A stretch of 56,096 bases of DNA. Source: Clostridia bacterium (lineage in GTDB: Bacteria > Bacillota > Clostridia > Oscillospirales > Acutalibacteraceae). Location: NCBI GenBank assembly GCA_017431035.1, contig JAFRLW010000042.1, forward strand, positions 1-56,096, written 5' to 3'. The notes beneath the pieces are model-generated. The model ran no database searches. It was given only the letters and a program-made list of their open reading frames with translations, and had not been told where the DNA came from. A program made the position numbers and the translations under genes. Below, one piece after another: positions 1 to 56,096 of the stretch. Every line of letters starts with the position of its first letter. Positions within the stretch are counted from its first letter, which is position 1.

Positions 1-915
1 GCTCAGATGGACGGTGCTATCCTTGTTATCGCTGCTACCGACGGTCCTATGGCTCAGACTAAAGAGCACCTTCTTCTTGCTCGTCAGGTTGGCGTTCCGT
101 CAATCGTTGTATTCATGAACAAGGTTGACCAGGTAGACGACGAAGAACTTCTCGACCTCGTTGAGATGGAAGTTCGTGAAACACTTGATAAATATGAATT
201 CCCCGGCGACGATACTCCGGTTATCAAGGGCTCTGCTCTTGTTGCTCTTGAGTGCACTTCTACCGATCCTAACGCTCCTGAATATGCGCCTATCAAGGAA
301 CTTATGGATGCAGTTGACAGCTACATCCCGACTCCTGACCGTAAGTCAGATATGCCGTTCCTTATGCCTATCGAGGACGTTATGACCATTTCCGGTCGTG
401 GTACTGTTGTTACCGGCCGTGTTGAGCGTGGTCAGCTTAAAGCAGGCGACGAAGTTGAAATCATCGGTCTTACCGAAGAGAGAGCAAAGACTGTTGTTAC
501 CTCTATGGAAATGTTCCGTAAGACTCTTGATTACTGTGAGGCCGGCGATAACGTTGGCGCACTTCTCCGTGGCGTAGGCCGTGATGAAGTTGAGCGTGGT
601 CAGGTTCTCTGCAAACCCGGCTCAATCAATCCTCACACCAAGTTCCATGGTCAGGTTTACGTTCTTACTAAAGAAGAGGGCGGCCGTCATACTCCGTTCT
701 TCAACAACTATCGTCCTCAGTTCTATTTCAGAACTACCGACGTTACCGGTGTTGTATCTCTTCCCGCAGGCACTGAGATGTGCATGCCCGGCGATAACGT
801 AGAGATGGATGTTGAACTCATCACTCCTATCGCTATTGAAGAGGGTCTTCGTTTCGCTATCCGTGAGGGTGGTAGAACCGTAGGTTCCGGCGTTGTTACC
901 AAGATCAACGGCTAA
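1..915 (+). CDS. tuf: Elongation factor Tu, 5'-truncated by window edge
   Basis: EF-Tu is the GTPase that delivers aminoacyl-tRNA to the ribosomal A site. The frame is open from base 1 and gives 304 residues, so roughly the first 95 residues (P-loop and switch I) lie outside the window. The NKVD guanine-specificity motif (from about residue 40), the GSAL G5 motif, and domains 2 and 3 ([13 protein letters not shown] onward to the C-terminal VTKING) are intact. Codon use is strongly biased, as expected of a highly expressed gene. A strong hairpin terminator follows, so tuf is the last gene of its operon. Identification is secure; whether a second tuf copy exists cannot be seen here. Confidence 0.98.
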
Positions 916-935
916 TCTTCATATTATTCATTTTA

Positions 936-969
936 CCCCGAGCGGTTTATCCGCCCGGGGTATTTTTTT
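936..969 (+). terminator. Rho-independent terminator of tuf
   Basis: CCCCGAGCGG and CCGCCCGGGG form a 10-bp stem with one mismatch around a TTTAT loop, followed by TATTTTTTT. It starts 20 bp after the tuf stop codon. Confidence 0.93.
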
Positions 970-986
970 GTTTTCAAACCTTGAAT

Positions 987-1005
987 ATGGCTTATCATTG
1001 ATAAG
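987..1005. repeat. 19-bp copy of the end sequence of the 55806-56088 element
   Basis: ATGGCTTATCATTGATAAG here is identical to 55806-55824, the left end of the inverted-repeat element near the other end of the window. Its core CTTATCATTGATAAG is a perfect odd palindrome with 7-bp arms. Sequence beyond the 19 bp is unrelated. It could be a solo element end or a protein-binding palindrome; it lies 30 bp upstream of the promoter for the 1116 gene. Confidence 0.7.
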
Positions 1006-1034
1006 AAATTATTAAATTATTCACATATATTTGA

Positions 1035-1064
1035 TTGACAAGAAACTATATAATAAAGTATAAT
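1035..1064 (+). promoter_or_regulatory. Sigma-A promoter of the giant secreted protein
   Basis: TTGACA (1035-1040), 18-bp spacer, TATAAT (1059-1064), in AT-rich sequence. The predicted start leaves a leader of about 45 nt that contains the GGGAGG ribosome-binding site at 1102-1107. Confidence 0.8.
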
Positions 1065-1115
1065 ATATAATAAGATTATAAGGCGAAGTTTATCTTCAGC
1101 CGGGAGGAATGGCTT

Positions 1116-4100
1116 TTGAAAAAAACGGTTAAAATGATAAAGAAAATCAGCGCATTGATGCTAAGCATAATCCTTGCGGTTACGCTTTTTAGTGTTGTGC
1201 CTATAGTAGAGGCGGAGGGACCTGTTTGGTCGGAGGCTTTTGCCAAAAAACTTATAAACGACCATCCGCTATCAGACGGTCAGGTCTATGTCGGCTACGG
1301 CAAAAAGAGCATTATGCCCCGCGCGAGCGAGAGCAATAAACTACCTCTTTCCGGATACGGCAGAGAAGAAGACCGCCTTGCCATAATCGGCGGAACGAAT
1401 ACCGCCATGCAGCAGGAGTTATACACTATCGTTACCGCGGTTATGGACGGAAAGGGCAACCTTATGATCTTTATCGTAAACGATTTGTCCCGTGCTTCAA
1501 GAGCAACTCAGATTTCCGACAAAGTATCAAAAAGAACAGGTATTCCGGCAGACAAGATTTTTGTTTCTGGTACGCATTCTCACGCGTCAGTAGCACAGGG
1601 TATAAGCAGTAATAAAGTATCCGCCGACCTTGATAACTATCTTTTGTATGTAGACGAGCAGACCGCGGAAGCGACGGTTGAGGCGGTAAAAGACCTTTAT
1701 CCTTCCGATATGTATGTAAAAAGTGTAAAAGCGGAAGACAACGGCAAACCCACAATCAACTTTATAAGACATTATACAACTAGTAAAAAGGATTATAACG
1801 GCGACCCGGTTACCTATGCCAATAACCACGGATATTACTATTGGACCGGCAGCAAATGGGCTACGGCTTCAGATTATATAACAGGACACCTCACCCAGTC
1901 GGATACGGAACTTCAGGTTGTAAGATTTGAAAGAGGCGACAATAATAATGTTCTTATGTGCAACTTCCAGGTACATCCGACCATACAGGGCGGTTCCGAT
2001 CAACTTGTTGCTTCATCTGACATAGTAGGTACTTTCCGCAACGCGATAGAGAGAGAACTGCCTAATTACCGTTCGATATATTTCCAGGGCGCCGCGGGTA
2101 ACCTCAACCCGAGGAGTGATATCAGCGGAGAGCATTATTCCGAAAAGAACAATTCCGGCGCAGTTAAATATGTAGATGTAAACGGAAGCGGAGAAACAAT
2201 AACCTGGAATAAAGGCACAGAGGGCGTTACCCTTTCCTCCGGTAACGGTCGTACTGAATCGCAGGCGAGAGCTCTTGCGGCGTACCTTATCGGTAATAAA
2301 CTTGCGTCTTATCTTATAAATAACTTTAATATTTCAACTTTTACCCCGGTTAACGGCGGTACGGTTAAAAGCCAAAAGTATACATACAGCGCGCCGTACC
2401 GTGACGATTACGACGATGTCACCGTAAATTCGGCGGAGTATCTGAATGCGCTTATATGGAATCCCACCAACAACAATTTAAAGAAAATCATTTACGGTTC
2501 ATATCCCTTTACCGACGCTCATATAGAATATATGTCCGTTATCAATGAGACGGTCACCACTGCTCAGATAGACGAGGTTAAAACGCGATCTGAAAGAACC
2601 GACCTGACCGACGAACAGGCAACTACAATAGCGAAGTTCTTAAAAAGAGTCAGAAGTACCATTGACTCAGACTCTATTTTCTATAATGGCAGTACATATA
2701 TGTTCTTTAAAACATATTACAGTTCTTCCAAGAGATATAATAGCATTGACAATTTTGCGACAACAATACCGCAGAAAGCCCGCACAAGACTTATAAATCT
2801 GCTCGGACATCTGGTTCAGTCTAAAGAACACAGTAGAATTATACAAAGCCCCTATCATTCAAACGCTATTATAACGGCGGCAACCGCTAAAGAAAAGGTT
2901 GTAGCCGACCTTTATACTGCGACGATAGGCGATGTATCTTTTGCAACATTCCCCGGCGAGATGTTTGATACCAACGGTAAGTATGTCAAAGAGAATACCG
3001 CCTCAAAGATGACTATTATTATGGGCTATTCCAACGGCGCCACAGGCGGATATTTCCCCTCGGCTTACGGTTTCCTTTACACGACTTACGAGAGCGATAC
3101 AACAAAGATAAAACAGGGCGTTGCGGAACTCTGGGCAGGCCTTCAGACCGACAGCGTTTCCGACCTCACTTTTGACGGCGATACTTATGAGATGAGCGTA
3201 GGCGATACAAAAACTCTTCTTAAAGCGTCGGGCGAAAAACTCTATAATCATACCGACAGTTTTGATTACAGCCTCGGCAGTCAGTATTCAGGAGGCAGCG
3301 ACCTTGCCAAGTATTCTTACAGCAATATCAGCACCACCTGGTCAAGTTCAAACACATCTGTCGCTACCGTAGACTCAAACGGTAAAATCACCGCAAGAGG
3401 AAACGGAACGGCGACCATTACAGTCGTTCATAAGAGCGGTAACGCCGCCGGCAGTTATACCGGTTCGGCTTCCTGTACGGTTGTCGTAAGCGGACACAGC
3501 CATTGTGACGACTGCGCGAAATATGACTGTAAAGATATTTCTCACGCAAAGTATACCTATACAAAGTGGACTTCCACAACCACACTCCCCACTACAAAAG
3601 GACACTATTATTTACAGAACAATGTAACCCTTTCCGCACCCGCTGTTATAAGCCAGGATGTTACAATCTGCCTTAACGGTAAAAAGGTAACGGCTAACTC
3701 CGCTGACGGCGGAATTACGGTAAACGGCGGAAGCCTCACCCTTTGCGATTGCAGGGATACAGGTTCTGTCATAAACGGAAAAACAACCGCTACCGCGCCT
3801 CTTTTGAATATACAAAACGGAACATTCCGCATAACCGGCGGTTCCGTGGACAATTCCCGCGTTACAGAGTCCGATGTATCCGCCGTAACGGTTGAGGCGG
3901 ACGGTCCAATGCTTATTGAGGGCGGCGGCGCGATTCTAGGCGGTACCACTATTGCTAGAGGCGCTACTGTCTCAAACCGCGGTACGCTTGTTATGACAGG
4001 CGGCGGTGTGGCAGGAGGTACTACAACCGACCTTGGCGGCGCGATTTACTGCAAAGGTAAAAAGACCGAACTTAAAGGCGGTACCGTAACCGGCGGCGAG

Positions 4101-7100
4101 GCAAATATGGGCGGCGCGCTCTATGTTGCCGATAAAACCACCGTTATAAACGGCGCTACCGTTCAGGGCGGTAAAGCAACAAACGGCGGTACGATAACCG
4201 TTGACTCTGACGATATACTCACAATCTCCGGCGGTATTATTTCCGGCGGCGAGGCAAAATCCGGCGGATGTATCTATATGACCAAGGCGTCAACCGTAAA
4301 TATGACGGGCGGCACCATTACAGGCGGTGTTTCCAAAAACGCGGAAGCATCCGCGCTCGGCGGTAACATCTATATGTACTCCTCCGCGGGATATCAGTCG
4401 GTATTCAATATGTCGGGCGGTACCATTGATAATGGTTCGGCATACGGTATGGGCGGAAACTTATATGTTAACGCCGAAAGTATATTTAACATGTCGGGCG
4501 GTACTATACAGAACGGTACTTCAAATAAATTTGTTCCGCTTGAGGGCAGTGCGACCGGCGGTCACGGCGGAAATGTTTATCTCGCCGGTCAATTCAATAT
4601 GTCTGACGGTACTATTACCGCGGGCGTGGCTATGGGTTCCGGCGGCGGTAACTTCTCTATAAACGGCGGAACGCCTAAACTCACTATGACCGGCGGAATT
4701 ATAAAGAACGGCGTATCTCCCATAGAAGGCAGAGGAAATGTTTATATCTGGAACAACGCTTCGGGCGTATGCCTTGATATGTCGGGCGGTAAAATCACCG
4801 ATGATTCGGGACTCCTGAGAAAATCAGGCGGTTACGGCGGCGGCGTTTATGTTACAGATAAAAACGCAAACGGTGAAGTTATTGACCGTACTATCAGAAT
4901 TTCAGGAAACGCGGTAATTGACGGTAACATTTTAAAGCATATATACAACGCCTCAAGCGGCTCTACAACCTATGAGTACCAGAATGTTTATCTGCAAACA
5001 GGAAAATATATTACCGTAGGCGACTGCGTATCGGCGTATGTTAAAGTTACTATGCAGGATGTTACTGCGGATGACGGCGTATTCACGGTAGGCGGCGCAA
5101 ACGCGAGAAGTTCGTTTGCCTATGACAAAGCGGGATATTATGCGGTAAAGAGCGGAGAAAATCTCGCTTTCAGCGAGACGCCGGACACTTCAAGCGATGA
5201 ATTAAAGGCAAGAGAGGGAACACCTTCCGATATTCCGCTTCCCACAAGTGACGCACCCGAAAAAGACGATTATCTCCACTTTAATATAGCAAACGGCTCT
5301 ACACTTGACGTTTCAACCAAGATAAGCGGTGTCACAAGTGTCAAAAAGACTTCAAACGGCGCTTACACCACCCTTACCGGCACAAAAGTTAAAGGCACAA
5401 AAGACGGCGTTGCCGATACATTTGAGGCGGTAACAAACAGCGGCACAGTTAAGTTTGTTGTTGCGGTAGGTCACTATCATTGTCTTGAATGCGGAACATT
5501 CGGCTGTCAGATTCATAATAATATATCTTTCACCGCAAGCAGTTCGTTTAGTATTTCTACCAGTACCAACACTTATCTTACCGGTGATGTGACTCTTACA
5601 GATGCGGCAAGAAACGGCGGTGACGGCATAACTACCAATATTTGCCTTAACGGATACAGGGTTGACGGTCCTACCAAAAACAGAGCGATGTATATGAACA
5701 AGGCGAATTGCACCCTCTCCATTACCGACTGCAGCGAGGGACAAACGGGTACTATCGCCGCAAACAGCAAAGAAAACACCGATGGTAATGAGGGTTACTT
5801 TAACTGGTCGGGTGCTTTGCTAACGGTTTCAACCAAAAACACCTTTAATCTGTACAGAGGTACGCTTGATTCTTCGGCCGTTATTCAAAACGGCAGTACG
5901 TATGGCGGAGTTGTTACGAACTCGGGTACTCTCAATATGTACGGCGGTAAAATGATAGGCGGTATCGGTGCCAGAGGCGGCGGAATATATTACAGTTCAA
6001 ATACTGCCAGCGAATTCAATATGTACGGCGGTACTCTGGACGCTTATAATGTGGTTACTTCCTGGGGTACGCTTATACAGACTAACGGTAAGATAAATCT
6101 GTATAACGGACGGATGATAGGCGGTACTCATACTATCAGCGGAAACAGTAAATCAAATTATTATAATTCTTCCGGATATTATGGCGCCATAACTCTCTTA
6201 AACGGTGCCGTTATGACAGTAAACGGCGGTGTTATTCAGGACGGTACCGCTATCAGAGAAGTAGTATATAACGAGGACGGCTCTATAGTAGGTATAAGGC
6301 ACCCCGGCGGTAATATCCACGTAAAAAGCGGCGCTACACTAAATATAAACGGCGGTATCATAGCAAACGGCACGGCGTACGGCACGGGAGGAAATCTGAA
6401 TATTGATGCCGGCGCAACAGTCAATATGACCGGCGGCGTTATCAAAGACGGTAAAGCTTATAAAGTTGATTTTGACGCAAGCGCCAACGGTTCGCACGGC
6501 GGAAATGTTCTTGACAACGGTACATTTAATATGTCCGGCGGTACGATTGAGGGAGGTATTTCCTATGACGCCCCCGGCGGAAATGTTTCGGTATATTCAA
6601 CCAACGCTTTATTCAATATGACCGGCGGCGTTATCAAAAACGGTGTTTCCACTTCTGCCCGTAAAGGTTCCGGAAACGTCGGCGTTTGGTACCATGCGGG
6701 TAATCTGGAGGGTACAAAGATAGCCTTTGATATGTCGGGCGGTCTTATAACCTGCGATGACGGATTTGAAGCGCCTGCGGGAATGTATGCCGGCGGAATT
6801 AGGTCCTATTACTCGGGAGAAGGATATCAGAAACGCGTGCGTATAAGCGGTTCGGCCAACATATACGCAAGCAACGGCTTAAACCTTTATGTTGACGATA
6901 ACGAAACAGCCATTATAAATATAGGCGAACTCAACAGCGACGCGAATATCTATACAACACTTATTTCGAAATGCAATATTGCCTACGATGTCCCCGCTTC
7001 TTCACTTGCCTATATCAAATCGGGCGCTACGGGTAAATATGTTCTTTCATACGACAGCACGACAGGTATACTGTCTTCCGTTCCGGGAGATAAGACCCAG

Positions 7101-7913
7101 GCGGCTGCATTCATACAGACCTACCTGACTGCTGCCGACGGTCACTATTTCACCGACCCCGCCAACCCCGCGGACTCCGAGCGCGTTCTCTCAAGCGGAA
7201 TAAACGCTTACTGGAACGCTTTGAGCAGCGAGGAACAGAACGATATAAACAATGTTTATAATTCTTTATGCGGCGTAAGTGATATAAGCGCGTTGCTCGC
7301 CGGTGCGGCTACAAACCTTGCCGCACAAAAAGCGGAAGCACAGGAGTTTGTCAATAATTATTTTAAGAAAGACTCCGCGGTTATTACCGATGTTACAGGT
7401 TTTGCCGAGGCGGTAACGCTTGACGGGTTCTTTGCCGAGAAAGGCACATACGAGGCTTGGGAAGAAAAGAGCGAGGGAGTAAAACTCCTTGCCGACAATA
7501 TAGTTTCGGCACAGTCAAATGATAAGAACGTTGACGAAATCATAGAAATGGTTAAAGAGTATATGAGAATGCTCAATGTAAATATCATAGTAGGCCAAGA
7601 TAAAAAGGATTATATATTCTTTGCCGGTGTCGATAATCTTTCCGATTATAAGAGTGTAGGCTTTGTGATAGACTACGGTTACGCGGTAACAACGCTTACT
7701 ACAACATCTGTCTGCACTTCCGATATGTTCGGTAAAAACGGCATTCCCACTACCGACGAAATGCCCGGCGATACGCAGTATATCTTTAAGTGTGATTACA
7801 GACTCTATATGCGTGACTATAACAGCAATGCGACAGTACGCGCCTTCCTTGTAAAGAACAACGGAGAGATTATTTACGGTAACCCCGAGAACATCACATT
7901 CTCCGTGAACTAA
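1116..7913 (+). CDS. Giant secreted protein: ceramidase-like domain, Ig-like domain, two beta-helix modules
   Basis: A 2265-residue exported protein starting at TTG, 8 nt after GGGAGG. Residues 1-34 are a signal peptide. Residues about 55-680 resemble the neutral/alkaline ceramidase family: VGYGKKSIMPR...GYG, GTHSHAS (H154, H156), NFQVHPT (H287), a QGAAGNLNP motif (about 325-334) and a late FPGEMF. In characterised ceramidases the equivalent of the last-but-one motif is GDVSPN with a nucleophilic Ser; here that position reads Asn. Residues about 686-790 are a bacterial Ig-like (Big_2) domain. Two modules follow (about 792-1385 and 1452-1985), each opening with an HCxxCxxxxC-type motif, a VTLT..ICLNG segment, and then many MTGG.I..G coils typical of a right-handed beta-helix. 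Residues about 1990-2265 are helical and then beta-rich. No LPXTG anchor is visible. Substrate unknown; host sphingolipid or a related amide is an inference. Confidence 0.8.
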   Translation: MKKTVKMIKKISALMLSIILAVTLFSVVPIVEAEGPVWSEAFAKKLINDHPLSDGQVYVGYGKKSIMPRASESNKLPLSGYGREEDRLAIIGGTNTAMQQELYTIVTAVMDGKGNLMIFIVNDLSRASRATQISDKVSKRTGIPADKIFVSGTHSHASVAQGISSNKVSADLDNYLLYVDEQTAEATVEAVKDLYPSDMYVKSVKAEDNGKPTINFIRHYTTSKKDYNGDPVTYANNHGYYYWTGSKWATASDYITGHLTQSDTELQVVRFERGDNNNVLMCNFQVHPTIQGGSDQLVASSDIVGTFRNAIERELPNYRSIYFQGAAGNLNPRSDISGEHYSEKNNSGAVKYVDVNGSGETITWNKGTEGVTLSSGNGRTESQARALAAYLIGNKLASYLINNFNISTFTPVNGGTVKSQKYTYSAPYRDDYDDVTVNSAEYLNALIWNPTNNNLKKIIYGSYPFTDAHIEYMSVINETVTTAQIDEVKTRSERTDLTDEQATTIAKFLKRVRSTIDSDSIFYNGSTYMFFKTYYSSSKRYNSIDNFATTIPQKARTRLINLLGHLVQSKEHSRIIQSPYHSNAIITAATAKEKVVADLYTATIGDVSFATFPGEMFDTNGKYVKENTASKMTIIMGYSNGATGGYFPSAYGFLYTTYESDTTKIKQGVAELWAGLQTDSVSDLTFDGDTYEMSVGDTKTLLKASGEKLYNHTDSFDYSLGSQYSGGSDLAKYSYSNISTTWSSSNTSVATVDSNGKITARGNGTATITVVHKSGNAAGSYTGSASCTVVVSGHSHCDDCAKYDCKDISHAKYTYTKWTSTTTLPTTKGHYYLQNNVTLSAPAVISQDVTICLNGKKVTANSADGGITVNGGSLTLCDCRDTGSVINGKTTATAPLLNIQNGTFRITGGSVDNSRVTESDVSAVTVEADGPMLIEGGGAILGGTTIARGATVSNRGTLVMTGGGVAGGTTTDLGGAIYCKGKKTELKGGTVTGGEANMGGALYVADKTTVINGATVQGGKATNGGTITVDSDDILTISGGIISGGEAKSGGCIYMTKASTVNMTGGTITGGVSKNAEASALGGNIYMYSSAGYQSVFNMSGGTIDNGSAYGMGGNLYVNAESIFNMSGGTIQNGTSNKFVPLEGSATGGHGGNVYLAGQFNMSDGTITAGVAMGSGGGNFSINGGTPKLTMTGGIIKNGVSPIEGRGNVYIWNNASGVCLDMSGGKITDDSGLLRKSGGYGGGVYVTDKNANGEVIDRTIRISGNAVIDGNILKHIYNASSGSTTYEYQNVYLQTGKYITVGDCVSAYVKVTMQDVTADDGVFTVGGANARSSFAYDKAGYYAVKSGENLAFSETPDTSSDELKAREGTPSDIPLPTSDAPEKDDYLHFNIANGSTLDVSTKISGVTSVKKTSNGAYTTLTGTKVKGTKDGVADTFEAVTNSGTVKFVVAVGHYHCLECGTFGCQIHNNISFTASSSFSISTSTNTYLTGDVTLTDAARNGGDGITTNICLNGYRVDGPTKNRAMYMNKANCTLSITDCSEGQTGTIAANSKENTDGNEGYFNWSGALLTVSTKNTFNLYRGTLDSSAVIQNGSTYGGVVTNSGTLNMYGGKMIGGIGARGGGIYYSSNTASEFNMYGGTLDAYNVVTSWGTLIQTNGKINLYNGRMIGGTHTISGNSKSNYYNSSGYYGAITLLNGAVMTVNGGVIQDGTAIREVVYNEDGSIVGIRHPGGNIHVKSGATLNINGGIIANGTAYGTGGNLNIDAGATVNMTGGVIKDGKAYKVDFDASANGSHGGNVLDNGTFNMSGGTIEGGISYDAPGGNVSVYSTNALFNMTGGVIKNGVSTSARKGSGNVGVWYHAGNLEGTKIAFDMSGGLITCDDGFEAPAGMYAGGIRSYYSGEGYQKRVRISGSANIYASNGLNLYVDDNETAIINIGELNSDANIYTTLISKCNIAYDVPASSLAYIKSGATGKYVLSYDSTTGILSSVPGDKTQAAAFIQTYLTAADGHYFTDPANPADSERVLSSGINAYWNALSSEEQNDINNVYNSLCGVSDISALLAGAATNLAAQKAEAQEFVNNYFKKDSAVITDVTGFAEAVTLDGFFAEKGTYEAWEEKSEGVKLLADNIVSAQSNDKNVDEIIEMVKEYMRMLNVNIIVGQDKKDYIFFAGVDNLSDYKSVGFVIDYGYAVTTLTTTSVCTSDMFGKNGIPTTDEMPGDTQYIFKCDYRLYMRDYNSNATVRAFLVKNNGEIIYGNPENITFSVN

Positions 7914-7920
7914 ACATTAA

Positions 7921-7954
7921 AAAACCGTTCAGGCTCAGCTTGAACGGTTTTTTG
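7921..7954 (+). terminator. Terminator after the giant protein gene
   Basis: AAAACCGTTCA / TGAACGGTTTT form an 11-bp stem with a 9-nt loop and a T-run, starting 8 bp after the stop codon. Confidence 0.92.
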
Positions 7955-7998
7955 TATAAATATTTCCTTTCACCCCAAAATATAAGGGGTGACTTTTT

Positions 7999-9591
7999 TT
8001 GAAAAAAACATATTTTTATAATTTTAATTTAAGGCTTGTCGCAACATTTTTTGTTTTGTTCTGTTTATTTCTTTTCACCGTCCTTAAAATAATATCCATT
8101 AATTTAAAAGACTACGATAAACTCGCCGCCGAGCAAAGTTCCATAAAAATTGAGGCAGGGAACACAAGAGGCAGTATACTTGATAAAAACGGGTTTCCGC
8201 TCACTAATTCAAAAACCGTAAACCTCGCCGCAATAAATCCCACAAAAAGCGCCATATCAGAGGTCAACAGTTTGCTTAAAGGGGAAGAGAGGGCAAAGGC
8301 TTTAGAGCAACTGAATAATAATAAACCTTGTCTTTGCATTTTGCCTTATAACAACAACGTGAACGGAATTACGGTAAAAACCGTGCCGGTAAGGGTTACC
8401 GAAAACACCGTTTGTCATCATATTGTCGGATATCTTGACGGAGAGTATAACGGCGCATACGGTATAGAAAAGGCTTATAACGATATTCTCGGTGACAAAA
8501 CGCCCCTTGTCGCCAACTTTACATCTGACGGTAAAGGCAATGTACTTTTGGGCGTTGAGCCGTATTTCACAGGGGGAGAAGACGCTTTGTCAAATGCCGT
8601 TTATCTCACTATCGATATAAACATTCAAAAACAGGTTGAAGAGATATCAAAAGACCTCACAACCGGCGCAGTTGTTGTAGCGGAAAGTAAAAGCAATAAA
8701 ATTGTTGCTATGGTGTCGCTGCCGGACTTTTCGCCTTATGATATATCAGCGAGTTTAAGTAAAGAAAACTCACCGCTTGTCAATAAATGTCTTAATTGTT
8801 ATAACGTAGGCTCCGCTTTCAAACCTGCAATAGCAGCAGGGGCAATAAAAGAGGGACTTGTTGATTATACTGTAGACTGCACCGGAAGTTTAAGTATAGA
8901 AAACAGGGTTTTTAATTGTCACAAAAGGGACGGGCACGGCAGTACCGATTTGATAAGCGCCATAAAAAACTCCTGCAACTGCTATTTTTATAATTTGTCA
9001 GGCAAAATGAGCAGTGACGCTTTGTATAAAAGCGCCGAATACTTTTCACTTTCCGGCAGAACTAAAATTGCCGATAATTTATATTCTGATTTCGGCGTAA
9101 TACCGAGCAAAACAAAACTCAATACACTTTCAAGCAAAGCCAATTTTGCGATAGGTCAGGGGGATGTTATGCTAAGCCCCGTTTCTATGCTCAATTTATA
9201 TAGCGCCATAGCAAACGGCGGAGAATACTATATTCCTTCGGTAGTTGAGAAAACCATAATAGACGGGGTATCTCACCCTTATGACAAAGGACTGCCGACT
9301 AAGGCGATAGACAGTAAAACGGCTGAGTTTTTGAAAAGAGCTATGATAGAGGTTATTGAAAGCGGAACGGGTGTTGAAGCTAAGAGCGACAAAGTATCTG
9401 CGGCGGGAAAAACTGCCACCGCCGAAACCGGCAGAATAGACCAAAACGGCAACCGAATAACAAACAGTTGGTTTTGCGGCTTTTTCCCGGTAGAAGACCC
9501 AAAGTATACCGTTATAATAATGTCAGACGGAAAACACAACAAAACCCCTGCCGAGATTTTTAAGGCTATTAGTGAAACGATTACAAGATAA
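7999..9591 (+). CDS. Class B penicillin-binding protein (peptidoglycan transpeptidase)
   Basis: A membrane-anchored D,D-transpeptidase that cross-links peptidoglycan. The start is TTG (7999), behind an AAGGGGTGA ribosome-binding site. Residues about 12-34 are a single N-terminal membrane anchor. The PBP dimerisation-type region begins with RGSILDKNG (58-66). The transpeptidase domain carries the three class motifs: SAFK with nucleophile S272, SCN at 325-327, and KTA at 471-473. At 530 aa it is shorter than FtsI or SpoVD and has no C-terminal PASTA domain, so its role (elongation, division or spore cortex) cannot be assigned. It stands alone between two terminators. Confidence 0.9.
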   Translation: MKKTYFYNFNLRLVATFFVLFCLFLFTVLKIISINLKDYDKLAAEQSSIKIEAGNTRGSILDKNGFPLTNSKTVNLAAINPTKSAISEVNSLLKGEERAKALEQLNNNKPCLCILPYNNNVNGITVKTVPVRVTENTVCHHIVGYLDGEYNGAYGIEKAYNDILGDKTPLVANFTSDGKGNVLLGVEPYFTGGEDALSNAVYLTIDINIQKQVEEISKDLTTGAVVVAESKSNKIVAMVSLPDFSPYDISASLSKENSPLVNKCLNCYNVGSAFKPAIAAGAIKEGLVDYTVDCTGSLSIENRVFNCHKRDGHGSTDLISAIKNSCNCYFYNLSGKMSSDALYKSAEYFSLSGRTKIADNLYSDFGVIPSKTKLNTLSSKANFAIGQGDVMLSPVSMLNLYSAIANGGEYYIPSVVEKTIIDGVSHPYDKGLPTKAIDSKTAEFLKRAMIEVIESGTGVEAKSDKVSAAGKTATAETGRIDQNGNRITNSWFCGFFPVEDPKYTVIIMSDGKHNKTPAEIFKAISETITR

Positions 9592-9624
9592 AAAATCCCC
9601 GATTATTTAATCGGGGATTTTTTT
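9592..9624. terminator. Bidirectional terminator between PBP and mecA-like gene
   Basis: A 14-bp perfect stem (9592-9605 with 9608-9621) has A-rich and T-rich flanks, so it can end both the plus-strand PBP gene and the convergent minus-strand gene ending at 9623. Confidence 0.92.
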
Positions 9625-10171
9625 ATAAGGAAGAGAAAATCTTTTCTATAGCGCCGCCATATAGCCTTTTTCCGTATTCTAAAAGCATTTCACCCGCAGG
9701 GTTTTTAACGGGTATCACCCTGCTGTATTCCCGGGCGTTAATAAGCAGGCTTTTATCCCTTATGTTTACTGATAGAAAAAAGGCGTTTTTATACCTATAA
9801 AGCGTATTGTCTTTTACTTTGAGTATATCGCTCGGCTTTAGACTTTTTATATAGTTTATCATATCCTCGCTGCTTGAAAAAAGCAGTATGTATTCTTGTT
9901 TTCTTCTTTTTTTGGCGCTTTTCCCACTGCCGTAAATCTTTGTGACTTCAACTATACAGCCGTCACCGTCGGGAAAAACTTCTATAAGCACCTTGTCACA
10001 GTCAAAGGGCAACATTTTTTCGGGTAGGGCATTTATAATAATAGAGTCGATTATCGCTTTTGTGTGGGGCGTGTCATAATCTATCATTTCAAAAGAGCCG
10101 AATAGGGAAGCGACTTCCTCACTCGATAAACATATTTTGAACTTATTATCACTTAAATCAAAACTTTTCAT
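9623..10171 (-). CDS. mecA: MecA-type adaptor protein for ClpC
   Basis: MecA adaptors bind substrates through an N-terminal region and activate the ClpC ATPase through the C-terminal half. The 182-aa product has the family layout: a short N-terminal beta-region (DNKFKICLSSEEV), an IDYDTPHTKAIIDSI segment, the IEVFPDGDGCIVEVTKI strand, a charged linker (KKRRKQ), and a C-terminal domain beginning ILLFSSSEDMINYIK. It is slightly shorter than Bacillus MecA. The start at the second ATG (10171) is 9 nt from GGGGGA; an ATG two codons earlier (10177) is possible. In Bacillus the partner controls competence and protein quality control; the target here is unknown. Family assignment rests on pattern similarity. 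Confidence 0.7.
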   Translation of the reverse strand: MKSFDLSDNKFKICLSSEEVASLFGSFEMIDYDTPHTKAIIDSIIINALPEKMLPFDCDKVLIEVFPDGDGCIVEVTKIYGSGKSAKKRRKQEYILLFSSSEDMINYIKSLKPSDILKVKDNTLYRYKNAFFLSVNIRDKSLLINAREYSRVIPVKNPAGEMLLEYGKRLYGGAIEKIFSSL

Positions 10172-10200
10172 ACACATAAGTCCCCCAACAAACTACTTAA

Positions 10201-10229
10201 ATACTACACCAAAAACCCTTTGGTATCAA
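10201..10229 (-). promoter_or_regulatory. Promoter of mecA-like gene
   Basis: On the minus strand, TTGATA (10229-10224), 17-bp spacer, TAGTAT (10206-10201). The spacer holds a short inverted repeat (ACCAAA...TTTGGT) that might also act as a weak end for the upstream minus-strand gene. Confidence 0.55.
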
Positions 10230-10242
10230 CAGGTATATATTG

Positions 10243-11043
10243 TTAAATATCCTCATCGCTCACGTCAACGGGGCGTGGCGGAAAGAAATCGTCGGTCGGA
10301 AACTTTATTCTGCGGAAAACGTCGCAAGGTTGGTCTGCGGTGTCGTCGCATTGTTTCTCGGGAATACAAAAATCATATACGGGAACTAACATTTGTACGT
10401 TGCGAATAAGTTGAACTATTGTAAACAGTCCAAGAGTAACGTACACGGTGGGTGAACCAACCGGTGCGTCGATAACGAGATCGCCGCCTACGTATTCGTT
10501 TATAGCCGCAGGGATACAACCGGTTTGAACGGTATCTCTGACCTCGCCTATACGGGATGTAAGACATACCGGGTCAACACACTGAAGAACGCATTTCGGC
10601 ATATTGGAACTTGTGGTCACGGTCAGGTCACAGGTTTCACTTTCGTCACCCATTGTGCTTGAAAATACTTTTACATTTCCGTCACTGCCGAAAAGGATTA
10701 CTTTTTTATTGAAACAACATACTCCGTTCACTGCGGTGGGACAGGTGCGAGGTGCGGTGTAAACGTCAAAGTCAAGCATAAAGAAGAAGGTAAGATCACA
10801 AGAATAATACCCTCTGTTAAAACTTACCGGTTGAACGTCTATTGCCGTTGTGAGCACCTCGGCTGATTTTAGCCTGACGCTTATTGCGCTGTCGATTATT
10901 GCCTGACTTTCCGCCGTAAAATAACAGCGCAAATCTTCAAGACAGTCTCGGTCGCAACAAGAATCGTAAACTCTACCGGCATCTATGCAAACGGCTTCTT
11001 TGAAATTATCGCCGGCGATGTTTTGATTTTTATTATCTGCCAT
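10243..11043 (-). CDS. Conserved Cys-rich clostridial protein of unknown function
   Basis: A 266-residue protein with no signal peptide and no membrane segment. It is rich in cysteine, with clusters such as DSCCDRDCLEDLRCYF near the N-terminus, VNGVCCF, CVLQCVDPVC and PEKQCDDTADQPCDVF. The C-terminus is proline-rich (FFPPRPVDVSDEDI). I have a general memory of similar unnamed proteins in Clostridia but can assign no function. The Cys pairs suggest metal binding or disulfide cross-linking, as in spore coat or exosporium proteins; that is inference. The ATG at 11043 lies 9 nt from AGGAGG. The nearest upstream gene, argG, is divergent. Confidence 0.75.
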   Translation of the reverse strand: MADNKNQNIAGDNFKEAVCIDAGRVYDSCCDRDCLEDLRCYFTAESQAIIDSAISVRLKSAEVLTTAIDVQPVSFNRGYYSCDLTFFFMLDFDVYTAPRTCPTAVNGVCCFNKKVILFGSDGNVKVFSSTMGDESETCDLTVTTSSNMPKCVLQCVDPVCLTSRIGEVRDTVQTGCIPAAINEYVGGDLVIDAPVGSPTVYVTLGLFTIVQLIRNVQMLVPVYDFCIPEKQCDDTADQPCDVFRRIKFPTDDFFPPRPVDVSDEDI

Positions 11044-11130
11044 AGCTTATAGCCTCCTATTTTTATTTATCGGCAAAACACACCGATTTACAGTACATAC
11101 TATGAGAATAAATGAAAATTGTTAAAACAA

Positions 11131-11191
11131 TGCATAAAACATAAAAATATGCATAAATATTTGAATAAACGAAAAAATATTGAATAAAGTT
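11131..11191 (+). promoter_or_regulatory. Tandem 30-bp repeat with TGMATAAA boxes upstream of argG, possible ArgR operator
   Basis: Two imperfect copies of a ~30-bp unit (11131-11161 and 11162-11191). Each carries two TGCATAAA/TGAATAAA boxes, starting at 11131, 11150, 11162 and 11181. The boxes resemble half-sites of the AT-rich ARG box (consensus TGAAT...ATTCA). They end 12 bp before the -35 of the argG promoter. An arginine-repressor role is inferred from gene context. Confidence 0.5.
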
Positions 11192-11202
11192 GCAAATAAC
11201 TG

Positions 11203-11231
11203 TTGACTTTTATGCATATAAGTCTTAAAAT
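11203..11231 (+). promoter_or_regulatory. Sigma-A promoter of argGH
   Basis: TTGACT (11203-11208), 17-bp spacer, TAAAAT (11226-11231). The leader is only about 25 nt, too short for a T-box or riboswitch. The promoter overlaps the upstream extension of the argG frame, which argues for the internal ATG start at 11263. Confidence 0.85.
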
Positions 11232-11262
11232 GGGTATACACAAATTAAAGGGAGTCTTTATT

Positions 11263-12486
11263 ATGTCAAAAAACAGTTTCAAAAAAATAGTAGTCGCCTA
11301 TTCGGGCGGTCTTGACACATCAATTATCATCCCGTGGCTAAAAGAGAACTATGATAACCCCGAGATAGTTGCCGTTTCCGGCAACGTAGGTCAGGCGAGT
11401 GAACTTGAGGGACTTGAGGAAAAGGCTATAAAAACCGGCGCCTCAAAACTATACGTTCTTGATTTGACCGATGATTACGTTGATAACTACATAATCCCCA
11501 CTATGAAAGCCGGTGCAGTTTATGAGGATTATTTGCTTGGCACAAGCCACGCTCGTCCCTGCATAGCAAAAGGACTTGTGGATATAGCCATAAAAGAAAA
11601 CGCAGACGCCATTTGTCACGGTTGTACCGGTAAAGGCAACGACCAGGTGCGTTTTGAACTTGCTATAAAACACTTTGCTCCCGATATGCCGATTATCGCT
11701 CCCTGGAGAGAGTGGGATATCAAATCTCGTGAAGAAGAGATAGAGTACGCCGAGAGTCATAATATACCGCTTAAGATAAATAAAGAAACCAACTATTCTA
11801 AGGATAAAAACCTCTGGCACCTTTCCCACGAGGGACTTGACCTTGAAAACCCCGAAAACGAGCCTATGTATGAAAAAGAGGGCTTTCTTGAAATGGGAGT
11901 TTCGCCCATTATGGCACCCGACACCCCCGAATATATAACAATCAAGTTTATTAAGGGCATACCTGTTGCATTAAACGATGAAACAATGACGGCGAAAAAT
12001 ATTATCCTCAAATTAAACCAGATAGGCGGCAAAAACGGAATAGGTATTACCGATATTGTTGAAAACAGACTTGTCGGTATGAAGAGTCGTGGCGTTTATG
12101 AAACACCCGGCGGAACAATACTTTATAAAGCGCACGAGGCGCTTGAGTCTATTTGCCTTGATAAAGACACTATGCACGAAAAACAGAGATTATCTATCAC
12201 CTTTGCGGAACTTGTATATAACGGCAAATGGTTTTCTCCGCTGCGTGAGGCGCTTTCCGCCTTTGTTGATAAAACGCAGGAGACGGTTACCGGCTCGGTT
12301 AAACTGAAACTCTATAAAGGCAATATAATAAAAGCAGGCGTTTCGAGTGAGTATAGTCTGTACAGTGAGGAAATCGCCACTTTCGGCGAGAGCGACTATG
12401 ACCAGTCAGACGCTACAGGATTTATAAATCTTTTCGGTCTGCCCGATAAGGTACAGGCTACAGTATTTAAGAATAAAGGAAAATAA
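11263..12486 (+). CDS. argG: Argininosuccinate synthase
   Basis: Condenses citrulline and aspartate with ATP to argininosuccinate, the penultimate step of arginine synthesis. The 407-aa product has the N-type ATP pyrophosphatase P-loop [16 protein letters not shown] near residues 10-25, [14 protein letters not shown], and [18 protein letters not shown]. The start ATG at 11263 follows AAAGGGAG; the frame is open upstream to 11203 but that region is the promoter. argH follows 5 bp downstream, so the two form an operon. Confidence 0.97.
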
Positions 12487-12491
12487 TATCT

Positions 12492-13859
12492 ATGGCAAAA
12501 CTTTGGGCAGGACTGACAAACGGAGAAATAAACAAAACGGCGGAGGTGTTCAATTCCTCTATTAAAGTTGATAGCCGTATGGCGATTGAAGATATAAAGG
12601 GCAGTATAGCCCACGCTGATATGTTAAGTCATACCGGTATTATCAGTAAAGAAGAGGGAGAAACCATAAAAAACGCCCTGTTTTCCATAATGGAAAATAT
12701 AGAAAACGGCAGTTTGAAAATTGATATGTCGGCTGAGGATATACATACCTTTATAGAACAAACCCTGACCGATATGATAGGGGACACGGGTAAAAAACTC
12801 CATACGGCGAGAAGTCGAAACGACCAGGTTGCGCTTGATTTAAGACTAACCTTGAAAAAAGAGTGCGAGTCGGAAATAGAATTGATTAAAAATCTGCTTA
12901 AAGTAATAGTAAAAAAAGCAGAAACCTATAAAACCACCGTGCTTCCCGGTTATACTCATCTTCAAAGGGCGCAACCTATTACCTTTGCGCATCAACTTTT
13001 AGCTTATGCTATGATGTTTTTGCGTGATAAAGAAAGGCTCCTTGACGCATATAAGAGAATAGACGTTTCGCCCATAGGCGCCTGCGCTCTTGCCGGCACC
13101 ACCTATAATACCGATAGGTTTTTCGAGGCGGAAAAATTAGGCTTTTCGGCAGTTGCTCAAAACTCTATAGACGCCGTTTCCGACCGTGATTTTGCGGTGG
13201 AACTAATGTCGGCAAACGCTCTTATTATGGTTCACCTGTCACGTTTTTCCGAGGAGATAATTCTTTGGTCCACAAAAGAGTTTGATTTTATAAAACTGTC
13301 AAACGATTATTCAACAGGTTCTTCTATTATGCCCCAAAAGAAAAATCCCGATATGGCGGAACTTGTTCGTGGAAAAACGGGTAGGGTGTATGGCGATTTG
13401 TTCTCTCTGCTTACTACCCTTAAAGGTTTGCCCCTTGCTTACAATAAAGATTTGCAAGAGGATAAAGAGAGCGTTTTCGACTCGGTTGACACGGTGAAAA
13501 TGTGTCTTGAAATCTTTGCCGGTATGATAGATAGTATGACGGCAAAAGAGAAAAATATGAAAGCGGCGGCGCAAAAAGGATTTATAAACGCCACCGATTT
13601 GGCTGACTATCTGGTTATAAAGGGCATACCGTTTAGAGATGCATATAAACTCTCTGCCAAAGCGGTTAACGTTGCCACAGCAGAAGGCTATGATTTATGT
13701 ACTTTGCCACTTTCAAAATATAAGGAAATATCACCTCTTATAGAGGAAGACGTGTACGAGGCGATAAGCATAGATACAGCGGTCAAAAAGAGAATAAGTT
13801 TTGGCGGAACATCAGTAGAGTCGGTGGAAAAACAAATTGAGTTTGTAACAAAGAATTAA
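12492..13859 (+). CDS. argH: Argininosuccinate lyase
   Basis: Cleaves argininosuccinate to arginine and fumarate, completing arginine synthesis. At 455 aa it has the normal family length and carries the fumarase/aspartase-superfamily signature GSSIMPQKKNPDMAEL at about residues 274-289, the TARSRNDQVALDLRL segment and GYTHLQRAQPITFAH. The start ATG lies 11 nt from AAGGA inside the 3' end of argG. A terminator follows immediately. Confidence 0.97.
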   Translation: MAKLWAGLTNGEINKTAEVFNSSIKVDSRMAIEDIKGSIAHADMLSHTGIISKEEGETIKNALFSIMENIENGSLKIDMSAEDIHTFIEQTLTDMIGDTGKKLHTARSRNDQVALDLRLTLKKECESEIELIKNLLKVIVKKAETYKTTVLPGYTHLQRAQPITFAHQLLAYAMMFLRDKERLLDAYKRIDVSPIGACALAGTTYNTDRFFEAEKLGFSAVAQNSIDAVSDRDFAVELMSANALIMVHLSRFSEEIILWSTKEFDFIKLSNDYSTGSSIMPQKKNPDMAELVRGKTGRVYGDLFSLLTTLKGLPLAYNKDLQEDKESVFDSVDTVKMCLEIFAGMIDSMTAKEKNMKAAAQKGFINATDLADYLVIKGIPFRDAYKLSAKAVNVATAEGYDLCTLPLSKYKEISPLIEEDVYEAISIDTAVKKRISFGGTSVESVEKQIEFVTKN

Positions 13860-13888
13860 AAAAGAGTGGGCGCACCCACTCTTTTTTA
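13859..13888. terminator. Terminator after argH
   Basis: AAAAAGAGTGGG / CCCACTCTTTTT hairpin with a CGCA loop and T-run. A-runs on the other arm let it also serve the convergent gene ending at 13892. Confidence 0.93.
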
Positions 13889-13891
13889 GTT

Positions 13892-14269
13892 TTAATAGAA
13901 ACTGTCGGCAGTCAGGCGGCTGTCTTCTTTAATCTGACTTAAAACCTTTTTGATACTTGCTATATTTGAATAAAACATATCGTCGCTACCTGTCTTTACA
14001 AAAGCGGGTAGGGTATAAACCTTGTCGGTTATCTCATCTACAAAAGAGTGGTTGATAAAGAAGACCGCCGTCTTTTTCTCTTTCGCCCATTCTTTTTTTA
14101 GTTTTTCGCATTTTTCCATTGTATCTTGGGAGCCGTTTTCATAGAGGTTACTTATAACCGATATTCTGTTTTCCATATTATCGCACATAGTATCTGTCTT
14201 TTCGGTTTCGAGCAGGCAAAATGCAAACAGCAAAACTATAAAAGATACGGCAATTATTGTCCTCTTCAT
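13892..14269 (-). CDS. DUF4363-type small membrane-anchored protein
   Basis: A 125-residue protein with an N-terminal membrane anchor or uncleaved signal (residues about 4-20) and a helical extracytoplasmic part containing KCEKLKKEWAKEKKTAVFFINHSFVDEI. This pattern and the partnership with a DUF421 protein fit the DUF4363 family of Clostridia. It overlaps the upstream DUF421 gene by the 4-bp ATGA junction at 14266-14269, indicating translational coupling. Function is unknown; a joint role with the DUF421 partner at the membrane is inferred. Confidence 0.75.
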   Translation of the reverse strand: MKRTIIAVSFIVLLFAFCLLETEKTDTMCDNMENRISVISNLYENGSQDTMEKCEKLKKEWAKEKKTAVFFINHSFVDEITDKVYTLPAFVKTGSDDMFYSNIASIKKVLSQIKEDSRLTADSFY

Positions 14270-14943
14270 TTACTTTTCTCCTTGTCGATTTTAACACTTT
14301 TTCCCGTTTTATCAAAAAAGGCGAGAAAGGTGTTTTCTCGTTTTATACTATTCTCTTTGAGTTTATCATTTATGCTTTTGCTCTTTATATCGAGCGTGCT
14401 TAAAAAGTCGTTTACTACCGATCTGTCGGCAACAACGGGAAGTAGCGGCTTTTCGTTTTGGTCTTTTATATCAAGATCTTTTCTTGTCACGGTTTTATAT
14501 GGACTTTTCTTAAAGATATTCAGTTCGCCGTTTACTTCAAGCACCGCAAAATCCACTTCGTTTATATCAAAAACATCTTTACCTCTAAGCAGTTCAAGCA
14601 AATCAAGCGCCGTAATCCTCACCCGCTTCATAGCCTTTTCGTCGATTTTTCCGTCCTTTATAAGAACAACCGCCCTGCCGCTTAAAAGCCTGTGGACAAA
14701 GGGGGATTTAAGGCTTAGTGCCGACAATAGTATTTCAGCGCTGATAAGCACCAAAATAGCGGCTATACCGTTTACGATAGGCTCGTTCGAGTCTTGCAGC
14801 GGTATAGCGGCAATTTCGGAAATCAAAAGGGTTATTACAAGTTCGTTTGGCTGCATATCGCCTATTTGCCTTTTACCCATAAGACGAAGGGCTATGGTCA
14901 CAACGGCATAAATTATTATCGTTCTCGAAATTGTTGCTAACAT
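14266..14943 (-). CDS. DUF421 (YetF-like) membrane protein
   Basis: A 225-residue protein with three N-terminal membrane segments (about 5-20, 32-48, 57-78) followed by a cytoplasmic alpha/beta domain. The RLMGKRQIGDMQPNELVITLLISEIAAIPLQD stretch and LSGRAVVLIKDGKID...RITALDLLELLRGKDVFDINEVDFAVLE are characteristic of DUF421/YetF. Bacillus relatives have been linked to spore and envelope biology, but no biochemical role is established. SD AAAGGA precedes the ATG. It is the first gene of a two-gene coupled operon with the DUF4363 protein. Confidence 0.88.
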   Translation of the reverse strand: MLATISRTIIIYAVVTIALRLMGKRQIGDMQPNELVITLLISEIAAIPLQDSNEPIVNGIAAILVLISAEILLSALSLKSPFVHRLLSGRAVVLIKDGKIDEKAMKRVRITALDLLELLRGKDVFDINEVDFAVLEVNGELNIFKKSPYKTVTRKDLDIKDQNEKPLLPVVADRSVVNDFLSTLDIKSKSINDKLKENSIKRENTFLAFFDKTGKSVKIDKEKSK

Positions 14944-14989
14944 ATATCTGTCCTTTCAAAAGGTATAAATATATTATTTGCTCTTTTCC

Positions 14990-15018
14990 TTGCAATATTT
15001 ATATAAAAATGATATAAT
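14990..15018 (+). promoter_or_regulatory. Sigma-A promoter of the ABC exporter operon
   Basis: TTGCAA (14990-14995), 17-bp spacer, TATAAT (15013-15018), about 30 bp before the TTG start. Confidence 0.8.
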
Positions 15019-15049
15019 AGCATAAACTGTATATATTGGAGGAATAGGT

Positions 15050-15877
15050 TTGCAAAGCACCAATAAACATAATTTCTTTACCGATGTTAAGAAATATTCA
15101 CCCCTGCTTAAAAACCTTGTTGTAAAAGATATAAAACTAAAGTATCGCCGTTCGGCGCTCGGTATTGCGTGGAGTGTGTTAAATCCGCTATTTACAATGC
15201 TTGTTTTGACGCAGGTTTTCGGTATGCTGCTGAAAATAAAGGTTGCTAATTTCGCAACCTACTATATAGTAGGTTTTTCGATATGGAGTTTCTTCTCTGA
15301 GGCGACCACAGCATCTTTGTCTTCGGTGATAAATGCCGCACCGCTTATAAAAAAAGTGTATATTCCGAAATACGTTTTTCCGCTTGAAAAGTGCCTTTTT
15401 TCGCTTGTGAACTTTGCCTTTTCTCTAATAGCGGTGCTTATAGTTATGATTTTTCAAGGCGTGTATCCTACTTTTTATATACTCCTTTTCTTTATCCCTG
15501 TTATATATACCTTTATATTTGTTTGCGGTATGTGTTTGTTCCTTTCCGCTGCGACGGTATTCTTCAGGGATATAGAACATCTTTACGGCGTTTTGCTTAC
15601 CGTTTGGATGTACCTGACTCCGATTATATATCCGCTTACCATTATTGACTCGGTACCGGGCAAAATTGCCTCAATAGTAAAGCGTGTTATTTACCTTAAT
15701 CCGCTTACTCACTTTGTAGAGTATTTCAGGTGTATTATGATGCACAGCACCGAAATGTATTCGGGTATGCCGGGTATAAAAGAGAATATCGTTTGTTTAG
15801 TTATGTCGCTCATAGTTTTTGTTATAGGCGCATTTGTCTTTAACAAGGCGCAAAAGAAGTTTATTCTTTATATTTAA
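15050..15877 (+). CDS. ABC-2 type permease for polysaccharide/teichoic acid-like export
   Basis: The membrane subunit of a Wzm/TagG-type ABC exporter that moves lipid-linked polysaccharide across the membrane. The 275-aa product has an N-terminal cytoplasmic amphipathic region with DIKLKYRRSALGIAWSVLNPLFTML, a family hallmark, and six predicted membrane segments. The start is TTG, 7 nt after GGAGG. The matching ATPase gene follows 15 bp downstream. The exported glycan cannot be named; no glycosyltransferases adjoin this operon on the same strand. Confidence 0.9.
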   Translation: MQSTNKHNFFTDVKKYSPLLKNLVVKDIKLKYRRSALGIAWSVLNPLFTMLVLTQVFGMLLKIKVANFATYYIVGFSIWSFFSEATTASLSSVINAAPLIKKVYIPKYVFPLEKCLFSLVNFAFSLIAVLIVMIFQGVYPTFYILLFFIPVIYTFIFVCGMCLFLSAATVFFRDIEHLYGVLLTVWMYLTPIIYPLTIIDSVPGKIASIVKRVIYLNPLTHFVEYFRCIMMHSTEMYSGMPGIKENIVCLVMSLIVFVIGAFVFNKAQKKFILYI

Positions 15878-15892
15878 GGGGAGGAAACGGTT

Positions 15893-16648
15893 TTGGAAAA
15901 CAAAGAAAATGCGGTCGAACTGAGAAATATTGATATGCATTTTAATATGAATACCGAAAAACTTCAGAGCCTAAAAGAGTATTTTATAAAACTTGTAAAA
16001 CGTGAACTCCACTTTGAAGATTTCACGGCGCTGAGCGATGTCTCTTTTGATATAAAAAAAGGCGATATTTTCGGTATAGTCGGTCTTAACGGAAGCGGAA
16101 AAAGTACAACCCTTAAGATAATATCCGGCATTTTAGAGCCGACAAACGGCACGGTTGAAACCGAGGGCGTTATAGCCCCGCTTATAGAACTCGGCGCAGG
16201 TTTCGATATGGACCTGACCGCCAGAGAGAATATCTACTTAAACGGCTCGGTACTCGGCTATTCTAAAAAGTTTATGGATGAAAAGTTTGATGAGATAGTT
16301 GAGTTTTCGGAACTTGAAGAGTTTCTCGACGTGCCTATGAAAAACTATTCTTCCGGTATGGTGGCTCGTATCGGTTTCGCTATAGCAACGGTTACTACTC
16401 CCGATATTCTTATCGTTGATGAGATATTGGCTGTAGGCGACTTCCTTTTCCAGCAAAAGTGTGAAGAGAGAATAAAAAAGATTATGGACGGAAACACCAC
16501 CGTTATTATTGTTTCTCATACGCTTGGACAAATAGAACGCCTATGCAAGCATTGTGCTTGGCTTGAGGGCGGAAAACTTAAAATGTTAGGCGATGCAAAA
16601 GAGGTTTGCGAAGCCTATAAATCTTCAGAACTAGCAAAGAAAAATTAG
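15893..16648 (+). CDS. ABC transporter ATPase, polysaccharide/teichoic acid export type
   Basis: The 251-aa ATPase partner of the 15050 permease (Wzt/TagH-like). Walker A is GLNGSGKST (about 63-71), the signature is the divergent YSSGMVAR, Walker B is ILIVDEILAVGD, and the H-loop is VSHT. YSSGM and DEILAVGD are typical of this export subfamily. There is no extra C-terminal glycan-recognition domain, so it resembles short TagH or Wzt forms. TTG start behind GGGGAGGAAA. It is followed 21 bp downstream by two CNNM-type genes, suggesting one transcript. Confidence 0.93.
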   Translation: MENKENAVELRNIDMHFNMNTEKLQSLKEYFIKLVKRELHFEDFTALSDVSFDIKKGDIFGIVGLNGSGKSTTLKIISGILEPTNGTVETEGVIAPLIELGAGFDMDLTARENIYLNGSVLGYSKKFMDEKFDEIVEFSELEEFLDVPMKNYSSGMVARIGFAIATVTTPDILIVDEILAVGDFLFQQKCEERIKKIMDGNTTVIIVSHTLGQIERLCKHCAWLEGGKLKMLGDAKEVCEAYKSSELAKKN

Positions 16649-16669
16649 ATTTAGGAGTTGAAAAATATA

Positions 16670-17698
16670 ATGGATGACCCTGGGAGTTTCCCTATAGGCA
16701 GCATTATTCTTTATTTGGTTTTTGTTCTCGGTTGCGCTTATTTTGCGGGAACTGAAACCTCTCTTGCGAGCATCAATAGAATACATATGATGTCCGAAGC
16801 CGATAAAGGCAACAAGAAAGCAGAGCGTGTACTTTATATACTTGATGATTTTGAAAGTGCGCTTTCGGTTCTTCTTATCGGCAATAACGTTATGAATATA
16901 GGTTGCGCCACTTTGGCGGTGGTTATTGCACGTCGTGCCATAGGCACAGGCTCGCTTGCCGTCACTTTGGCTACAATAATCACTACGGTTATTATCTATA
17001 TTTTCGGCGAGATACTTCCGAAAGTATACGCCAGAAGTTGTAATGAGAGCTTCGCTATGAACGCTTCGGGACTTCTCGTTGCGCTTATGAAAATATTAAA
17101 ACCCTTTTCGGTTTCACTTTCGTTTATATCGGGTTTAGCGCTAAGACCTTTCAGAAAAAAAATAGATAATGACGTAACCGTTACCGAAGATGAACTCGCC
17201 TCAATGGTTGAGAATATATCAGAGGATGACGAAATAGATGAAGAAACCGGCAAACTGATGCGCTCGGTTTTGGAGTTTAGCGACCGTACAGCCGGAGAAA
17301 TAGCGATACCTTTTGATGATGTGCTTAAGATAAAAGCGGGGACAAAAACCGCCGATATATTAGAGATTATCAAAAACACCACCCACTCAAGAATACCCGT
17401 TCTCGCCCGTGATAACAGCGTTAAAGGTATTTTGCAGATAAGAAAGTTCCTGCGTGCTTATATCAAGAACAAAGGCAGGGTGATTTTGGCTTCGGTGCTT
17501 GATTACCCCTATTTTGTTAAAAGCAATACAACTATTGACGATTTGCTCACCGAAATGAGCAATCATAGACGTAACCTCGCTATAGTAAAAGACCCGGACG
17601 GCAATACTATCGGCATTGTGACTATTGAGGATATTTTAGAGGAACTGGTCGGCGAGATTTACGACGAGGAAGATATCGGAGGTGACTCCGATGAATAA
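16670..17698 (+). CDS. CNNM/CBS-domain membrane protein, first of a tandem pair
   Basis: A 342-aa member of the HlyC/CorC (CNNM) family, associated with divalent cation (Mg/Co) transport. An N-terminal CNNM domain contains four membrane segments, including FAGTETSLASINRIHM and IFGEILPKVYARS, followed by a CBS pair (about 200-320). It lacks the C-terminal CorC_HlyC domain that its neighbour has. The ATG at 16670 is preferred, as the in-frame TTG at 16658 abuts the AGGAG ribosome-binding site. It overlaps the next gene by 8 bp, so the two are likely translationally coupled. Confidence 0.87.
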   Translation: MDDPGSFPIGSIILYLVFVLGCAYFAGTETSLASINRIHMMSEADKGNKKAERVLYILDDFESALSVLLIGNNVMNIGCATLAVVIARRAIGTGSLAVTLATIITTVIIYIFGEILPKVYARSCNESFAMNASGLLVALMKILKPFSVSLSFISGLALRPFRKKIDNDVTVTEDELASMVENISEDDEIDEETGKLMRSVLEFSDRTAGEIAIPFDDVLKIKAGTKTADILEIIKNTTHSRIPVLARDNSVKGILQIRKFLRAYIKNKGRVILASVLDYPYFVKSNTTIDDLLTEMSNHRRNLAIVKDPDGNTIGIVTIEDILEELVGEIYDEEDIGGDSDE

Positions 17699-18974
17699 CA
17701 CTTTAAGAATTGTCATAATAGCGCTCTTTGTATTATGCTCGGCGTTCTTTTCTTCAAGCGAGATTGCCCTTGCTTCCGCAGGGAAGAGCAGGCTGTCTTT
17801 ACGCCTTAAAGAAAGACCTAAAAGTATCCGCATAAAACTTGCGCTTAAAATCAAGGAAAAATATGATGAGTATTTAAGCGCTATCTTGATAGGCAATAAC
17901 CTTGTTAACAACGCCGCATCAAGTATAGCCGCAGTCATAATCATATCGGCAATAGGCGAAAAGTTTGCCTTTGTTTCCACTATCATTATGACTGTAATCG
18001 TTCTGATATTCGGCGAAATGGTGCCTAAAGTTTTCGGTAAGCAGTTTGCCGAACAAATCTCTGTAGCCTTTAGTTTGCCCGTGGTTATCATTTCGGTTAT
18101 CTTTAAGCCTGTAACCTATCTTGTTATGCTTTTTGTGAACGGTGTGTCGGTGCTTTGGCGAAAACGTATAAGCGATAGTGAAGCGGTTTCAGCCGACGAC
18201 CTTGAAAATATAATCGATATAGCCGAGGATGAGGGCGTTATTGATGAAGAACAAAGCGATATGCTTCAAAATGCTCTTTTCTTTGATGATGTTGCCGCAT
18301 TTGAGATTATCACACCAAGGGTTGATATGACGGCGCTTGATATTCACGACTCGTATGAGGTTAATCTTCAAAAGATTTACGATACTAATTTTTCAAGGCT
18401 CCCGGTATATGAGGATACACCCGATAACGTTATAGGTATTCTTCTTGTAAACAGATTTTATAAACAACTTGTAAACAGTGAAAAAGTCAGCATCAGAGAT
18501 ATTCTTTTGCCCGTCACCTATGTTCATAAAACTATGTCGCTTCCAAGTGTTCTCGAAAAAATGAAAGAGACAAAGAGCCATATGGTCGTTGTGCTTGATG
18601 AGTACGGCGGCACAATGGGTATTCTCACTATGGAAGACGTAATGGAACAACTTGTCGGCGAGATATTTGATGAAAACGACGGCGATACCCCTGAGTTTGT
18701 TTGCATTGACGATAACCATTTTGAAGCCGACGGCGGTATGAGGGTGTATGACTTCTTTGACGAGTTCGATATAGATATAGAGGACGAAGAAGACTTTGAG
18801 GAAAACACCGCAACGATAGGCGGCTTTGTGACCGACCTTTTAGAAGGTGAAGCCGCTATCGGCGCCACAGTCACCTTTAATAACCTTAAAATCACCGTGC
18901 TCAGTTGCGACGAAAAACGCATTGATAAAATAGCGGTTGAGGTTTTAGAGGATAAGGAAGAGGAAGAAGAATAA
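17691..18974 (+). CDS. CNNM/CBS/CorC_HlyC membrane protein, second of a tandem pair
   Basis: A 427-aa protein with an N-terminal CNNM domain (FFSSSEIALASAGKSRL, ILIGNNLVNNAASS, IFGEMVPKVFGKQ), a CBS pair (about 190-325, with VVLDEYGGTMGILTMEDVMEQLVGEIFDE) and a C-terminal CorC_HlyC domain ending in an acidic tail. The family is linked to divalent cation efflux or homeostasis. The ATG at 17691 is 5 nt from GGAGGTGA inside the preceding gene. The two adjacent paralogues share the CNNM-CBS order but are well diverged, which suggests a heteromeric transporter rather than a recent duplication. Confidence 0.9.
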   Translation: MNNTLRIVIIALFVLCSAFFSSSEIALASAGKSRLSLRLKERPKSIRIKLALKIKEKYDEYLSAILIGNNLVNNAASSIAAVIIISAIGEKFAFVSTIIMTVIVLIFGEMVPKVFGKQFAEQISVAFSLPVVIISVIFKPVTYLVMLFVNGVSVLWRKRISDSEAVSADDLENIIDIAEDEGVIDEEQSDMLQNALFFDDVAAFEIITPRVDMTALDIHDSYEVNLQKIYDTNFSRLPVYEDTPDNVIGILLVNRFYKQLVNSEKVSIRDILLPVTYVHKTMSLPSVLEKMKETKSHMVVVLDEYGGTMGILTMEDVMEQLVGEIFDENDGDTPEFVCIDDNHFEADGGMRVYDFFDEFDIDIEDEEDFEENTATIGGFVTDLLEGEAAIGATVTFNNLKITVLSCDEKRIDKIAVEVLEDKEEEEE

Positions 18975-18990
18975 AACCCTCACAAATATA

Positions 18991-19019
18991 AAAAGGAAAC
19001 CCAAACGGTTTCCTTTTTT
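18991..19019 (+). terminator. Terminator after the CNNM pair
   Basis: AAAAGGAAACC / GGTTTCCTTTT hairpin (18991-19001 with 19007-19017) with a CAAAC loop and T-run. Confidence 0.92.
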
Positions 19020-19063
19020 GTTGCATTAAAACTTATTAAAACATACTTTAACTTATAAGACTA

Positions 19064-19188
19064 TTTGTTAAAAACCTAAAAATCTTACACGTGAAAACCG
19101 TTTTACACAAACTTATTTGTTAAACTATTAACAAACTTTTGCGAAAAATGACAATTTTTTCAAAAAAGACTGACAAACTTTTAACAAA
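19064..19188 (+). promoter_or_regulatory. Perfect Rex-type operator plus two flanking half-sites upstream of serC
   Basis: TTTGTTAAACTATTAACAAA (19116-19135) contains a perfect match to the clostridial Rex operator TTGTTAA-N4-TTAACAA. The same 8-bp half-site occurs alone at 19064-19071 in forward orientation and at 19181-19188 inverted, just before the -35 at 19193. Rex is the NADH/NAD+-sensing repressor. Binding here is inferred from sequence only. Confidence 0.7.
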
Positions 19189-19192
19189 CCTA

Positions 19193-19221
19193 TTGACTTT
19201 AGGCTATAATGTAAATATAAT
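19193..19221 (+). promoter_or_regulatory. Sigma-A promoter of the serCA operon
   Basis: TTGACT (19193-19198), 17-bp spacer, TATAAT (19216-19221). A second TATAAT lies inside the spacer (19205-19210) but has no suitable -35. The leader is short and has no visible riboswitch or T-box. Confidence 0.85.
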
Positions 19222-19256
19222 AGATAACAATAAAGTTATCTTACGGAGGTTTTTAT

Positions 19257-20339
19257 ATGGCAAGAGTTTATAATTTCAGCGCCGGTCCTTCTATGTTGCC
19301 CCTTTCGGTACTTAAAAAGGCTCAGGCTGAACTTTTAGAATATGGTACAACCGGTCAGTCGGTTATGGAGATGTCCCACCGCTCTAAAGAATATCAGCAG
19401 ATTATTGAAACCGCTGAGGCTGATTTGAGGGAGATTATGAATATCCCCGATGATTATGACGTGTTCTTTACCCAGGGCGGAGGTTTCACCCAGTTTGCCG
19501 CAGTTCCGCTTAACCTTATGAATAAGAATAATAAAGCGGATTATGTAGTGACGGGTCAATGGGCTAAAAAGGCTTTTGAAGAGGCAGGGAAGTATGGCGA
19601 CGCCAAAGCCGCCGCATCTTCGGCTGATAAAAACTTCAGTTATATTCCTAAAACCAAAAGAAGCGACTTCAGAACTGACGCCGACTACGTTTATATTTGT
19701 ATGAACAACACGATTTACGGCACAAAGTTTAACGAACTGCCCGACACGGGTGATATTCCGCTTGTTGCCGATATTTCGAGTTGTATGTTGTCAGAACCGC
19801 TTGACGTCACAAAGTTCGGACTTCTTTTCGGCGGTGCTCAAAAGAACGTTGCGCCTGCCGGCGTTGTAATGGTTATTGCTAAAAAGGATATGCTCGGAAA
19901 CGCTATGGATATAACACCCACAATGCTTAATTACAAAATACAAGCCGATGCAAAATCCCTCTTTAATACTCCTCCTTGCTATAATATTTATGTGGCGGGA
20001 CTTGTTTTCAAATGGATAAAGGAGATAGGCGGTATAAACGCCGTTTATGAAAACAACAAAAGAAAAGCCAAACTGCTTTATGATTTTCTTGACAGCAGCA
20101 AAATGTTTAAGGGCACGGTAGAAAAAGCCGACCGCTCGCTTATGAACGTTCCGTTTGTAACTGATAGCGAGGAACTCAACAAAAAGTTTATTGCCGAGTC
20201 TGCGGCAAACGGTCTTGTAAACCTTAAAGGTCACAGAACTGTAGGCGGTATGCGTGCTTCTATATACAATGCTATGCCTTATGAGGGCGTCAAAGCGCTT
20301 GTAGAGTTTATGGATAGGTTTGAAAAGGAGAATAGTTAA
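19257..20339 (+). CDS. serC: Phosphoserine aminotransferase
   Basis: A PLP enzyme that converts 3-phosphohydroxypyruvate to phosphoserine in serine synthesis. The 360-aa length is standard. It begins with the family hallmark NFSAGPSMLP, carries GGFTQFAAVPLNL, and has the PLP lysine in FGGAQKNVAPAG at about residue 196. ATG start with GGAGG 8 nt upstream. serA begins 2 bp after the stop codon, forming an operon. Confidence 0.97.
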   Translation: MARVYNFSAGPSMLPLSVLKKAQAELLEYGTTGQSVMEMSHRSKEYQQIIETAEADLREIMNIPDDYDVFFTQGGGFTQFAAVPLNLMNKNNKADYVVTGQWAKKAFEEAGKYGDAKAAASSADKNFSYIPKTKRSDFRTDADYVYICMNNTIYGTKFNELPDTGDIPLVADISSCMLSEPLDVTKFGLLFGGAQKNVAPAGVVMVIAKKDMLGNAMDITPTMLNYKIQADAKSLFNTPPCYNIYVAGLVFKWIKEIGGINAVYENNKRKAKLLYDFLDSSKMFKGTVEKADRSLMNVPFVTDSEELNKKFIAESAANGLVNLKGHRTVGGMRASIYNAMPYEGVKALVEFMDRFEKENS

Positions 20340-20341
20340 TA

Positions 20342-21499
20342 ATGTATAAAATTAAAACTTTTAACAAGGTTTCAAAACAGGGACTTGCAATTTTTGACGA
20401 TAAATATACCGTAGGTGATGAGGTAGAAAACCCCGACGGTATACTGGTACGTGCTATGTCGCTTCACGAAGAACCGCTCAACGATAACCTACTTTGTATC
20501 GCAAGAACGGGCGCAGGTACAAATAATATTCCGATAGAGGAGTGCAGCAAAAGGGGCATAGTTGTTTGCAACACACCGGGTGCTAACGCTAACGCTGTTA
20601 AAGAACTTGTTGTTTGCGCTTTGATGCTCGCTTCCCGAAAAATAATCCCCTCTATCGACTGGGTCAGAACTCTTAAAGGTCAACCGGAAATTGAAAAACA
20701 GGTTGAAAAGGGAAAAGGTGCTTTTGTAGGACCTGAGATAAAAGGCAAAAAGATAGGCGTTATAGGACTCGGCGCCGTAGGCGGTCTTGTTGCAAATGCG
20801 GCAAATCACCTCGGTATGAAAGTTTACGGCTATGACCCGTATATGTCGCTTTCTTCCGCTTGGAACCTTACCTACAATGCCGTTCATATCTATGATATAA
20901 AAGAGATATTCAAAGAGTGCGATTATATCACTGTTCACGTTCCGCTTGATGACACCACCCGTGATATGATAAACAAAGACTCTATAAGAATGATGAAAGA
21001 CGGCGTCAGAATACTAAACTTTGCTCGTAAAGAGGTTGTCAATGTTCACGATATAAAAGAGGCGCTCGAAGAGGGCAAAGTTGCCACCTTTATTACCGAC
21101 TTCCCTTGTGAAGAGATTATAGGCACAACCGGCGTTGTCGCCACACCACACCTCGGCGGTTCCACCATTGAGGCGGAGGACAACTGCGGTGAAATGGCGG
21201 TTAAACAACTTATAGATTATATTGAAAACGGAAATATCGTGAACTCGGTCAACCTGCCCGAAATCCATATGCCGAGAAGCGGTAAACACCGCATTTGTAT
21301 TATCCATAAAAACCAGCCTAAAATGCTTACTTCTATCACAAGCATTGTCGCTGAAAATGACGTTAATATAGAGAATATGCTCAATAAGTCGAAAGACTCT
21401 CTTGCATATACTATGTTAGACGTAAATGATATTGATGTTGATATTATAAAAGAAAAACTCTATGAGATAGAGGGCGTTATCAGGGTTAGAATTATCTAA
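20342..21499 (+). CDS. serA: D-3-phosphoglycerate dehydrogenase with C-terminal ACT domain
   Basis: Oxidises 3-phosphoglycerate with NAD+ to phosphohydroxypyruvate, the first committed step of serine synthesis. The 385-aa protein has the substrate-binding N-terminal domain, a Rossmann domain with IGVIGLGAVGGLVAN (about 137-151) and ATPHLGG with the catalytic His near 269, and an ACT domain at about 318-385 that usually mediates feedback by serine. Because the reaction makes NADH, a Rex-type site upstream is biochemically plausible though not standard for this pathway. Confidence 0.96.
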   Translation: MYKIKTFNKVSKQGLAIFDDKYTVGDEVENPDGILVRAMSLHEEPLNDNLLCIARTGAGTNNIPIEECSKRGIVVCNTPGANANAVKELVVCALMLASRKIIPSIDWVRTLKGQPEIEKQVEKGKGAFVGPEIKGKKIGVIGLGAVGGLVANAANHLGMKVYGYDPYMSLSSAWNLTYNAVHIYDIKEIFKECDYITVHVPLDDTTRDMINKDSIRMMKDGVRILNFARKEVVNVHDIKEALEEGKVATFITDFPCEEIIGTTGVVATPHLGGSTIEAEDNCGEMAVKQLIDYIENGNIVNSVNLPEIHMPRSGKHRICIIHKNQPKMLTSITSIVAENDVNIENMLNKSKDSLAYTMLDVNDIDVDIIKEKLYEIEGVIRVRII

Positions 21500-21526
21500 A
21501 CTTTTTGTTTAAGTGAGGAAGATTAT

Positions 21527-22171
21527 ATGAAAAAACTCATTATAATAGGCACTGGCGGTATGGGAAGAGAAACAGCCTGGCTCGCTGACAGAATAAACCT
21601 CAAAGAAAAAACGTATGACGAAATCTCCTTTATGGACGATAACAAAGAAATACTCGGTAAAGAGATTAACGGACATAAGGTTATAGGTACAACCGACGAC
21701 GTGGAGAAATACCCCGATTATTACTATGTATGCGCTATCGGTCTTCCGAGAATTAGGGAACAGGTTATAAAAAAGATAAAGGGTAAACTAAAAGATATTA
21801 AGTTTGAAACCCTTATTGACCCCACGGCGCAACTTTCTCCCTATATAGAAATAGGCGAGGGCAGTATAATTTGCTCGGGTTGCCTTTTGACTGTAAACAT
21901 CAAGATAGGGGAACACGTTATAATAAACAATAACTGCACCGTAGGTCACGACGCCGTAATAAAGGATTATACAATTCTTTATCCCGCAGTCAACCTTTCC
22001 GGCAATACCACTACAGGCAGAGGTTGTGAAATGGGTACGGGTATGCAGGTTATTCAGGGCAAGACGGTAGGCGATAACGTCATTTTGGGCGCCGGCGCTG
22101 TTGTAGTACGGGATATAGAGGATAATTGTACTGCGGTAGGTTGTCCCGCAAAACCGATAAAGTTTCATTAA
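21527..22171 (+). CDS. NeuD/PglD-type sugar O/N-acyltransferase
   Basis: A 214-aa protein with an N-terminal Rossmann-like nucleotide-binding region (KLIIIGTGGMGRETAWL) and a C-terminal left-handed beta-helix of hexapeptide repeats (IGEGSIICSGCLLTVNIKIGEHVIINNNCTVGHDAVI...). This matches the NeuD/PglD family that acylates sugars or sialic acid; the NCTVGHD His is the expected general base. It lies 27 bp after serA with its own GAGGA ribosome-binding site and no terminator between, so it is probably cotranscribed. The link with serine synthesis is unexplained. Confidence 0.85.
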   Translation: MKKLIIIGTGGMGRETAWLADRINLKEKTYDEISFMDDNKEILGKEINGHKVIGTTDDVEKYPDYYYVCAIGLPRIREQVIKKIKGKLKDIKFETLIDPTAQLSPYIEIGEGSIICSGCLLTVNIKIGEHVIINNNCTVGHDAVIKDYTILYPAVNLSGNTTTGRGCEMGTGMQVIQGKTVGDNVILGAGAVVVRDIEDNCTAVGCPAKPIKFH

Positions 22172-22177
22172 AAAATA

Positions 22178-22208
22178 AAAAGTCAGGATTATAAATCCTG
22201 ACTTTTTT
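22178..22208. terminator. Bidirectional terminator between the serCA and glycolipid-like operons
   Basis: A perfect 13-bp stem, AAAAGTCAGGATT / AATCCTGACTTTT, with an ATA loop and flanking A and T runs. It overlaps the last codons of the convergent gene ending at 22189. Confidence 0.93.
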
Positions 22209-22953
22209 TATATTCTATATACTTTACGTCGCCGCTTTCGGCTCGGTTTACCATAGTGTTGTATATTTGTTCTTTAAGGTCTTTAGCCTTCTCTTTTATT
22301 GTATCTCCCGTAGGATAAAACGGACCGTCAATATAAACCTTCATAAGCGGTATTTTGCCTCTTTTTCGTTTATTATATACGGTGGTGATACAAAAGGAGG
22401 CTTTATTTAGTTTTACGGGATACTTAAAAGAAGTATCGGGATAAGGGCGTATAAAGGAACAGTATTCCCAAACGTGCGCTTCGGGGTATATCACGATAGG
22501 GTGATTTTTTGATAGTCTAAACTCTATCGCGCGGTTTAGTTCCCTTGTTCCGCTAATTGTTTCCGATATAGGAAGTGCCCCTAAATAGGGGAGTATTCTG
22601 CCTATAAAGGGTATACCGAAGTTTGCGGGACTGACTATAGTAAATATCCGCTTCGGTAGAACGCAAAAAGCCGGGATGACAACGTCGCCAATAGGCTGCG
22701 TATGGTTTGCAAACAAAAAATAGTCACCCTTAAAACCTTTAACCTTTGCCTTGCCCTTTATCCTCATTTTAAGTACAAAGCGACAGTAAATACTACCGAA
22801 AACAAGGGCGCAAAAATAAACTATCCCGGAGAACGCCTTTGAGAATATATCGTTTTTGACCCATTTATAGTCTCTTTTTAGTTTATAATCCTGATTTTGA
22901 CTTGTATCAAAATCATCGGTATAAGATTTATAGTATCTTATCTTTTCTCTCAT
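22189..22953 (-). CDS. PlsC-like lysophospholipid acyltransferase, divergent
   Basis: A 254-aa protein of the lysophosphatidic-acid-acyltransferase superfamily: one hydrophobic N-terminal segment (FSGIVYFCALVFGSIYCRFVL), motif I as FANHTQPIGD, and motif III as VIYPEAHVWEY. Canonical members have HX4D; here His is followed by five residues before Asp, and the EGT motif reads EA. It may be a specialised acyltransferase for glycolipid or an inactive homologue. ATG start at 22953 overlaps the preceding stop (ATGA); a TTG at 22968 is less likely. Last gene of a four-gene coupled operon. Confidence 0.75.
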   Translation of the reverse strand: MREKIRYYKSYTDDFDTSQNQDYKLKRDYKWVKNDIFSKAFSGIVYFCALVFGSIYCRFVLKMRIKGKAKVKGFKGDYFLFANHTQPIGDVVIPAFCVLPKRIFTIVSPANFGIPFIGRILPYLGALPISETISGTRELNRAIEFRLSKNHPIVIYPEAHVWEYCSFIRPYPDTSFKYPVKLNKASFCITTVYNKRKRGKIPLMKVYIDGPFYPTGDTIKEKAKDLKEQIYNTMVNRAESGDVKYIEYKKSQDL

Positions 22954-23819
22954 AGTCCCTTTTTCCAACCTGCTATATCGCTGTTTTGGAAAGTGTAGTC
23001 AAGTTTTTTGCCGTACACCTTTTCATAGCACTCTTTTTTTAGATTATAGTCGGTTTCCGCCATAAGTTCGGTGTTTTCTTTGGTTGTTTTTGAGGGGTCG
23101 GGATATAAAACCGAAAGCACGTGAAGTGTGTATTTCACCTGTTTGAAATCTTTGTTTGTGTTCTCATCCTCATCAAGTTCGGTCATCTCTACAAAGCAGG
23201 AGACTATCGGTATATTCAGTTTTGCCGAGTAGAAGTATGCGCCACCCTTTGGCGGACGTGGTTTTTTATAGTTAAACCACATCTCTTGTTCTGGGTAGAG
23301 CAGTACCGCACCCTTTTTCTCAACGAGTTTTTCTTTTAAGACAGATAGGAAATTACGTGCCAAATAGCGTGGCTCGGTTGAAATGGGTATAGTGTCGGCA
23401 TAGTTCATCAAAAATCCGATAACGCCCGGCATGGCAAAATTAGTGGTTTGACTTATTATAGAGAGGTTTTTATAACCGAGTTTGTTTGTCAAATGACGTA
23501 CAACCGTATTCTCTATAGGACTGAAGTGGTTGCTTGTTACAAGTATTCCGCCGATGTTTTGCGGTATTTTTTCTATACCTATGATTTCGGTATTCTTGTT
23601 GAGTAGTTTTGTCGCAACCTGAGCCGTACGCCGTGCAATAACACTCTTAAACTTAAAAGACCATTTTTTGCGGTTTTCAATAAAGTTGTTTGTTATTTCT
23701 CTTGACTGGGCGGCAGTGAGTACGGGGTCGTTTAGTTCAACCTTATTATGAAACTCGCCGCTTTCGGCAAACTTCTTTATATTTTCGATAACCGCTTCTC
23801 TGTTATCTCCTAAAATCAT
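22950..23819 (-). CDS. PlsC-like acyltransferase, second paralogue
   Basis: A 289-aa protein with an N-terminal helical region and an acyltransferase core: motif I TSNHFSPIENTVV (HX4E instead of HX4D) and motif III LLYPEQEMWFNYKKPRPPKGG. The YPEQ.MW..Y.KP.P block is one I associate with a clostridial 1-acylglycerol-3-phosphate acyltransferase-like group. No membrane anchor is obvious. It is coupled at both ends by ATGA overlaps (23816-23819 and 22950-22953). Acyl acceptor unknown; neighbouring glycosyltransferases suggest an acylated glycolipid. Confidence 0.77.
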   Translation of the reverse strand: MILGDNREAVIENIKKFAESGEFHNKVELNDPVLTAAQSREITNNFIENRKKWSFKFKSVIARRTAQVATKLLNKNTEIIGIEKIPQNIGGILVTSNHFSPIENTVVRHLTNKLGYKNLSIISQTTNFAMPGVIGFLMNYADTIPISTEPRYLARNFLSVLKEKLVEKKGAVLLYPEQEMWFNYKKPRPPKGGAYFYSAKLNIPIVSCFVEMTELDEDENTNKDFKQVKYTLHVLSVLYPDPSKTTKENTELMAETDYNLKKECYEKVYGKKLDYTFQNSDIAGWKKGL

Positions 23820-24769
23820 AGGCGTATTTTTTCTCCTTTTTCAAACATTTTCTTAAACGTTATCTCATTTTCGGGGATTTCAATACCTCTTTTGACAAGA
23901 AAATCGAGGGTTTCGCTGTCGGCTTTCTTTTTCTCTTCGGTATAGTTTGCCTTAAAGGCCTTTATCTCGTCTTCATATCCGCTAAGCGCCGCCCATTTCC
24001 AAAACTCATCTTCATATTGAATATTGTCATAACACCAGGGCTTTAAGAAAAGATTATAGTGGATTATACCGGGATTTTCTATCAAGGGACGTTTATCGTT
24101 TGGCATAGCGTCCCATTTTCCGTCAAGATAAAATATCTTGCCGTTTGCAATTGCGTTTATATAATCCTGGTCGGGCGCTATAGAGTCAAAATGATAGGTA
24201 TTAAGGAGATTTAGGAAGTGTCCTTCAAAATCACACTCTCTCATCTTTTTAAGGTTCATAAGCAGTACACCTGAGTTTATGTACTCATCCCCCTTAACGC
24301 CAACGGCGTTTTCGGTGTAGGCTACAAGCGGCGGCACGTCGGCTATTGAAATATCACGACAGGCGCCTATAAAATTGTCACCTATATCGGTGTCAAAAAG
24401 TTCCGATAAATCGCCCGATACAACAACGTCGCTATCTATGTAAATACCTTTGTCATATTCGGGGAACATAGCCGGAATAAACAAACGGAAATAAATAGTC
24501 AGGGTGAAGAAATCGCAACGGAGTCGGTTGCTCATTCTGTCGTCAAGCGCGTCAAAGTTCGCCTTCATAGGTTTAAGGTCAATTTTGAAATTGTCGGTTT
24601 CAATGCTTTTCAGTTTCTTTTCGTTCTCTTGTGTCAGGTTTTCATATAAAACAATTGCACGGAAGTTTCTATTTTTGTTACAGTTTGCAGCGGCTGAGCG
24701 AAGCGCTACCGCCAAAAACTTTGCATATCCGTCGTCAATTGCAAAAAATACAGGTATTTCGTTTCTCAT
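23816..24769 (-). CDS. Glycosyltransferase family 8 protein
   Basis: A 317-aa GT8 retaining glycosyltransferase. The N-terminus reads IPVFFAIDDGYAKFLAVALRSAAANC, the metal-binding DXD is DSD at 112-114 (GIYIDSDVVV), and YINSGVLLMNL and APDQDYIN are the usual GT8 motifs; IIHYN near the end supplies the conserved His. A C-terminal extension follows the catalytic core. It overlaps the upstream GT8 gene by ATGA at 24766-24769. Donor and acceptor unknown; LPS-type hexosyltransferases are the nearest functional analogues. Confidence 0.88.
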   Translation of the reverse strand: MRNEIPVFFAIDDGYAKFLAVALRSAAANCNKNRNFRAIVLYENLTQENEKKLKSIETDNFKIDLKPMKANFDALDDRMSNRLRCDFFTLTIYFRLFIPAMFPEYDKGIYIDSDVVVSGDLSELFDTDIGDNFIGACRDISIADVPPLVAYTENAVGVKGDEYINSGVLLMNLKKMRECDFEGHFLNLLNTYHFDSIAPDQDYINAIANGKIFYLDGKWDAMPNDKRPLIENPGIIHYNLFLKPWCYDNIQYEDEFWKWAALSGYEDEIKAFKANYTEEKKKADSETLDFLVKRGIEIPENEITFKKMFEKGEKIRL

Positions 24770-25563
24770 TTTATAGGTCTCCTTTTTGCTGTTTCAATTA
24801 TATCGTCGAACTCAAATATTTTAAGTTCGTTATGTACTTTGTCATATTCCCACGGTTTTATGGTCACGGCACGTATATAGGGGAAAAACTTGAAAAAGGT
24901 GGTAAAGTGTTTTATTACAGTGTCTTTTCTTATTTTTCCCTGCTCGTTAAAGCGGCGATTTATTTTTTTCTTTACAGATAGTTTATTAAGCGCCGTTTGG
25001 TCGGGCATAAACATCTTCTTGTTGCGGCAAAGCGTACGGCATTTTGAAAATAAATCACTTTTTCTGATGTTTTCCATATTAATAAGCAGTACGCCTGAGT
25101 TCAGGTAGTTGTGACGAAGTTGATTTCCGAAAAACCATTTGCCGTACCGGTCGGGTACGCCTGCTATCTCTACGTCGCTTATATCTATATCATATAGCGG
25201 CTTTATATCTTTTCTGCATAGAATATCGGTGTCAAGATATAAAACCTTGCCTTTTATTTCTTCAACCTTATCGGCAAAAAGGCGCAACATACAAAGCGGA
25301 GTAAATCTTGTGCTCATATTGGCGGTAGGTAAGTAACCGTTAAAAACATCACTTATGTCTATAACCTTAACGGAAAGCCTTTCGCCGCCGCTAACTTTCT
25401 CCTCAAGTTCATTACCGAAAGAAGAGGGGATAGCCTGTCTTTCTTCGACCGATGCGGTCAAAATAAAAACGTTTATATTATCTTTCGTATGTTTAAGAAT
25501 TGATAGAAGCGACAAATATATACCGAGTTTTATACCGCAGTCGCCGCAAAACAGTATGTTCAA
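24766..25563 (-). CDS. Glycosyltransferase family 8 protein, first gene of the coupled cluster
   Basis: A 265-aa GT8 protein: NILFCGDCGIKLGIYLSLLSILKH at the N-terminus, DXD as LYLDTDILCRKD, YLNSGVLLINM, and PDQTALNKL. The TTG at 25563 is chosen because AGAGGTGA lies 5 nt upstream; the longer frame to ATG 25599 has no ribosome-binding site, and a TATAAT (minus strand, 25593-25588) sits between. It heads a compact operon with a second GT8 and two acyltransferases. Confidence 0.86.
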   Translation of the reverse strand: MNILFCGDCGIKLGIYLSLLSILKHTKDNINVFILTASVEERQAIPSSFGNELEEKVSGGERLSVKVIDISDVFNGYLPTANMSTRFTPLCMLRLFADKVEEIKGKVLYLDTDILCRKDIKPLYDIDISDVEIAGVPDRYGKWFFGNQLRHNYLNSGVLLINMENIRKSDLFSKCRTLCRNKKMFMPDQTALNKLSVKKKINRRFNEQGKIRKDTVIKHFTTFFKFFPYIRAVTIKPWEYDKVHNELKIFEFDDIIETAKRRPIK

Positions 25564-25646
25564 AAAATCACCTCTTTTACGTTTACTATTATAAGTCATT
25601 TTATAAAAAAAGCATATCTATGATTTTTATTCTACTCTCTCCAAAA

Positions 25647-25666
25647 CGTAGAGTCGACTCTCTACG
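25647..25666. repeat. Palindromic hairpin in the 25564-25741 intergenic region
   Basis: CGTAGAG and CTCTACG flank TCGACT; AGAGTCGACTCT is itself a perfect 12-bp palindrome. No T-run follows. It is upstream of the GT8 operon and downstream of the HTH gene, so it could be an operator or a dispersed repeat. Confidence 0.5.
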
Positions 25667-25690
25667 ACAAAATCCACCGTTTGCAGAGTA

Positions 25691-25733
25691 AAGAAAAAAG
25701 CCTTTCTGAATAAATGAAAGGCTTTTTACAGTT
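25691..25733 (-). terminator. Terminator after the membrane HTH gene
   Basis: On the minus strand, GTAAAAAGCCTTTC and GAAAGGCTTTTTTC form a 10-11-bp stem with an ATTTATTCA loop and a T-run. Confidence 0.88.
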
Positions 25734-25741
25734 GTTCATAT

Positions 25742-26359
25742 TTAGTTTTCTTCAGTTTCTTTTTTCTTAGGTTTTTTTATAAACGACCACAAAATTATTA
25801 TTACTTGTCCTGCAATCCCAAGCAGATAAATCAAAGCAACGTTTTTGTTGAAGAAAAGGAAACTTATATGAATAGAGGCTAACACCGACCACATAAGGAG
25901 TGAAACTATAATATAGTTGTTTCTCGGGTTAAACCAAATGGAATTAAATATCAACCTTATAATAATTGTTATCGGTGTTGCATAAATAAAGTATAACCAT
26001 TTGAAATCGGCGGTTTTTGAAACAAGGGAAGTTATGATAAAAGCGAATATCGCAATAAACATCACAAGTCCTTCCGAAATGTAGGTTATCGCCCTGTGAT
26101 TGTAGGCGCTTTCACTATTTTTTTGTTCGATTACCGCCTTGTCAATATTCTCCGATTTAACAAGATAATCAAGACTCACCCCGAATATATCGGCTATCAT
26201 AACCAGCACCGAAATATCAGGCGTTGACTCGCCACGTTCCCACTTGGATATTGTTTTATCCGAGTAGTGTAGTTTTTCGGCGAGTTCAAGTTGCGTCATA
26301 TTATTTAGTATTCTCAGTTCGGTTATGTTTTTTGCAACAATACTTTTAATATCGTCCAT
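25742..26359 (-). CDS. XRE-family HTH regulator fused to membrane segments
   Basis: A 205-aa protein with an XRE helix-turn-helix at residues about 8-66 (NITELRILNNMTQLELAEKLHYSDKTISKWERGESTPDISVLVMIADIFGVSLDYLV) and four hydrophobic segments from about 93 to 195. Such HTH-membrane proteins are common in Clostridia and are generally uncharacterised. SD GAGGTAAT precedes the ATG. It lies 32 bp downstream of glnN in the same direction with no terminator between, so it may share the glnN transcript. Confidence 0.86.
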   Translation of the reverse strand: MDDIKSIVAKNITELRILNNMTQLELAEKLHYSDKTISKWERGESTPDISVLVMIADIFGVSLDYLVKSENIDKAVIEQKNSESAYNHRAITYISEGLVMFIAIFAFIITSLVSKTADFKWLYFIYATPITIIIRLIFNSIWFNPRNNYIIVSLLMWSVLASIHISFLFFNKNVALIYLLGIAGQVIIILWSFIKKPKKKETEEN

Positions 26360-26391
26360 AATTACCTCTTCGGTGTGTGCGAAAGTTAGTA

Positions 26392-28473
26392 TTACACGTG
26401 GAAAAGCATATCTCCGTATGCGGGATATGGCCAGTATTCACGTTTGGTAATCTCCTGCGCTTTATCGCAAAGAGTTCTGATTTCATCCATAAGGGAGAGA
26501 ACGTTGTCATGATATGAGAGGGCGCTTCTGCTCAGGTCTTTCATAGCCGCAGTTTCTTCTACCGCCTCTTGCAATTTGTCGCAAAGAGAGAACAGTTTGT
26601 CATTATACTCGGCAAGTTTTTCGGCGGTTTTGGTCTCAAAGTTTTTATAAACACTTGAAGCCTTGTGTTCGGCAATTCTCCAAAGTCTGCCTTCATACTT
26701 GCTGATAGCCGGCATAACGTCACGCTTTAACATTTCTATTAAAGTGAGCGCTTCTATATGAATAACGTTGCAATAGTTTTCAAAGGCTATATCACGGCGG
26801 CTTTCAATTTCATTTCTTCCGAGAACACCGTGTTTTTCAAAAAGGGCGATATTCTCTTCTTTTGCAAAATAGGGGATAGCCTCAGGGGTGGAGGGTAAAT
26901 TGAGCAGCCCTCTTCTTTTTGCTTCGTCCTTCCACTCGTCAGAATAGCCGTCACCGTCAAAGAGTATGCGTTTATGCTCGTTATATGCCTCTTTAACTAT
27001 ACCAAGTATTTCCTTTTCTATATTGTCGGCGGCCTCAAGTCGCTTTGCATATTCGGAGAAAACATCCGCTATAATGGTATTGATAACGGTGTTTATTCCG
27101 GCTATGGAGTCGCTTGATCCCGGCATCCTGAACTCAAACTTGTTTCCGGTAAAAGCGATAGGCGAGGTGCGGTTGCGGTCAGAGGTGTCTTTTTTGATAT
27201 AGGGAATTACCTCTGCGCCGATATTCATTTTTATCTTTCCGCCCGACTCGTGATGTTCGCCGTTTGCTATATCATAGAATACGGAACTCAGTGCGTCGCC
27301 GAGATAAATTGAAATAATGGCAGGGGGCGCCTCGTGTCCGCCGAGTCGTTGGTCGTTTCCTGCTGATGCAGTCGAGTATCTTATAAGGTCCTGATGTTCG
27401 TCAATAGCCTTGATAAAGGCGGCAATAGACAAAAGGAACAGTTTGTTTTCTTCGGGATTTTTGCCCGGCTTAAAGAAGTTTATACCCGTATTGGTTGCAA
27501 TAGACCAGTTGTTGTGCTTTCCGCTGCCGTTTACACCGGCAAAAGGCTTTTCGTGCAGCAGGCATCTGAGTCCGTGCCTGTCGGCAACTTTTTTCATAAG
27601 TTCCATAGTGAGCTGGTTGTGGTCGGTTGCAATATTCGCCGTTGTGAAAACGGGGGCGAGTTCGTGCTGTGCAGGGGCAACCTCATTATGCTCGGTTTTG
27701 GCATATACTCCGAGTTTCCAAAGTTCATCATCAAGGTCAGCCATAAAAGCGGCAACACGGGGCTTTATAACACCGAAATAGTGGTCGTTCATTTCCTGAC
27801 CTTTCGGTGGTTTTGCACCCATAAGTGTTCTTCCGCAAAAAATTATATCCGGCCTTGTTGAAGCTACTGCTTTGTCAACAAGGAAATATTCCTGCTCAGA
27901 ACCTACGCTGACATTTATCTTTGTAACATCGTCGCCGCAAAGAAGTTTTGCGATTTTAAGCGCCTCACGGTTAATAGCCTCCATAGAACGCAAAAGGGGA
28001 GTTTTCTCGTCAAGCGCCTCGCCGTTATATGAACAAAAGGCGGTCGGTATACAAAGAGTTTTGTCCTTTATAAAAGCGTATGAACTCGGGTCCCAAGCGG
28101 TATAGCCACGTGCCTCAAAGGTTGCACGCAAACCGCCTGAGGGAAAAGAGGAGGCATCAGGCTCGCCTTTGATTAGGTTTTTGCCCGAAAAAGACAAAAT
28201 AACCTTTCCGTTTTCGGCAGGTTCGATAAAACTATCGTGCTTCTCGGCTGTGATACCGGTCATAGGCTGGAACCAGTGTGTAAAATGTGTTGCACCGTGT
28301 TCAACTGCCCAGTTTTTCATAGCCTCGGCAACAGTATCGGCTATATGACGGTCAATGGCTTTGCCGTCGGAAATCGCCTCTTTCAGAGATTTATATATAT
28401 CGGCAGGAAGGCGTTTCGCCATTTCCTCATCACCGAATACGTTTGTGCCGAAAATCTCGGTTATATTGCTCAA
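26392..28473 (-). CDS. glnN: Glutamine synthetase type III
   Basis: Makes glutamine from glutamate and ammonia with ATP; the type III family is much larger than GSI and found in anaerobes and cyanobacteria. The 693-aa product shows the family hallmarks HWFQPMTG (N-terminal region), VGSEQEYFLVD, KTEHNEVAPAQHELAP, GVNGSGKHNNWSIAT and NDQRLGGHEAPPAI. The TTG at 28473 is the preferred start: GGAGG lies 8 nt upstream, whereas the longer frame would begin over that site. A consensus promoter lies just upstream. No other nitrogen gene adjoins except the HTH regulator downstream. Confidence 0.96.
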   Translation of the reverse strand: MSNITEIFGTNVFGDEEMAKRLPADIYKSLKEAISDGKAIDRHIADTVAEAMKNWAVEHGATHFTHWFQPMTGITAEKHDSFIEPAENGKVILSFSGKNLIKGEPDASSFPSGGLRATFEARGYTAWDPSSYAFIKDKTLCIPTAFCSYNGEALDEKTPLLRSMEAINREALKIAKLLCGDDVTKINVSVGSEQEYFLVDKAVASTRPDIIFCGRTLMGAKPPKGQEMNDHYFGVIKPRVAAFMADLDDELWKLGVYAKTEHNEVAPAQHELAPVFTTANIATDHNQLTMELMKKVADRHGLRCLLHEKPFAGVNGSGKHNNWSIATNTGINFFKPGKNPEENKLFLLSIAAFIKAIDEHQDLIRYSTASAGNDQRLGGHEAPPAIISIYLGDALSSVFYDIANGEHHESGGKIKMNIGAEVIPYIKKDTSDRNRTSPIAFTGNKFEFRMPGSSDSIAGINTVINTIIADVFSEYAKRLEAADNIEKEILGIVKEAYNEHKRILFDGDGYSDEWKDEAKRRGLLNLPSTPEAIPYFAKEENIALFEKHGVLGRNEIESRRDIAFENYCNVIHIEALTLIEMLKRDVMPAISKYEGRLWRIAEHKASSVYKNFETKTAEKLAEYNDKLFSLCDKLQEAVEETAAMKDLSRSALSYHDNVLSLMDEIRTLCDKAQEITKREYWPYPAYGDMLFHV

Positions 28474-28507
28474 AGTCGTATCCTCCAAATTAAAGTAATA
28501 TATATTT

Positions 28508-28536
28508 ATTATAATTTTCTATATATGTTTTGTCAA
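28508..28536 (-). promoter_or_regulatory. Consensus sigma-A promoter of glnN
   Basis: On the minus strand, TTGACA (28536-28531), 17-bp spacer, TATAAT (28513-28508): both hexamers are perfect. The leader is about 28 nt. Confidence 0.92.
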
Positions 28537-28544
28537 TAAAAAAG

Positions 28545-28580
28545 AAAAGTCCTGTCTTGGCAAACTAAGACAGGGCTTTA
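28545..28580 (-). terminator. Terminator after dnaJ
   Basis: Inverted repeat built on CCTGTCTT / AAGACAGG, extended by A/T pairs, between the dnaJ stop (28584) and the glnN promoter. Its outer arm runs close to the glnN -35. Confidence 0.85.
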
Positions 28581-28583
28581 GAT

Positions 28584-29741
28584 TTAATCTTTCAAAAAAT
28601 CTTTTATTTTGTCGGTGAAAGATTTTTTCTCTTTATAGTTTTTTTCGCCGACTGAGGTTTCAAAGGCTTTTAGTTTTTCTTTTTGGTCCTTTGAAAGCCC
28701 ACGTGGCACTTCAACTTTTATCTTGACATACTGGTCGCCTTTTCCGGCGTAATTAAGGCGCTGAATACCTTTTCCCCTCAGTTTGAACTCGTCGCCCGGC
28801 TGGGTGCCCTCGTGTATTTGGAACTTAACGTTGCCGTAAAGGGTAGGAACGGTGATTTCGTCGCCAAGCGCAGCCTGGGTAAAGGTTATCGGAATATCGC
28901 AGTAAACGTCATATCGGTCTCTTGTGAAAATGGGGTGAGGTCGAACATTTACGTTGACCCTCAAATCACCCGAAGGTCCGCCGTTTATTCCGGCGTCACC
29001 GCCGCCACGAAGATTTATAACCTGACCGTCATCAATACCGGCGGGAACGTCCACCGTTTTTTGTACCGTGTGCCTTATTCTGCCTTTTCCGGCGCAGGTG
29101 TGACACGGGTGGTCGATTATTTTACCGCTTCCGTTACAGTTATTACAAATACCTTGAGTTTTGATTTGTCCAAAAGGCGTTCTTTGTATCTGCTCAACTC
29201 GTCCCGTGCCGTGACAAACAGGGCAGGAGGAGGCGTTTGTGCCTTTTTCACAACCCGTGCCGCCACAGTCTGAACAGTTGTCAATTTTAGTGAACTTAAT
29301 ATCTTTTTTACAGCCCAGCGCCGCCTCTTCAAACGAGAGGTTGATAACCGCTGAGGTATCGTTTCCACGTCTTGGCGCATTGGGGTTTCGTGTTCTTCCT
29401 CCGCCAAAACCTCCGCCGAATATTGAGCCGAATATATCGCCCAAATCGTCAAATCCGCCAAATCCCTCAAAACCTCCGCCGTATCCGCCGCCGGAGGCGC
29501 CGAAGTTCGGGTCTACGCCTGCGTGACCAAACTGGTCGTAACGGGCACGTTTTTCTTTGTTTGAAAGTATTTCGTAAGCCTCGTTTACTTCCTTAAAGTT
29601 TTTTTCGGCAGTTGCGTCACCGGGGTTTAGGTCGGGGTGGTATTTTTTTGCAAGTTTACGGTAGGCTTTTTTGAGTTCGTCGTCACTTGCCGACTTGTCA
29701 ACGCCTAAAACTTCATAATAGTCTCTTTTACTTTCTGCCAC
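28584..29741 (-). CDS. dnaJ: Chaperone DnaJ (Hsp40)
   Basis: Co-chaperone that stimulates DnaK ATPase and delivers unfolded substrate. The 385-aa protein has a J domain with HPD in [11 protein letters not shown], a Gly/Phe-rich linker, four CxxCxGxG zinc repeats ([32 protein letters not shown]), and the C-terminal substrate domain. The GTG start (29741) has AGGAG 9 nt upstream. Third gene of grpE-dnaK-dnaJ, separated from dnaK by 68 bp with a strong stem-loop. Confidence 0.97.
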
Positions 29742-29768
29742 AGACTTTTTCTCCTAAAACTTATGTAT

Positions 29769-29796
29769 GGTTATGGGCAGAAAACTGCCCATAACC
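29769..29796 (-). promoter_or_regulatory. Intercistronic stem-loop between dnaK and dnaJ
   Basis: GGTTATGGGCAG / CTGCCCATAACC give a perfect 12-bp stem with a 4-nt loop and no T-run on the minus strand. It could set relative dnaK/dnaJ levels by RNA processing or partial termination. Confidence 0.7.
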
Positions 29797-29809
29797 TCAC
29801 ACTTGATAA

Positions 29810-31660
29810 TTATTTCTTTTCGCCCTTGTCGTCTACGTCGGTATAGTCAGCCTCGTAAACGTTAGAGTCATTGGCGCCTGCGTTATCTGCGCCCTGTGCG
29901 GCGCCTTGATTTGCACCGGCAGCGGCCTGTGCCTCTTTGTATATTCTCTCACTAATCGGATAAAGGGCTTTTTGAAGTTCTTCCTGTTTAGCCTTTATAG
30001 CCTCGGTGTCCTCGCCTTTAAGCGCTTCTTTAAGAGCGTCCTTAGCGGCGTTTATGGATTTTTTCTCATCTTCGGTTACTTTGTCGCCAAGGTCGGTAAG
30101 GGTTTTTTCGGTTTGATAAATCATCTGGTCGGCGTTGTTTTTAACATCAACGGCTTCACGGCGTTTCTTATCCTCTGCGGCATAGGCTTCGGCGTCTTTA
30201 ACCGCCTTATCAATATCTTCTTTAGACATATTGGTGCTGGAAGTAATGGTGATGTTGTTCTCTTTGCCTGTGCCGAGGTCTTTAGCCGAAACGTGAACAA
30301 TACCGTTTGCGTCTATATCAAAGGTAACTTCTATCTGGGGTATACCACGGGGAGCCGGAGCAATACCGTCAAGGTGGAATACGCCGAGCGTCTTATTATC
30401 TTTTGCAAACTCACGCTCGCCCTGCAGTACGTGAACTTCAACCGAAGTCTGACCGTCAGCGGCGGTAGAGAAGATTTGACTCTTTTTGGTAGGAATAGTG
30501 GTGTTTCTCTCGATTACCTTTGTAGAAACGCCGCCCATAGTTTCGATACCGAGTGAAAGGGGAGTAACGTCAAGAAGAAGAAGTCCTTTAACGTCGCCGC
30601 CTAAAACGCCTGCCTGCAATGCGGCGCCGAGTGCAACGCACTCGTCGGGGTTAATGCCCTTGAACGGCTCTGCGCCCATAAACTCTTTAACGGCTTCCTG
30701 TACTGCGGGAATACGGCTTGAACCGCCTACCATAAGAACTTTGCCTATTTGTGATTTCTCGAGACCTGAGTCTGAAAGCGCCTGGCGAACAGGTCCCATA
30801 GTGGCTTCAACAAGGTCTGCTGTGAGTTCGTTGAACTTAGCACGGGTAAGGGTTGTTTCAAAGTGTTTAGGACCGTTTGTATCGGCAGTGATGAAGGGGA
30901 GGTTGATATCGGCAGTAGTCATACCCGAAAGGTCGATTTTTGCTTTTTCAGCCGCTTCTTTAATTCTCTGCATTGCCATTTTATCGCCCGAAAGGTCGAT
31001 ACCCTGCTCGGCTTTGAAGGTCGATACAATGTAGTCCATAATGCGTTTATCAAAGTCGTCGCCGCCGAGACGGTTGTTACCGGCAGTAGCGAGAACTTCC
31101 TGTACGCCGTCGCCCATTTCTATAATAGAAACGTCGAAAGTACCGCCGCCAAGGTCATAAACCATAACTTTTTGGTCTTCCTCTTTATCAATGCTGTAGG
31201 CAAGCGCCGCAGCGGTCGGCTCGTTTATAATACGTTTAACTTCAAGACCGGCAATTTTACCTGCGTCTTTGGTGGCTTGACGCTGTGCGTCGGTAAAGTA
31301 TGCAGGAACGGTGATAACCGCCTCTTTAACCGGCTGACCGAGATAACTTTCGGCGTCGGCTTTAAGTTTTTGAAGAATAATAGCTGATATTTCCTGCGGT
31401 GTAAACTTTTTGTCGTCAATGGTTACGGTATAATCGGATCCCATTTCTCTTTTGATAGAACTTACTGTTCTGTCGGGGTTGGTGATAGCCTGGCGTTTTG
31501 CAACCTGACCTACCATTCTTTCTCCGGTTTTTGAAAAAGCAACAACAGACGGAGTGGTACGTGCGCCCTCGGCGTTAGCGATAACAACCGCTTCGCCGCC
31601 CTCCATAACTGCTACGCATGAGTTTGTGGTTCCAAGATCGATTCCTATAATTTTTCCCAT
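29810..31660 (-). CDS. dnaK: Chaperone DnaK (Hsp70)
   Basis: ATP-dependent chaperone that binds exposed hydrophobic peptides. The 616-aa protein has the phosphate-1 motif [13 protein letters not shown] at the N-terminus, the phosphate-2 motif [13 protein letters not shown], the [10 protein letters not shown] adenosine motif, the [10 protein letters not shown] linker and a disordered Ala/Gly/Asn-rich C-terminal tail ending in acidic residues. ATG start with GGAGG 8 nt upstream. Middle gene of grpE-dnaK-dnaJ. Confidence 0.98.
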
Positions 31661-31702
31661 AGTTAATTCCTCCGATGTATATATATGATTTATTTTTATT
31701 GT

Positions 31703-32242
31703 TTAGTTGGCAACTTTGACCATTGCAGGTCTTACAACAGTGTCGCCTAACTTATAACCTTTTTGCAAGACTTCAACAATAACGTTTTCGTTATAATTCT
31801 CGTCTTCTATATGCATTACCGCCTCGTGATAGTTCGGGTCAAAGGCGTCGCCCTCTTCGGCGATAGATTCAAGGGATAACTGTTCAGTCAGCCCCTCAAA
31901 CTGTTTGACTATCATCTCAATACCTTTTATATAATCAGGTGAAGAGGAGTCAAGTCCTTTTGCACGGTCGATATTGTCAAGTATCGGCAAAAGTTTTTTA
32001 ATAATCTCCGCCTTGGCATACTCGGCAACCGATATTCTCTCCTTTTCGGTACGGCGTTTGTAATTGTCAAACTCGGCGGCTGTGCGCATAAGCAAATCTT
32101 TTTGAGTATCAAGTTCCGCTTTGATTTTGGCAACTTCGTCGTCCTTTTTTGTTTTCCGTTTAGGCTGTTTAACAGTTTCTTTTTCGACCGTGTTCTCGTC
32201 TTTTTCAGACTCTTTGTTTACGGTCTTTTTCTCTTCTGCCAC
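31703..32242 (-). CDS. grpE: Nucleotide exchange factor GrpE
   Basis: Exchanges ADP for ATP on DnaK. The 179-aa protein has a charged N-terminal region, the long dimeric helix (KIKAELDTQKDLLMRTAAEFDNYKRRTEKE...) and the C-terminal beta domain (DPNYHEAVMHIED...VVRPAMVKVAN). The GTG at 32242 is chosen because GGAGGGG lies 7 nt upstream; the longer open frame to 32326 reads through the leader. First gene of the operon; no hrcA lies next to it. Confidence 0.95.
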   Translation of the reverse strand: MAEEKKTVNKESEKDENTVEKETVKQPKRKTKKDDEVAKIKAELDTQKDLLMRTAAEFDNYKRRTEKERISVAEYAKAEIIKKLLPILDNIDRAKGLDSSSPDYIKGIEMIVKQFEGLTEQLSLESIAEEGDAFDPNYHEAVMHIEDENYNENVIVEVLQKGYKLGDTVVRPAMVKVAN

Positions 32243-32316
32243 TTTATAGCCCCTCCATAATTTACTATACTTTCGGTCAAGGTCAGGAAAGGTAAAATTT
32301 TCCTGCTGACAAGTAT

Positions 32317-32344
32317 AGTATAACACCTGTTTTCAAAATGTCAA
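32317..32344 (-). promoter_or_regulatory. Promoter of grpE-dnaK-dnaJ
   Basis: Minus strand: TTGACA (32344-32339), 16-bp spacer, TATACT (32322-32317). No CIRCE repeat (TTAGCACTC-N9-GAGTGCTAA) is present in the leader. Confidence 0.8.
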
Positions 32345-32363
32345 TAGTTTTTTGAAAAAATTA

Positions 32364-32380
32364 TTTGACTTTCTCTGACT
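32364..32380 (-). promoter_or_regulatory. CtsR-like operator upstream of grpE
   Basis: Minus strand AGTCAGAGAAAGTCAAA fits the CtsR direct repeat RGTCAAA-NAN-RGTCAAA with one mismatch. It lies 19 bp upstream of the grpE -35 in a divergent intergenic region. Binding is inferred. Confidence 0.6.
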
Positions 32381-32405
32381 TTTACAATTTGTTCACAATT
32401 TATTG

Positions 32406-32434
32406 TTGTCTAACGGGCTTTCATTATGTATAAT
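32406..32434 (+). promoter_or_regulatory. Promoter of the FkbM gene, abutting its start codon
   Basis: TTGTCT (32406-32411), 17-bp spacer, TATAAT (32429-32434). Transcription would start at about 32440-32442, at the ATG of 32441, implying a leaderless mRNA. Confidence 0.65.
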
Positions 32435-32440
32435 AAAGAT

Positions 32441-33478
32441 ATGAAAGATTTGTGGAATTACTTAAAAGAAACAAACAAACCCATAGTTCTTTACGGAATG
32501 GGGGACGGCGCCGATAAAATTATATCGGTGCTAAATAGTAAAAAAATAAAAATATCCGGAGTTTTCGCTTCGGATAACTTCGTGCGCAATAAAACTTTCG
32601 GCGGTTTTCCGGTCACAAATTATAAAACCGCAAAAGCGACTTTTCCCGATATGATAGTTCTTTTGTGTTTCGGAACGGCTTTGCCGGACGTAATAAACAA
32701 TATAAAGAATATTGCATCAGAGTGCGAACTTTACGCTCCCGATGTGCCGGTATCGGGCGGACCGGTGTTTGATGCCGACTTTTATAAAGAAAACGAAGAT
32801 AAAATAAACTCCGCAAGAAAAGTTTTAGCCGATAGCGTTTCTATAAAAACCTTTGATAGTATTATCGAGTATAAACTCTCGGGCGATATAAACAAACTTT
32901 TCTCCTGCGAAATCGCTAACGAGGAGATATATGATATTTTTGATGTTAAAGGCACCAAATGTTTTGTTGACCTCGGCGCATATAGGGGAGATACCGTAAT
33001 TGATTTTGTAAACAGGGTAGAAACCTATGACCGCATTATCGCCGCCGAACCTGACGAAAAAACCTTTGCAAAACTAAAAAAGAATACCGAAAACCTTAAG
33101 AACATCACCCTCATAAACGCCGCCGTTTCGGATAAAACGGGCGTTATGTATTTTGATAAAAAGGCATCTCGTGGCTCGCATTTGGTAAAAAGCGAGAGCG
33201 AAAAAAGTATACCTACCTTTTCGCTTGACAGTTTAGGTCTTTTTGGAGATAACGTCTATATAAAAGCCGATATAGAGGGGGCAGAAGCGGATTTTATAAA
33301 CGGCGCTAAAGATACAATAAAAAATCTAAAACCCTCAATTCGCATAGCCGCCTACCATAAAAGCGAGGATATTTTCTCTATTCCGCTTAAAGTTTTAGCC
33401 ATAAATCCCGATTATAAAGTTTATCTCCGTCATAATCCCTGCCTGCCCGCCTGGGATACCGATTACTTTTTCCTTTGA
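32441..33478 (+). CDS. FkbM-family methyltransferase with N-terminal nucleotide-binding-like domain
   Basis: A 345-aa protein. Residues about 10-120 look like a Rossmann-type domain (PIVLYGMGDGADKIISVL...GVFASDNF); residues about 165-330 are an FkbM SAM-dependent methyltransferase (CFVDLGAYRGDTVIDF as motif I, AAEPDEKTFAKLKKN, YIKADIEGAEADFINGA). FkbM enzymes methylate hydroxyls on sugars or polyketides. The ATG at 32441 is preferred to 32426, because the -10 hexamer lies between them. No SD is visible. It stands alone. Confidence 0.85.
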   Translation: MKDLWNYLKETNKPIVLYGMGDGADKIISVLNSKKIKISGVFASDNFVRNKTFGGFPVTNYKTAKATFPDMIVLLCFGTALPDVINNIKNIASECELYAPDVPVSGGPVFDADFYKENEDKINSARKVLADSVSIKTFDSIIEYKLSGDINKLFSCEIANEEIYDIFDVKGTKCFVDLGAYRGDTVIDFVNRVETYDRIIAAEPDEKTFAKLKKNTENLKNITLINAAVSDKTGVMYFDKKASRGSHLVKSESEKSIPTFSLDSLGLFGDNVYIKADIEGAEADFINGAKDTIKNLKPSIRIAAYHKSEDIFSIPLKVLAINPDYKVYLRHNPCLPAWDTDYFFL

Positions 33479-33489
33479 TTTTCTTTTTC

Positions 33490-33518
33490 TTGACATAAAG
33501 GTAATATAATGATATTAT
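33490..33518 (+). promoter_or_regulatory. Sigma-A promoter of rny
   Basis: TTGACA (33490-33495), 17-bp spacer, TATTAT (33513-33518). It leaves a leader of about 180 nt before the rny start. Confidence 0.78.
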
Positions 33519-33540
33519 TTATATGTTAAAATATTATATG

Positions 33541-33673
33541 TTGAGGTATTATACCTTTTTGATTTTTTAGACATCTTAATATTTTATTCCGGGGCGAAAA
33601 TGTTCTTTTCCGGCGTTTTCGTATTTCAAAAAGCAGGCCTCGGCGCCGTTTTAGACACGGCGAAAAACTGCTT
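33541..33673 (+). promoter_or_regulatory. Structured 5' leader of rny
   Basis: A small hairpin near the 5' end (AGGTA-TTA-TACCT) followed by T-rich sequence looks like a weak attenuator. A second, nested structure pairs AAGCAG (33631-33636) with CTGCTT (33668-33673) around CGCCGT/ACGGCG (33644-33649 with 33657-33662). No known riboswitch class is recognised. Confidence 0.45.
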
Positions 33674-33703
33674 TATAATTTATATATAAAGGAGAGAAAA
33701 ACA

Positions 33704-35245
33704 ATGACTTACGTCATTTGCGGAATAGTTGCGTTGGTACTTGCCGTTTTAGGCTTTGTTTTCGGATCGGTTTACAGAAAAAAATCCGCCGAAAAGACTA
33801 TCGGCTCTGCTGAGACTGAGGCTAAAAGAATACTCGGCGACGCAATGAAAACCGCTGAAACAAGGAAAAAAGAAACGCTTATAGAAGCGAAAGAAGAAAT
33901 CCACCGTATGCGCCAAGAGACCGAAAATGATCTTCGTGAGCGCAGAAAAGAAGTTCAGCGTCAGGAAAACAGAATACAGCAAAAAGAGGAGTCTTTAGAC
34001 CGCAAGATAGATAATCTTGAGGCTAAGGAGGAAAAACTCGCCGAACGTTCTAAAGAAATTGACGCTAAAATGGAAGAGTGCGAACAGTTAAAACGCAGTC
34101 AAATGGAAATGCTCGAAAAGATTTCGGGTCTTTCAAAAGAACAGGCAAAGGCTCAACTGCTCGAAATGCTTGAGGGCGATTTGACCCACGAAAAAGCCGT
34201 AAAGATTAAAGAGTATGAGCAGCAGACTCGTGACGAGTCGGATAGACTCGCCCGTGAGATTATAGGCCACGCTATTCAGCGTTGCGCCGCCGACCATTCG
34301 TCAGAGGCTACCGTTTCGGTTGTAGCATTACCTAATGACGAGATGAAAGGAAGAATTATCGGTAGAGAGGGTAGGAATATCCGTGCTATCGAAAACGCCA
34401 CCGGTGTTGACCTTATTATTGACGATACACCTGAGGCGATAACCGTTTCAAGTTTTGAGCCTATCCGCAGAGAGATAGCAAGAGTAACCCTTGAAAAACT
34501 TATTACCGACGGAAGAATACATCCGGCGAGAATTGAAGAAATGGTACAAAAAGCGACTAACGAGGTCTCCGCTGTTATTAAGCAGGAGGGCGAACGTGCT
34601 ATGATAGAGTCGGGCGTACATAATTTGCACCCTGAACTTATAAAACTCCTCGGTCGTTTGCATTTCCGTACAAGTTACGGTCAAAACGTGCTTAACCACT
34701 CGCTTGAGGTTTGCCACCTGTCAGGTCTTATCGCCACCGAACTCGGTGCCGATGTGACTATGGCAAAACGTGCAGGACTACTCCACGATATAGGCAAGGC
34801 TATTGACCACGAGCAGGAAGGTTCTCATATCCAACTCGGCGTTGAGGCGGCTAAAAAGTATCACGAGAGTGAGGGCGTTATTCACGCTATTGCCGCTCAC
34901 CACGGCGAAATAGAGGCAAAAACCGTTGTTGCTTGTATTGTTCAGGCGGCGGACGCCATTTCGGCGGCTCGTCCGGGCGCTCGAAGAGAGAATATCGAAA
35001 ACTACATCAAACGTCTTGAAAAATTAGAGGAGATAGCAAACTCCTTTAACGGCGTTGAAAGTTCCTTCGCTATTCAGGCAGGTCGTGAGGTTCGTATAAT
35101 CGTTAAACCGGAGGTTGTAAGCGATGACCAAATGACCATTATCGCCCACGAAATAGCCGAGAAGATAGAAAACGAGCTTGAGTATCCCGGTCAGATTAAA
35201 GTTAATCTTATCCGTGAAAACCGTGCCGTTGACTACGCAAAATAA
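33704..35245 (+). CDS. rny: Ribonuclease Y
   Basis: Membrane-anchored endoribonuclease that initiates mRNA decay in Gram-positives. The 513-aa protein has an N-terminal membrane segment (about 2-22), a long coiled coil (about 30-180), a KH domain ([30 protein letters not shown], about 210-240) and an HD domain with [12 protein letters not shown]. Length and order are typical. AAAGGAG precedes the ATG. Monocistronic, with its own promoter and terminator. Confidence 0.97.
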
Positions 35246-35256
35246 TAGACAAAATA

Positions 35257-35290
35257 AAAAATGCGTTTCCAAACGGAAACGCATTTTTTG
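35257..35290. terminator. Bidirectional terminator between rny and nth
   Basis: AAAAATGCGTTTCC / GGAAACGCATTTTT with an AAAC loop: a 14-bp stem flanked by A and T runs. Confidence 0.94.
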
Positions 35291-35295
35291 TTTAC

Positions 35296-35925
35296 TTATT
35301 TTTCCGCAGAGGGACAAAAGTCGTTTAGTTTGCATTTGTCACAGTAGGTTCGCCTGGCAGTGCAAATATCTCTTCCGAAAAGCACCGCGCGGTGACAAAA
35401 ATCGGATGACTCTTCGCCCGGCAATAGCCCTCGCATAATCTTTTCAACTTTTAGCGGGTCTTTTGTGTCTACTAAATGCAGACGGTTACACAGCCTTATA
35501 AAATGCGTATCGCATACAACGGCAGGCTTTTTGTAAACGTCACCCATAACGAGATTAGCCGTCTTTCTGCCGACACCTGGAAGACTTGTAAGGTCGTCCA
35601 TATTATCGGGCACCTTGCCGTCAAACGTATCGCAAATGCGTTCGGCTATCCCTTTAAGGTCTTTGGCTTTTGTTTTATACAGTCCGCAGGATTTTATCAG
35701 TTCTTCAATATCTTTTATATCCGCTTTTGCCATTTTTTGCGGAGTTCCGTATTTCTTAAAAAGAGCGGGCGTCACCATATTTACTCTCGCATCGGTGCAC
35801 TGCGCCGAAAGTCTTGTCGCAATAAGAAGCTCGAAGGGGTCGGTGTAGGACAGAGAACAAATGGCGTCGGGGTACATAGTTTTAAGCGCCGCCACCGCCT
35901 TTAGCGTTATTTCTTTTTTACGCAT
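35296..35925 (-). CDS. nth: Endonuclease III (base-excision DNA glycosylase/AP lyase)
   Basis: Removes oxidised pyrimidines and nicks abasic sites. The 209-aa protein has the helix-hairpin-helix LPGVGRKTANLV with the catalytic Lys, the catalytic Asp in VVCDTHFIR, and the C-terminal 4Fe-4S ligands C-X6-C-X2-C-X5-C (CTARRTYCDKCKLNDFC). It overlaps the upstream PTS gene by 8 bp, implying coupling. ATG with AGGA 9 nt upstream. Confidence 0.96.
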   Translation of the reverse strand: MRKKEITLKAVAALKTMYPDAICSLSYTDPFELLIATRLSAQCTDARVNMVTPALFKKYGTPQKMAKADIKDIEELIKSCGLYKTKAKDLKGIAERICDTFDGKVPDNMDDLTSLPGVGRKTANLVMGDVYKKPAVVCDTHFIRLCNRLHLVDTKDPLKVEKIMRGLLPGEESSDFCHRAVLFGRDICTARRTYCDKCKLNDFCPSAEK

Positions 35926-36976
35926 GGGCGATATCCTGCAGTTTTAAGTAATCTTTCTTTATAAGTCCCGCTTTTCGAAGCAGTTCCGCAATGCCGAGAC
36001 TAACTGCCGCCGGCAAAACAAAGTGCATAAGCAGTATCAAAAGAAGTGTTGTTACAGGCTTGGTTCCGGCTGCGGTCATAGCCTCAAATGCGGCAAATTG
36101 ACCTACAAGTCCCGCCGAGCCCATACCCGAGCCTACGGGAGTGCTGACCATCTTAAATACTGCGCTTGATATAGGGCCTAAAATGGCGCTTGAAAGTATA
36201 GACGGAACCCAAATAATCGGATGTTTTACGATATTCGGCATTTGTATCATCGAAGTGCCAATACCCTGCGCTATAAGACCGCCGAACTTGTTTTCTCTGT
36301 AACTGATGACCGCAAAGCCCACCATATTGCAACAACAACCGATTGTCGCTGCACCTGCCGCAAGGCCTGTCAGTCCCATTGATATACCGATAGCGGCGGA
36401 AGATATAGGGAGCGTGAGCAGTATTCCCATAACGGTTGATACTACTATACCGCCTATAATCGGGCTTTTTTCAACGTTTATGTTTACAAGTTCGCCAATC
36501 CATTTCATAGCAAGTGATATGTACGGTCCTACAAGTAAACCTGCCGCCGCACCTATCGTTATACAACATAGCGGAGTGAGGATTATTTCAAGTTTTGTTT
36601 TGCCTGAAACAAGTCTTCCTATTTCTATCGCAGCATACGCCGCAATAAATGCGCCAAGCGGCTCACCCGGTGCACCGAGTGCAAACGCCTCAAGCGATAT
36701 ATTCGGGAAAGCGCCTATCATACCGCAAACCGCCGCCGATACGGTGGTGAGAGGGGAGGCTTTTAGTTTTACCGCAGTGCCTACTCCTATTCCGGCGCCG
36801 GTTATCGTTTTGGCAAAAGCGCCTATCATCACGATATATCCGCCGATAAATGTGTCGGCGCCTATAAGGTTTCCTATCTGGCTTATAATAGTGCCTATTA
36901 TAAGGGTGGAAAACAGACCGTATGCCATACCCGAAAGTCCGTCAATAAAAAGTCGATTTAGGTACTTTTTTATCAC
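35918..36976 (-). CDS. PTS EIIC-like membrane permease
   Basis: A 352-aa polytopic protein resembling the stand-alone PTS_EIIC_2 group: FIDGLSGMAYGLFSTLIIGTIISQIG at the N-terminus, APGEPLGAFIAAYAAIEIGRLVSGKTKLEIILTPL centrally, and STPVGSGMGSAGLVGQF near the C-terminus. About eight to ten membrane segments. No EIIA or EIIB domain is fused or nearby, so substrate and phosphorylation are unknown. The GTG start (36976) follows GGAGATG by 8 nt; the frame is open to 37045 but that stretch is promoter. Coupled with nth. Confidence 0.83.
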   Translation of the reverse strand: MIKKYLNRLFIDGLSGMAYGLFSTLIIGTIISQIGNLIGADTFIGGYIVMIGAFAKTITGAGIGVGTAVKLKASPLTTVSAAVCGMIGAFPNISLEAFALGAPGEPLGAFIAAYAAIEIGRLVSGKTKLEIILTPLCCITIGAAAGLLVGPYISLAMKWIGELVNINVEKSPIIGGIVVSTVMGILLTLPISSAAIGISMGLTGLAAGAATIGCCCNMVGFAVISYRENKFGGLIAQGIGTSMIQMPNIVKHPIIWVPSILSSAILGPISSAVFKMVSTPVGSGMGSAGLVGQFAAFEAMTAAGTKPVTTLLLILLMHFVLPAAVSLGIAELLRKAGLIKKDYLKLQDIAHA

Positions 36977-37016
36977 TTTTATTACATCTCCATATAAATG
37001 TATTATTATTGAAGTT

Positions 37017-37045
37017 ATTATATTATAACAAATAAAATAAGTCAA
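37017..37045 (-). promoter_or_regulatory. Promoter of PTS EIIC-nth
   Basis: Minus strand: TTGACT (37045-37040), 17-bp spacer, TATAAT (37022-37017). Confidence 0.8.
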
Positions 37046-37049
37046 GCGA

Positions 37050-37078
37050 TTGAACTTTTTGCCTTTATGTGTTATTAT
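37050..37078 (+). promoter_or_regulatory. Promoter of the histidine phosphatase-ruvX operon
   Basis: TTGAAC (37050-37055), 17-bp spacer, TATTAT (37073-37078). Its -35 is only 4 bp from the -35 of the divergent promoter, so the two polymerases must compete. Confidence 0.72.
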
Positions 37079-37094
37079 GTGGGAGGTGATAAAT

Positions 37095-37766
37095 ATGACA
37101 GAGATTTATATAATAAGACATTGTGAGGGATTAGGTAACGTCGAGCATATCTATAGCGGCACTACCGATACCGATATAAGTGAACTCGGTAAACGGCAAC
37201 TTATAAAACTTTCCGAGCGTTTTAAGAGTATTCATATAGACGCCGTTTATTCAAGTCCGCTCACCCGTGCAAAAAAGACGGCTCACGCCGTCGCCGATAT
37301 AAAAGGGTTGCCGCTGATAATAGACCCTGCTTTTATAGAACTTCACGGCGGCGTTGTTGAGGGCAGACCTTTTGCCGAGTCGTTTAAGAAATACCCCGAA
37401 CTTGCAGAAACGTGGGATAAACGTATGCAGGACTTCGGACCAATAGACGCCGAAACTATGCGCCACGCATACGAGCGGGTGTATGACGGCGTTATAAAGG
37501 TTGCCTCAAAAAACAGGGGAAAGAGCGTGGCTATCGCAACCCATGGCGGTATTATAAAGTGCCTGCTGTCCCGTATTCTTTACGGAACGATTGAGCGACT
37601 GTCCGAAGTGCCGTGGAGTGAGAACACCGATGTAACTCTGCTTAGAATAGATGACGATAATAATATAGAACTTGTTTTCTATAACGACCATTCCCATTTA
37701 ACAGAGGAACTGTTACCTAGTTCGAGCAGAATAAACTCATATATAAATGTAAAAAGTGAGGAATAA
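37095..37766 (+). CDS. Histidine phosphatase superfamily protein (phosphoglycerate mutase-like)
   Basis: A 223-aa protein beginning TEIYIIRHCEG; the catalytic His lies in RHC rather than the usual RHG. SSPLTRAKKTAHAV, FIELHGGVVEGRPF and ATHGGIIKCLL supply the other phosphate-pocket residues. Likely a small phosphatase rather than a glycolytic mutase; substrate unknown. The ATG at 37095 follows GGAGGTGAT; the longer frame to 37050 runs into the promoter. ruvX follows after 4 bp. Confidence 0.88.
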   Translation: MTEIYIIRHCEGLGNVEHIYSGTTDTDISELGKRQLIKLSERFKSIHIDAVYSSPLTRAKKTAHAVADIKGLPLIIDPAFIELHGGVVEGRPFAESFKKYPELAETWDKRMQDFGPIDAETMRHAYERVYDGVIKVASKNRGKSVAIATHGGIIKCLLSRILYGTIERLSEVPWSENTDVTLLRIDDDNNIELVFYNDHSHLTEELLPSSSRINSYINVKSEE

Positions 37767-37770
37767 AAAG

Positions 37771-38178
37771 TTGAAAATAATGTCGGTTGATTTAGGACTT
37801 GCAAGAACCGGTGTTGCCGTTAGCGACGAGAGTGGCGGTTTTGCTTTCCCGAAATGCGTTATTACCGAATATAACAAAGAAAAGTTAATAGAAAAAATTA
37901 TAGAAATTGCAAAGGCGGAAAAAGCGGGGCGTATCGTCGTGGGTCTTCCCGTCAATATGGACGGAAGCCGTGGCGAGCGAGCCGAGACCTGTACTGAAAT
38001 TGCAAAAGAAATACAGGAAAAAGGCAATATAGAAACTGTCCTTTGGGATGAACGGGGAACGACTATTACGGCCAATAATTACCTTAATGAAAATAACGTC
38101 AGGGGTAAAAAACGCAAACAAACGGTCGACGCCGTCGCCGCAACAATAATTCTTGAAGACTATTTAAGGTCACTGTAA
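37771..38178 (+). CDS. ruvX: YqgF/RuvX-type Holliday junction resolvase-like RNase
   Basis: A 135-aa RNase H-fold protein, implicated in rRNA processing and proposed as a resolvase. KIMSVDLGLARTGVAV near the start holds the first catalytic Asp, VVGLPVNMDGSRGERA the middle motif, and DAVAATIILEDYL the last Asp. The TTG at 37771 matches the family N-terminus and lies 8 nt from GTGAGGA. Confidence 0.93.
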   Translation: MKIMSVDLGLARTGVAVSDESGGFAFPKCVITEYNKEKLIEKIIEIAKAEKAGRIVVGLPVNMDGSRGERAETCTEIAKEIQEKGNIETVLWDERGTTITANNYLNENNVRGKKRKQTVDAVAATIILEDYLRSL

Positions 38179-38205
38179 AGAATCGCCCTTCGGGGCGATT
38201 CTTTT
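38178..38205 (+). terminator. Terminator after ruvX
   Basis: AAGAATCGCCC-TTCG-GGGCGATTCTT: an 11-bp stem with a TTCG tetraloop, then TT. Confidence 0.9.
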
Positions 38206-38221
38206 AGGTAATAGGTAAGAA

Positions 38222-38375
38222 GTAGGGGCAGGCGTCCTCGACTGCCCGTTTATTTTATAAAATAACGTTTATAAATCGTAGGGCAGGCGCTCTCGACTGC
38301 CGTCTACATAATACGGGCTGTCGGAAACCGCCAGCCCCTACAACAAGGTAAAGCGGGCGGTATTCCGCCCGCTTT
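38222..38375. repeat. REP-like palindrome cluster
   Basis: Three copies of a ~28-bp unit beginning GTAGGGGCAGGCG and holding a short inverted repeat: 38222-38250 (+), 38278-38304 (+) and 38313-38341 (inverted). Outer ends GTAGGGGC and GCCCCTAC are mirror images. A separate 11-bp perfect hairpin, AAAGCGGGCGG-TATT-CCGCCCGCTTT, follows at 38350-38375. No ORF is present. Similar GTAGGGGC-type dispersed repeats are, to my memory, common in Oscillospiraceae. Confidence 0.7.
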
Positions 38376-38405
38376 CTATCATCTGACATCTATAATCCGA
38401 TAGTC

Positions 38406-38508
38406 ACTTTAGTGCAATAAAGTGATAAAGTGTATATGTTTTTTGTGCAAGTATACAAAAGTGATAAAAAAGGCAAAAAAACACTTTACAACTTTAGCGA
38501 ACTAAAGT
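38406..38508 (+). promoter_or_regulatory. Two matching operators upstream of the amino-acid ABC operon
   Basis: ACTTTAGTGCAATAAAGT (38406-38423) and ACTTTAGCGAACTAAAGT (38491-38508) share ACTTTA-N6-TAAAGT. The second fills the promoter spacer. Extra half-sites lie at 38426-38431 and 38483-38488. Centres are 85 bp apart, close to eight helical turns. The TrpR-family gene at 41636 in the same operon is the natural candidate binder (inference). Confidence 0.65.
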
Positions 38509-38513
38509 ATAAT
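38485..38513 (+). promoter_or_regulatory. Promoter of the amino-acid ABC transporter operon
   Basis: TTTACA (38485-38490), 17-bp spacer made of the palindromic operator, TATAAT (38508-38513). An AAAAAGGAG ribosome-binding site precedes the ATG at 38570. Confidence 0.82.
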
Positions 38514-38569
38514 GTGAACATAACAAAAAGACGAGCGCAAAAAAAACGCTCAAAAAGGAGAAATGAAAA

Positions 38570-39367
38570 ATGAAAAAGATTATTGCATTACTTATGGCAG
38601 TTGCCATGTTGGTTCTTTGTCTTGCAGGATGCGGAACAAAAGAGACCGGCAAGAAAACATTTACAATGGGTATAGACCCTGAGTATCCGCCCTTTAGTTA
38701 TTTAGGGGATGACGGCGAGTACACCGGTTTTGACGTTGAGATTTGCAAAGCCGCTTGTGAAAAACTCGGTTGGGATTTCGAAGTGTTCGGTGTTAACTGG
38801 GACCAAAAACTTGTTCAACTTGATGCTAAAGAGTGTGACTGCGTATGGTCGGGTATGACAATTCTTGACAGTATGAAGGAAGCAGGATACGTTATTTCCG
38901 AGCCTTACTACTACAACACACAGGTACTTGTTGTAAACGAGAACAGCGGTATCAAATCCTCAAAAGACCTTAAGGGCAAGACCGTTGCCGTTCAGCTCGG
39001 TACTTCGGGCGAGTCGCTTCTTAACGAGGACCTTACCGAACTCAAAGACAGTTTCAAAGAACTTGTAACCTGCGACAGTTTCCTTAAATGCTTTGCCGAA
39101 CTTGAGGGCAACGCCGTTGACGCAGTATTTGTTGACTATCCGGTTGCTAAAAGTTATGTAGCAGGCAAAGAGGATAAACTCACCATAATCAATGAAGAAC
39201 TCGGCGCCGAACAGTACGGTATAGCGTTCAGAAAAGGTGACGAGGAAACCTGCAAGAAGATAGATAATGCAGTTCAAGAACTTGTAAAAGACGGCACCTA
39301 TGCTAAAATCGCCGCCAAATATGAGGATATAGTTGATAACCTAATCTTCTTGAATAAGGATAAATAA
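38570..39367 (+). CDS. Amino-acid ABC transporter substrate-binding lipoprotein
   Basis: A 265-aa SBP_bac_3-type binding protein. Signal peptide with lipobox LAGC at about 18-21, so it is a lipoprotein on the outer face. The mature part starts FTMGIDPEYPPFSYLGDDGEYTGFDVEICKA, the polar amino-acid binding signature, followed by DGTYAKIAAKY near the end. First gene of a five-gene operon. Histidine is a candidate ligand by context with the TrpR-family regulator; cystine, glutamine or others are not excluded. Confidence 0.92.
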   Translation: MKKIIALLMAVAMLVLCLAGCGTKETGKKTFTMGIDPEYPPFSYLGDDGEYTGFDVEICKAACEKLGWDFEVFGVNWDQKLVQLDAKECDCVWSGMTILDSMKEAGYVISEPYYYNTQVLVVNENSGIKSSKDLKGKTVAVQLGTSGESLLNEDLTELKDSFKELVTCDSFLKCFAELEGNAVDAVFVDYPVAKSYVAGKEDKLTIINEELGAEQYGIAFRKGDEETCKKIDNAVQELVKDGTYAKIAAKYEDIVDNLIFLNKDK

Positions 39368-39385
39368 TAAATATTTTGCCAAATT

Positions 39386-39426
39386 GCCGGGCATAGCCTC
39401 TCTTTATAAGGGAGGCTTAATCCGGC
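39386..39426 (+). promoter_or_regulatory. Intercistronic stem-loop between binding protein and permease
   Basis: GCCGG (39386-39390) and CCGGC (39422-39426) enclose an 8-bp hairpin, GCCTCTCT...AGGGAGGC with one wobble pair. No T-run follows. Such structures often stabilise the upstream mRNA and raise binding-protein levels over membrane subunits. Confidence 0.7.
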
Positions 39427-39460
39427 TTTAGTCATTTTAATGAAACGAGGATAATAAAAG

Positions 39461-40108
39461 GTGACATTTGCGACAATAGTTTTGAAAATGGCAGAAGGAC
39501 TGTCAAAAACCTGCGCTATTTTCTTTTTGACACTTATTATTTCATTACCGCTCGGCGTTATAATTGCCCTGCTTAGAATGAGTAAAAACAAAATTATATC
39601 AAAAATCACGCAGTTTGTTGTTTCGGTGTTGAGGGGCACCCCTCTTATGCTGCAACTACTTGCCGTGACCTACGGCCCTTATTATCTGTTCGGGCTTAAC
39701 GTTTCGAGGAACAAACTTTTTCCCGTTGTAATTGCCTTTGCCATAAACTATGCCGCATATTTTTCGGAGATATACCGTGGCGGTATCGAGTCAATGTCGC
39801 AAGGGCAGTATGAGGCGGCGACCATACTCGGCTATACAAAGGCGCAAACGTTTTTGAAGATTATTCTTCCCCAGGTTATAAAGCGTATTTTGCCGAGTAT
39901 CACTAACGAGATAGTAACCCTTGTAAAAGATACTTCAATAGCCTTTACCGTTTCCTATCAGGAGATGTTCACAATAGGCAAACAGATAGCCAATTCGCAA
40001 ACGAGTTTCACTCCCTTCCTTGTAGCCGGCGTTTTCTATTATATCTTTAATGCTATTGTCGGCTTTGTTATGGGCAGGGCGGAAAAATCTTTGAGTTATT
40101 ACAGGTAA
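39461..40108 (+). CDS. Amino-acid ABC transporter permease
   Basis: A 215-aa HisMQ-type permease with about five membrane segments. VVSVLRGTPLMLQLLAVTYG matches the family N-terminal motif, and AYFSEIYRGGIESMSQGQYEAATILGYTKAQTFLKIILPQ is the ATPase-contacting EAA loop. Start GTG at 39461, 10 nt from ACGAGG. A single permease gene suggests a homodimeric channel. Confidence 0.93.
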   Translation: MTFATIVLKMAEGLSKTCAIFFLTLIISLPLGVIIALLRMSKNKIISKITQFVVSVLRGTPLMLQLLAVTYGPYYLFGLNVSRNKLFPVVIAFAINYAAYFSEIYRGGIESMSQGQYEAATILGYTKAQTFLKIILPQVIKRILPSITNEIVTLVKDTSIAFTVSYQEMFTIGKQIANSQTSFTPFLVAGVFYYIFNAIVGFVMGRAEKSLSYYR

Positions 40109-40120
40109 CGGGTGAACAGT

Positions 40121-40876
40121 ATGAATATTCTTGAAATGAAAAACATAAAAAAATCTTTCGGCGAAAATGAGGTTCTGAAAGATATCTCGCTAAAAGTAGA
40201 TGAGGGCGAGGTTGTGTCTATAATAGGCCCTTCGGGAAGTGGCAAATCAACCCTTCTTCGTTGTGCTACATTGCTTGAAAAGGCGGATGACGGTATAATC
40301 TCATACCTTGGCGACCCCGTGACCTATTATGATGAAAAGGGCGTCTACCGTTATCAAAAGGACCTTGCAAAGTTCCGCAAGGTGTTTGGACTTGTGTTCC
40401 AGAGCTTTAATCTTTTTCCACACTATAATGTGCTTAAAAACGTCACCGACGCACCGGTTTCGGTTCTTAAAGTAGATAAAGAACAGGCAAAAGCGGAAGC
40501 GTATGAACTGCTCTCTAAAATGGGACTTGAGGATAAGGCGGAAGCCTACCCGTATGAACTTTCAGGCGGACAACAACAAAGGGTGTCTATTGTAAGAGCA
40601 CTTGCCATGAAACCGAAAATACTCTTTTTTGATGAGCCTACAAGCGCTCTTGACCCCGAACTTACAGGAGAAGTATTAAAGGTTATAAAACAACTAGCCG
40701 AAGCCAAAATGACAATGGTTATCGTCACTCACGAAATGGCGTTTGCCCGTGCCGTGTCCGATAGGGTAATATTTATGGACGGCGGAGTTATCGTTGAAGA
40801 GGGCAAACCCGAAGACGTTTTCGGATCCACACAAAATGAAAGGACTAAACAGTTTTTACAAAACTATAATAAGTAA
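40121..40876 (+). CDS. Amino-acid ABC transporter ATPase
   Basis: A 251-aa ATPase of the polar amino-acid (HisP/GlnQ) family: Walker [10 protein letters not shown], signature LSGGQQQR, Walker [16 protein letters not shown]-loop THE. About 20 extra residues between Walker A and the Q-loop ([21 protein letters not shown]) distinguish it from typical GlnQ. ATG at 40121 is better placed than the GTG at 40112. Its TAA overlaps the next ATG by one base. Confidence 0.94.
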
Positions 40877-41646
40877 TGAAGATAGAGTATTACGTTGTCG
40901 ACCCTTCAAAAAACATTACCGCACTTGTTACTACACCGACAGATAATGCGGATAAAAAAGAGATAGCAAAAGCGATTATGATAAACAGCCCCGATATAGA
41001 GCAGGTGGGCTTTTTGTCCGAGGCGGACGGAAAAAACATTCTTGTAATGTCGGGGAATGAGTTTTGCGGAAACGCTCTTATGTCCGCTGCAACCGTAGTC
41101 TATTATCTTAAAGGTCTAAAGGGCGAGGAAAGTGTTATAATATCCTTTTCAGATTTTGGAGATTATGAAGTAAAGGTCAAAAAAGAGGATAACGCCTATT
41201 TTTGTACCTCTGTTATCGACGGGGCAAAAGATATAGGCGAAATAACCTTTTTATATAATGGAAAAAAATACACCTTTCCCGCCTTTTCGGTAAGGGGAAT
41301 AACTCATATTATTGCCGGTAGTTCTCTAAAACCCGAAACCGCCGCAAATCTTATAAAAGATGTGGCAAAGGATATAAACGACGCCGCAGTAGGAATAATG
41401 ATATTTGATAAAAACGGAAACAAAGTCACCCCTATAGTTTATGTGAGGGATGTTGACACCGTTTGTTTTGAAAACTCCTGCGCAAGCGGAACAATAGCGC
41501 TTTGCTATATGAACGGCAGTGAAAACGGCGAAGACTATGTTTTTCGGGGCGGAATAATCCACGCCAAAAAGCAAACGGACGGCGTATGCCTAATGGAGAA
41601 AATACACCTTAAAGAGAAAACGGAGGATATTTTATATGAACCGTAA
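40876..41646 (+). CDS. DapF-fold amino-acid racemase/epimerase-like protein
   Basis: A 256-aa protein with the diaminopimelate-epimerase fold pattern of two half-domains, each carrying a catalytic-type Cys: C64 in SGNEFCGNALMSAA and C202 in FENSCASGTIALC. True DapF uses GNGxRC and CGSGT, so this belongs to a divergent branch; CntK-type histidine racemases are in the same superfamily. Coupling to an amino-acid ABC transporter and a TrpR-family regulator points to an amino-acid racemase rather than lysine synthesis. Substrate unproven. Confidence 0.72.
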   Translation: MKIEYYVVDPSKNITALVTTPTDNADKKEIAKAIMINSPDIEQVGFLSEADGKNILVMSGNEFCGNALMSAATVVYYLKGLKGEESVIISFSDFGDYEVKVKKEDNAYFCTSVIDGAKDIGEITFLYNGKKYTFPAFSVRGITHIIAGSSLKPETAANLIKDVAKDINDAAVGIMIFDKNGNKVTPIVYVRDVDTVCFENSCASGTIALCYMNGSENGEDYVFRGGIIHAKKQTDGVCLMEKIHLKEKTEDILYEP

Positions 41647-41911
41647 AAAGATTTCCGAAAAAGAAATAAACGAACTTTATGATGTTATTTTGAAACTAAA
41701 GGATAAAAAAGACTGCAAAGAACTTTTTGACGACCTTTGCACAACAAAAGAAGTTGAACAAATGGCACAAAGGGTAAAGGCGGCAAAACTTCTTATGGAA
41801 GGTAATACCTATAACGACGTTATAAATCTGACCGATATTTCTTCTGCAACGCTCAGTCGGGTTTCCCGTTGCGTTCAGTATGGTAAGGGATATGCAAAGT
41901 TTGTAAAATAA
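41636..41911 (+). CDS. TrpR-family YerC/YecD regulator (HisR-like)
   Basis: A 91-aa all-helical protein of the TrpR-like YerC/YecD family: ISEKEINELYDVILKLKDKKDCKELFDDLCTTKEVEQMAQRVKAAKLLMEGNTYNDVINLTDISSATLSRVSRCVQYG. The helix-turn-helix falls at about 55-78. Family members in Firmicutes have been proposed to repress histidine synthesis and transport genes. The start lies 11 bp inside the preceding gene. It is the last gene of the operon and probably autoregulates it through the ACTTTA-N6-TAAAGT sites. Confidence 0.87.
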   Translation: MNRKKISEKEINELYDVILKLKDKKDCKELFDDLCTTKEVEQMAQRVKAAKLLMEGNTYNDVINLTDISSATLSRVSRCVQYGKGYAKFVK

Positions 41912-41919
41912 AATAGTCA

Positions 41920-41957
41920 AAAAAAGCGACAAAAGACAATTTTTTGTCGCTTTTTTA
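41920..41957 (+). terminator. Terminator of the amino-acid ABC operon
   Basis: AAAAAGCGACAAAA / TTTTTTGTCGCTTTTT hairpin and T-run just after the 41911 stop. Confidence 0.9.
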
Positions 41958-42008
41958 CAAAAACAAGATACTTTTGTAATGCAAATTGTAGATATTATAT
42001 AAAAATAC

Positions 42009-42048
42009 TTGACATTACTATTTTAGTAAGGTAATATATTTATATAAT
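42009..42048 (+). promoter_or_regulatory. Promoter of the sigma-factor gene with a palindrome in the spacer
   Basis: TTGACA (42009-42014), 17-bp spacer, TAATAT (42032-42037). The spacer contains TTACTA-TTT-TAGTAA (42015-42029), a perfect 6-bp inverted repeat and possible operator. A second TATAAT lies at 42043-42048. Confidence 0.68.
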
Positions 42049-42088
42049 ACTCAAAGTATGTCTACGTCAAAAGCAGTATGGAGAGTTT

Positions 42089-42646
42089 ATGGCGACTGAT
42101 TACAGCAAAATGACAAATGAACAAATAGCAAATGCCGTTAAATTGGGTGATTATGAGGGACTCGGGTTACTTATCAAAAACCTTATGCCCCATATAAAAG
42201 CGGCGGCTCTTAAATGGAAAAGCGTTGTAAATGATACCGACGATTTAGTAGGCGAGGGTATAACCGCCGTTTTCAAGGCGGTCAAGAGTTTTGACGAGAG
42301 CAAGGCTTCTTTTATCACCTTTGCAAAACTTTGTATTGACCGTGCTATAGGCAACAGGGTCAGAAGTGAACTCTCCGCAAAAAGAATACCCGAGAGTATG
42401 ATAGTTTCCTTTGAAAATGACAATATCTCTTGCGAGAGTGCGGAAGATCTTGTTATAAAGAAAGAAGAGGAAAACACCTTTAAGCAAAGTGTTGCCGAAA
42501 ATCTGTCAAACCTTGAAAGAGACGTTTTGAAACTTCATCTTGAGGGACAAGCATATCAGGAGATAGCAAACAATCTCGGTATTACGGTAAAATCGGTAGA
42601 CGGTGCGCTGCAAAGGATAAGAAACAAACTTAAAAAAATGCCGTAA
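42089..42646 (+). CDS. Sigma-70 family RNA polymerase sigma factor (SigH-like)
   Basis: A 185-aa sigma factor with region 2 (about 40-100: DTDDLVGEGITAVFKAVKSFDESKASFITFAKLCIDRAI) and region 4 with a helix-turn-helix (LSNLERDVLKLHLEGQAYQEIANNLGITVKSVDGALQRIRNKLKK, about 138-183). Length and layout are close to clostridial SigH, but the identity cannot be fixed from sequence alone. It is followed by a degenerate tRNA-like sequence and a zinc-ribbon gene. Confidence 0.85.
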   Translation: MATDYSKMTNEQIANAVKLGDYEGLGLLIKNLMPHIKAAALKWKSVVNDTDDLVGEGITAVFKAVKSFDESKASFITFAKLCIDRAIGNRVRSELSAKRIPESMIVSFENDNISCESAEDLVIKKEEENTFKQSVAENLSNLERDVLKLHLEGQAYQEIANNLGITVKSVDGALQRIRNKLKKMP

Positions 42647-42658
42647 GGCAAAAAATAT

Positions 42659-42732
42659 GCCCGGTAGCTTAATAGCAGAGCGTTGAAATTATTTATAAAA
42701 ACAAAGGTGTCGGTGCGATTCCGTCCGGGGCG
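42659..42732 (+). pseudogene. Degenerate tRNA-like sequence
   Basis: A 74-nt segment resembles a tRNA: 5' GCCCGG pairs with 3' CCGGGGC apart from one missing C, a D-arm TAGCTT...AGAGC, then a variable AT-rich middle, and a T-arm GTCGG-TGCGATT-CCGTC. The anticodon stem has at least two mismatches, the T-loop has G for the second T, and acceptor and T-stem overlap by one base. The acceptor resembles tRNA-Arg genes of Clostridia. Likely a tRNA remnant; no CCA is encoded. Confidence 0.45.
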
Positions 42733-42760
42733 ACAAAACCAATCAAGAGAGGTAGCAAAA

Positions 42761-43084
42761 ATGTTTGAAGACAAAACCCTAGTTTGCAAAGACTGCGGCG
42801 AAGAGTTCGTGTTTACCGCAAGGGAACAGGAGTTCTATGAATCCAAAGGCTTTGAAAACGAACCCCAAAGATGCAAACCCTGCCGTGACAAACGTAAAGC
42901 AGCAGCAAGAGGCCCACGTGAGATGCACGAGGCTGTTTGCGCCGCATGCGGTGGTGTTGCACGAGTTCCTTTCGTTCCGCGTGATGACCGTCCGGTTTAT
43001 TGCAGCGAATGCTTTGCAAAAATGAAGGAACAGGAAGCCGCTGAGGCTCCCGCCGAAGAAACCCCGAGCGAGACGGAAGAATAA
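42761..43084 (+). CDS. Small double zinc-ribbon protein
   Basis: A 107-aa protein with two zinc ribbons: residues about 8-45 (LVCKDCGEEFVFTAREQEFYESKGFENEPQRCKPCR), matching the probable zinc-ribbon family of Firmicutes, and about 58-86 (AVCAACGGVARVPFVPRDDRPVYCSECF). The acidic tail is EAAEAPAEETPSETEE. Function unknown. The ATG at 42761 has GAGAGG 8 nt upstream; the longer frame would run into the tRNA-like element. Own terminator downstream. Confidence 0.87.
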   Translation: MFEDKTLVCKDCGEEFVFTAREQEFYESKGFENEPQRCKPCRDKRKAAARGPREMHEAVCAACGGVARVPFVPRDDRPVYCSECFAKMKEQEAAEAPAEETPSETEE

Positions 43085-43102
43085 TATTTTATTTTCGTCA
43101 GT

Positions 43103-43130
43103 AAAAGACTCCCAAACGGGAGTCTTTTTC
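43103..43130 (+). terminator. Terminator after the zinc-ribbon gene
   Basis: AAAAGACTCCC-AAAC-GGGAGTCTTTTT hairpin and T-run. Confidence 0.93.
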
Positions 43131-43157
43131 ATAAGACAGTAAAAATATTTTTTATAA

Positions 43158-43187
43158 TTCACACTTTATTAACAAAGTTAGTATAAA
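43158..43187 (+). promoter_or_regulatory. Probable promoter of the two-component/HtrA operon
   Basis: TTCACA (43158-43163), 18-bp spacer, TATAAA (43182-43187), followed by CCGGGAGGGAT before the ATG at 43211. Confidence 0.5.
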
Positions 43188-43210
43188 ATAAAAATCCGGG
43201 AGGGATAAAT

Positions 43211-43897
43211 ATGGCAAAAAAGATGATTTTGATAGTTGATGATGACAGTAATATTTGTGAACTTTTGCGTCTTTATCTCGAAAAAGAGTCTTATGATACA
43301 CGTATAGCCAATGACGGCAGAACGGCTATAGAATACGAAAAAGAGTATCATCCTGACCTTATTTTACTTGATATTATGTTGCCTGAACTTGACGGTTGGC
43401 AGGTTACAAGGGAGATAAGAAAAACATCCAACACCCCTATAATTATGCTCACCGCCAAGGGAGAAACTTTTGATAAGATATTAGGTCTTGAACTCGGCGC
43501 TGATGACTATATCAGCAAACCTTTTGATACAAAAGAGGTTGTAGCCAGGGTAAAAGCGGTTTTAAGACGGTCATCTGCCGAAAATAAAAATGATGAAGAA
43601 ATTGTCAGATATGATAATCTTGTTATAAACCTCACAAATTATGAAATGATAGTAAACGGAAAAAAGGTAGATACTCCGCCAAAAGAACTTGAACTTATCT
43701 ATCATTTGGCGTCCAACCCCAACAGAGTATATACAAGGGATAAATTGCTTGACGAGGTATGGGGCTTTGATTACTACGGCGACTCCCGTACCGTTGACGT
43801 TCACGTAAAACGGCTTCGTGAAAAACTTGAAAACGTATCGGATAAATGGGAACTGAGAACCGTTTGGGGCGTAGGTTATAAGTTTGAGGTAAAGTAA
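43211..43897 (+). CDS. OmpR/PhoB-family response regulator
   Basis: A 228-aa two-component regulator: receiver domain with acidic pocket VDDD (9-12), phosphoacceptor D54 (ILLDIMLPELDG) and KPF switch Lys, then a winged-helix DNA-binding domain (about 130-225: ELELIYHLASNPNRVYTRDKLLDEVWGFDYYGDSRTVDVHVKRLREKL). The histidine kinase gene starts at the base after the stop codon, indicating coupling. Confidence 0.96.
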   Translation: MAKKMILIVDDDSNICELLRLYLEKESYDTRIANDGRTAIEYEKEYHPDLILLDIMLPELDGWQVTREIRKTSNTPIIMLTAKGETFDKILGLELGADDYISKPFDTKEVVARVKAVLRRSSAENKNDEEIVRYDNLVINLTNYEMIVNGKKVDTPPKELELIYHLASNPNRVYTRDKLLDEVWGFDYYGDSRTVDVHVKRLREKLENVSDKWELRTVWGVGYKFEVK

Positions 43898-45316
43898 ATG
43901 CGCCAAAATATTTTCAAAAGATATATATTTCTTACCTGTTTTGTGGTGCTTTTGTGTTTTGCAGCGGTTTCCGTTTTGCTCACCATTTTTTATAACAACT
44001 ATCTCGCAACGGAAAAATACAAAACGCTCTCTGCCGCAACCGACAAGGTTTCAGTCTATCTTGAAAAGTCGGCAAATACTACCGACCCGTTTTACAGCGG
44101 AAACGGACTTGCTTACACTATGGATAGTTTGTCCTCAGTTTCGGAAACAAATATTTTTTTAACCGATAACGAGGGTGTTATAAAGGCGTGTTCCTGTTCC
44201 GAAAAAAAAGTTACGGGAAGATGTAACCACCTTGGAATGACCATAAAAAAAGAGTATCTGAATATTGCTCTTTACGGGAAAAAAAGACTTAGCAATCTCG
44301 GAATATACAAATCAGTGCATTATGTTAAGGCTAAAGAAATAAAAATAAACGACAGCAGTATCTACGTTTTTGCAACTGCTTCTTCAATGGGTACAAAACT
44401 GCTTATTAAAAAGGTTGCAAGAATGTATCTCATTTCCGCCGTTACACCGGTAATTGTTATGTTTTCTTTGCTTTATGCTTTGACAGTTCGTTACACAAAA
44501 CCGCTTAAAATGATGTCTGAAGCGGCACGGGCTATGTCAAAAGGCGATTTTTCAAGGCGTATTCCCGTTAAAACCGATGATGAGATAGGCGAACTCGCCG
44601 CCTCTTTTAACGAGATGACCGACTCGCTTGCCAGACTTGAAGAAACGAGAAAAGACTTTGTTGCAAACGTTTCGCACGAACTCAGAACTCCTATGACTAC
44701 AATAGGCGGTTTTATCGACGGAATTATTGACGGAACAATACCGAAGGAAAAGGAAAAAGAGTATTTGGAACTTGTAAGAGATGAGGTAAAAAGACTCTCT
44801 CGAATGGTGGAATCAATGCTTAATATTTCAAGGCTTGAATCAAAAGAGTTTGTGCTGAAATATGAAAAGTTTGATTTCAAAGAAATGCTTTTAAGTATTG
44901 TTATAAGTCAGGAAAGGCGCATAGAAGAACGAGGGTATAATATAGAGGGGCTAAATGATATCCCTCAAATAATCATAAACGCCGACAGGGATTTAATCTA
45001 CCGTGCGGTATATAACCTTGTTGATAACGCCGTCAAGTTTACAAACAGCGGCGGCACAATTTCCTTTGCGCTTTCTTTTGATAAAAAGAATATGGAGTTT
45101 GTTATCAAAAACACGGGCGAGGGGATAGAGAAAAAAGACCTGCCCTATGTGTTCGAGAGGTTTTATAAAGCGGATAAATCCCGTTCCGCTGTGAAAAACA
45201 GTACGGGACTCGGTCTTTATATAGTAAAAACCATTATAGAAAAACACGGCGGAAAAATATCGGTTTCGTCGTCAGAGGAAAACACATCTTTCAAAATCAC
45301 TTTGCCACTCATATAG
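43898..45316 (+). CDS. Sensor histidine kinase with Cys/His-containing sensor domain
   Basis: A 472-aa membrane kinase: two membrane segments (about 10-31 and 177-198) around a ~145-residue extracytoplasmic domain, HAMP (about 199-251), HisKA with H260 in VSHELRTPMT, and HATPase_c with N-box DNAVKF, GEGI and GTGLGL-like STGLGLYIV. The sensor domain carries C98-S-C100-X8-C109-N-H111, a possible metal or redox site. Operon: response regulator, kinase, HtrA, suggesting an envelope-stress circuit. Confidence 0.95.
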   Translation: MRQNIFKRYIFLTCFVVLLCFAAVSVLLTIFYNNYLATEKYKTLSAATDKVSVYLEKSANTTDPFYSGNGLAYTMDSLSSVSETNIFLTDNEGVIKACSCSEKKVTGRCNHLGMTIKKEYLNIALYGKKRLSNLGIYKSVHYVKAKEIKINDSSIYVFATASSMGTKLLIKKVARMYLISAVTPVIVMFSLLYALTVRYTKPLKMMSEAARAMSKGDFSRRIPVKTDDEIGELAASFNEMTDSLARLEETRKDFVANVSHELRTPMTTIGGFIDGIIDGTIPKEKEKEYLELVRDEVKRLSRMVESMLNISRLESKEFVLKYEKFDFKEMLLSIVISQERRIEERGYNIEGLNDIPQIIINADRDLIYRAVYNLVDNAVKFTNSGGTISFALSFDKKNMEFVIKNTGEGIEKKDLPYVFERFYKADKSRSAVKNSTGLGLYIVKTIIEKHGGKISVSSSEENTSFKITLPLI

Positions 45317-45325
45317 GAGGAAAAT

Positions 45326-46735
45326 ATGGATAATTTAGAAAACAATCAAAACGAAAACGAAGTTTTGGAAAACGAAAAAAAGTCGCAGGATATTAAAGCG
45401 GCGGAAGATTATGTTGACGTAAATACGGAAAATGTACCGCCTGCAGTAGAAGAGCCTACAGTAAAGCAGGAAGAAACGACACCCTCACCCGTAAACATAC
45501 CGCCCGTTTCCCCCTATAGAGAGTTTACCTATTCGGGAAACGGCAAGGTTAAAAAAACAAACAAGGGATTAACGGTATTTTGTATTGTCCTTGCTTTGAT
45601 AGTGGCTTTGACCGGCACCTTGTCGATAGGATATTTGCTGGGGCTTAACATTGGCGATCTCAGCAAAAACCACAGGGACGTCACCCTTGAGGCAAAACCG
45701 AAATCTGCGGACGAACTAACCGAGGCGGAGGTTTACGAAAAGGTCAATGAGTCTATTGTAGGTATCAGGGTTTATAACGACTCGGAAGGTTATTATGACT
45801 GCTCGGGCGTTGTTTATTCCGACGACGGATATATCGTTTCAAACGACCATATTTACAGCGAAGTTCCCGAAGCGAAGTTCAAAGTTTATACCTATGACGG
45901 TAAAGAGTATGACGCAGTTTACGTTGCAGGCGACCAAATAAGCGACCTCTCGGTTTTGAAAGTACAAAACGCAACGCTCAAAGCGGCAACTTTCGGCGAC
46001 TCAGAACAACTTTTTTGCGGAGAACACGTCGTTGCAATAGGTCGACCCGGCAACGCAAGAGAGGACAGTAATATCACAAGCGGAATTATTTCTTTGCCAA
46101 AACGTCGTACCCGCTCAACAACTACAAGTTATTCCTCAAACCTGATAGAAACCGATAGCGCTATAAATCCCGGCTCGTCGGGCGGTGCGCTTGTAAATAT
46201 GTTCGGTCAGGTTGTGGGTATTACTTCAAGCAAACTCGCCGGCGAAATGTATGACTCCGTATGCTACGCCATACCCACAAAAACGATGAAATGGGTTTGT
46301 GAAGAACTTATTAAAGAGGGTAAGGTTGTAAGCCGTGCAAAACTCGGAATATCATATACCGAATACGATTCGGTCACCTCATCTATAAAGAAGAGCGGTG
46401 TAATAGGACTTTATATCGCTTCGGTAAGTAACGAGAGCGACCTCTACGGAAAGGTGAACGAAGGAGATATAATCACCCATATAAACGGGAAGGAAATCAC
46501 ATCAGATACCGTTGTGCTTGATATAATAGAAAACTCAAAGGCGGGCGATACCGTCACCTTGACCGTTTCAAAAGCGGGCGGCGGAACCGAAGAGTACAAA
46601 GCAAAACTCCTTGCAAATATCGGCACTTCAAGTTATAAAACCGCCAAAGAGGCTGAAAGTGAAAAAGCGGCGGAAGAAAACTCGGAGGATAACAGCGAAA
46701 ACGGACCATCCTTTAATTTTCCGTTCGGTGACTAA
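45326..46735 (+). CDS. HtrA/DegP-type membrane serine protease with PDZ domain
   Basis: A 469-aa protein: an acidic cytoplasmic N-terminus (1-78), one membrane segment (about 80-106), a trypsin-like domain with H175, D207 and S285 (NPGSSGGALV), a PDZ domain (about 340-430) and a Ser/Glu/Asn-rich tail. The His motif reads SNDHIYS rather than the common TNNHV. It starts 9 bp after the kinase gene. Probably degrades misfolded envelope proteins under control of the upstream two-component system. Confidence 0.94.
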   Translation: MDNLENNQNENEVLENEKKSQDIKAAEDYVDVNTENVPPAVEEPTVKQEETTPSPVNIPPVSPYREFTYSGNGKVKKTNKGLTVFCIVLALIVALTGTLSIGYLLGLNIGDLSKNHRDVTLEAKPKSADELTEAEVYEKVNESIVGIRVYNDSEGYYDCSGVVYSDDGYIVSNDHIYSEVPEAKFKVYTYDGKEYDAVYVAGDQISDLSVLKVQNATLKAATFGDSEQLFCGEHVVAIGRPGNAREDSNITSGIISLPKRRTRSTTTSYSSNLIETDSAINPGSSGGALVNMFGQVVGITSSKLAGEMYDSVCYAIPTKTMKWVCEELIKEGKVVSRAKLGISYTEYDSVTSSIKKSGVIGLYIASVSNESDLYGKVNEGDIITHINGKEITSDTVVLDIIENSKAGDTVTLTVSKAGGGTEEYKAKLLANIGTSSYKTAKEAESEKAAEENSEDNSENGPSFNFPFGD

Positions 46736-46748
46736 ATATAACTTTTAC

Positions 46749-46777
46749 GGCGCAGGTTTAACCTGCGCCTTTTTTTA
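46749..46777 (+). terminator. Terminator of the two-component/HtrA operon
   Basis: GGCGCAGGT-TTA-ACCTGCGCC perfect 9-bp stem followed by seven T. Confidence 0.95.
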
Positions 46778-46834
46778 TTAAAAATTACTATCTTAAAATC
46801 CGCATTTCAGGGCAAACTTTATATAGGTGATAAT

Positions 46835-48076
46835 ATGAAAGTGGCTAAAAGAATAGTAAAAACGGTATTTTTTGTAAATCTGCTTTTTTCAAGCGCTGTA
46901 TTTATAGTTATGATAGTACTGAATATTAGCCTTTCAAAATCCTATAAAGTGGGAAAAGGCGAAACTTTCACGCTAAAAAGCATTATTCCGATAGATGTCA
47001 GTCTTCAAAACGGGGAGGCTGTCGATACCGCAATTGATACACCGGGTGAAAACTACGACGTGGCGCTTAAAATATTCGGATTTATTCCCTATAAAACGGT
47101 GAATGTTGAGGTGGTGGATAAATCTTACGTCAGCGTTCTCGGTCAGCCGTTTGGTATGCGTGTTTATACCGACGGAGTGCTGGTTGTTGATATTTCGGAA
47201 ATCAGGACCGAAAAGGGCAGGGTAAACGTTGCGGAAAAATCGGATATAAAAATAGGCGATTATATCGTTTCGGTAGACGGCAAAAAAATAGCCTCTAACG
47301 AAGATATAGCCGATATTGTTAAAAACTCGGGCGGCAAAAAACTACAGTTTGTCCTTAAAAGAAACAAAAAAAAAATAACTAAAACGGTAGAGCCTATAAT
47401 CAGTAAAATGGACGGCGAGTACCACGTCGGAATATGGGTAAAGGACAGTTCGGCAGGAATAGGAACCCTCACCTTTTACAGCCCCACCTGCGGTATGGTT
47501 TCGGGGCTGGGACACGGGCTGACCGATAGTGATACGGGAAATCTATTGACCGTGTACTCGGGACAAATGGTATCAGCGCAAATAGTAAACGTAAAAAAAG
47601 GCGAAAAGGGAAAACCGGGAGAACTCGGCGGCTCTTTTACCGGGGAAGTAATAGCCGATATATCAAAGAATACCGTAAACGGTGTTTACGGCAAAATACA
47701 GGGTGAAATACCTGCCGCAAACCTAACCCAAATCGCTATGCGACAGGAAATAGAGGATGGCGACGCACAAATACTTTGCACCGTAAGCGGAGATACACCC
47801 CGTCTTTATTCCTGCAAGGTCAGGCGTCGTGATACCACAATATTCGGCGGAGAAGAAAATCTCGTGGTCACGGTGACCGACGAAAAACTGCTTGAGGCTA
47901 CAGGCGGCATAGTTCAGGGTATGAGCGGCTCGCCCATACTCCAAAACGGAAAACTCATAGGGGCTGTCACCCACGTTCTTGTCGACGACCCGACAACAGG
48001 TTATGCCGTCTATGCCGAAACTCTGCTCTCCGCCGCAGTGGAAATAAGTGAGAATAAACTCAAAGCGGCAGGATAA
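46835..48076 (+). CDS. spoIVB: SpoIVB sporulation serine peptidase (S55)
   Basis: A protease made in the forespore that cleaves SpoIVFA to trigger pro-sigma-K activation. The 413-aa protein has an N-terminal membrane anchor (about 10-32), a PDZ domain (about 105-175) and an S55 domain with H227 (GLGHGLTDSDTG), D349 and S364 (QGMSGSPIL). All three positions align with the Bacillus catalytic triad. The ATG follows AGGTGAT. This is direct evidence that the organism has sporulation genes. Confidence 0.95.
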   Translation: MKVAKRIVKTVFFVNLLFSSAVFIVMIVLNISLSKSYKVGKGETFTLKSIIPIDVSLQNGEAVDTAIDTPGENYDVALKIFGFIPYKTVNVEVVDKSYVSVLGQPFGMRVYTDGVLVVDISEIRTEKGRVNVAEKSDIKIGDYIVSVDGKKIASNEDIADIVKNSGGKKLQFVLKRNKKKITKTVEPIISKMDGEYHVGIWVKDSSAGIGTLTFYSPTCGMVSGLGHGLTDSDTGNLLTVYSGQMVSAQIVNVKKGEKGKPGELGGSFTGEVIADISKNTVNGVYGKIQGEIPAANLTQIAMRQEIEDGDAQILCTVSGDTPRLYSCKVRRRDTTIFGGEENLVVTVTDEKLLEATGGIVQGMSGSPILQNGKLIGAVTHVLVDDPTTGYAVYAETLLSAAVEISENKLKAAG

Positions 48077-48077
48077 A

Positions 48078-48836
48078 CTAAACCGTCAGGTCCAAAAACA
48101 TCATCAGCAAAAATCCTACAGTAAAGGCGAGCGCCGTAATTGACCCTTTTACCGCATTTTTACACTCGGGGATGAGATCTTCAACCGTGACGTAAAACAT
48201 CGCCCCAGAGGCAAAAGAGAGCAAATAAGGCAGCAAAACGCTTACCTCTCTTATAAAAATGAGGGTTGCCGCCGCCGCAATCGGCTCGACTATTCCCGAT
48301 AAAGTGCCGAGAATAAATGATTTTGTCTTTGTGTAGCCTGAAGAATAGGCAGGAAGCGATATAATCGCCCCTTCGGGAAAGTTTTGCACCGCAATACCAA
48401 AGGATAATGCCGCCGCCGAAGCGAGAGCCGAGGCGTTCTTGTTCGCTAAATAAGCGGCAAGGCCAACACCTACTGCCATACCCTCCGGTATGTTGTGAAG
48501 AGTCACCGCCAAAAAGAGCATAAAATCATCGTTTTTGTTGTTATTTGCGGTTTTGTCTGTTATTTTAAGCACCGCTTTTTCAATTAGTATCAGTATAATA
48601 ACCCCTGCAAAAAAGCCCGCCACAGCCGGCAAAAAAGCAGGGGTGTTTTGTTTTTTTGCAAGTTCTATCGAGGGGAGTAAAAGCGACCATATCCCTGCCG
48701 CCGACATAACCCCTGCCGCAAAACCGAGGGAAAGTCCCTTTGTTTCCTTTTTCAAATCGTTTTTCAGAAAAAACACCGTGACTGCGCCAAGCGTCGTTCC
48801 CAAAAACGGAAGTAATATTATAAACAAATTAAGCAT
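48078..48836 (-). CDS. ZIP-family metal (zinc) transporter
   Basis: A 252-aa polytopic protein with eight predicted segments. HNIPEGMAVGVGLA in TM4 and NFPEGAIISLPAY in TM5 are the metal-site motifs of ZIP transporters; a short Asn/Lys/Asp-rich loop (TANNNKNDD) precedes TM4. The ATG at 48836 is 8 nt from AGGTGA; a TTG at 48842 is too close. It is convergent with spoIVB, leaving only one base between stop codons. Confidence 0.92.
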   Translation of the reverse strand: MLNLFIILLPFLGTTLGAVTVFFLKNDLKKETKGLSLGFAAGVMSAAGIWSLLLPSIELAKKQNTPAFLPAVAGFFAGVIILILIEKAVLKITDKTANNNKNDDFMLFLAVTLHNIPEGMAVGVGLAAYLANKNASALASAAALSFGIAVQNFPEGAIISLPAYSSGYTKTKSFILGTLSGIVEPIAAAATLIFIREVSVLLPYLLSFASGAMFYVTVEDLIPECKNAVKGSITALAFTVGFLLMMFLDLTV

Positions 48837-48952
48837 AAACAAATCACCTTACACTATCCTATTTGATTTGTGCTTTGTTTGTTACTTATTTTAGAAAGAA
48901 ACCGCAAAGTAAAGCATATACTGTACTAAAAACAAAACTGGATGTGATATGT

Positions 48953-49660
48953 TTGTCTTTGCTTAAAAGGTTTTTACCGCAACTTGTTATTGTTATTACA
49001 GTTTCGCTTATTTCCTCGCTCGGTTACGTAAAGCAGGGGGTAAAAGCGGCACAGGGTGAAGTTGCACTTAAAAAGACGGTGATAATAGACGCAGGTCACG
49101 GCGAGTTTGACGGCGGCGCCGTATCGGTTGACGGCACAAGCGAAAAGGATATAAACCTCATAATTGCCAAAAAGGTTGCCGACAGTTTGACCTTGCTCGG
49201 ATATGAGGTTTATATGACAAGACAGGACGATACCGCCCTTGATGAAGATAAAGAGAGTAAAATACAAAAAAGAAAAAAGAGCGATATGCAAAAAAGACTC
49301 TCTCTTATAAACTCAGGAGATTATGATATCTGCGTCAGCATACACCTCAATAAGTTTACAACCTCTGTGCCAAACGGGGCGCAGGTATTCTACGGCGTAA
49401 AAAATGAAAACTCAAAGCCCCTTGCCGAAGCGATACAAAAAAGTATTAAAGAAAAGATACAAAGTTATAACGAACGAGTGGTCAAAAAGGGAACAAAGCA
49501 AACCTATTTGCTTTATAACGCCACTATACCTATGGTAATAGTCGAATGCGGGTTTATAAGCAACACCGAAGAACTCGCCCGCCTTAAATCAAACGAATAT
49601 CAAACCAAAATAGCCCTTTGTATCGCAGGGGGAATAAACGATTATTTTTATTCCTTATAG
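48953..49660 (+). CDS. cwlD: N-acetylmuramoyl-L-alanine amidase, CwlD-like
   Basis: A 235-aa Amidase_3 enzyme. In spore formers CwlD removes the peptide from cortex muramic acid so that muramic-delta-lactam can form. One N-terminal membrane segment (about 8-26); zinc ligands in IDAGHGEFDGG, GTSEKDIN and SIHLNKF; the catalytic Glu in VIVECGFISN. The start is uncertain: the TTG at 48953 gives the CwlD length and follows GGATGTGA; the frame stays open to 48863. CwlD is favoured over other amidases by size and nearby spoIVB. Confidence 0.85.
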   Translation: MSLLKRFLPQLVIVITVSLISSLGYVKQGVKAAQGEVALKKTVIIDAGHGEFDGGAVSVDGTSEKDINLIIAKKVADSLTLLGYEVYMTRQDDTALDEDKESKIQKRKKSDMQKRLSLINSGDYDICVSIHLNKFTTSVPNGAQVFYGVKNENSKPLAEAIQKSIKEKIQSYNERVVKKGTKQTYLLYNATIPMVIVECGFISNTEELARLKSNEYQTKIALCIAGGINDYFYSL

Positions 49661-49712
49661 ACATTGTTTTTTAGCTGTGGTAAAATAGTATAAAATAAGG
49701 GACGGTGAAAAA

Positions 49713-51077
49713 ATGGCTGCAAAAACAAAAACCGTATATATTTGTTCCGAGTGCGGCAATTCCTCTCCAAAATGGATGGGTCAATGTTCCGCCTGCGGAA
49801 ACTGGAATACGTTTGAAGAAAAAATCATAACCGATACTAAAAAACAAACCCCCGCTTATAAAACTTCGGGAGTAATTTCGGCGGATAGCCTATCTAACGT
49901 CAGCTCTGACAAGGAAACCAGAATTAAAACCGATATAAAAGAACTCGATAGGGTACTCGGCGGAGGTATTGTCGTAGGTTCGGGCGTTCTCATTTCCGGC
50001 GACCCCGGAATAGGCAAATCCACTATTCTTCTGCAAATAGCCAAAAAACTTGAAAAGAATAAAAATATACTATATATTTCGGGTGAGGAGTCGTCCGTTC
50101 AGGTAAAAATGAGGGCGAACAGGCTCGGCGTTTCGGGGGAGAACGTCACCATAATAACCGAGACCGAAGCCTCAAGTTTGTGCGAGTATATATTGACTAC
50201 AAAACCCGATCTTGTTATGGTTGACTCAATTCAGACAATAACCGTGGCGGAACTGCCCTCGTCAGCCGGCAGTATCAGTCAGGTCAAGGAGTCTACCGCC
50301 GCTTTGCTTAACACCTGCAAGTCGGCTGAAATCCCCGTTATTTTTGTCGGTCACGTCAACAAAGGCGGAGATATAGCAGGGCCTAAAGTTCTTGAACACG
50401 TGGTTGATACCGTGCTTTATTTCGAGGGCGAGAGAAATCAGTCCTATAGAATACTCCGTTCAATAAAAAACCGTTTCGGCTCAACAAATGAGATAGGCGT
50501 TTTTGAAATGACCGAAAAAGGACTTATAGAGGTTGAAAACCCGTCAGGTGTATTGCTTTCGGGTAGAATAAGCGGAGTTTCGGGCAGTTGCGTTACCTGT
50601 ATTATAGAGGGCACAAGACCGATACTTGCCGAAATACAGGGACTTGTCACCACCACCGGTTTCGGAAATCCTCGCCGTATGTCGCAAGGTTTTGATTATA
50701 ACCGGCTTAATATGCTTCTTGCGATACTCGAAAAAAGGCAGGGGCTTTATTTTCAAAATCTCGACACGTATCTTAACGTTGTCGGCGGAATGAGAATAAA
50801 CGAGCCGTCCTGCGATTTGGCGGTTTGTATGGCGCTTGTGTCGGCGCTTAAAGATATTCCTCTAAACGAGCACCTTTTTGCCTTTGGCGAAATAGGCCTA
50901 TCGGGAGAGGTGCGTGCCGTGCCGAGAGCAAAAATCAGGGTTATGGAGGCGGCAAGGCTCGGCTTTAGCGACTGTGTTTTGCCTTACAGTTGTTATAAAG
51001 CCTTTGATAATGTGCCAAGTAATATAAAACTTCACCCCGTAAAGAACATCAGGGAAACGTTAAATATTATAAAATAA
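49713..51077 (+). CDS. radA: DNA repair/branch migration protein RadA
   Basis: A RecA-like ATPase that promotes branch migration in recombination. The 454-aa protein has a zinc finger with C11, C14, C25 and C28, Walker A GDPGIGKST (about 95-103), the diagnostic KNRFGSTNEIG motif and a C-terminal Lon-protease-like domain. The ATG follows AGGGACGG. Length is standard. Confidence 0.97.
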   Translation: MAAKTKTVYICSECGNSSPKWMGQCSACGNWNTFEEKIITDTKKQTPAYKTSGVISADSLSNVSSDKETRIKTDIKELDRVLGGGIVVGSGVLISGDPGIGKSTILLQIAKKLEKNKNILYISGEESSVQVKMRANRLGVSGENVTIITETEASSLCEYILTTKPDLVMVDSIQTITVAELPSSAGSISQVKESTAALLNTCKSAEIPVIFVGHVNKGGDIAGPKVLEHVVDTVLYFEGERNQSYRILRSIKNRFGSTNEIGVFEMTEKGLIEVENPSGVLLSGRISGVSGSCVTCIIEGTRPILAEIQGLVTTTGFGNPRRMSQGFDYNRLNMLLAILEKRQGLYFQNLDTYLNVVGGMRINEPSCDLAVCMALVSALKDIPLNEHLFAFGEIGLSGEVRAVPRAKIRVMEAARLGFSDCVLPYSCYKAFDNVPSNIKLHPVKNIRETLNIIK

Positions 51078-51150
51078 AAAGCGGTGTTTGGGCTTTAGAT
51101 ATGGATTATCAGTCCAAAAACGCACATTTTGGCGAATTATTGCTTAAAAA

Positions 51151-51186
51151 ATAACCGACATACGTCAGTATGCCGGTTTTTTTATT
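51151..51186 (+). terminator. Terminator after radA
   Basis: AACCG(A)CATAC-GTCA-GTATG(C)CGGTT, one A-C mismatch, followed by a long T-run. The 70 bp between the radA stop and this hairpin hold no gene. Confidence 0.85.
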
Positions 51187-51232
51187 TATTGTTTTTTATC
51201 AAAAATCTCAAGTTTTTGGATGCAAGGCAGTT

Positions 51233-51934
51233 TTATATTTTATGCCTGAAAATATGGGAATACTCTTTGCTCAGCGCCATAGATACGTAGTCATCATTTA
51301 CCACAATAACGTGGTCTAAAAGTTTAACGTTTACACCGCTAAGCGTTGTTTCTATTTGTTCGGTCAACGCCGCATCTTCAGGAGAGGGAAGCGCCAAACC
51401 GCTCGGGTGGTTATGAGCAAGGGCTATTATATTTGCGCCCTTTTCAAAACAAATCTTCATTATCTCTCTTATGGAAATGCCGACCGAGTCGATAGACCCC
51501 TCGGATATAATGACAAAATCTTTGAACTTGCCGTCAGCAGTCAATATCAGCATACCGACCTTTTCGTTTTCATAGGTACGCATACGCTCAAACAAATATC
51601 GGTCAATATCCTCAATTCCGCTAAAGGAACGTATGCGGTTGCTTTTGTCAAATGAGTAAATGTTTGATATAGGTACAATAAGTTTCAAAAGCGCCGCCGC
51701 TTTTACGCCAAGCCCTTTAATTGCGGAGAGTTCTTCTATAGGCGCATCCATAACACCGGCAAGAGTTTTGTACCTCTCTAATAGTTCTGCCGATATTATC
51801 TTTGCTTTCTCTTTTGGCACCGTGTACCTCAGCAACAACTCAAGCACCTGATCTTGCGGAGTATGTATATCAAAACCCCTGATTAGAAAACTTTCAAGTT
51901 CCCGGTCGCTTTTAGGTATAATATTCTTTTGCAT
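51233..51934 (-). CDS. radC: RadC/JAB-domain protein
   Basis: A 233-aa protein with an N-terminal helix-hairpin-helix (about 62-85, PIEELSAIKGLGVKAAALLK) and a C-terminal JAMM metalloprotease-like domain with AHNHPSGLALPSPED (the H-X-H-X10-D ligands). The family is named for DNA repair but its activity is unresolved. Convergent with radA. ATG start; AGGTGA upstream. Confidence 0.92.
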   Translation of the reverse strand: MQKNIIPKSDRELESFLIRGFDIHTPQDQVLELLLRYTVPKEKAKIISAELLERYKTLAGVMDAPIEELSAIKGLGVKAAALLKLIVPISNIYSFDKSNRIRSFSGIEDIDRYLFERMRTYENEKVGMLILTADGKFKDFVIISEGSIDSVGISIREIMKICFEKGANIIALAHNHPSGLALPSPEDAALTEQIETTLSGVNVKLLDHVIVVNDDYVSMALSKEYSHIFRHKI

Positions 51935-52000
51935 TTACTCACCTGCCGTTCAACTATATTATATATTAGCCCGGTATTATTTACAAGGGATAATTAACAC

Positions 52001-52029
52001 TTGTTAAAAAAAACAGTATGTGGTATACT
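52001..52029 (+). promoter_or_regulatory. Promoter of the cohesin-like gene
   Basis: TTGTTA (52001-52006), 17-bp spacer, TATACT (52024-52029). The -35 is part of a palindrome, TTAAC-ACTT-GTTAA (51993-52006). Confidence 0.65.
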
Positions 52030-52064
52030 CACTTTATAAATCAGTTCAAAAAGAAGGGCAAAAT

Positions 52065-52826
52065 ATGAAAAAGTTATTTTCACTTTTAGTTTGTTTAATT
52101 CTTATTCTCGGTTTGTCGCTAAACGTCGCTGCCGACAGCGTTAAGTTAGACGTCACCGGAAATGAAAAGACGGTAGAAAAAGGCGATACCGTCACCCTTA
52201 CATTAAGTGTTAAAGAGAGTGTAAAAACCGCCTCGGTAGCATTGTCTATTGAGCACACTTCGGGACTTTCGGTTGCCTCTTGCGAAATAACCGCAAGTGA
52301 TACCAAACTAAAAGCCTTTGATAAAGAAAAAAATAACGCCGTCGCCGCTTTTGAAGGTGAAAAGGATATAAAAGGCGAACTCGCCGTTATAAAAATAAAG
52401 GTTGATAAGTCTTCTTCCGGCAAACAAAGCGTTGACCTGCTTGTAAAAACTAATCCGAAAGAAACAGGAAGCGCTATAAACGTTCCGATAAAAATAAAGG
52501 GTGAAAACAGCGGTAACACCGATAGTCAAAGTTCATCTTCAAGCAGTTCAAAAAGTGAAGATACAAGTTCAAAATCTTCAAACAATACAAGCAGTAAAGA
52601 TTCATCCTCTAAAACCGAAAAAAATGATGAGGGAATAAACAGTGACAGCAACTCAGATACTACCACAGTAGGCACCGCTAAAGCCAACCACACAAAAATA
52701 CAACTTATGGTGGCAGTTTGTATTTGTATATTTGTTTTCCTTATTATCTTTATGATAATCCTTGTGAGCATAAAAAAGAAAGCCAAAAGCGAGAATAAAG
52801 AGAAAACAAAAGACGATAAAAAATAA
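52065..52826 (+). CDS. Secreted cohesin-like domain protein with Ser-rich linker and membrane anchor
   Basis: A 253-aa surface protein: signal peptide (1-24), one beta-sandwich domain (about 26-148) with the cohesin-type pattern KLDVTGNEKTVEKGDTVTLTLSVKE..VKTASVALSIEH, a Ser/Asn/Lys-rich linker (about 150-205), one C-terminal membrane segment (about 213-237) and a Lys-rich cytoplasmic tail. It may display a docking domain at the cell surface; no dockerin protein is seen in this window. ATG chosen at 52065, with GAAGGG upstream; the frame is open to 52020. Confidence 0.75.
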   Translation: MKKLFSLLVCLILILGLSLNVAADSVKLDVTGNEKTVEKGDTVTLTLSVKESVKTASVALSIEHTSGLSVASCEITASDTKLKAFDKEKNNAVAAFEGEKDIKGELAVIKIKVDKSSSGKQSVDLLVKTNPKETGSAINVPIKIKGENSGNTDSQSSSSSSSKSEDTSSKSSNNTSSKDSSSKTEKNDEGINSDSNSDTTTVGTAKANHTKIQLMVAVCICIFVFLIIFMIILVSIKKKAKSENKEKTKDDKK

Positions 52827-52832
52827 AAAATT

Positions 52833-52862
52833 AAAAAAAGGAGTCAAACGACTCCTTTTTTT
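52833..52862. terminator. Bidirectional terminator between the cohesin-like and CDF genes
   Basis: AAAAAAAGGAGTC-AAAC-GACTCCTTTTTTT: a 13-bp stem serving both converging genes. Confidence 0.95.
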
Positions 52863-53964
52863 AGTCTGTATAATTTGCGTCAAAGTTTACAACTACGTTA
52901 TAATCGGGACAAATCTCTTTTATCTCGCTTTGAAGTGTTTTGCAAAACTCCGCTTTGTTTTTTATCGAAAAATCTATTACAACGTCAAGTGATAAGAGTT
53001 TTTCCTCTTCGTCAAAATATATTCCGTGTGTGCCGAGAACTCCCTCGTGAGTTAAAGCCGTTTTGTTTATTTTGTCACGGTCTTCTTTGTGCGCCGAGTC
53101 CACCGCATAAACGCCGACAGTCAGAAATATTTTGAACTTATCGAGAATTGTGTTTTGTATATTTCTTGTCATCTTGTGTATTTCGGCGGCGCTTATTGTA
53201 TCGTCTATCTCAATGTGTACCGAACCTATGGCATAGTCAGGACCGTAGTTGTGCAAAATCAGGTCATAAGAGCCTAAAACGTTCGGCATTTCGTTTATCG
53301 TTTGTTTTATGGCTTTGGTCGTTTCGCTGTCCGCCCTGCCGCCAAGCACGTTTCCTATGCCCTCTGTCAAAAGTTCGAATCCGGCTTTTATAATAAATAC
53401 CGAAATAACCGCACCGAGTATTCCGTCAATGCTCAGGTCAAAGAACATAGCGGCTATAACTGAAATCAGGGTAGAAGCCGAAAGTATAGCGTCAAAACTT
53501 GCGTCGGTACCGGAGGCAATAAGAGCGTCTGAGTTTAGTTTTTTGCCCTGTCTTTTAACGTATGCGCCAAGCAAAATCTTAACTATTACCGCCGCAACAA
53601 TTATGATAATCGCCGTATAATTGAAGTTCGGCAATTCGGGGTGGATAATCTTTTTTACCGACTCAATCATAGAGGATAAACCTGCGCCTAAAACGATAAG
53701 CGAAATGATTATCGTTGTAAAATACTCTATTCTTCCGTGACCGAAAGGATGTTTATCGTCAGGCTTTTTGCTTGCAAGTTTAACTCCTATAATCGTAATC
53801 ACCGAGGATAAAGCGTCGGTCAGGTTGTTCACGGCGTCAAGTATAATAGCCACCGATCCCGAAAATATGCCGATAGCCGCTTTGAACGCCGATAAAAACA
53901 CGTTTGCCGCAATACCTACGACACTCGTTTGCGTTATCTTCTTTTTTCTGTATATCGGATCCAT
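52861..53964 (-). CDS. Cation diffusion facilitator (CDF) family transporter
   Basis: A 367-aa metal/proton antiporter. Six membrane segments; the metal-site motifs are DAVNNLTDALSS in TM2 and GTDASFDAILS in TM5, with HPFGHGRIEYF between TM2 and TM3. A C-terminal cytoplasmic ferredoxin-like domain is followed by a ~70-residue extension (from about 295), longer than in minimal CDFs. Exact ion (Zn, Mn, Fe, Co) unknown. ATG with GAGGTGAT upstream. Confidence 0.93.
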   Translation of the reverse strand: MDPIYRKKKITQTSVVGIAANVFLSAFKAAIGIFSGSVAIILDAVNNLTDALSSVITIIGVKLASKKPDDKHPFGHGRIEYFTTIIISLIVLGAGLSSMIESVKKIIHPELPNFNYTAIIIIVAAVIVKILLGAYVKRQGKKLNSDALIASGTDASFDAILSASTLISVIAAMFFDLSIDGILGAVISVFIIKAGFELLTEGIGNVLGGRADSETTKAIKQTINEMPNVLGSYDLILHNYGPDYAIGSVHIEIDDTISAAEIHKMTRNIQNTILDKFKIFLTVGVYAVDSAHKEDRDKINKTALTHEGVLGTHGIYFDEEEKLLSLDVVIDFSIKNKAEFCKTLQSEIKEICPDYNVVVNFDANYTD

Positions 53965-53981
53965 AAAATCACCTCGATTTT

Positions 53982-54010
53982 ATTATACGCTTAACTAAAT
54001 AGTTTTTCAA
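53982..54010 (-). promoter_or_regulatory. Promoter of the CDF transporter gene
   Basis: Minus strand: TTGAAA (54010-54005), 17-bp spacer, TATAAT (53987-53982). Confidence 0.78.
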
Positions 54011-54110
54011 CTTTTTATTATCTTCTAAACATAATATGTCGAGTTTCTTGAAAAACAGGGTCAAAATGACGTCGTTTTCACAAAGATAGGTAAAAAATAA
54101 TATAAATATA

Positions 54111-54141
54111 AAAAAGACACCGCTAAAGGCGGTGTCTTTTT
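54111..54141 (-). terminator. Terminator after the symporter gene
   Basis: AAAAAGACACCGC / GCGGTGTCTTTTT: a 9-bp GC-rich core extended by A/T pairs, TAAAG loop, ending the minus-strand gene at 54151. Confidence 0.92.
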
Positions 54142-54150
54142 ATGTTGTCT

Positions 54151-55704
54151 TTATTCATCTCCAAGGGCTTCGGTCTGTTTAACAAGTACCTTTTTATCAT
54201 AACAGGCGAAAGCGTCGTCTACAAGCGTTTTTTCGGGCTTTTTAGTGATTATGCTTACAAGCGGCACAATAATCAGTCCCGCTATCATACAAAACGCACC
54301 TGCGTTTATCGGCGACTGCAAAATTATCGGGAAGTAAGGTCTTATAAGCATATTAAGTATCATAACAACACTTGAGAAAATAAAACTTACAAAACAAGCG
54401 GCGGCGGTCGTCTTTTTCCAGTACAGTCCGTACATAAACGGCGCTAAAAACGCACCGGCAAGAGCGCCCCAGCTTACGCCCATAAGTTGCGCTATAAAGG
54501 TTACGTTGCTCTTATACTGCACTATGGCAATAACCACCGATATGGCGATAAATACGACTATCAGCGCTCTTATAATTCTCAGTTGCTTTTTTTCGCTCAT
54601 ATTCTTTACGAAATTATCTTTGATAAGGTCAAGGGTAAGCGTAGAAGAAGAGGTCAAAACAAGGGAAGACAAAGTGCTCATAGAAGCCGAAAGCACAAGT
54701 ATAACCACAACGCCTATAAGCAGGTCGGGCAGGTCTTTAAGCATAGCGGGTATAACCGCATCAAAACCGCCGACGGGTATCCCGTTTTCAACACCTATAC
54801 GGTCGGCAAAAAGTCTGCCGAAACCACCGAGGAAATAACATCCGCCTGCAACTATAACGGCAAACACGGTGGAGATTATCATACCTTTGTTGACCTGTTT
54901 TTCACTCTTTATGGAATAGTATTTTTGCACCATTTGAGGAAGCCCCCAAGTGCCAAGCGAGGTAAGAAGTATAACGCCCAATAGTCCTAGCGGATCAGGA
55001 CCGAAGAAAGAATTGAAGGCGCCCGGCATATCAGTGGCGGTGCTGTCGGTCACTTCGGAAAGTCCCTTTAATGCGGCGGTAAATCCGCCCTCGCCGGAAA
55101 GCACGGCGGCAATAACCGCAATTATGCCGAAAATCATTATAATACCCTGTATAAAGTCGTTTATGGCGGTTGCCATATATCCGCCTGCTATAACGTATAC
55201 ACCGGTAAGAACCGCCATAACGATAACGCAAACGGTGTAATCTATATTGAACGCCATACCGAAAAGTCGGCTGAGTCCGTTATAAAGACTTGCGGTGTAG
55301 GGAATAAGGAAAACAAATATGATTATAGAGGCTACTGTTTTAAGCGATTTGCTGTTAAAACGTTTGCCGAAAAACTCCGGCATAGTAGCGCTCTTTAAGT
55401 GCTGCGTCATAACACGGGTTCTTCTGCCTAAAACACTCCAGGCGAGAAGCGAGCCTAAAAAAGCGTTTCCAAGTCCTATCCAGGTGGAAGCAATACCGAA
55501 TTTCCAACCGAACTGTCCGGCATAGCCGACAAAAATAACGGCGGAAAAATAGGATGTTCCGTAGGCAAAAGCCGTGAGCCACGGACCTACGGATCTGCCA
55601 CCCAAAACAAAACCGTTAACGTCGGTGGCGTGTTTTCGGCAGTATAGTCCTATACCAACCATAACGCCGAAGAAAATCACTAACATAAGAAGTTTTATAA
55701 TCAC
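54151..55704 (-). CDS. Sodium:solute symporter (SSS family, PutP-like)
   Basis: A 517-aa transporter with about thirteen membrane segments. The SSS core is visible: FVLGGRSVGPWLTAFAYGTSYFSAVIFVGYAG near TM2, GGYMATAINDFIQGIIMIFG, and SASMSTLSSLVLTSSSTLTLDL around the sodium site. It resembles proline or related amino-acid symporters; substrate unproven. The GTG at 55704 follows AAAGGGGCGA; the frame is open to 55782 through the promoter. Confidence 0.9.
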   Translation of the reverse strand: MIIKLLMLVIFFGVMVGIGLYCRKHATDVNGFVLGGRSVGPWLTAFAYGTSYFSAVIFVGYAGQFGWKFGIASTWIGLGNAFLGSLLAWSVLGRRTRVMTQHLKSATMPEFFGKRFNSKSLKTVASIIIFVFLIPYTASLYNGLSRLFGMAFNIDYTVCVIVMAVLTGVYVIAGGYMATAINDFIQGIIMIFGIIAVIAAVLSGEGGFTAALKGLSEVTDSTATDMPGAFNSFFGPDPLGLLGVILLTSLGTWGLPQMVQKYYSIKSEKQVNKGMIISTVFAVIVAGGCYFLGGFGRLFADRIGVENGIPVGGFDAVIPAMLKDLPDLLIGVVVILVLSASMSTLSSLVLTSSSTLTLDLIKDNFVKNMSEKKQLRIIRALIVVFIAISVVIAIVQYKSNVTFIAQLMGVSWGALAGAFLAPFMYGLYWKKTTAAACFVSFIFSSVVMILNMLIRPYFPIILQSPINAGAFCMIAGLIIVPLVSIITKKPEKTLVDDAFACYDKKVLVKQTEALGDE

Positions 55705-55732
55705 AAAAATCGCCCCTTTGATAACAAACAAA

Positions 55733-55761
55733 AGTATACTCTTATAAAAGATACTTGTCAA
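55733..55761 (-). promoter_or_regulatory. Promoter of the symporter gene
   Basis: Minus strand: TTGACA (55761-55756), 17-bp spacer, TATACT (55738-55733). Confidence 0.85.
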
Positions 55762-55805
55762 GGGAAAGGGGAAAAGAATCACGAGGTTTTGTTTATTTAG
55801 AAACC

Positions 55806-56088
55806 ATGGCTTATCATTGATAAGGACAAAACGCCTGATAAAAGGCTAAATTCGGTCTTTTTACGGCTTGTTGTCCTTGCAAGGCGTCAGCCTTGCGGCG
55901 TCCTTCGCGCTGAAAAATCCACGAATTTTTCTTTTTTTCAGGTGCGAAGCAGTTTTGTAGGAAACAAAAATTTTGTTTCCATGAAGCCGAGAAACGCCGA
56001 TATACCGGCGTATATCAAGGCTTTGAGGCAAAAAGGAACGGAAGTTTTGCCCTCCAAAACCATTTTGTCCTTACCGATGATAAGCCAT
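55806..56088. mobile_element. MITE-like element with 26-bp terminal inverted repeats
   Basis: A 283-bp segment with no ORF. Its ends, 55806-55831 and 56063-56088, are inverted repeats with two mismatches (outer sequence ATGGCTTATCAT). Inside are nested hairpins: AAGGACAA (55822-55829) against TTGTCCTT (55871-55878), GCAAGGC-GTCA-GCCTTGC (55879-55896) and a perfect 10-bp palindrome at 55960-55980. It is upstream of the symporter promoter. A target-site duplication is not evident, and the window ends 8 bp beyond. Confidence 0.72.
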
Positions 56089-56096
56089 TAAAAATA

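Follow-up and report, generated by a model that had tools for sequence, protein, structure and literature searches.

A HisR-type operon that couples an amino-acid importer to a probable histidine racemase in a gut-type Clostridia bacterium

Some bacteria control their histidine importers with a small TrpR-family repressor, HisR. Here we describe an operon of a Clostridia bacterium (Acutalibacteraceae) in which such a repressor gene and a three-gene amino-acid importer are joined by a gene for a cofactor-independent racemase whose closest characterised relatives are histidine racemases. On balance we lean towards a role in histidine scavenging under HisR control, in which the encoded racemase would act on histidine and salvage the D form by turning it into the L form. 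The operator, the gene order and the enzyme family can be read directly from the DNA; the D-to-L direction is what we infer from the way the operon would be regulated.

The operon lies on the forward strand of a stretch of 56,096 nucleotides (the window), and its genes run in the order binding protein, permease, ATPase, racemase and hisR, followed by a sigma factor gene. The binding protein (38570..39367) is a lipoprotein of the amino-acid type (SBP_bac_3, PF00497, E 1.4e-33) with a linear topology. A modest intercistronic RNA hairpin (39386..39426, + strand, folding z -2.4) occupies the gap before the amino-acid-type permease (39461..40108; PF00528, E 1.9e-25; TIGR01726 above cut-off), which starts at a GTG. 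The ATPase, of the polar amino-acid type (40112..40876; PF00005, E 8.8e-36), also starts at a GTG, with an in-frame ATG at 40121, and its stop codon has 1 bp in common with the start of the racemase gene (40876..41646). The racemase gene in turn overlaps hisR (41636..41911, 91 codons) by 11 bp. When we re-read the open reading frames, the positions, strands, frames and both overlaps given by an earlier, sequence-only reading of this DNA all proved correct. A strong hairpin followed by a U-tract (41920..41956, folding z -6.7) forms an intrinsic terminator at the operon end; the pattern scan lists it on the - strand only, and the + strand carries the same stem and then TTTTTT.

Upstream of these genes stand two predicted HisR operators, O1 (ACTTTAGTGCAATAAAGT, 38406..38423) and, 85 bp further on, O2 (ACTTTAGCGAACTAAAGT, 38491..38508), each an exact ACTTTA-N6-TAAAGT palindrome. 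O2 fills the spacer of a sigma-70-type promoter, TTTACA-N17-TATAAT (38485..38513, + strand), with 11 of 12 consensus matches. In fact, O1 and O2 are the only exact copies both in the window and in the whole genome of 1,479,978 bases, where the pattern read backwards, used as a control, gave 0 matches. At up to three mismatches the window holds 66 such palindromes against 59 expected, so that only the exact ones are informative; these counts and the upstream regions of relatives rule out a chance origin. The promoter has the top score among 10 promoter-like sites between 38300 and 42100, a number not above chance (mean 8.1 in shuffles), and the call carries weight because the palindrome fills its spacer and the arrangement is conserved: -35, box and -10 are kept in 21 of 23 rows of the genus, the exceptions being L033 and L205. 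Among ten different two-box promoters, the window included, the boxes lie 84-85 bp apart in six and 93, 97, 99 and 164 bp apart in the others. The palindrome matches the published HisR operator consensus, cacTTTAnnnnnnTAAAgtg (PMC9413887), and the operon promoter carries two exact cores of it ahead of what we take to be histidine genes. The sequence-only reading had named one promoter with two operators, which is what we find, and had proposed a search for the operator before his genes of the same genome; neither hisB nor hisD was found there and the exact operators are confined to this operon.

The last gene of the operon would supply the repressor. Its product passes the models for YerC/YecD (TIGR02531, 88.5 bits against a cut-off of 42.2) and PF01371 (75.7 bits against 27), and its solved relatives include 3g1c, which is treated as a HisR structure in PMC9413887. 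Judged by eye against the published description, the DNA-contact residues (Ala, Thr and Arg of helix 2, and Tyr for Arg69) are present in the segments NTYNDV and SSATLSRV. Together with the operator, these scores bear out the call of a YerC/HisR-like protein. L-histidine has been shown to be the effector for the R. gnavus HisR only, and some paralogues of HisR are predicted to serve other functions (PMC9413887); by analogy, L-histidine is the probable effector here as well.

The racemase combines a DapF-like fold with two putative catalytic cysteines, Cys64 in EFCGN and Cys202 in an ENSC context, as had been suspected from the sequence. In a search with a profile of its family, the two solved histidine racemases score E 1e-47 to 1e-53, whereas solved DapF structures reach 1.6e-4 at best; among characterised enzymes it is thus nearest to this pair of cofactor-independent histidine racemases and not to DapF. 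With 98.4 bits against NF052224 (cut-off 400) and 81.5 bits against NF033599 (cut-off 300), it falls outside both named histidine-racemase equivalogs, as a sister group at most. The residues predicted to contact histidine in the Fusobacterium nucleatum enzyme (Asn18, Glu65, Gly68, Asn69, Glu206, Ala210 and Ser211) are identical in the window protein (Asn13, Glu62, Gly65, Asn66, Glu199, Ala203 and Ser204). Over an alignment of 93 rows, ten of them genomes fetched twice, Asn13, Glu42, Glu62, Asn66, Glu199 and Ser204 are kept in 93, Gly65 in 90 and Ala203 in 75, conservation that, at the positions of the search patterns, is partly built in for the wider set of loci (72 of 80 used, those with complete frames and an ATG start), which were found through two peptide patterns, one with EFC and one with GN-x-T. 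Glu42, His144, Glu199, Cys202 and Ser204 are not part of these patterns. From these features we infer that histidine is the probable substrate.

The nearest solved chains of the binding protein are Gln- and Arg-type binding proteins, and 4ohn, titled histidine-bound, is also among the matches; the nearest NCBIfam models of the ATPase are TcyN, EhuA, GlnQ and HisP, and none of the first 25 of 190 reaches its cut-off. The binding protein, like those of the 14 genus relatives that we read, carries a Met at the position of an Arg in solved relatives, a point against a firm choice of ligand. We take this Arg to be the residue that holds the substrate carboxylate. The Met was counted in 48 of 103 rows, a figure that is not independent conservation because the groups were defined by a motif that includes it, and one obtained with a fixed offset that is crude at indels. 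Histidine is a presumed substrate of the transporter. By sequence, the binding proteins of relatives appear to have been circularly permuted repeatedly, at both presumed inter-lobe crossings; this analysis covers 113 rows, ten of them genomes fetched twice, and a later count drops the duplicates. A structure prediction for one permuted binding protein was of low quality (pLDDT 61.5; 6 sequences), and its fold matches are weak (query-normalised TM of at most 0.39) and, as far as they are titled, all binding proteins of the same class; the model therefore speaks neither for nor against the permutation.

The pairing of transporter and racemase is conserved far beyond the source genome and recurs in many related gut bacteria. 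Among the best 80 of at least 517 matching racemase-type loci, the racemase directly follows a homologous ATPase gene in 74, and the gene set is complete in 71. The operator (exact TTTA-N6-TAAA) lies upstream of 28 of these 71 complete sets, with no exact copy in the other 43, and a hisR gene lies within the fetched stretch in 13 of the 80. Within the genus, the 20 racemase-free operons examined carry a different transporter cassette, with 39-59% identity in permease and ATPase between the two kinds; a box is present in the stretch in 15 of the 20, a biased rate since the operons were picked partly for a listed operator. A search of 197 genomes of the order for permease homologues at E 1e-80, too strict a threshold, gave four matches, two of them outside the genus. 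In one of these two loci outside the genus (L212) a partial racemase of the same family adjoins the transporter on the opposite strand, and in the other (L213) the stretch ends soon after the ATPase gene.

What would a cell gain from such a unit? Matches to hisB and hisD are lacking in the source genome, and this gut-type bacterium probably cannot make histidine. Histidine breakdown through hutH was considered and set aside: the gene has no match in 70 genomes of the genus, and its control matched in 5. In the genus, hisB and hisD are both present in 7 of the 16 racemase-bearing genomes, so auxotrophy is not required. Auxotrophs are nonetheless suggestively enriched in raw counts, in which some genomes are incomplete: 9 of 16 carriers against 12 of 54 others by hisD (Fisher p 0.014) and 9 of 16 against 13 of 54 by hisB (p 0.029). 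The hisD match in one genome, G108, is a short fragment. The link lacks phylogenetic support, with a single independent pair on well-supported branches of a weakly resolved RpoB-fragment tree that shows six racemase changes and covers 60 of the 70 genomes (63 had a match; G101 and G151 (short) and G150 were left out; G107 and G155 are mostly gaps).

To explain these features we propose that, with ample L-histidine in the cell, HisR would bind the amino acid and occupy O2 in the promoter spacer and O1 about eight helical turns upstream, switching off the whole operon, its own gene included. When L-histidine becomes scarce, repression would lift and the binding protein, permease and ATPase would import histidine; any imported D-histidine would then be converted to L-histidine by the racemase for protein synthesis. 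Both enantiomers could thereby serve as a histidine source for a cell probably unable to make its own. If HisR represses with L-histidine, as in its relative, the racemase would be made when L-histidine runs short, and salvage is therefore the best reading. The sequence-only reading had suggested import and racemisation of histidine or a similar amino acid, an idea that the regulator model, the operator consensus, the racemase relatives and the conserved pair support in silico. It had left open whether D-amino acids are used or made; the regulatory logic favours use.

The enzyme could also run the other way, converting L-histidine brought in by the transporter into D-histidine for some product, for instance a metallophore, a modified cell wall or a signal that is secreted. 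We consider this unlikely, although the relative studied most, CntK, provides the D-histidine of staphylopine (PMC11602996; PMC7438024) and salvage is not strictly needed in the 7 of 16 carriers with hisB and hisD. Also, the growth of an F. nucleatum racemase mutant was not restored by D-histidine (PMC11602996), which counts against salvage. On the other side, CntK (PDB 6jis, 6jiw and 6l4l), which has its fold, cysteines and active-site glutamates in common with the window racemase, is encoded alongside CntL and CntM in a metallophore cluster, whereas neither type is found beside the racemase, and nothing in the operon encodes a nicotianamine synthase or an opine dehydrogenase. Opine dehydrogenase (PF10100) has no match in the 70 genus genomes, nor in 14 control genomes, and outside the genus the reading frames 3' of the racemase mostly differ among relatives, as far as crude calls tell. 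Repression by L-histidine would, moreover, restrict D-histidine production to times of L-histidine shortage.

It is rather improbable, too, that the transporter, the racemase and this HisR paralogue deal with a different amino acid or a compound resembling histidine, on a HisR branch with a changed effector. HisR2 paralogues with tyrosine genes have been predicted (PMC9413887), the genus has up to three HisR paralogues, one of them adjoining dapF, and conservation in the operon is lowest for the racemase (34-43% identity within the genus, compared with 65-91% for the permease and the ATPase); the odd Met of the binding protein points the same way. Yet the predicted histidine contacts are largely kept over the 93 rows, chosen partly by motifs that hold some of them, and the classical histidine operator accompanies each of the two transporter cassettes known from the genus. 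As for an ordinary diaminopimelate epimerase caught by chance in a transport operon, the common fold superfamily and two-cysteine active site would allow it, but we regard it as highly implausible and effectively ruled out: DAP_epimerase (PF01678) and TIGR00652 do not match the racemase at E 0.001, the scores against DapF structures are weak, and a canonical DapF is encoded separately on contig C41.

The salvage reading builds on known systems. HisR-controlled histidine transporters are already known: the HisR (YerC) regulon includes the HisXYZ* histidine ABC transporter, as in the hisXYZ*-hisR operon of Acholeplasma laidlawii (PMC9413887). That system resembles ours in its TrpR-family HisR, which controls its own gene, in the palindromic operator, in the sharing of an operon by hisR and a three-gene amino-acid ABC transporter, and in histidine auxotrophy; unlike it, the window operon places a racemase gene between transporter and hisR. 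No word beginning with "racem" occurs in the main text of PMC9413887, the only paper that our search for diaminopimelate epimerase with TrpR/YerC returned. We came across no earlier account of a racemase combined with HisR-controlled histidine transporters, nor any of D-histidine use with transport or a racemase. Salmonella dhu mutants take up D-histidine by a histidine ABC transporter and convert it to L-histidine, relying on a promoter mutation that raises histidine transport and on general enzymes, whereas here a dedicated racemase lies within the transport operon. The closest solved structure is the F. nucleatum histidine racemase (FN1732, itself named HisR; PDB 9cr1/9cr6; PMC11602996), which has the catalytic cysteines and the predicted histidine contacts in common with the window enzyme at 24% identity (structural alignment). 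FN1732 lies in an "orphan operon" next to V-type ATPase and aminodeoxychorismate-type genes, outside any metallophore cluster, and its role is stated to be unclear (PMC11602996); the window racemase is coupled to a HisR-controlled importer.

We can further envision, at slightly less than even confidence, a dedicated system for the use of D-histidine that is widespread among gut and rumen Clostridia. It would consist of an importer and a histidine racemase, in many cases controlled through a HisR-type operator, and would move as a cassette, taking the place of a plain histidine transporter while the surrounding HisR operon stays the same. This would be a regulated operon in which the transporter cassette appears to be swapped while repressor and operator are retained. 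If true, such a system would explain what cofactor-independent histidine racemases that stand alone do for the cell, and a conserved, histidine-regulated importer-racemase unit would make the role of the Fusobacterium enzyme directly testable. Related genes in importer-racemase operons could then receive a name, and the unit would predict a D-histidine-based life for many gut and rumen bacteria.

By its layout, the + strand from 38406 to 41956 is a single transcription unit. It opens with a sigma-70-type promoter, TTTACA-N17-TATAAT (38485-38513, +; 11 of 12 consensus bases), whose spacer holds the palindrome ACTTTAGCGAACTAAAGT; a second palindrome, ACTTTAGTGCAATAAAGT, starts 85 bp upstream of the first, and the whole 1.48-Mb genome contains just these two exact copies. 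Next come the three genes of a transporter (lipoprotein binding protein, permease and ATPase), then one for a DapF-fold racemase and one for a TrpR-family protein of 91 residues. From the permease on, the genes are tightly packed (a 3-base gap, then overlaps of 1 and 11 bp), and a strong terminator-type hairpin with a U-tract (41920-41956, +; folding z -6.7) ends the unit. Coordinates and palindrome count thus bear out the sequence-only reading, which had proposed both overlaps and one promoter with two operators ahead of five genes.

In the gap ahead of the operon, GGGCAGGCGYYCTCGACTGCC occurs twice (38226-38246 and 38281-38301; none expected by chance), a pair that looks like an intergenic repeat element. 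After hisR comes a small sigma-70-family gene (42089-42646), the same neighbour being present in several genomes of the genus with either transporter cassette. A tRNA-like match at 42658-42733 (Rfam RF00005, 31.9 bits, gathering cut-off 29; no ARAGORN call) overlaps the TTG-start end of a zinc-ribbon-like ORF (42683-43084), which probably begins in reality at an ATG near 42761.

The last gene, previously described as a YerC/HisR-like regulator of the TrpR family, indeed scores 88.5 bits with TIGR02531 (YerC/YecD), whose cut-off is 42.2. The family received the name HisR from Ashniev et al. 2022 (PMC9413887); the portions of that paper covered here give its Gram-positive operator consensus as cacTTTAnnnnnnTAAAgtg, which both window operators match, show R. 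gnavus HisR binding its own site with histidine present, and describe HisR-controlled histidine transporters, including ones that share an operon with hisR, as the window's transporter does. The terms 'racem' and 'D-histidine' are absent from its main text, and the covered portions of the histidine-racemase literature (PMC11602996, PMC7438024, PMC12039745, PMC6955911) yielded no HisR-run importer with a racemase. Because the box sits between TTTACA and TATAAT, HisR bound there should block polymerase. The same placement is seen in 21 of 23 genus promoter rows, identical box sets being entered once (exceptions: loci L033 and L205). A second box stands 84-85 bp upstream in 6 of 10 two-box promoters, the window counted in, and with this 8-turn spacing two dimers could sit on the same face, or a loop could form. 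Up to three paralogues of HisR occur in the genus; a second one directly adjoins dapF in three genomes (G103:C47 93408-94505, locus L012; G108:C48 26712-27810; G110:C12 65736-66826, locus L013), suggesting that one branch of the family is linked to lysine/DAP.

Within the genus, the racemase is present in 16 of 70 genomes, with hisR directly 3' of it in 14; at the remaining two loci, L039 and L041, hisR was not found. Identity to the window is 65-91% for permease and ATPase, mostly 67-87% over long pieces for the binding protein, 64-75% for hisR and merely 34-43% for the racemase. Of 100 genomes in the wider family, 7 carry the racemase, and five of these belong to other genera. Four of the five have the order binding protein, permease, ATPase, racemase, and their fetched stretches contain no hisR; in the fifth, the surroundings of the racemase yielded no transporter of this kind.

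A scan of 84,980 species' genomes returned at least 517 relatives, of which we took on the best 80. Most of these are titled as Clostridia, Ruminococcaceae, Oscillospiraceae or Lachnospiraceae from rumen and gut; Solobacterium, one Atopobiaceae and two records titled Dehalococcoidales are also among them. By a distance rule, the ATPase gene lies directly upstream of the racemase in 74 of these best 80 and the full transporter set in 71, the three ATPase-only loci being cut by a contig end. Among the six failures of the rule, L124 has an intervening gene, L159 meets a contig end, L163 and L170 have a set that the rule overlooked, and at L136 and L182 no transporter was found upstream. Of the best 80, 13 have a hisR gene within the fetched stretch. 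In nine (L109-L116, L129) it is the next gene after the racemase, L124 and L164 have it as the first gene of the operon, and at L132 and L160 it lies farther downstream. The core TTTA-N6-TAAA stands upstream of 28 of the 71 complete sets (19 of 61 outside the window's genus). By comparison, eleven other half-sites gave 0-5 of 71, and ten other spacer lengths gave 1-4 of 71. The unit recurs across relatives, and the finding is therefore the importer-racemase pair rather than a single genome.

The racemase operons at L160 (3354-9522) and L132 (3356-9521) extend to another amino-acid transporter, as well as an ATPase and a gene resembling hisR, and a further TTTA-N6-TAAA lies in between; binding protein and permease of this transporter are fused in L160 (by Pfam) and, on similarity alone, in L132.

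The racemase itself falls outside the NCBIfam equivalogs of both characterised histidine racemases, CntK and F. nucleatum FN1732, yet those are its nearest, and it would use the same two-cysteine chemistry if its active site is as it looks. Some Lachnospiraceae records show an in-frame fusion of the racemase with an endonuclease III-like DNA glycosylase (PF00730; L133 6001-7440, L163 6001-7515, L170 6001-7452; L183 6001-7452 judged from length alone).

In a hand-picked sample of racemase-free genus operons, 20 of 20 have the order binding protein, permease, ATPase, hisR. Their hisR is 58-71% identical to the window's, but they have another transporter, with identities of 39-48% for the permease, 52-59% for the ATPase and, across long stretches, mostly 30-39% for the binding protein. 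Most simply, a transporter-plus-racemase cassette would have taken the plain transporter's place, repressor and promoter being kept.

Judged by segment order, many relatives have a circularly permuted form of the operon's binding protein. With bounds placed at presumed lobe crossings, three segments occur in three orders: among 113 rows, 80 are 123 (linear, the window's form), 30 are 312 (such as L030, L032, L033, L036, L038, L039, L044, L173) and 3 are 231 (L191, L197, L202); duplicates removed, the 103 rows divide into 75, 25 and 3. Cuts fall at either presumed inter-lobe crossing. In the permuted proteins read, the new N-terminus still carries a signal peptide, with a lipobox cysteine except in L148, and a linker joins the old ends. 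A quick tree built from the segments after reordering has at least 5 order changes; linear and permuted forms coexist in one genus, in the same operon. A structure predicted for one of the permuted proteins was too poor to be informative. TpMglB-2, in the covered part of PMC4990184, is likewise naturally permuted, but it is of a different structural class and binds glucose, the window's relatives being of amino-acid type; among the matches listed in the literature on permuted solute-/substrate-binding proteins, there was no natural amino-acid case.

What might such an operon do? hisB and hisD occur in 48 and 49 of the 70 genus genomes, neither was found in the window's 95%-complete genome, and hutH was found in none of the 70. 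The cell therefore probably depends on outside histidine, without degrading it by the hutH route. The proposed search for operators before his genes led back to the operon itself, the only place with exact copies. The sequence-only reading had left open whether D-amino acids are used or made. If HisR responds to L-histidine as its R. gnavus relative does, the racemase would be made only under L-histidine shortage; D-histidine synthesis would then worsen the shortage, which favours the direction D to L, in which imported D-histidine would be converted to L-histidine and ease it.

Several observations speak against such salvage. By hisB/hisD markers, 7 of the 16 racemase carriers are not auxotrophs. 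The binding protein (38570-39367) and 14 of 14 genus relatives read have Met at the site of an Arg in solved relatives that presumably holds the substrate carboxylate, so the ligand is uncertain. In F. nucleatum, D-histidine failed to rescue growth of a racemase mutant, according to the covered part of PMC11602996, although that species is reported there to deplete D- and L-histidine from media. On balance, regulatory logic makes us prefer use over synthesis, and we lean slightly towards the operon being a system for D-histidine salvage.
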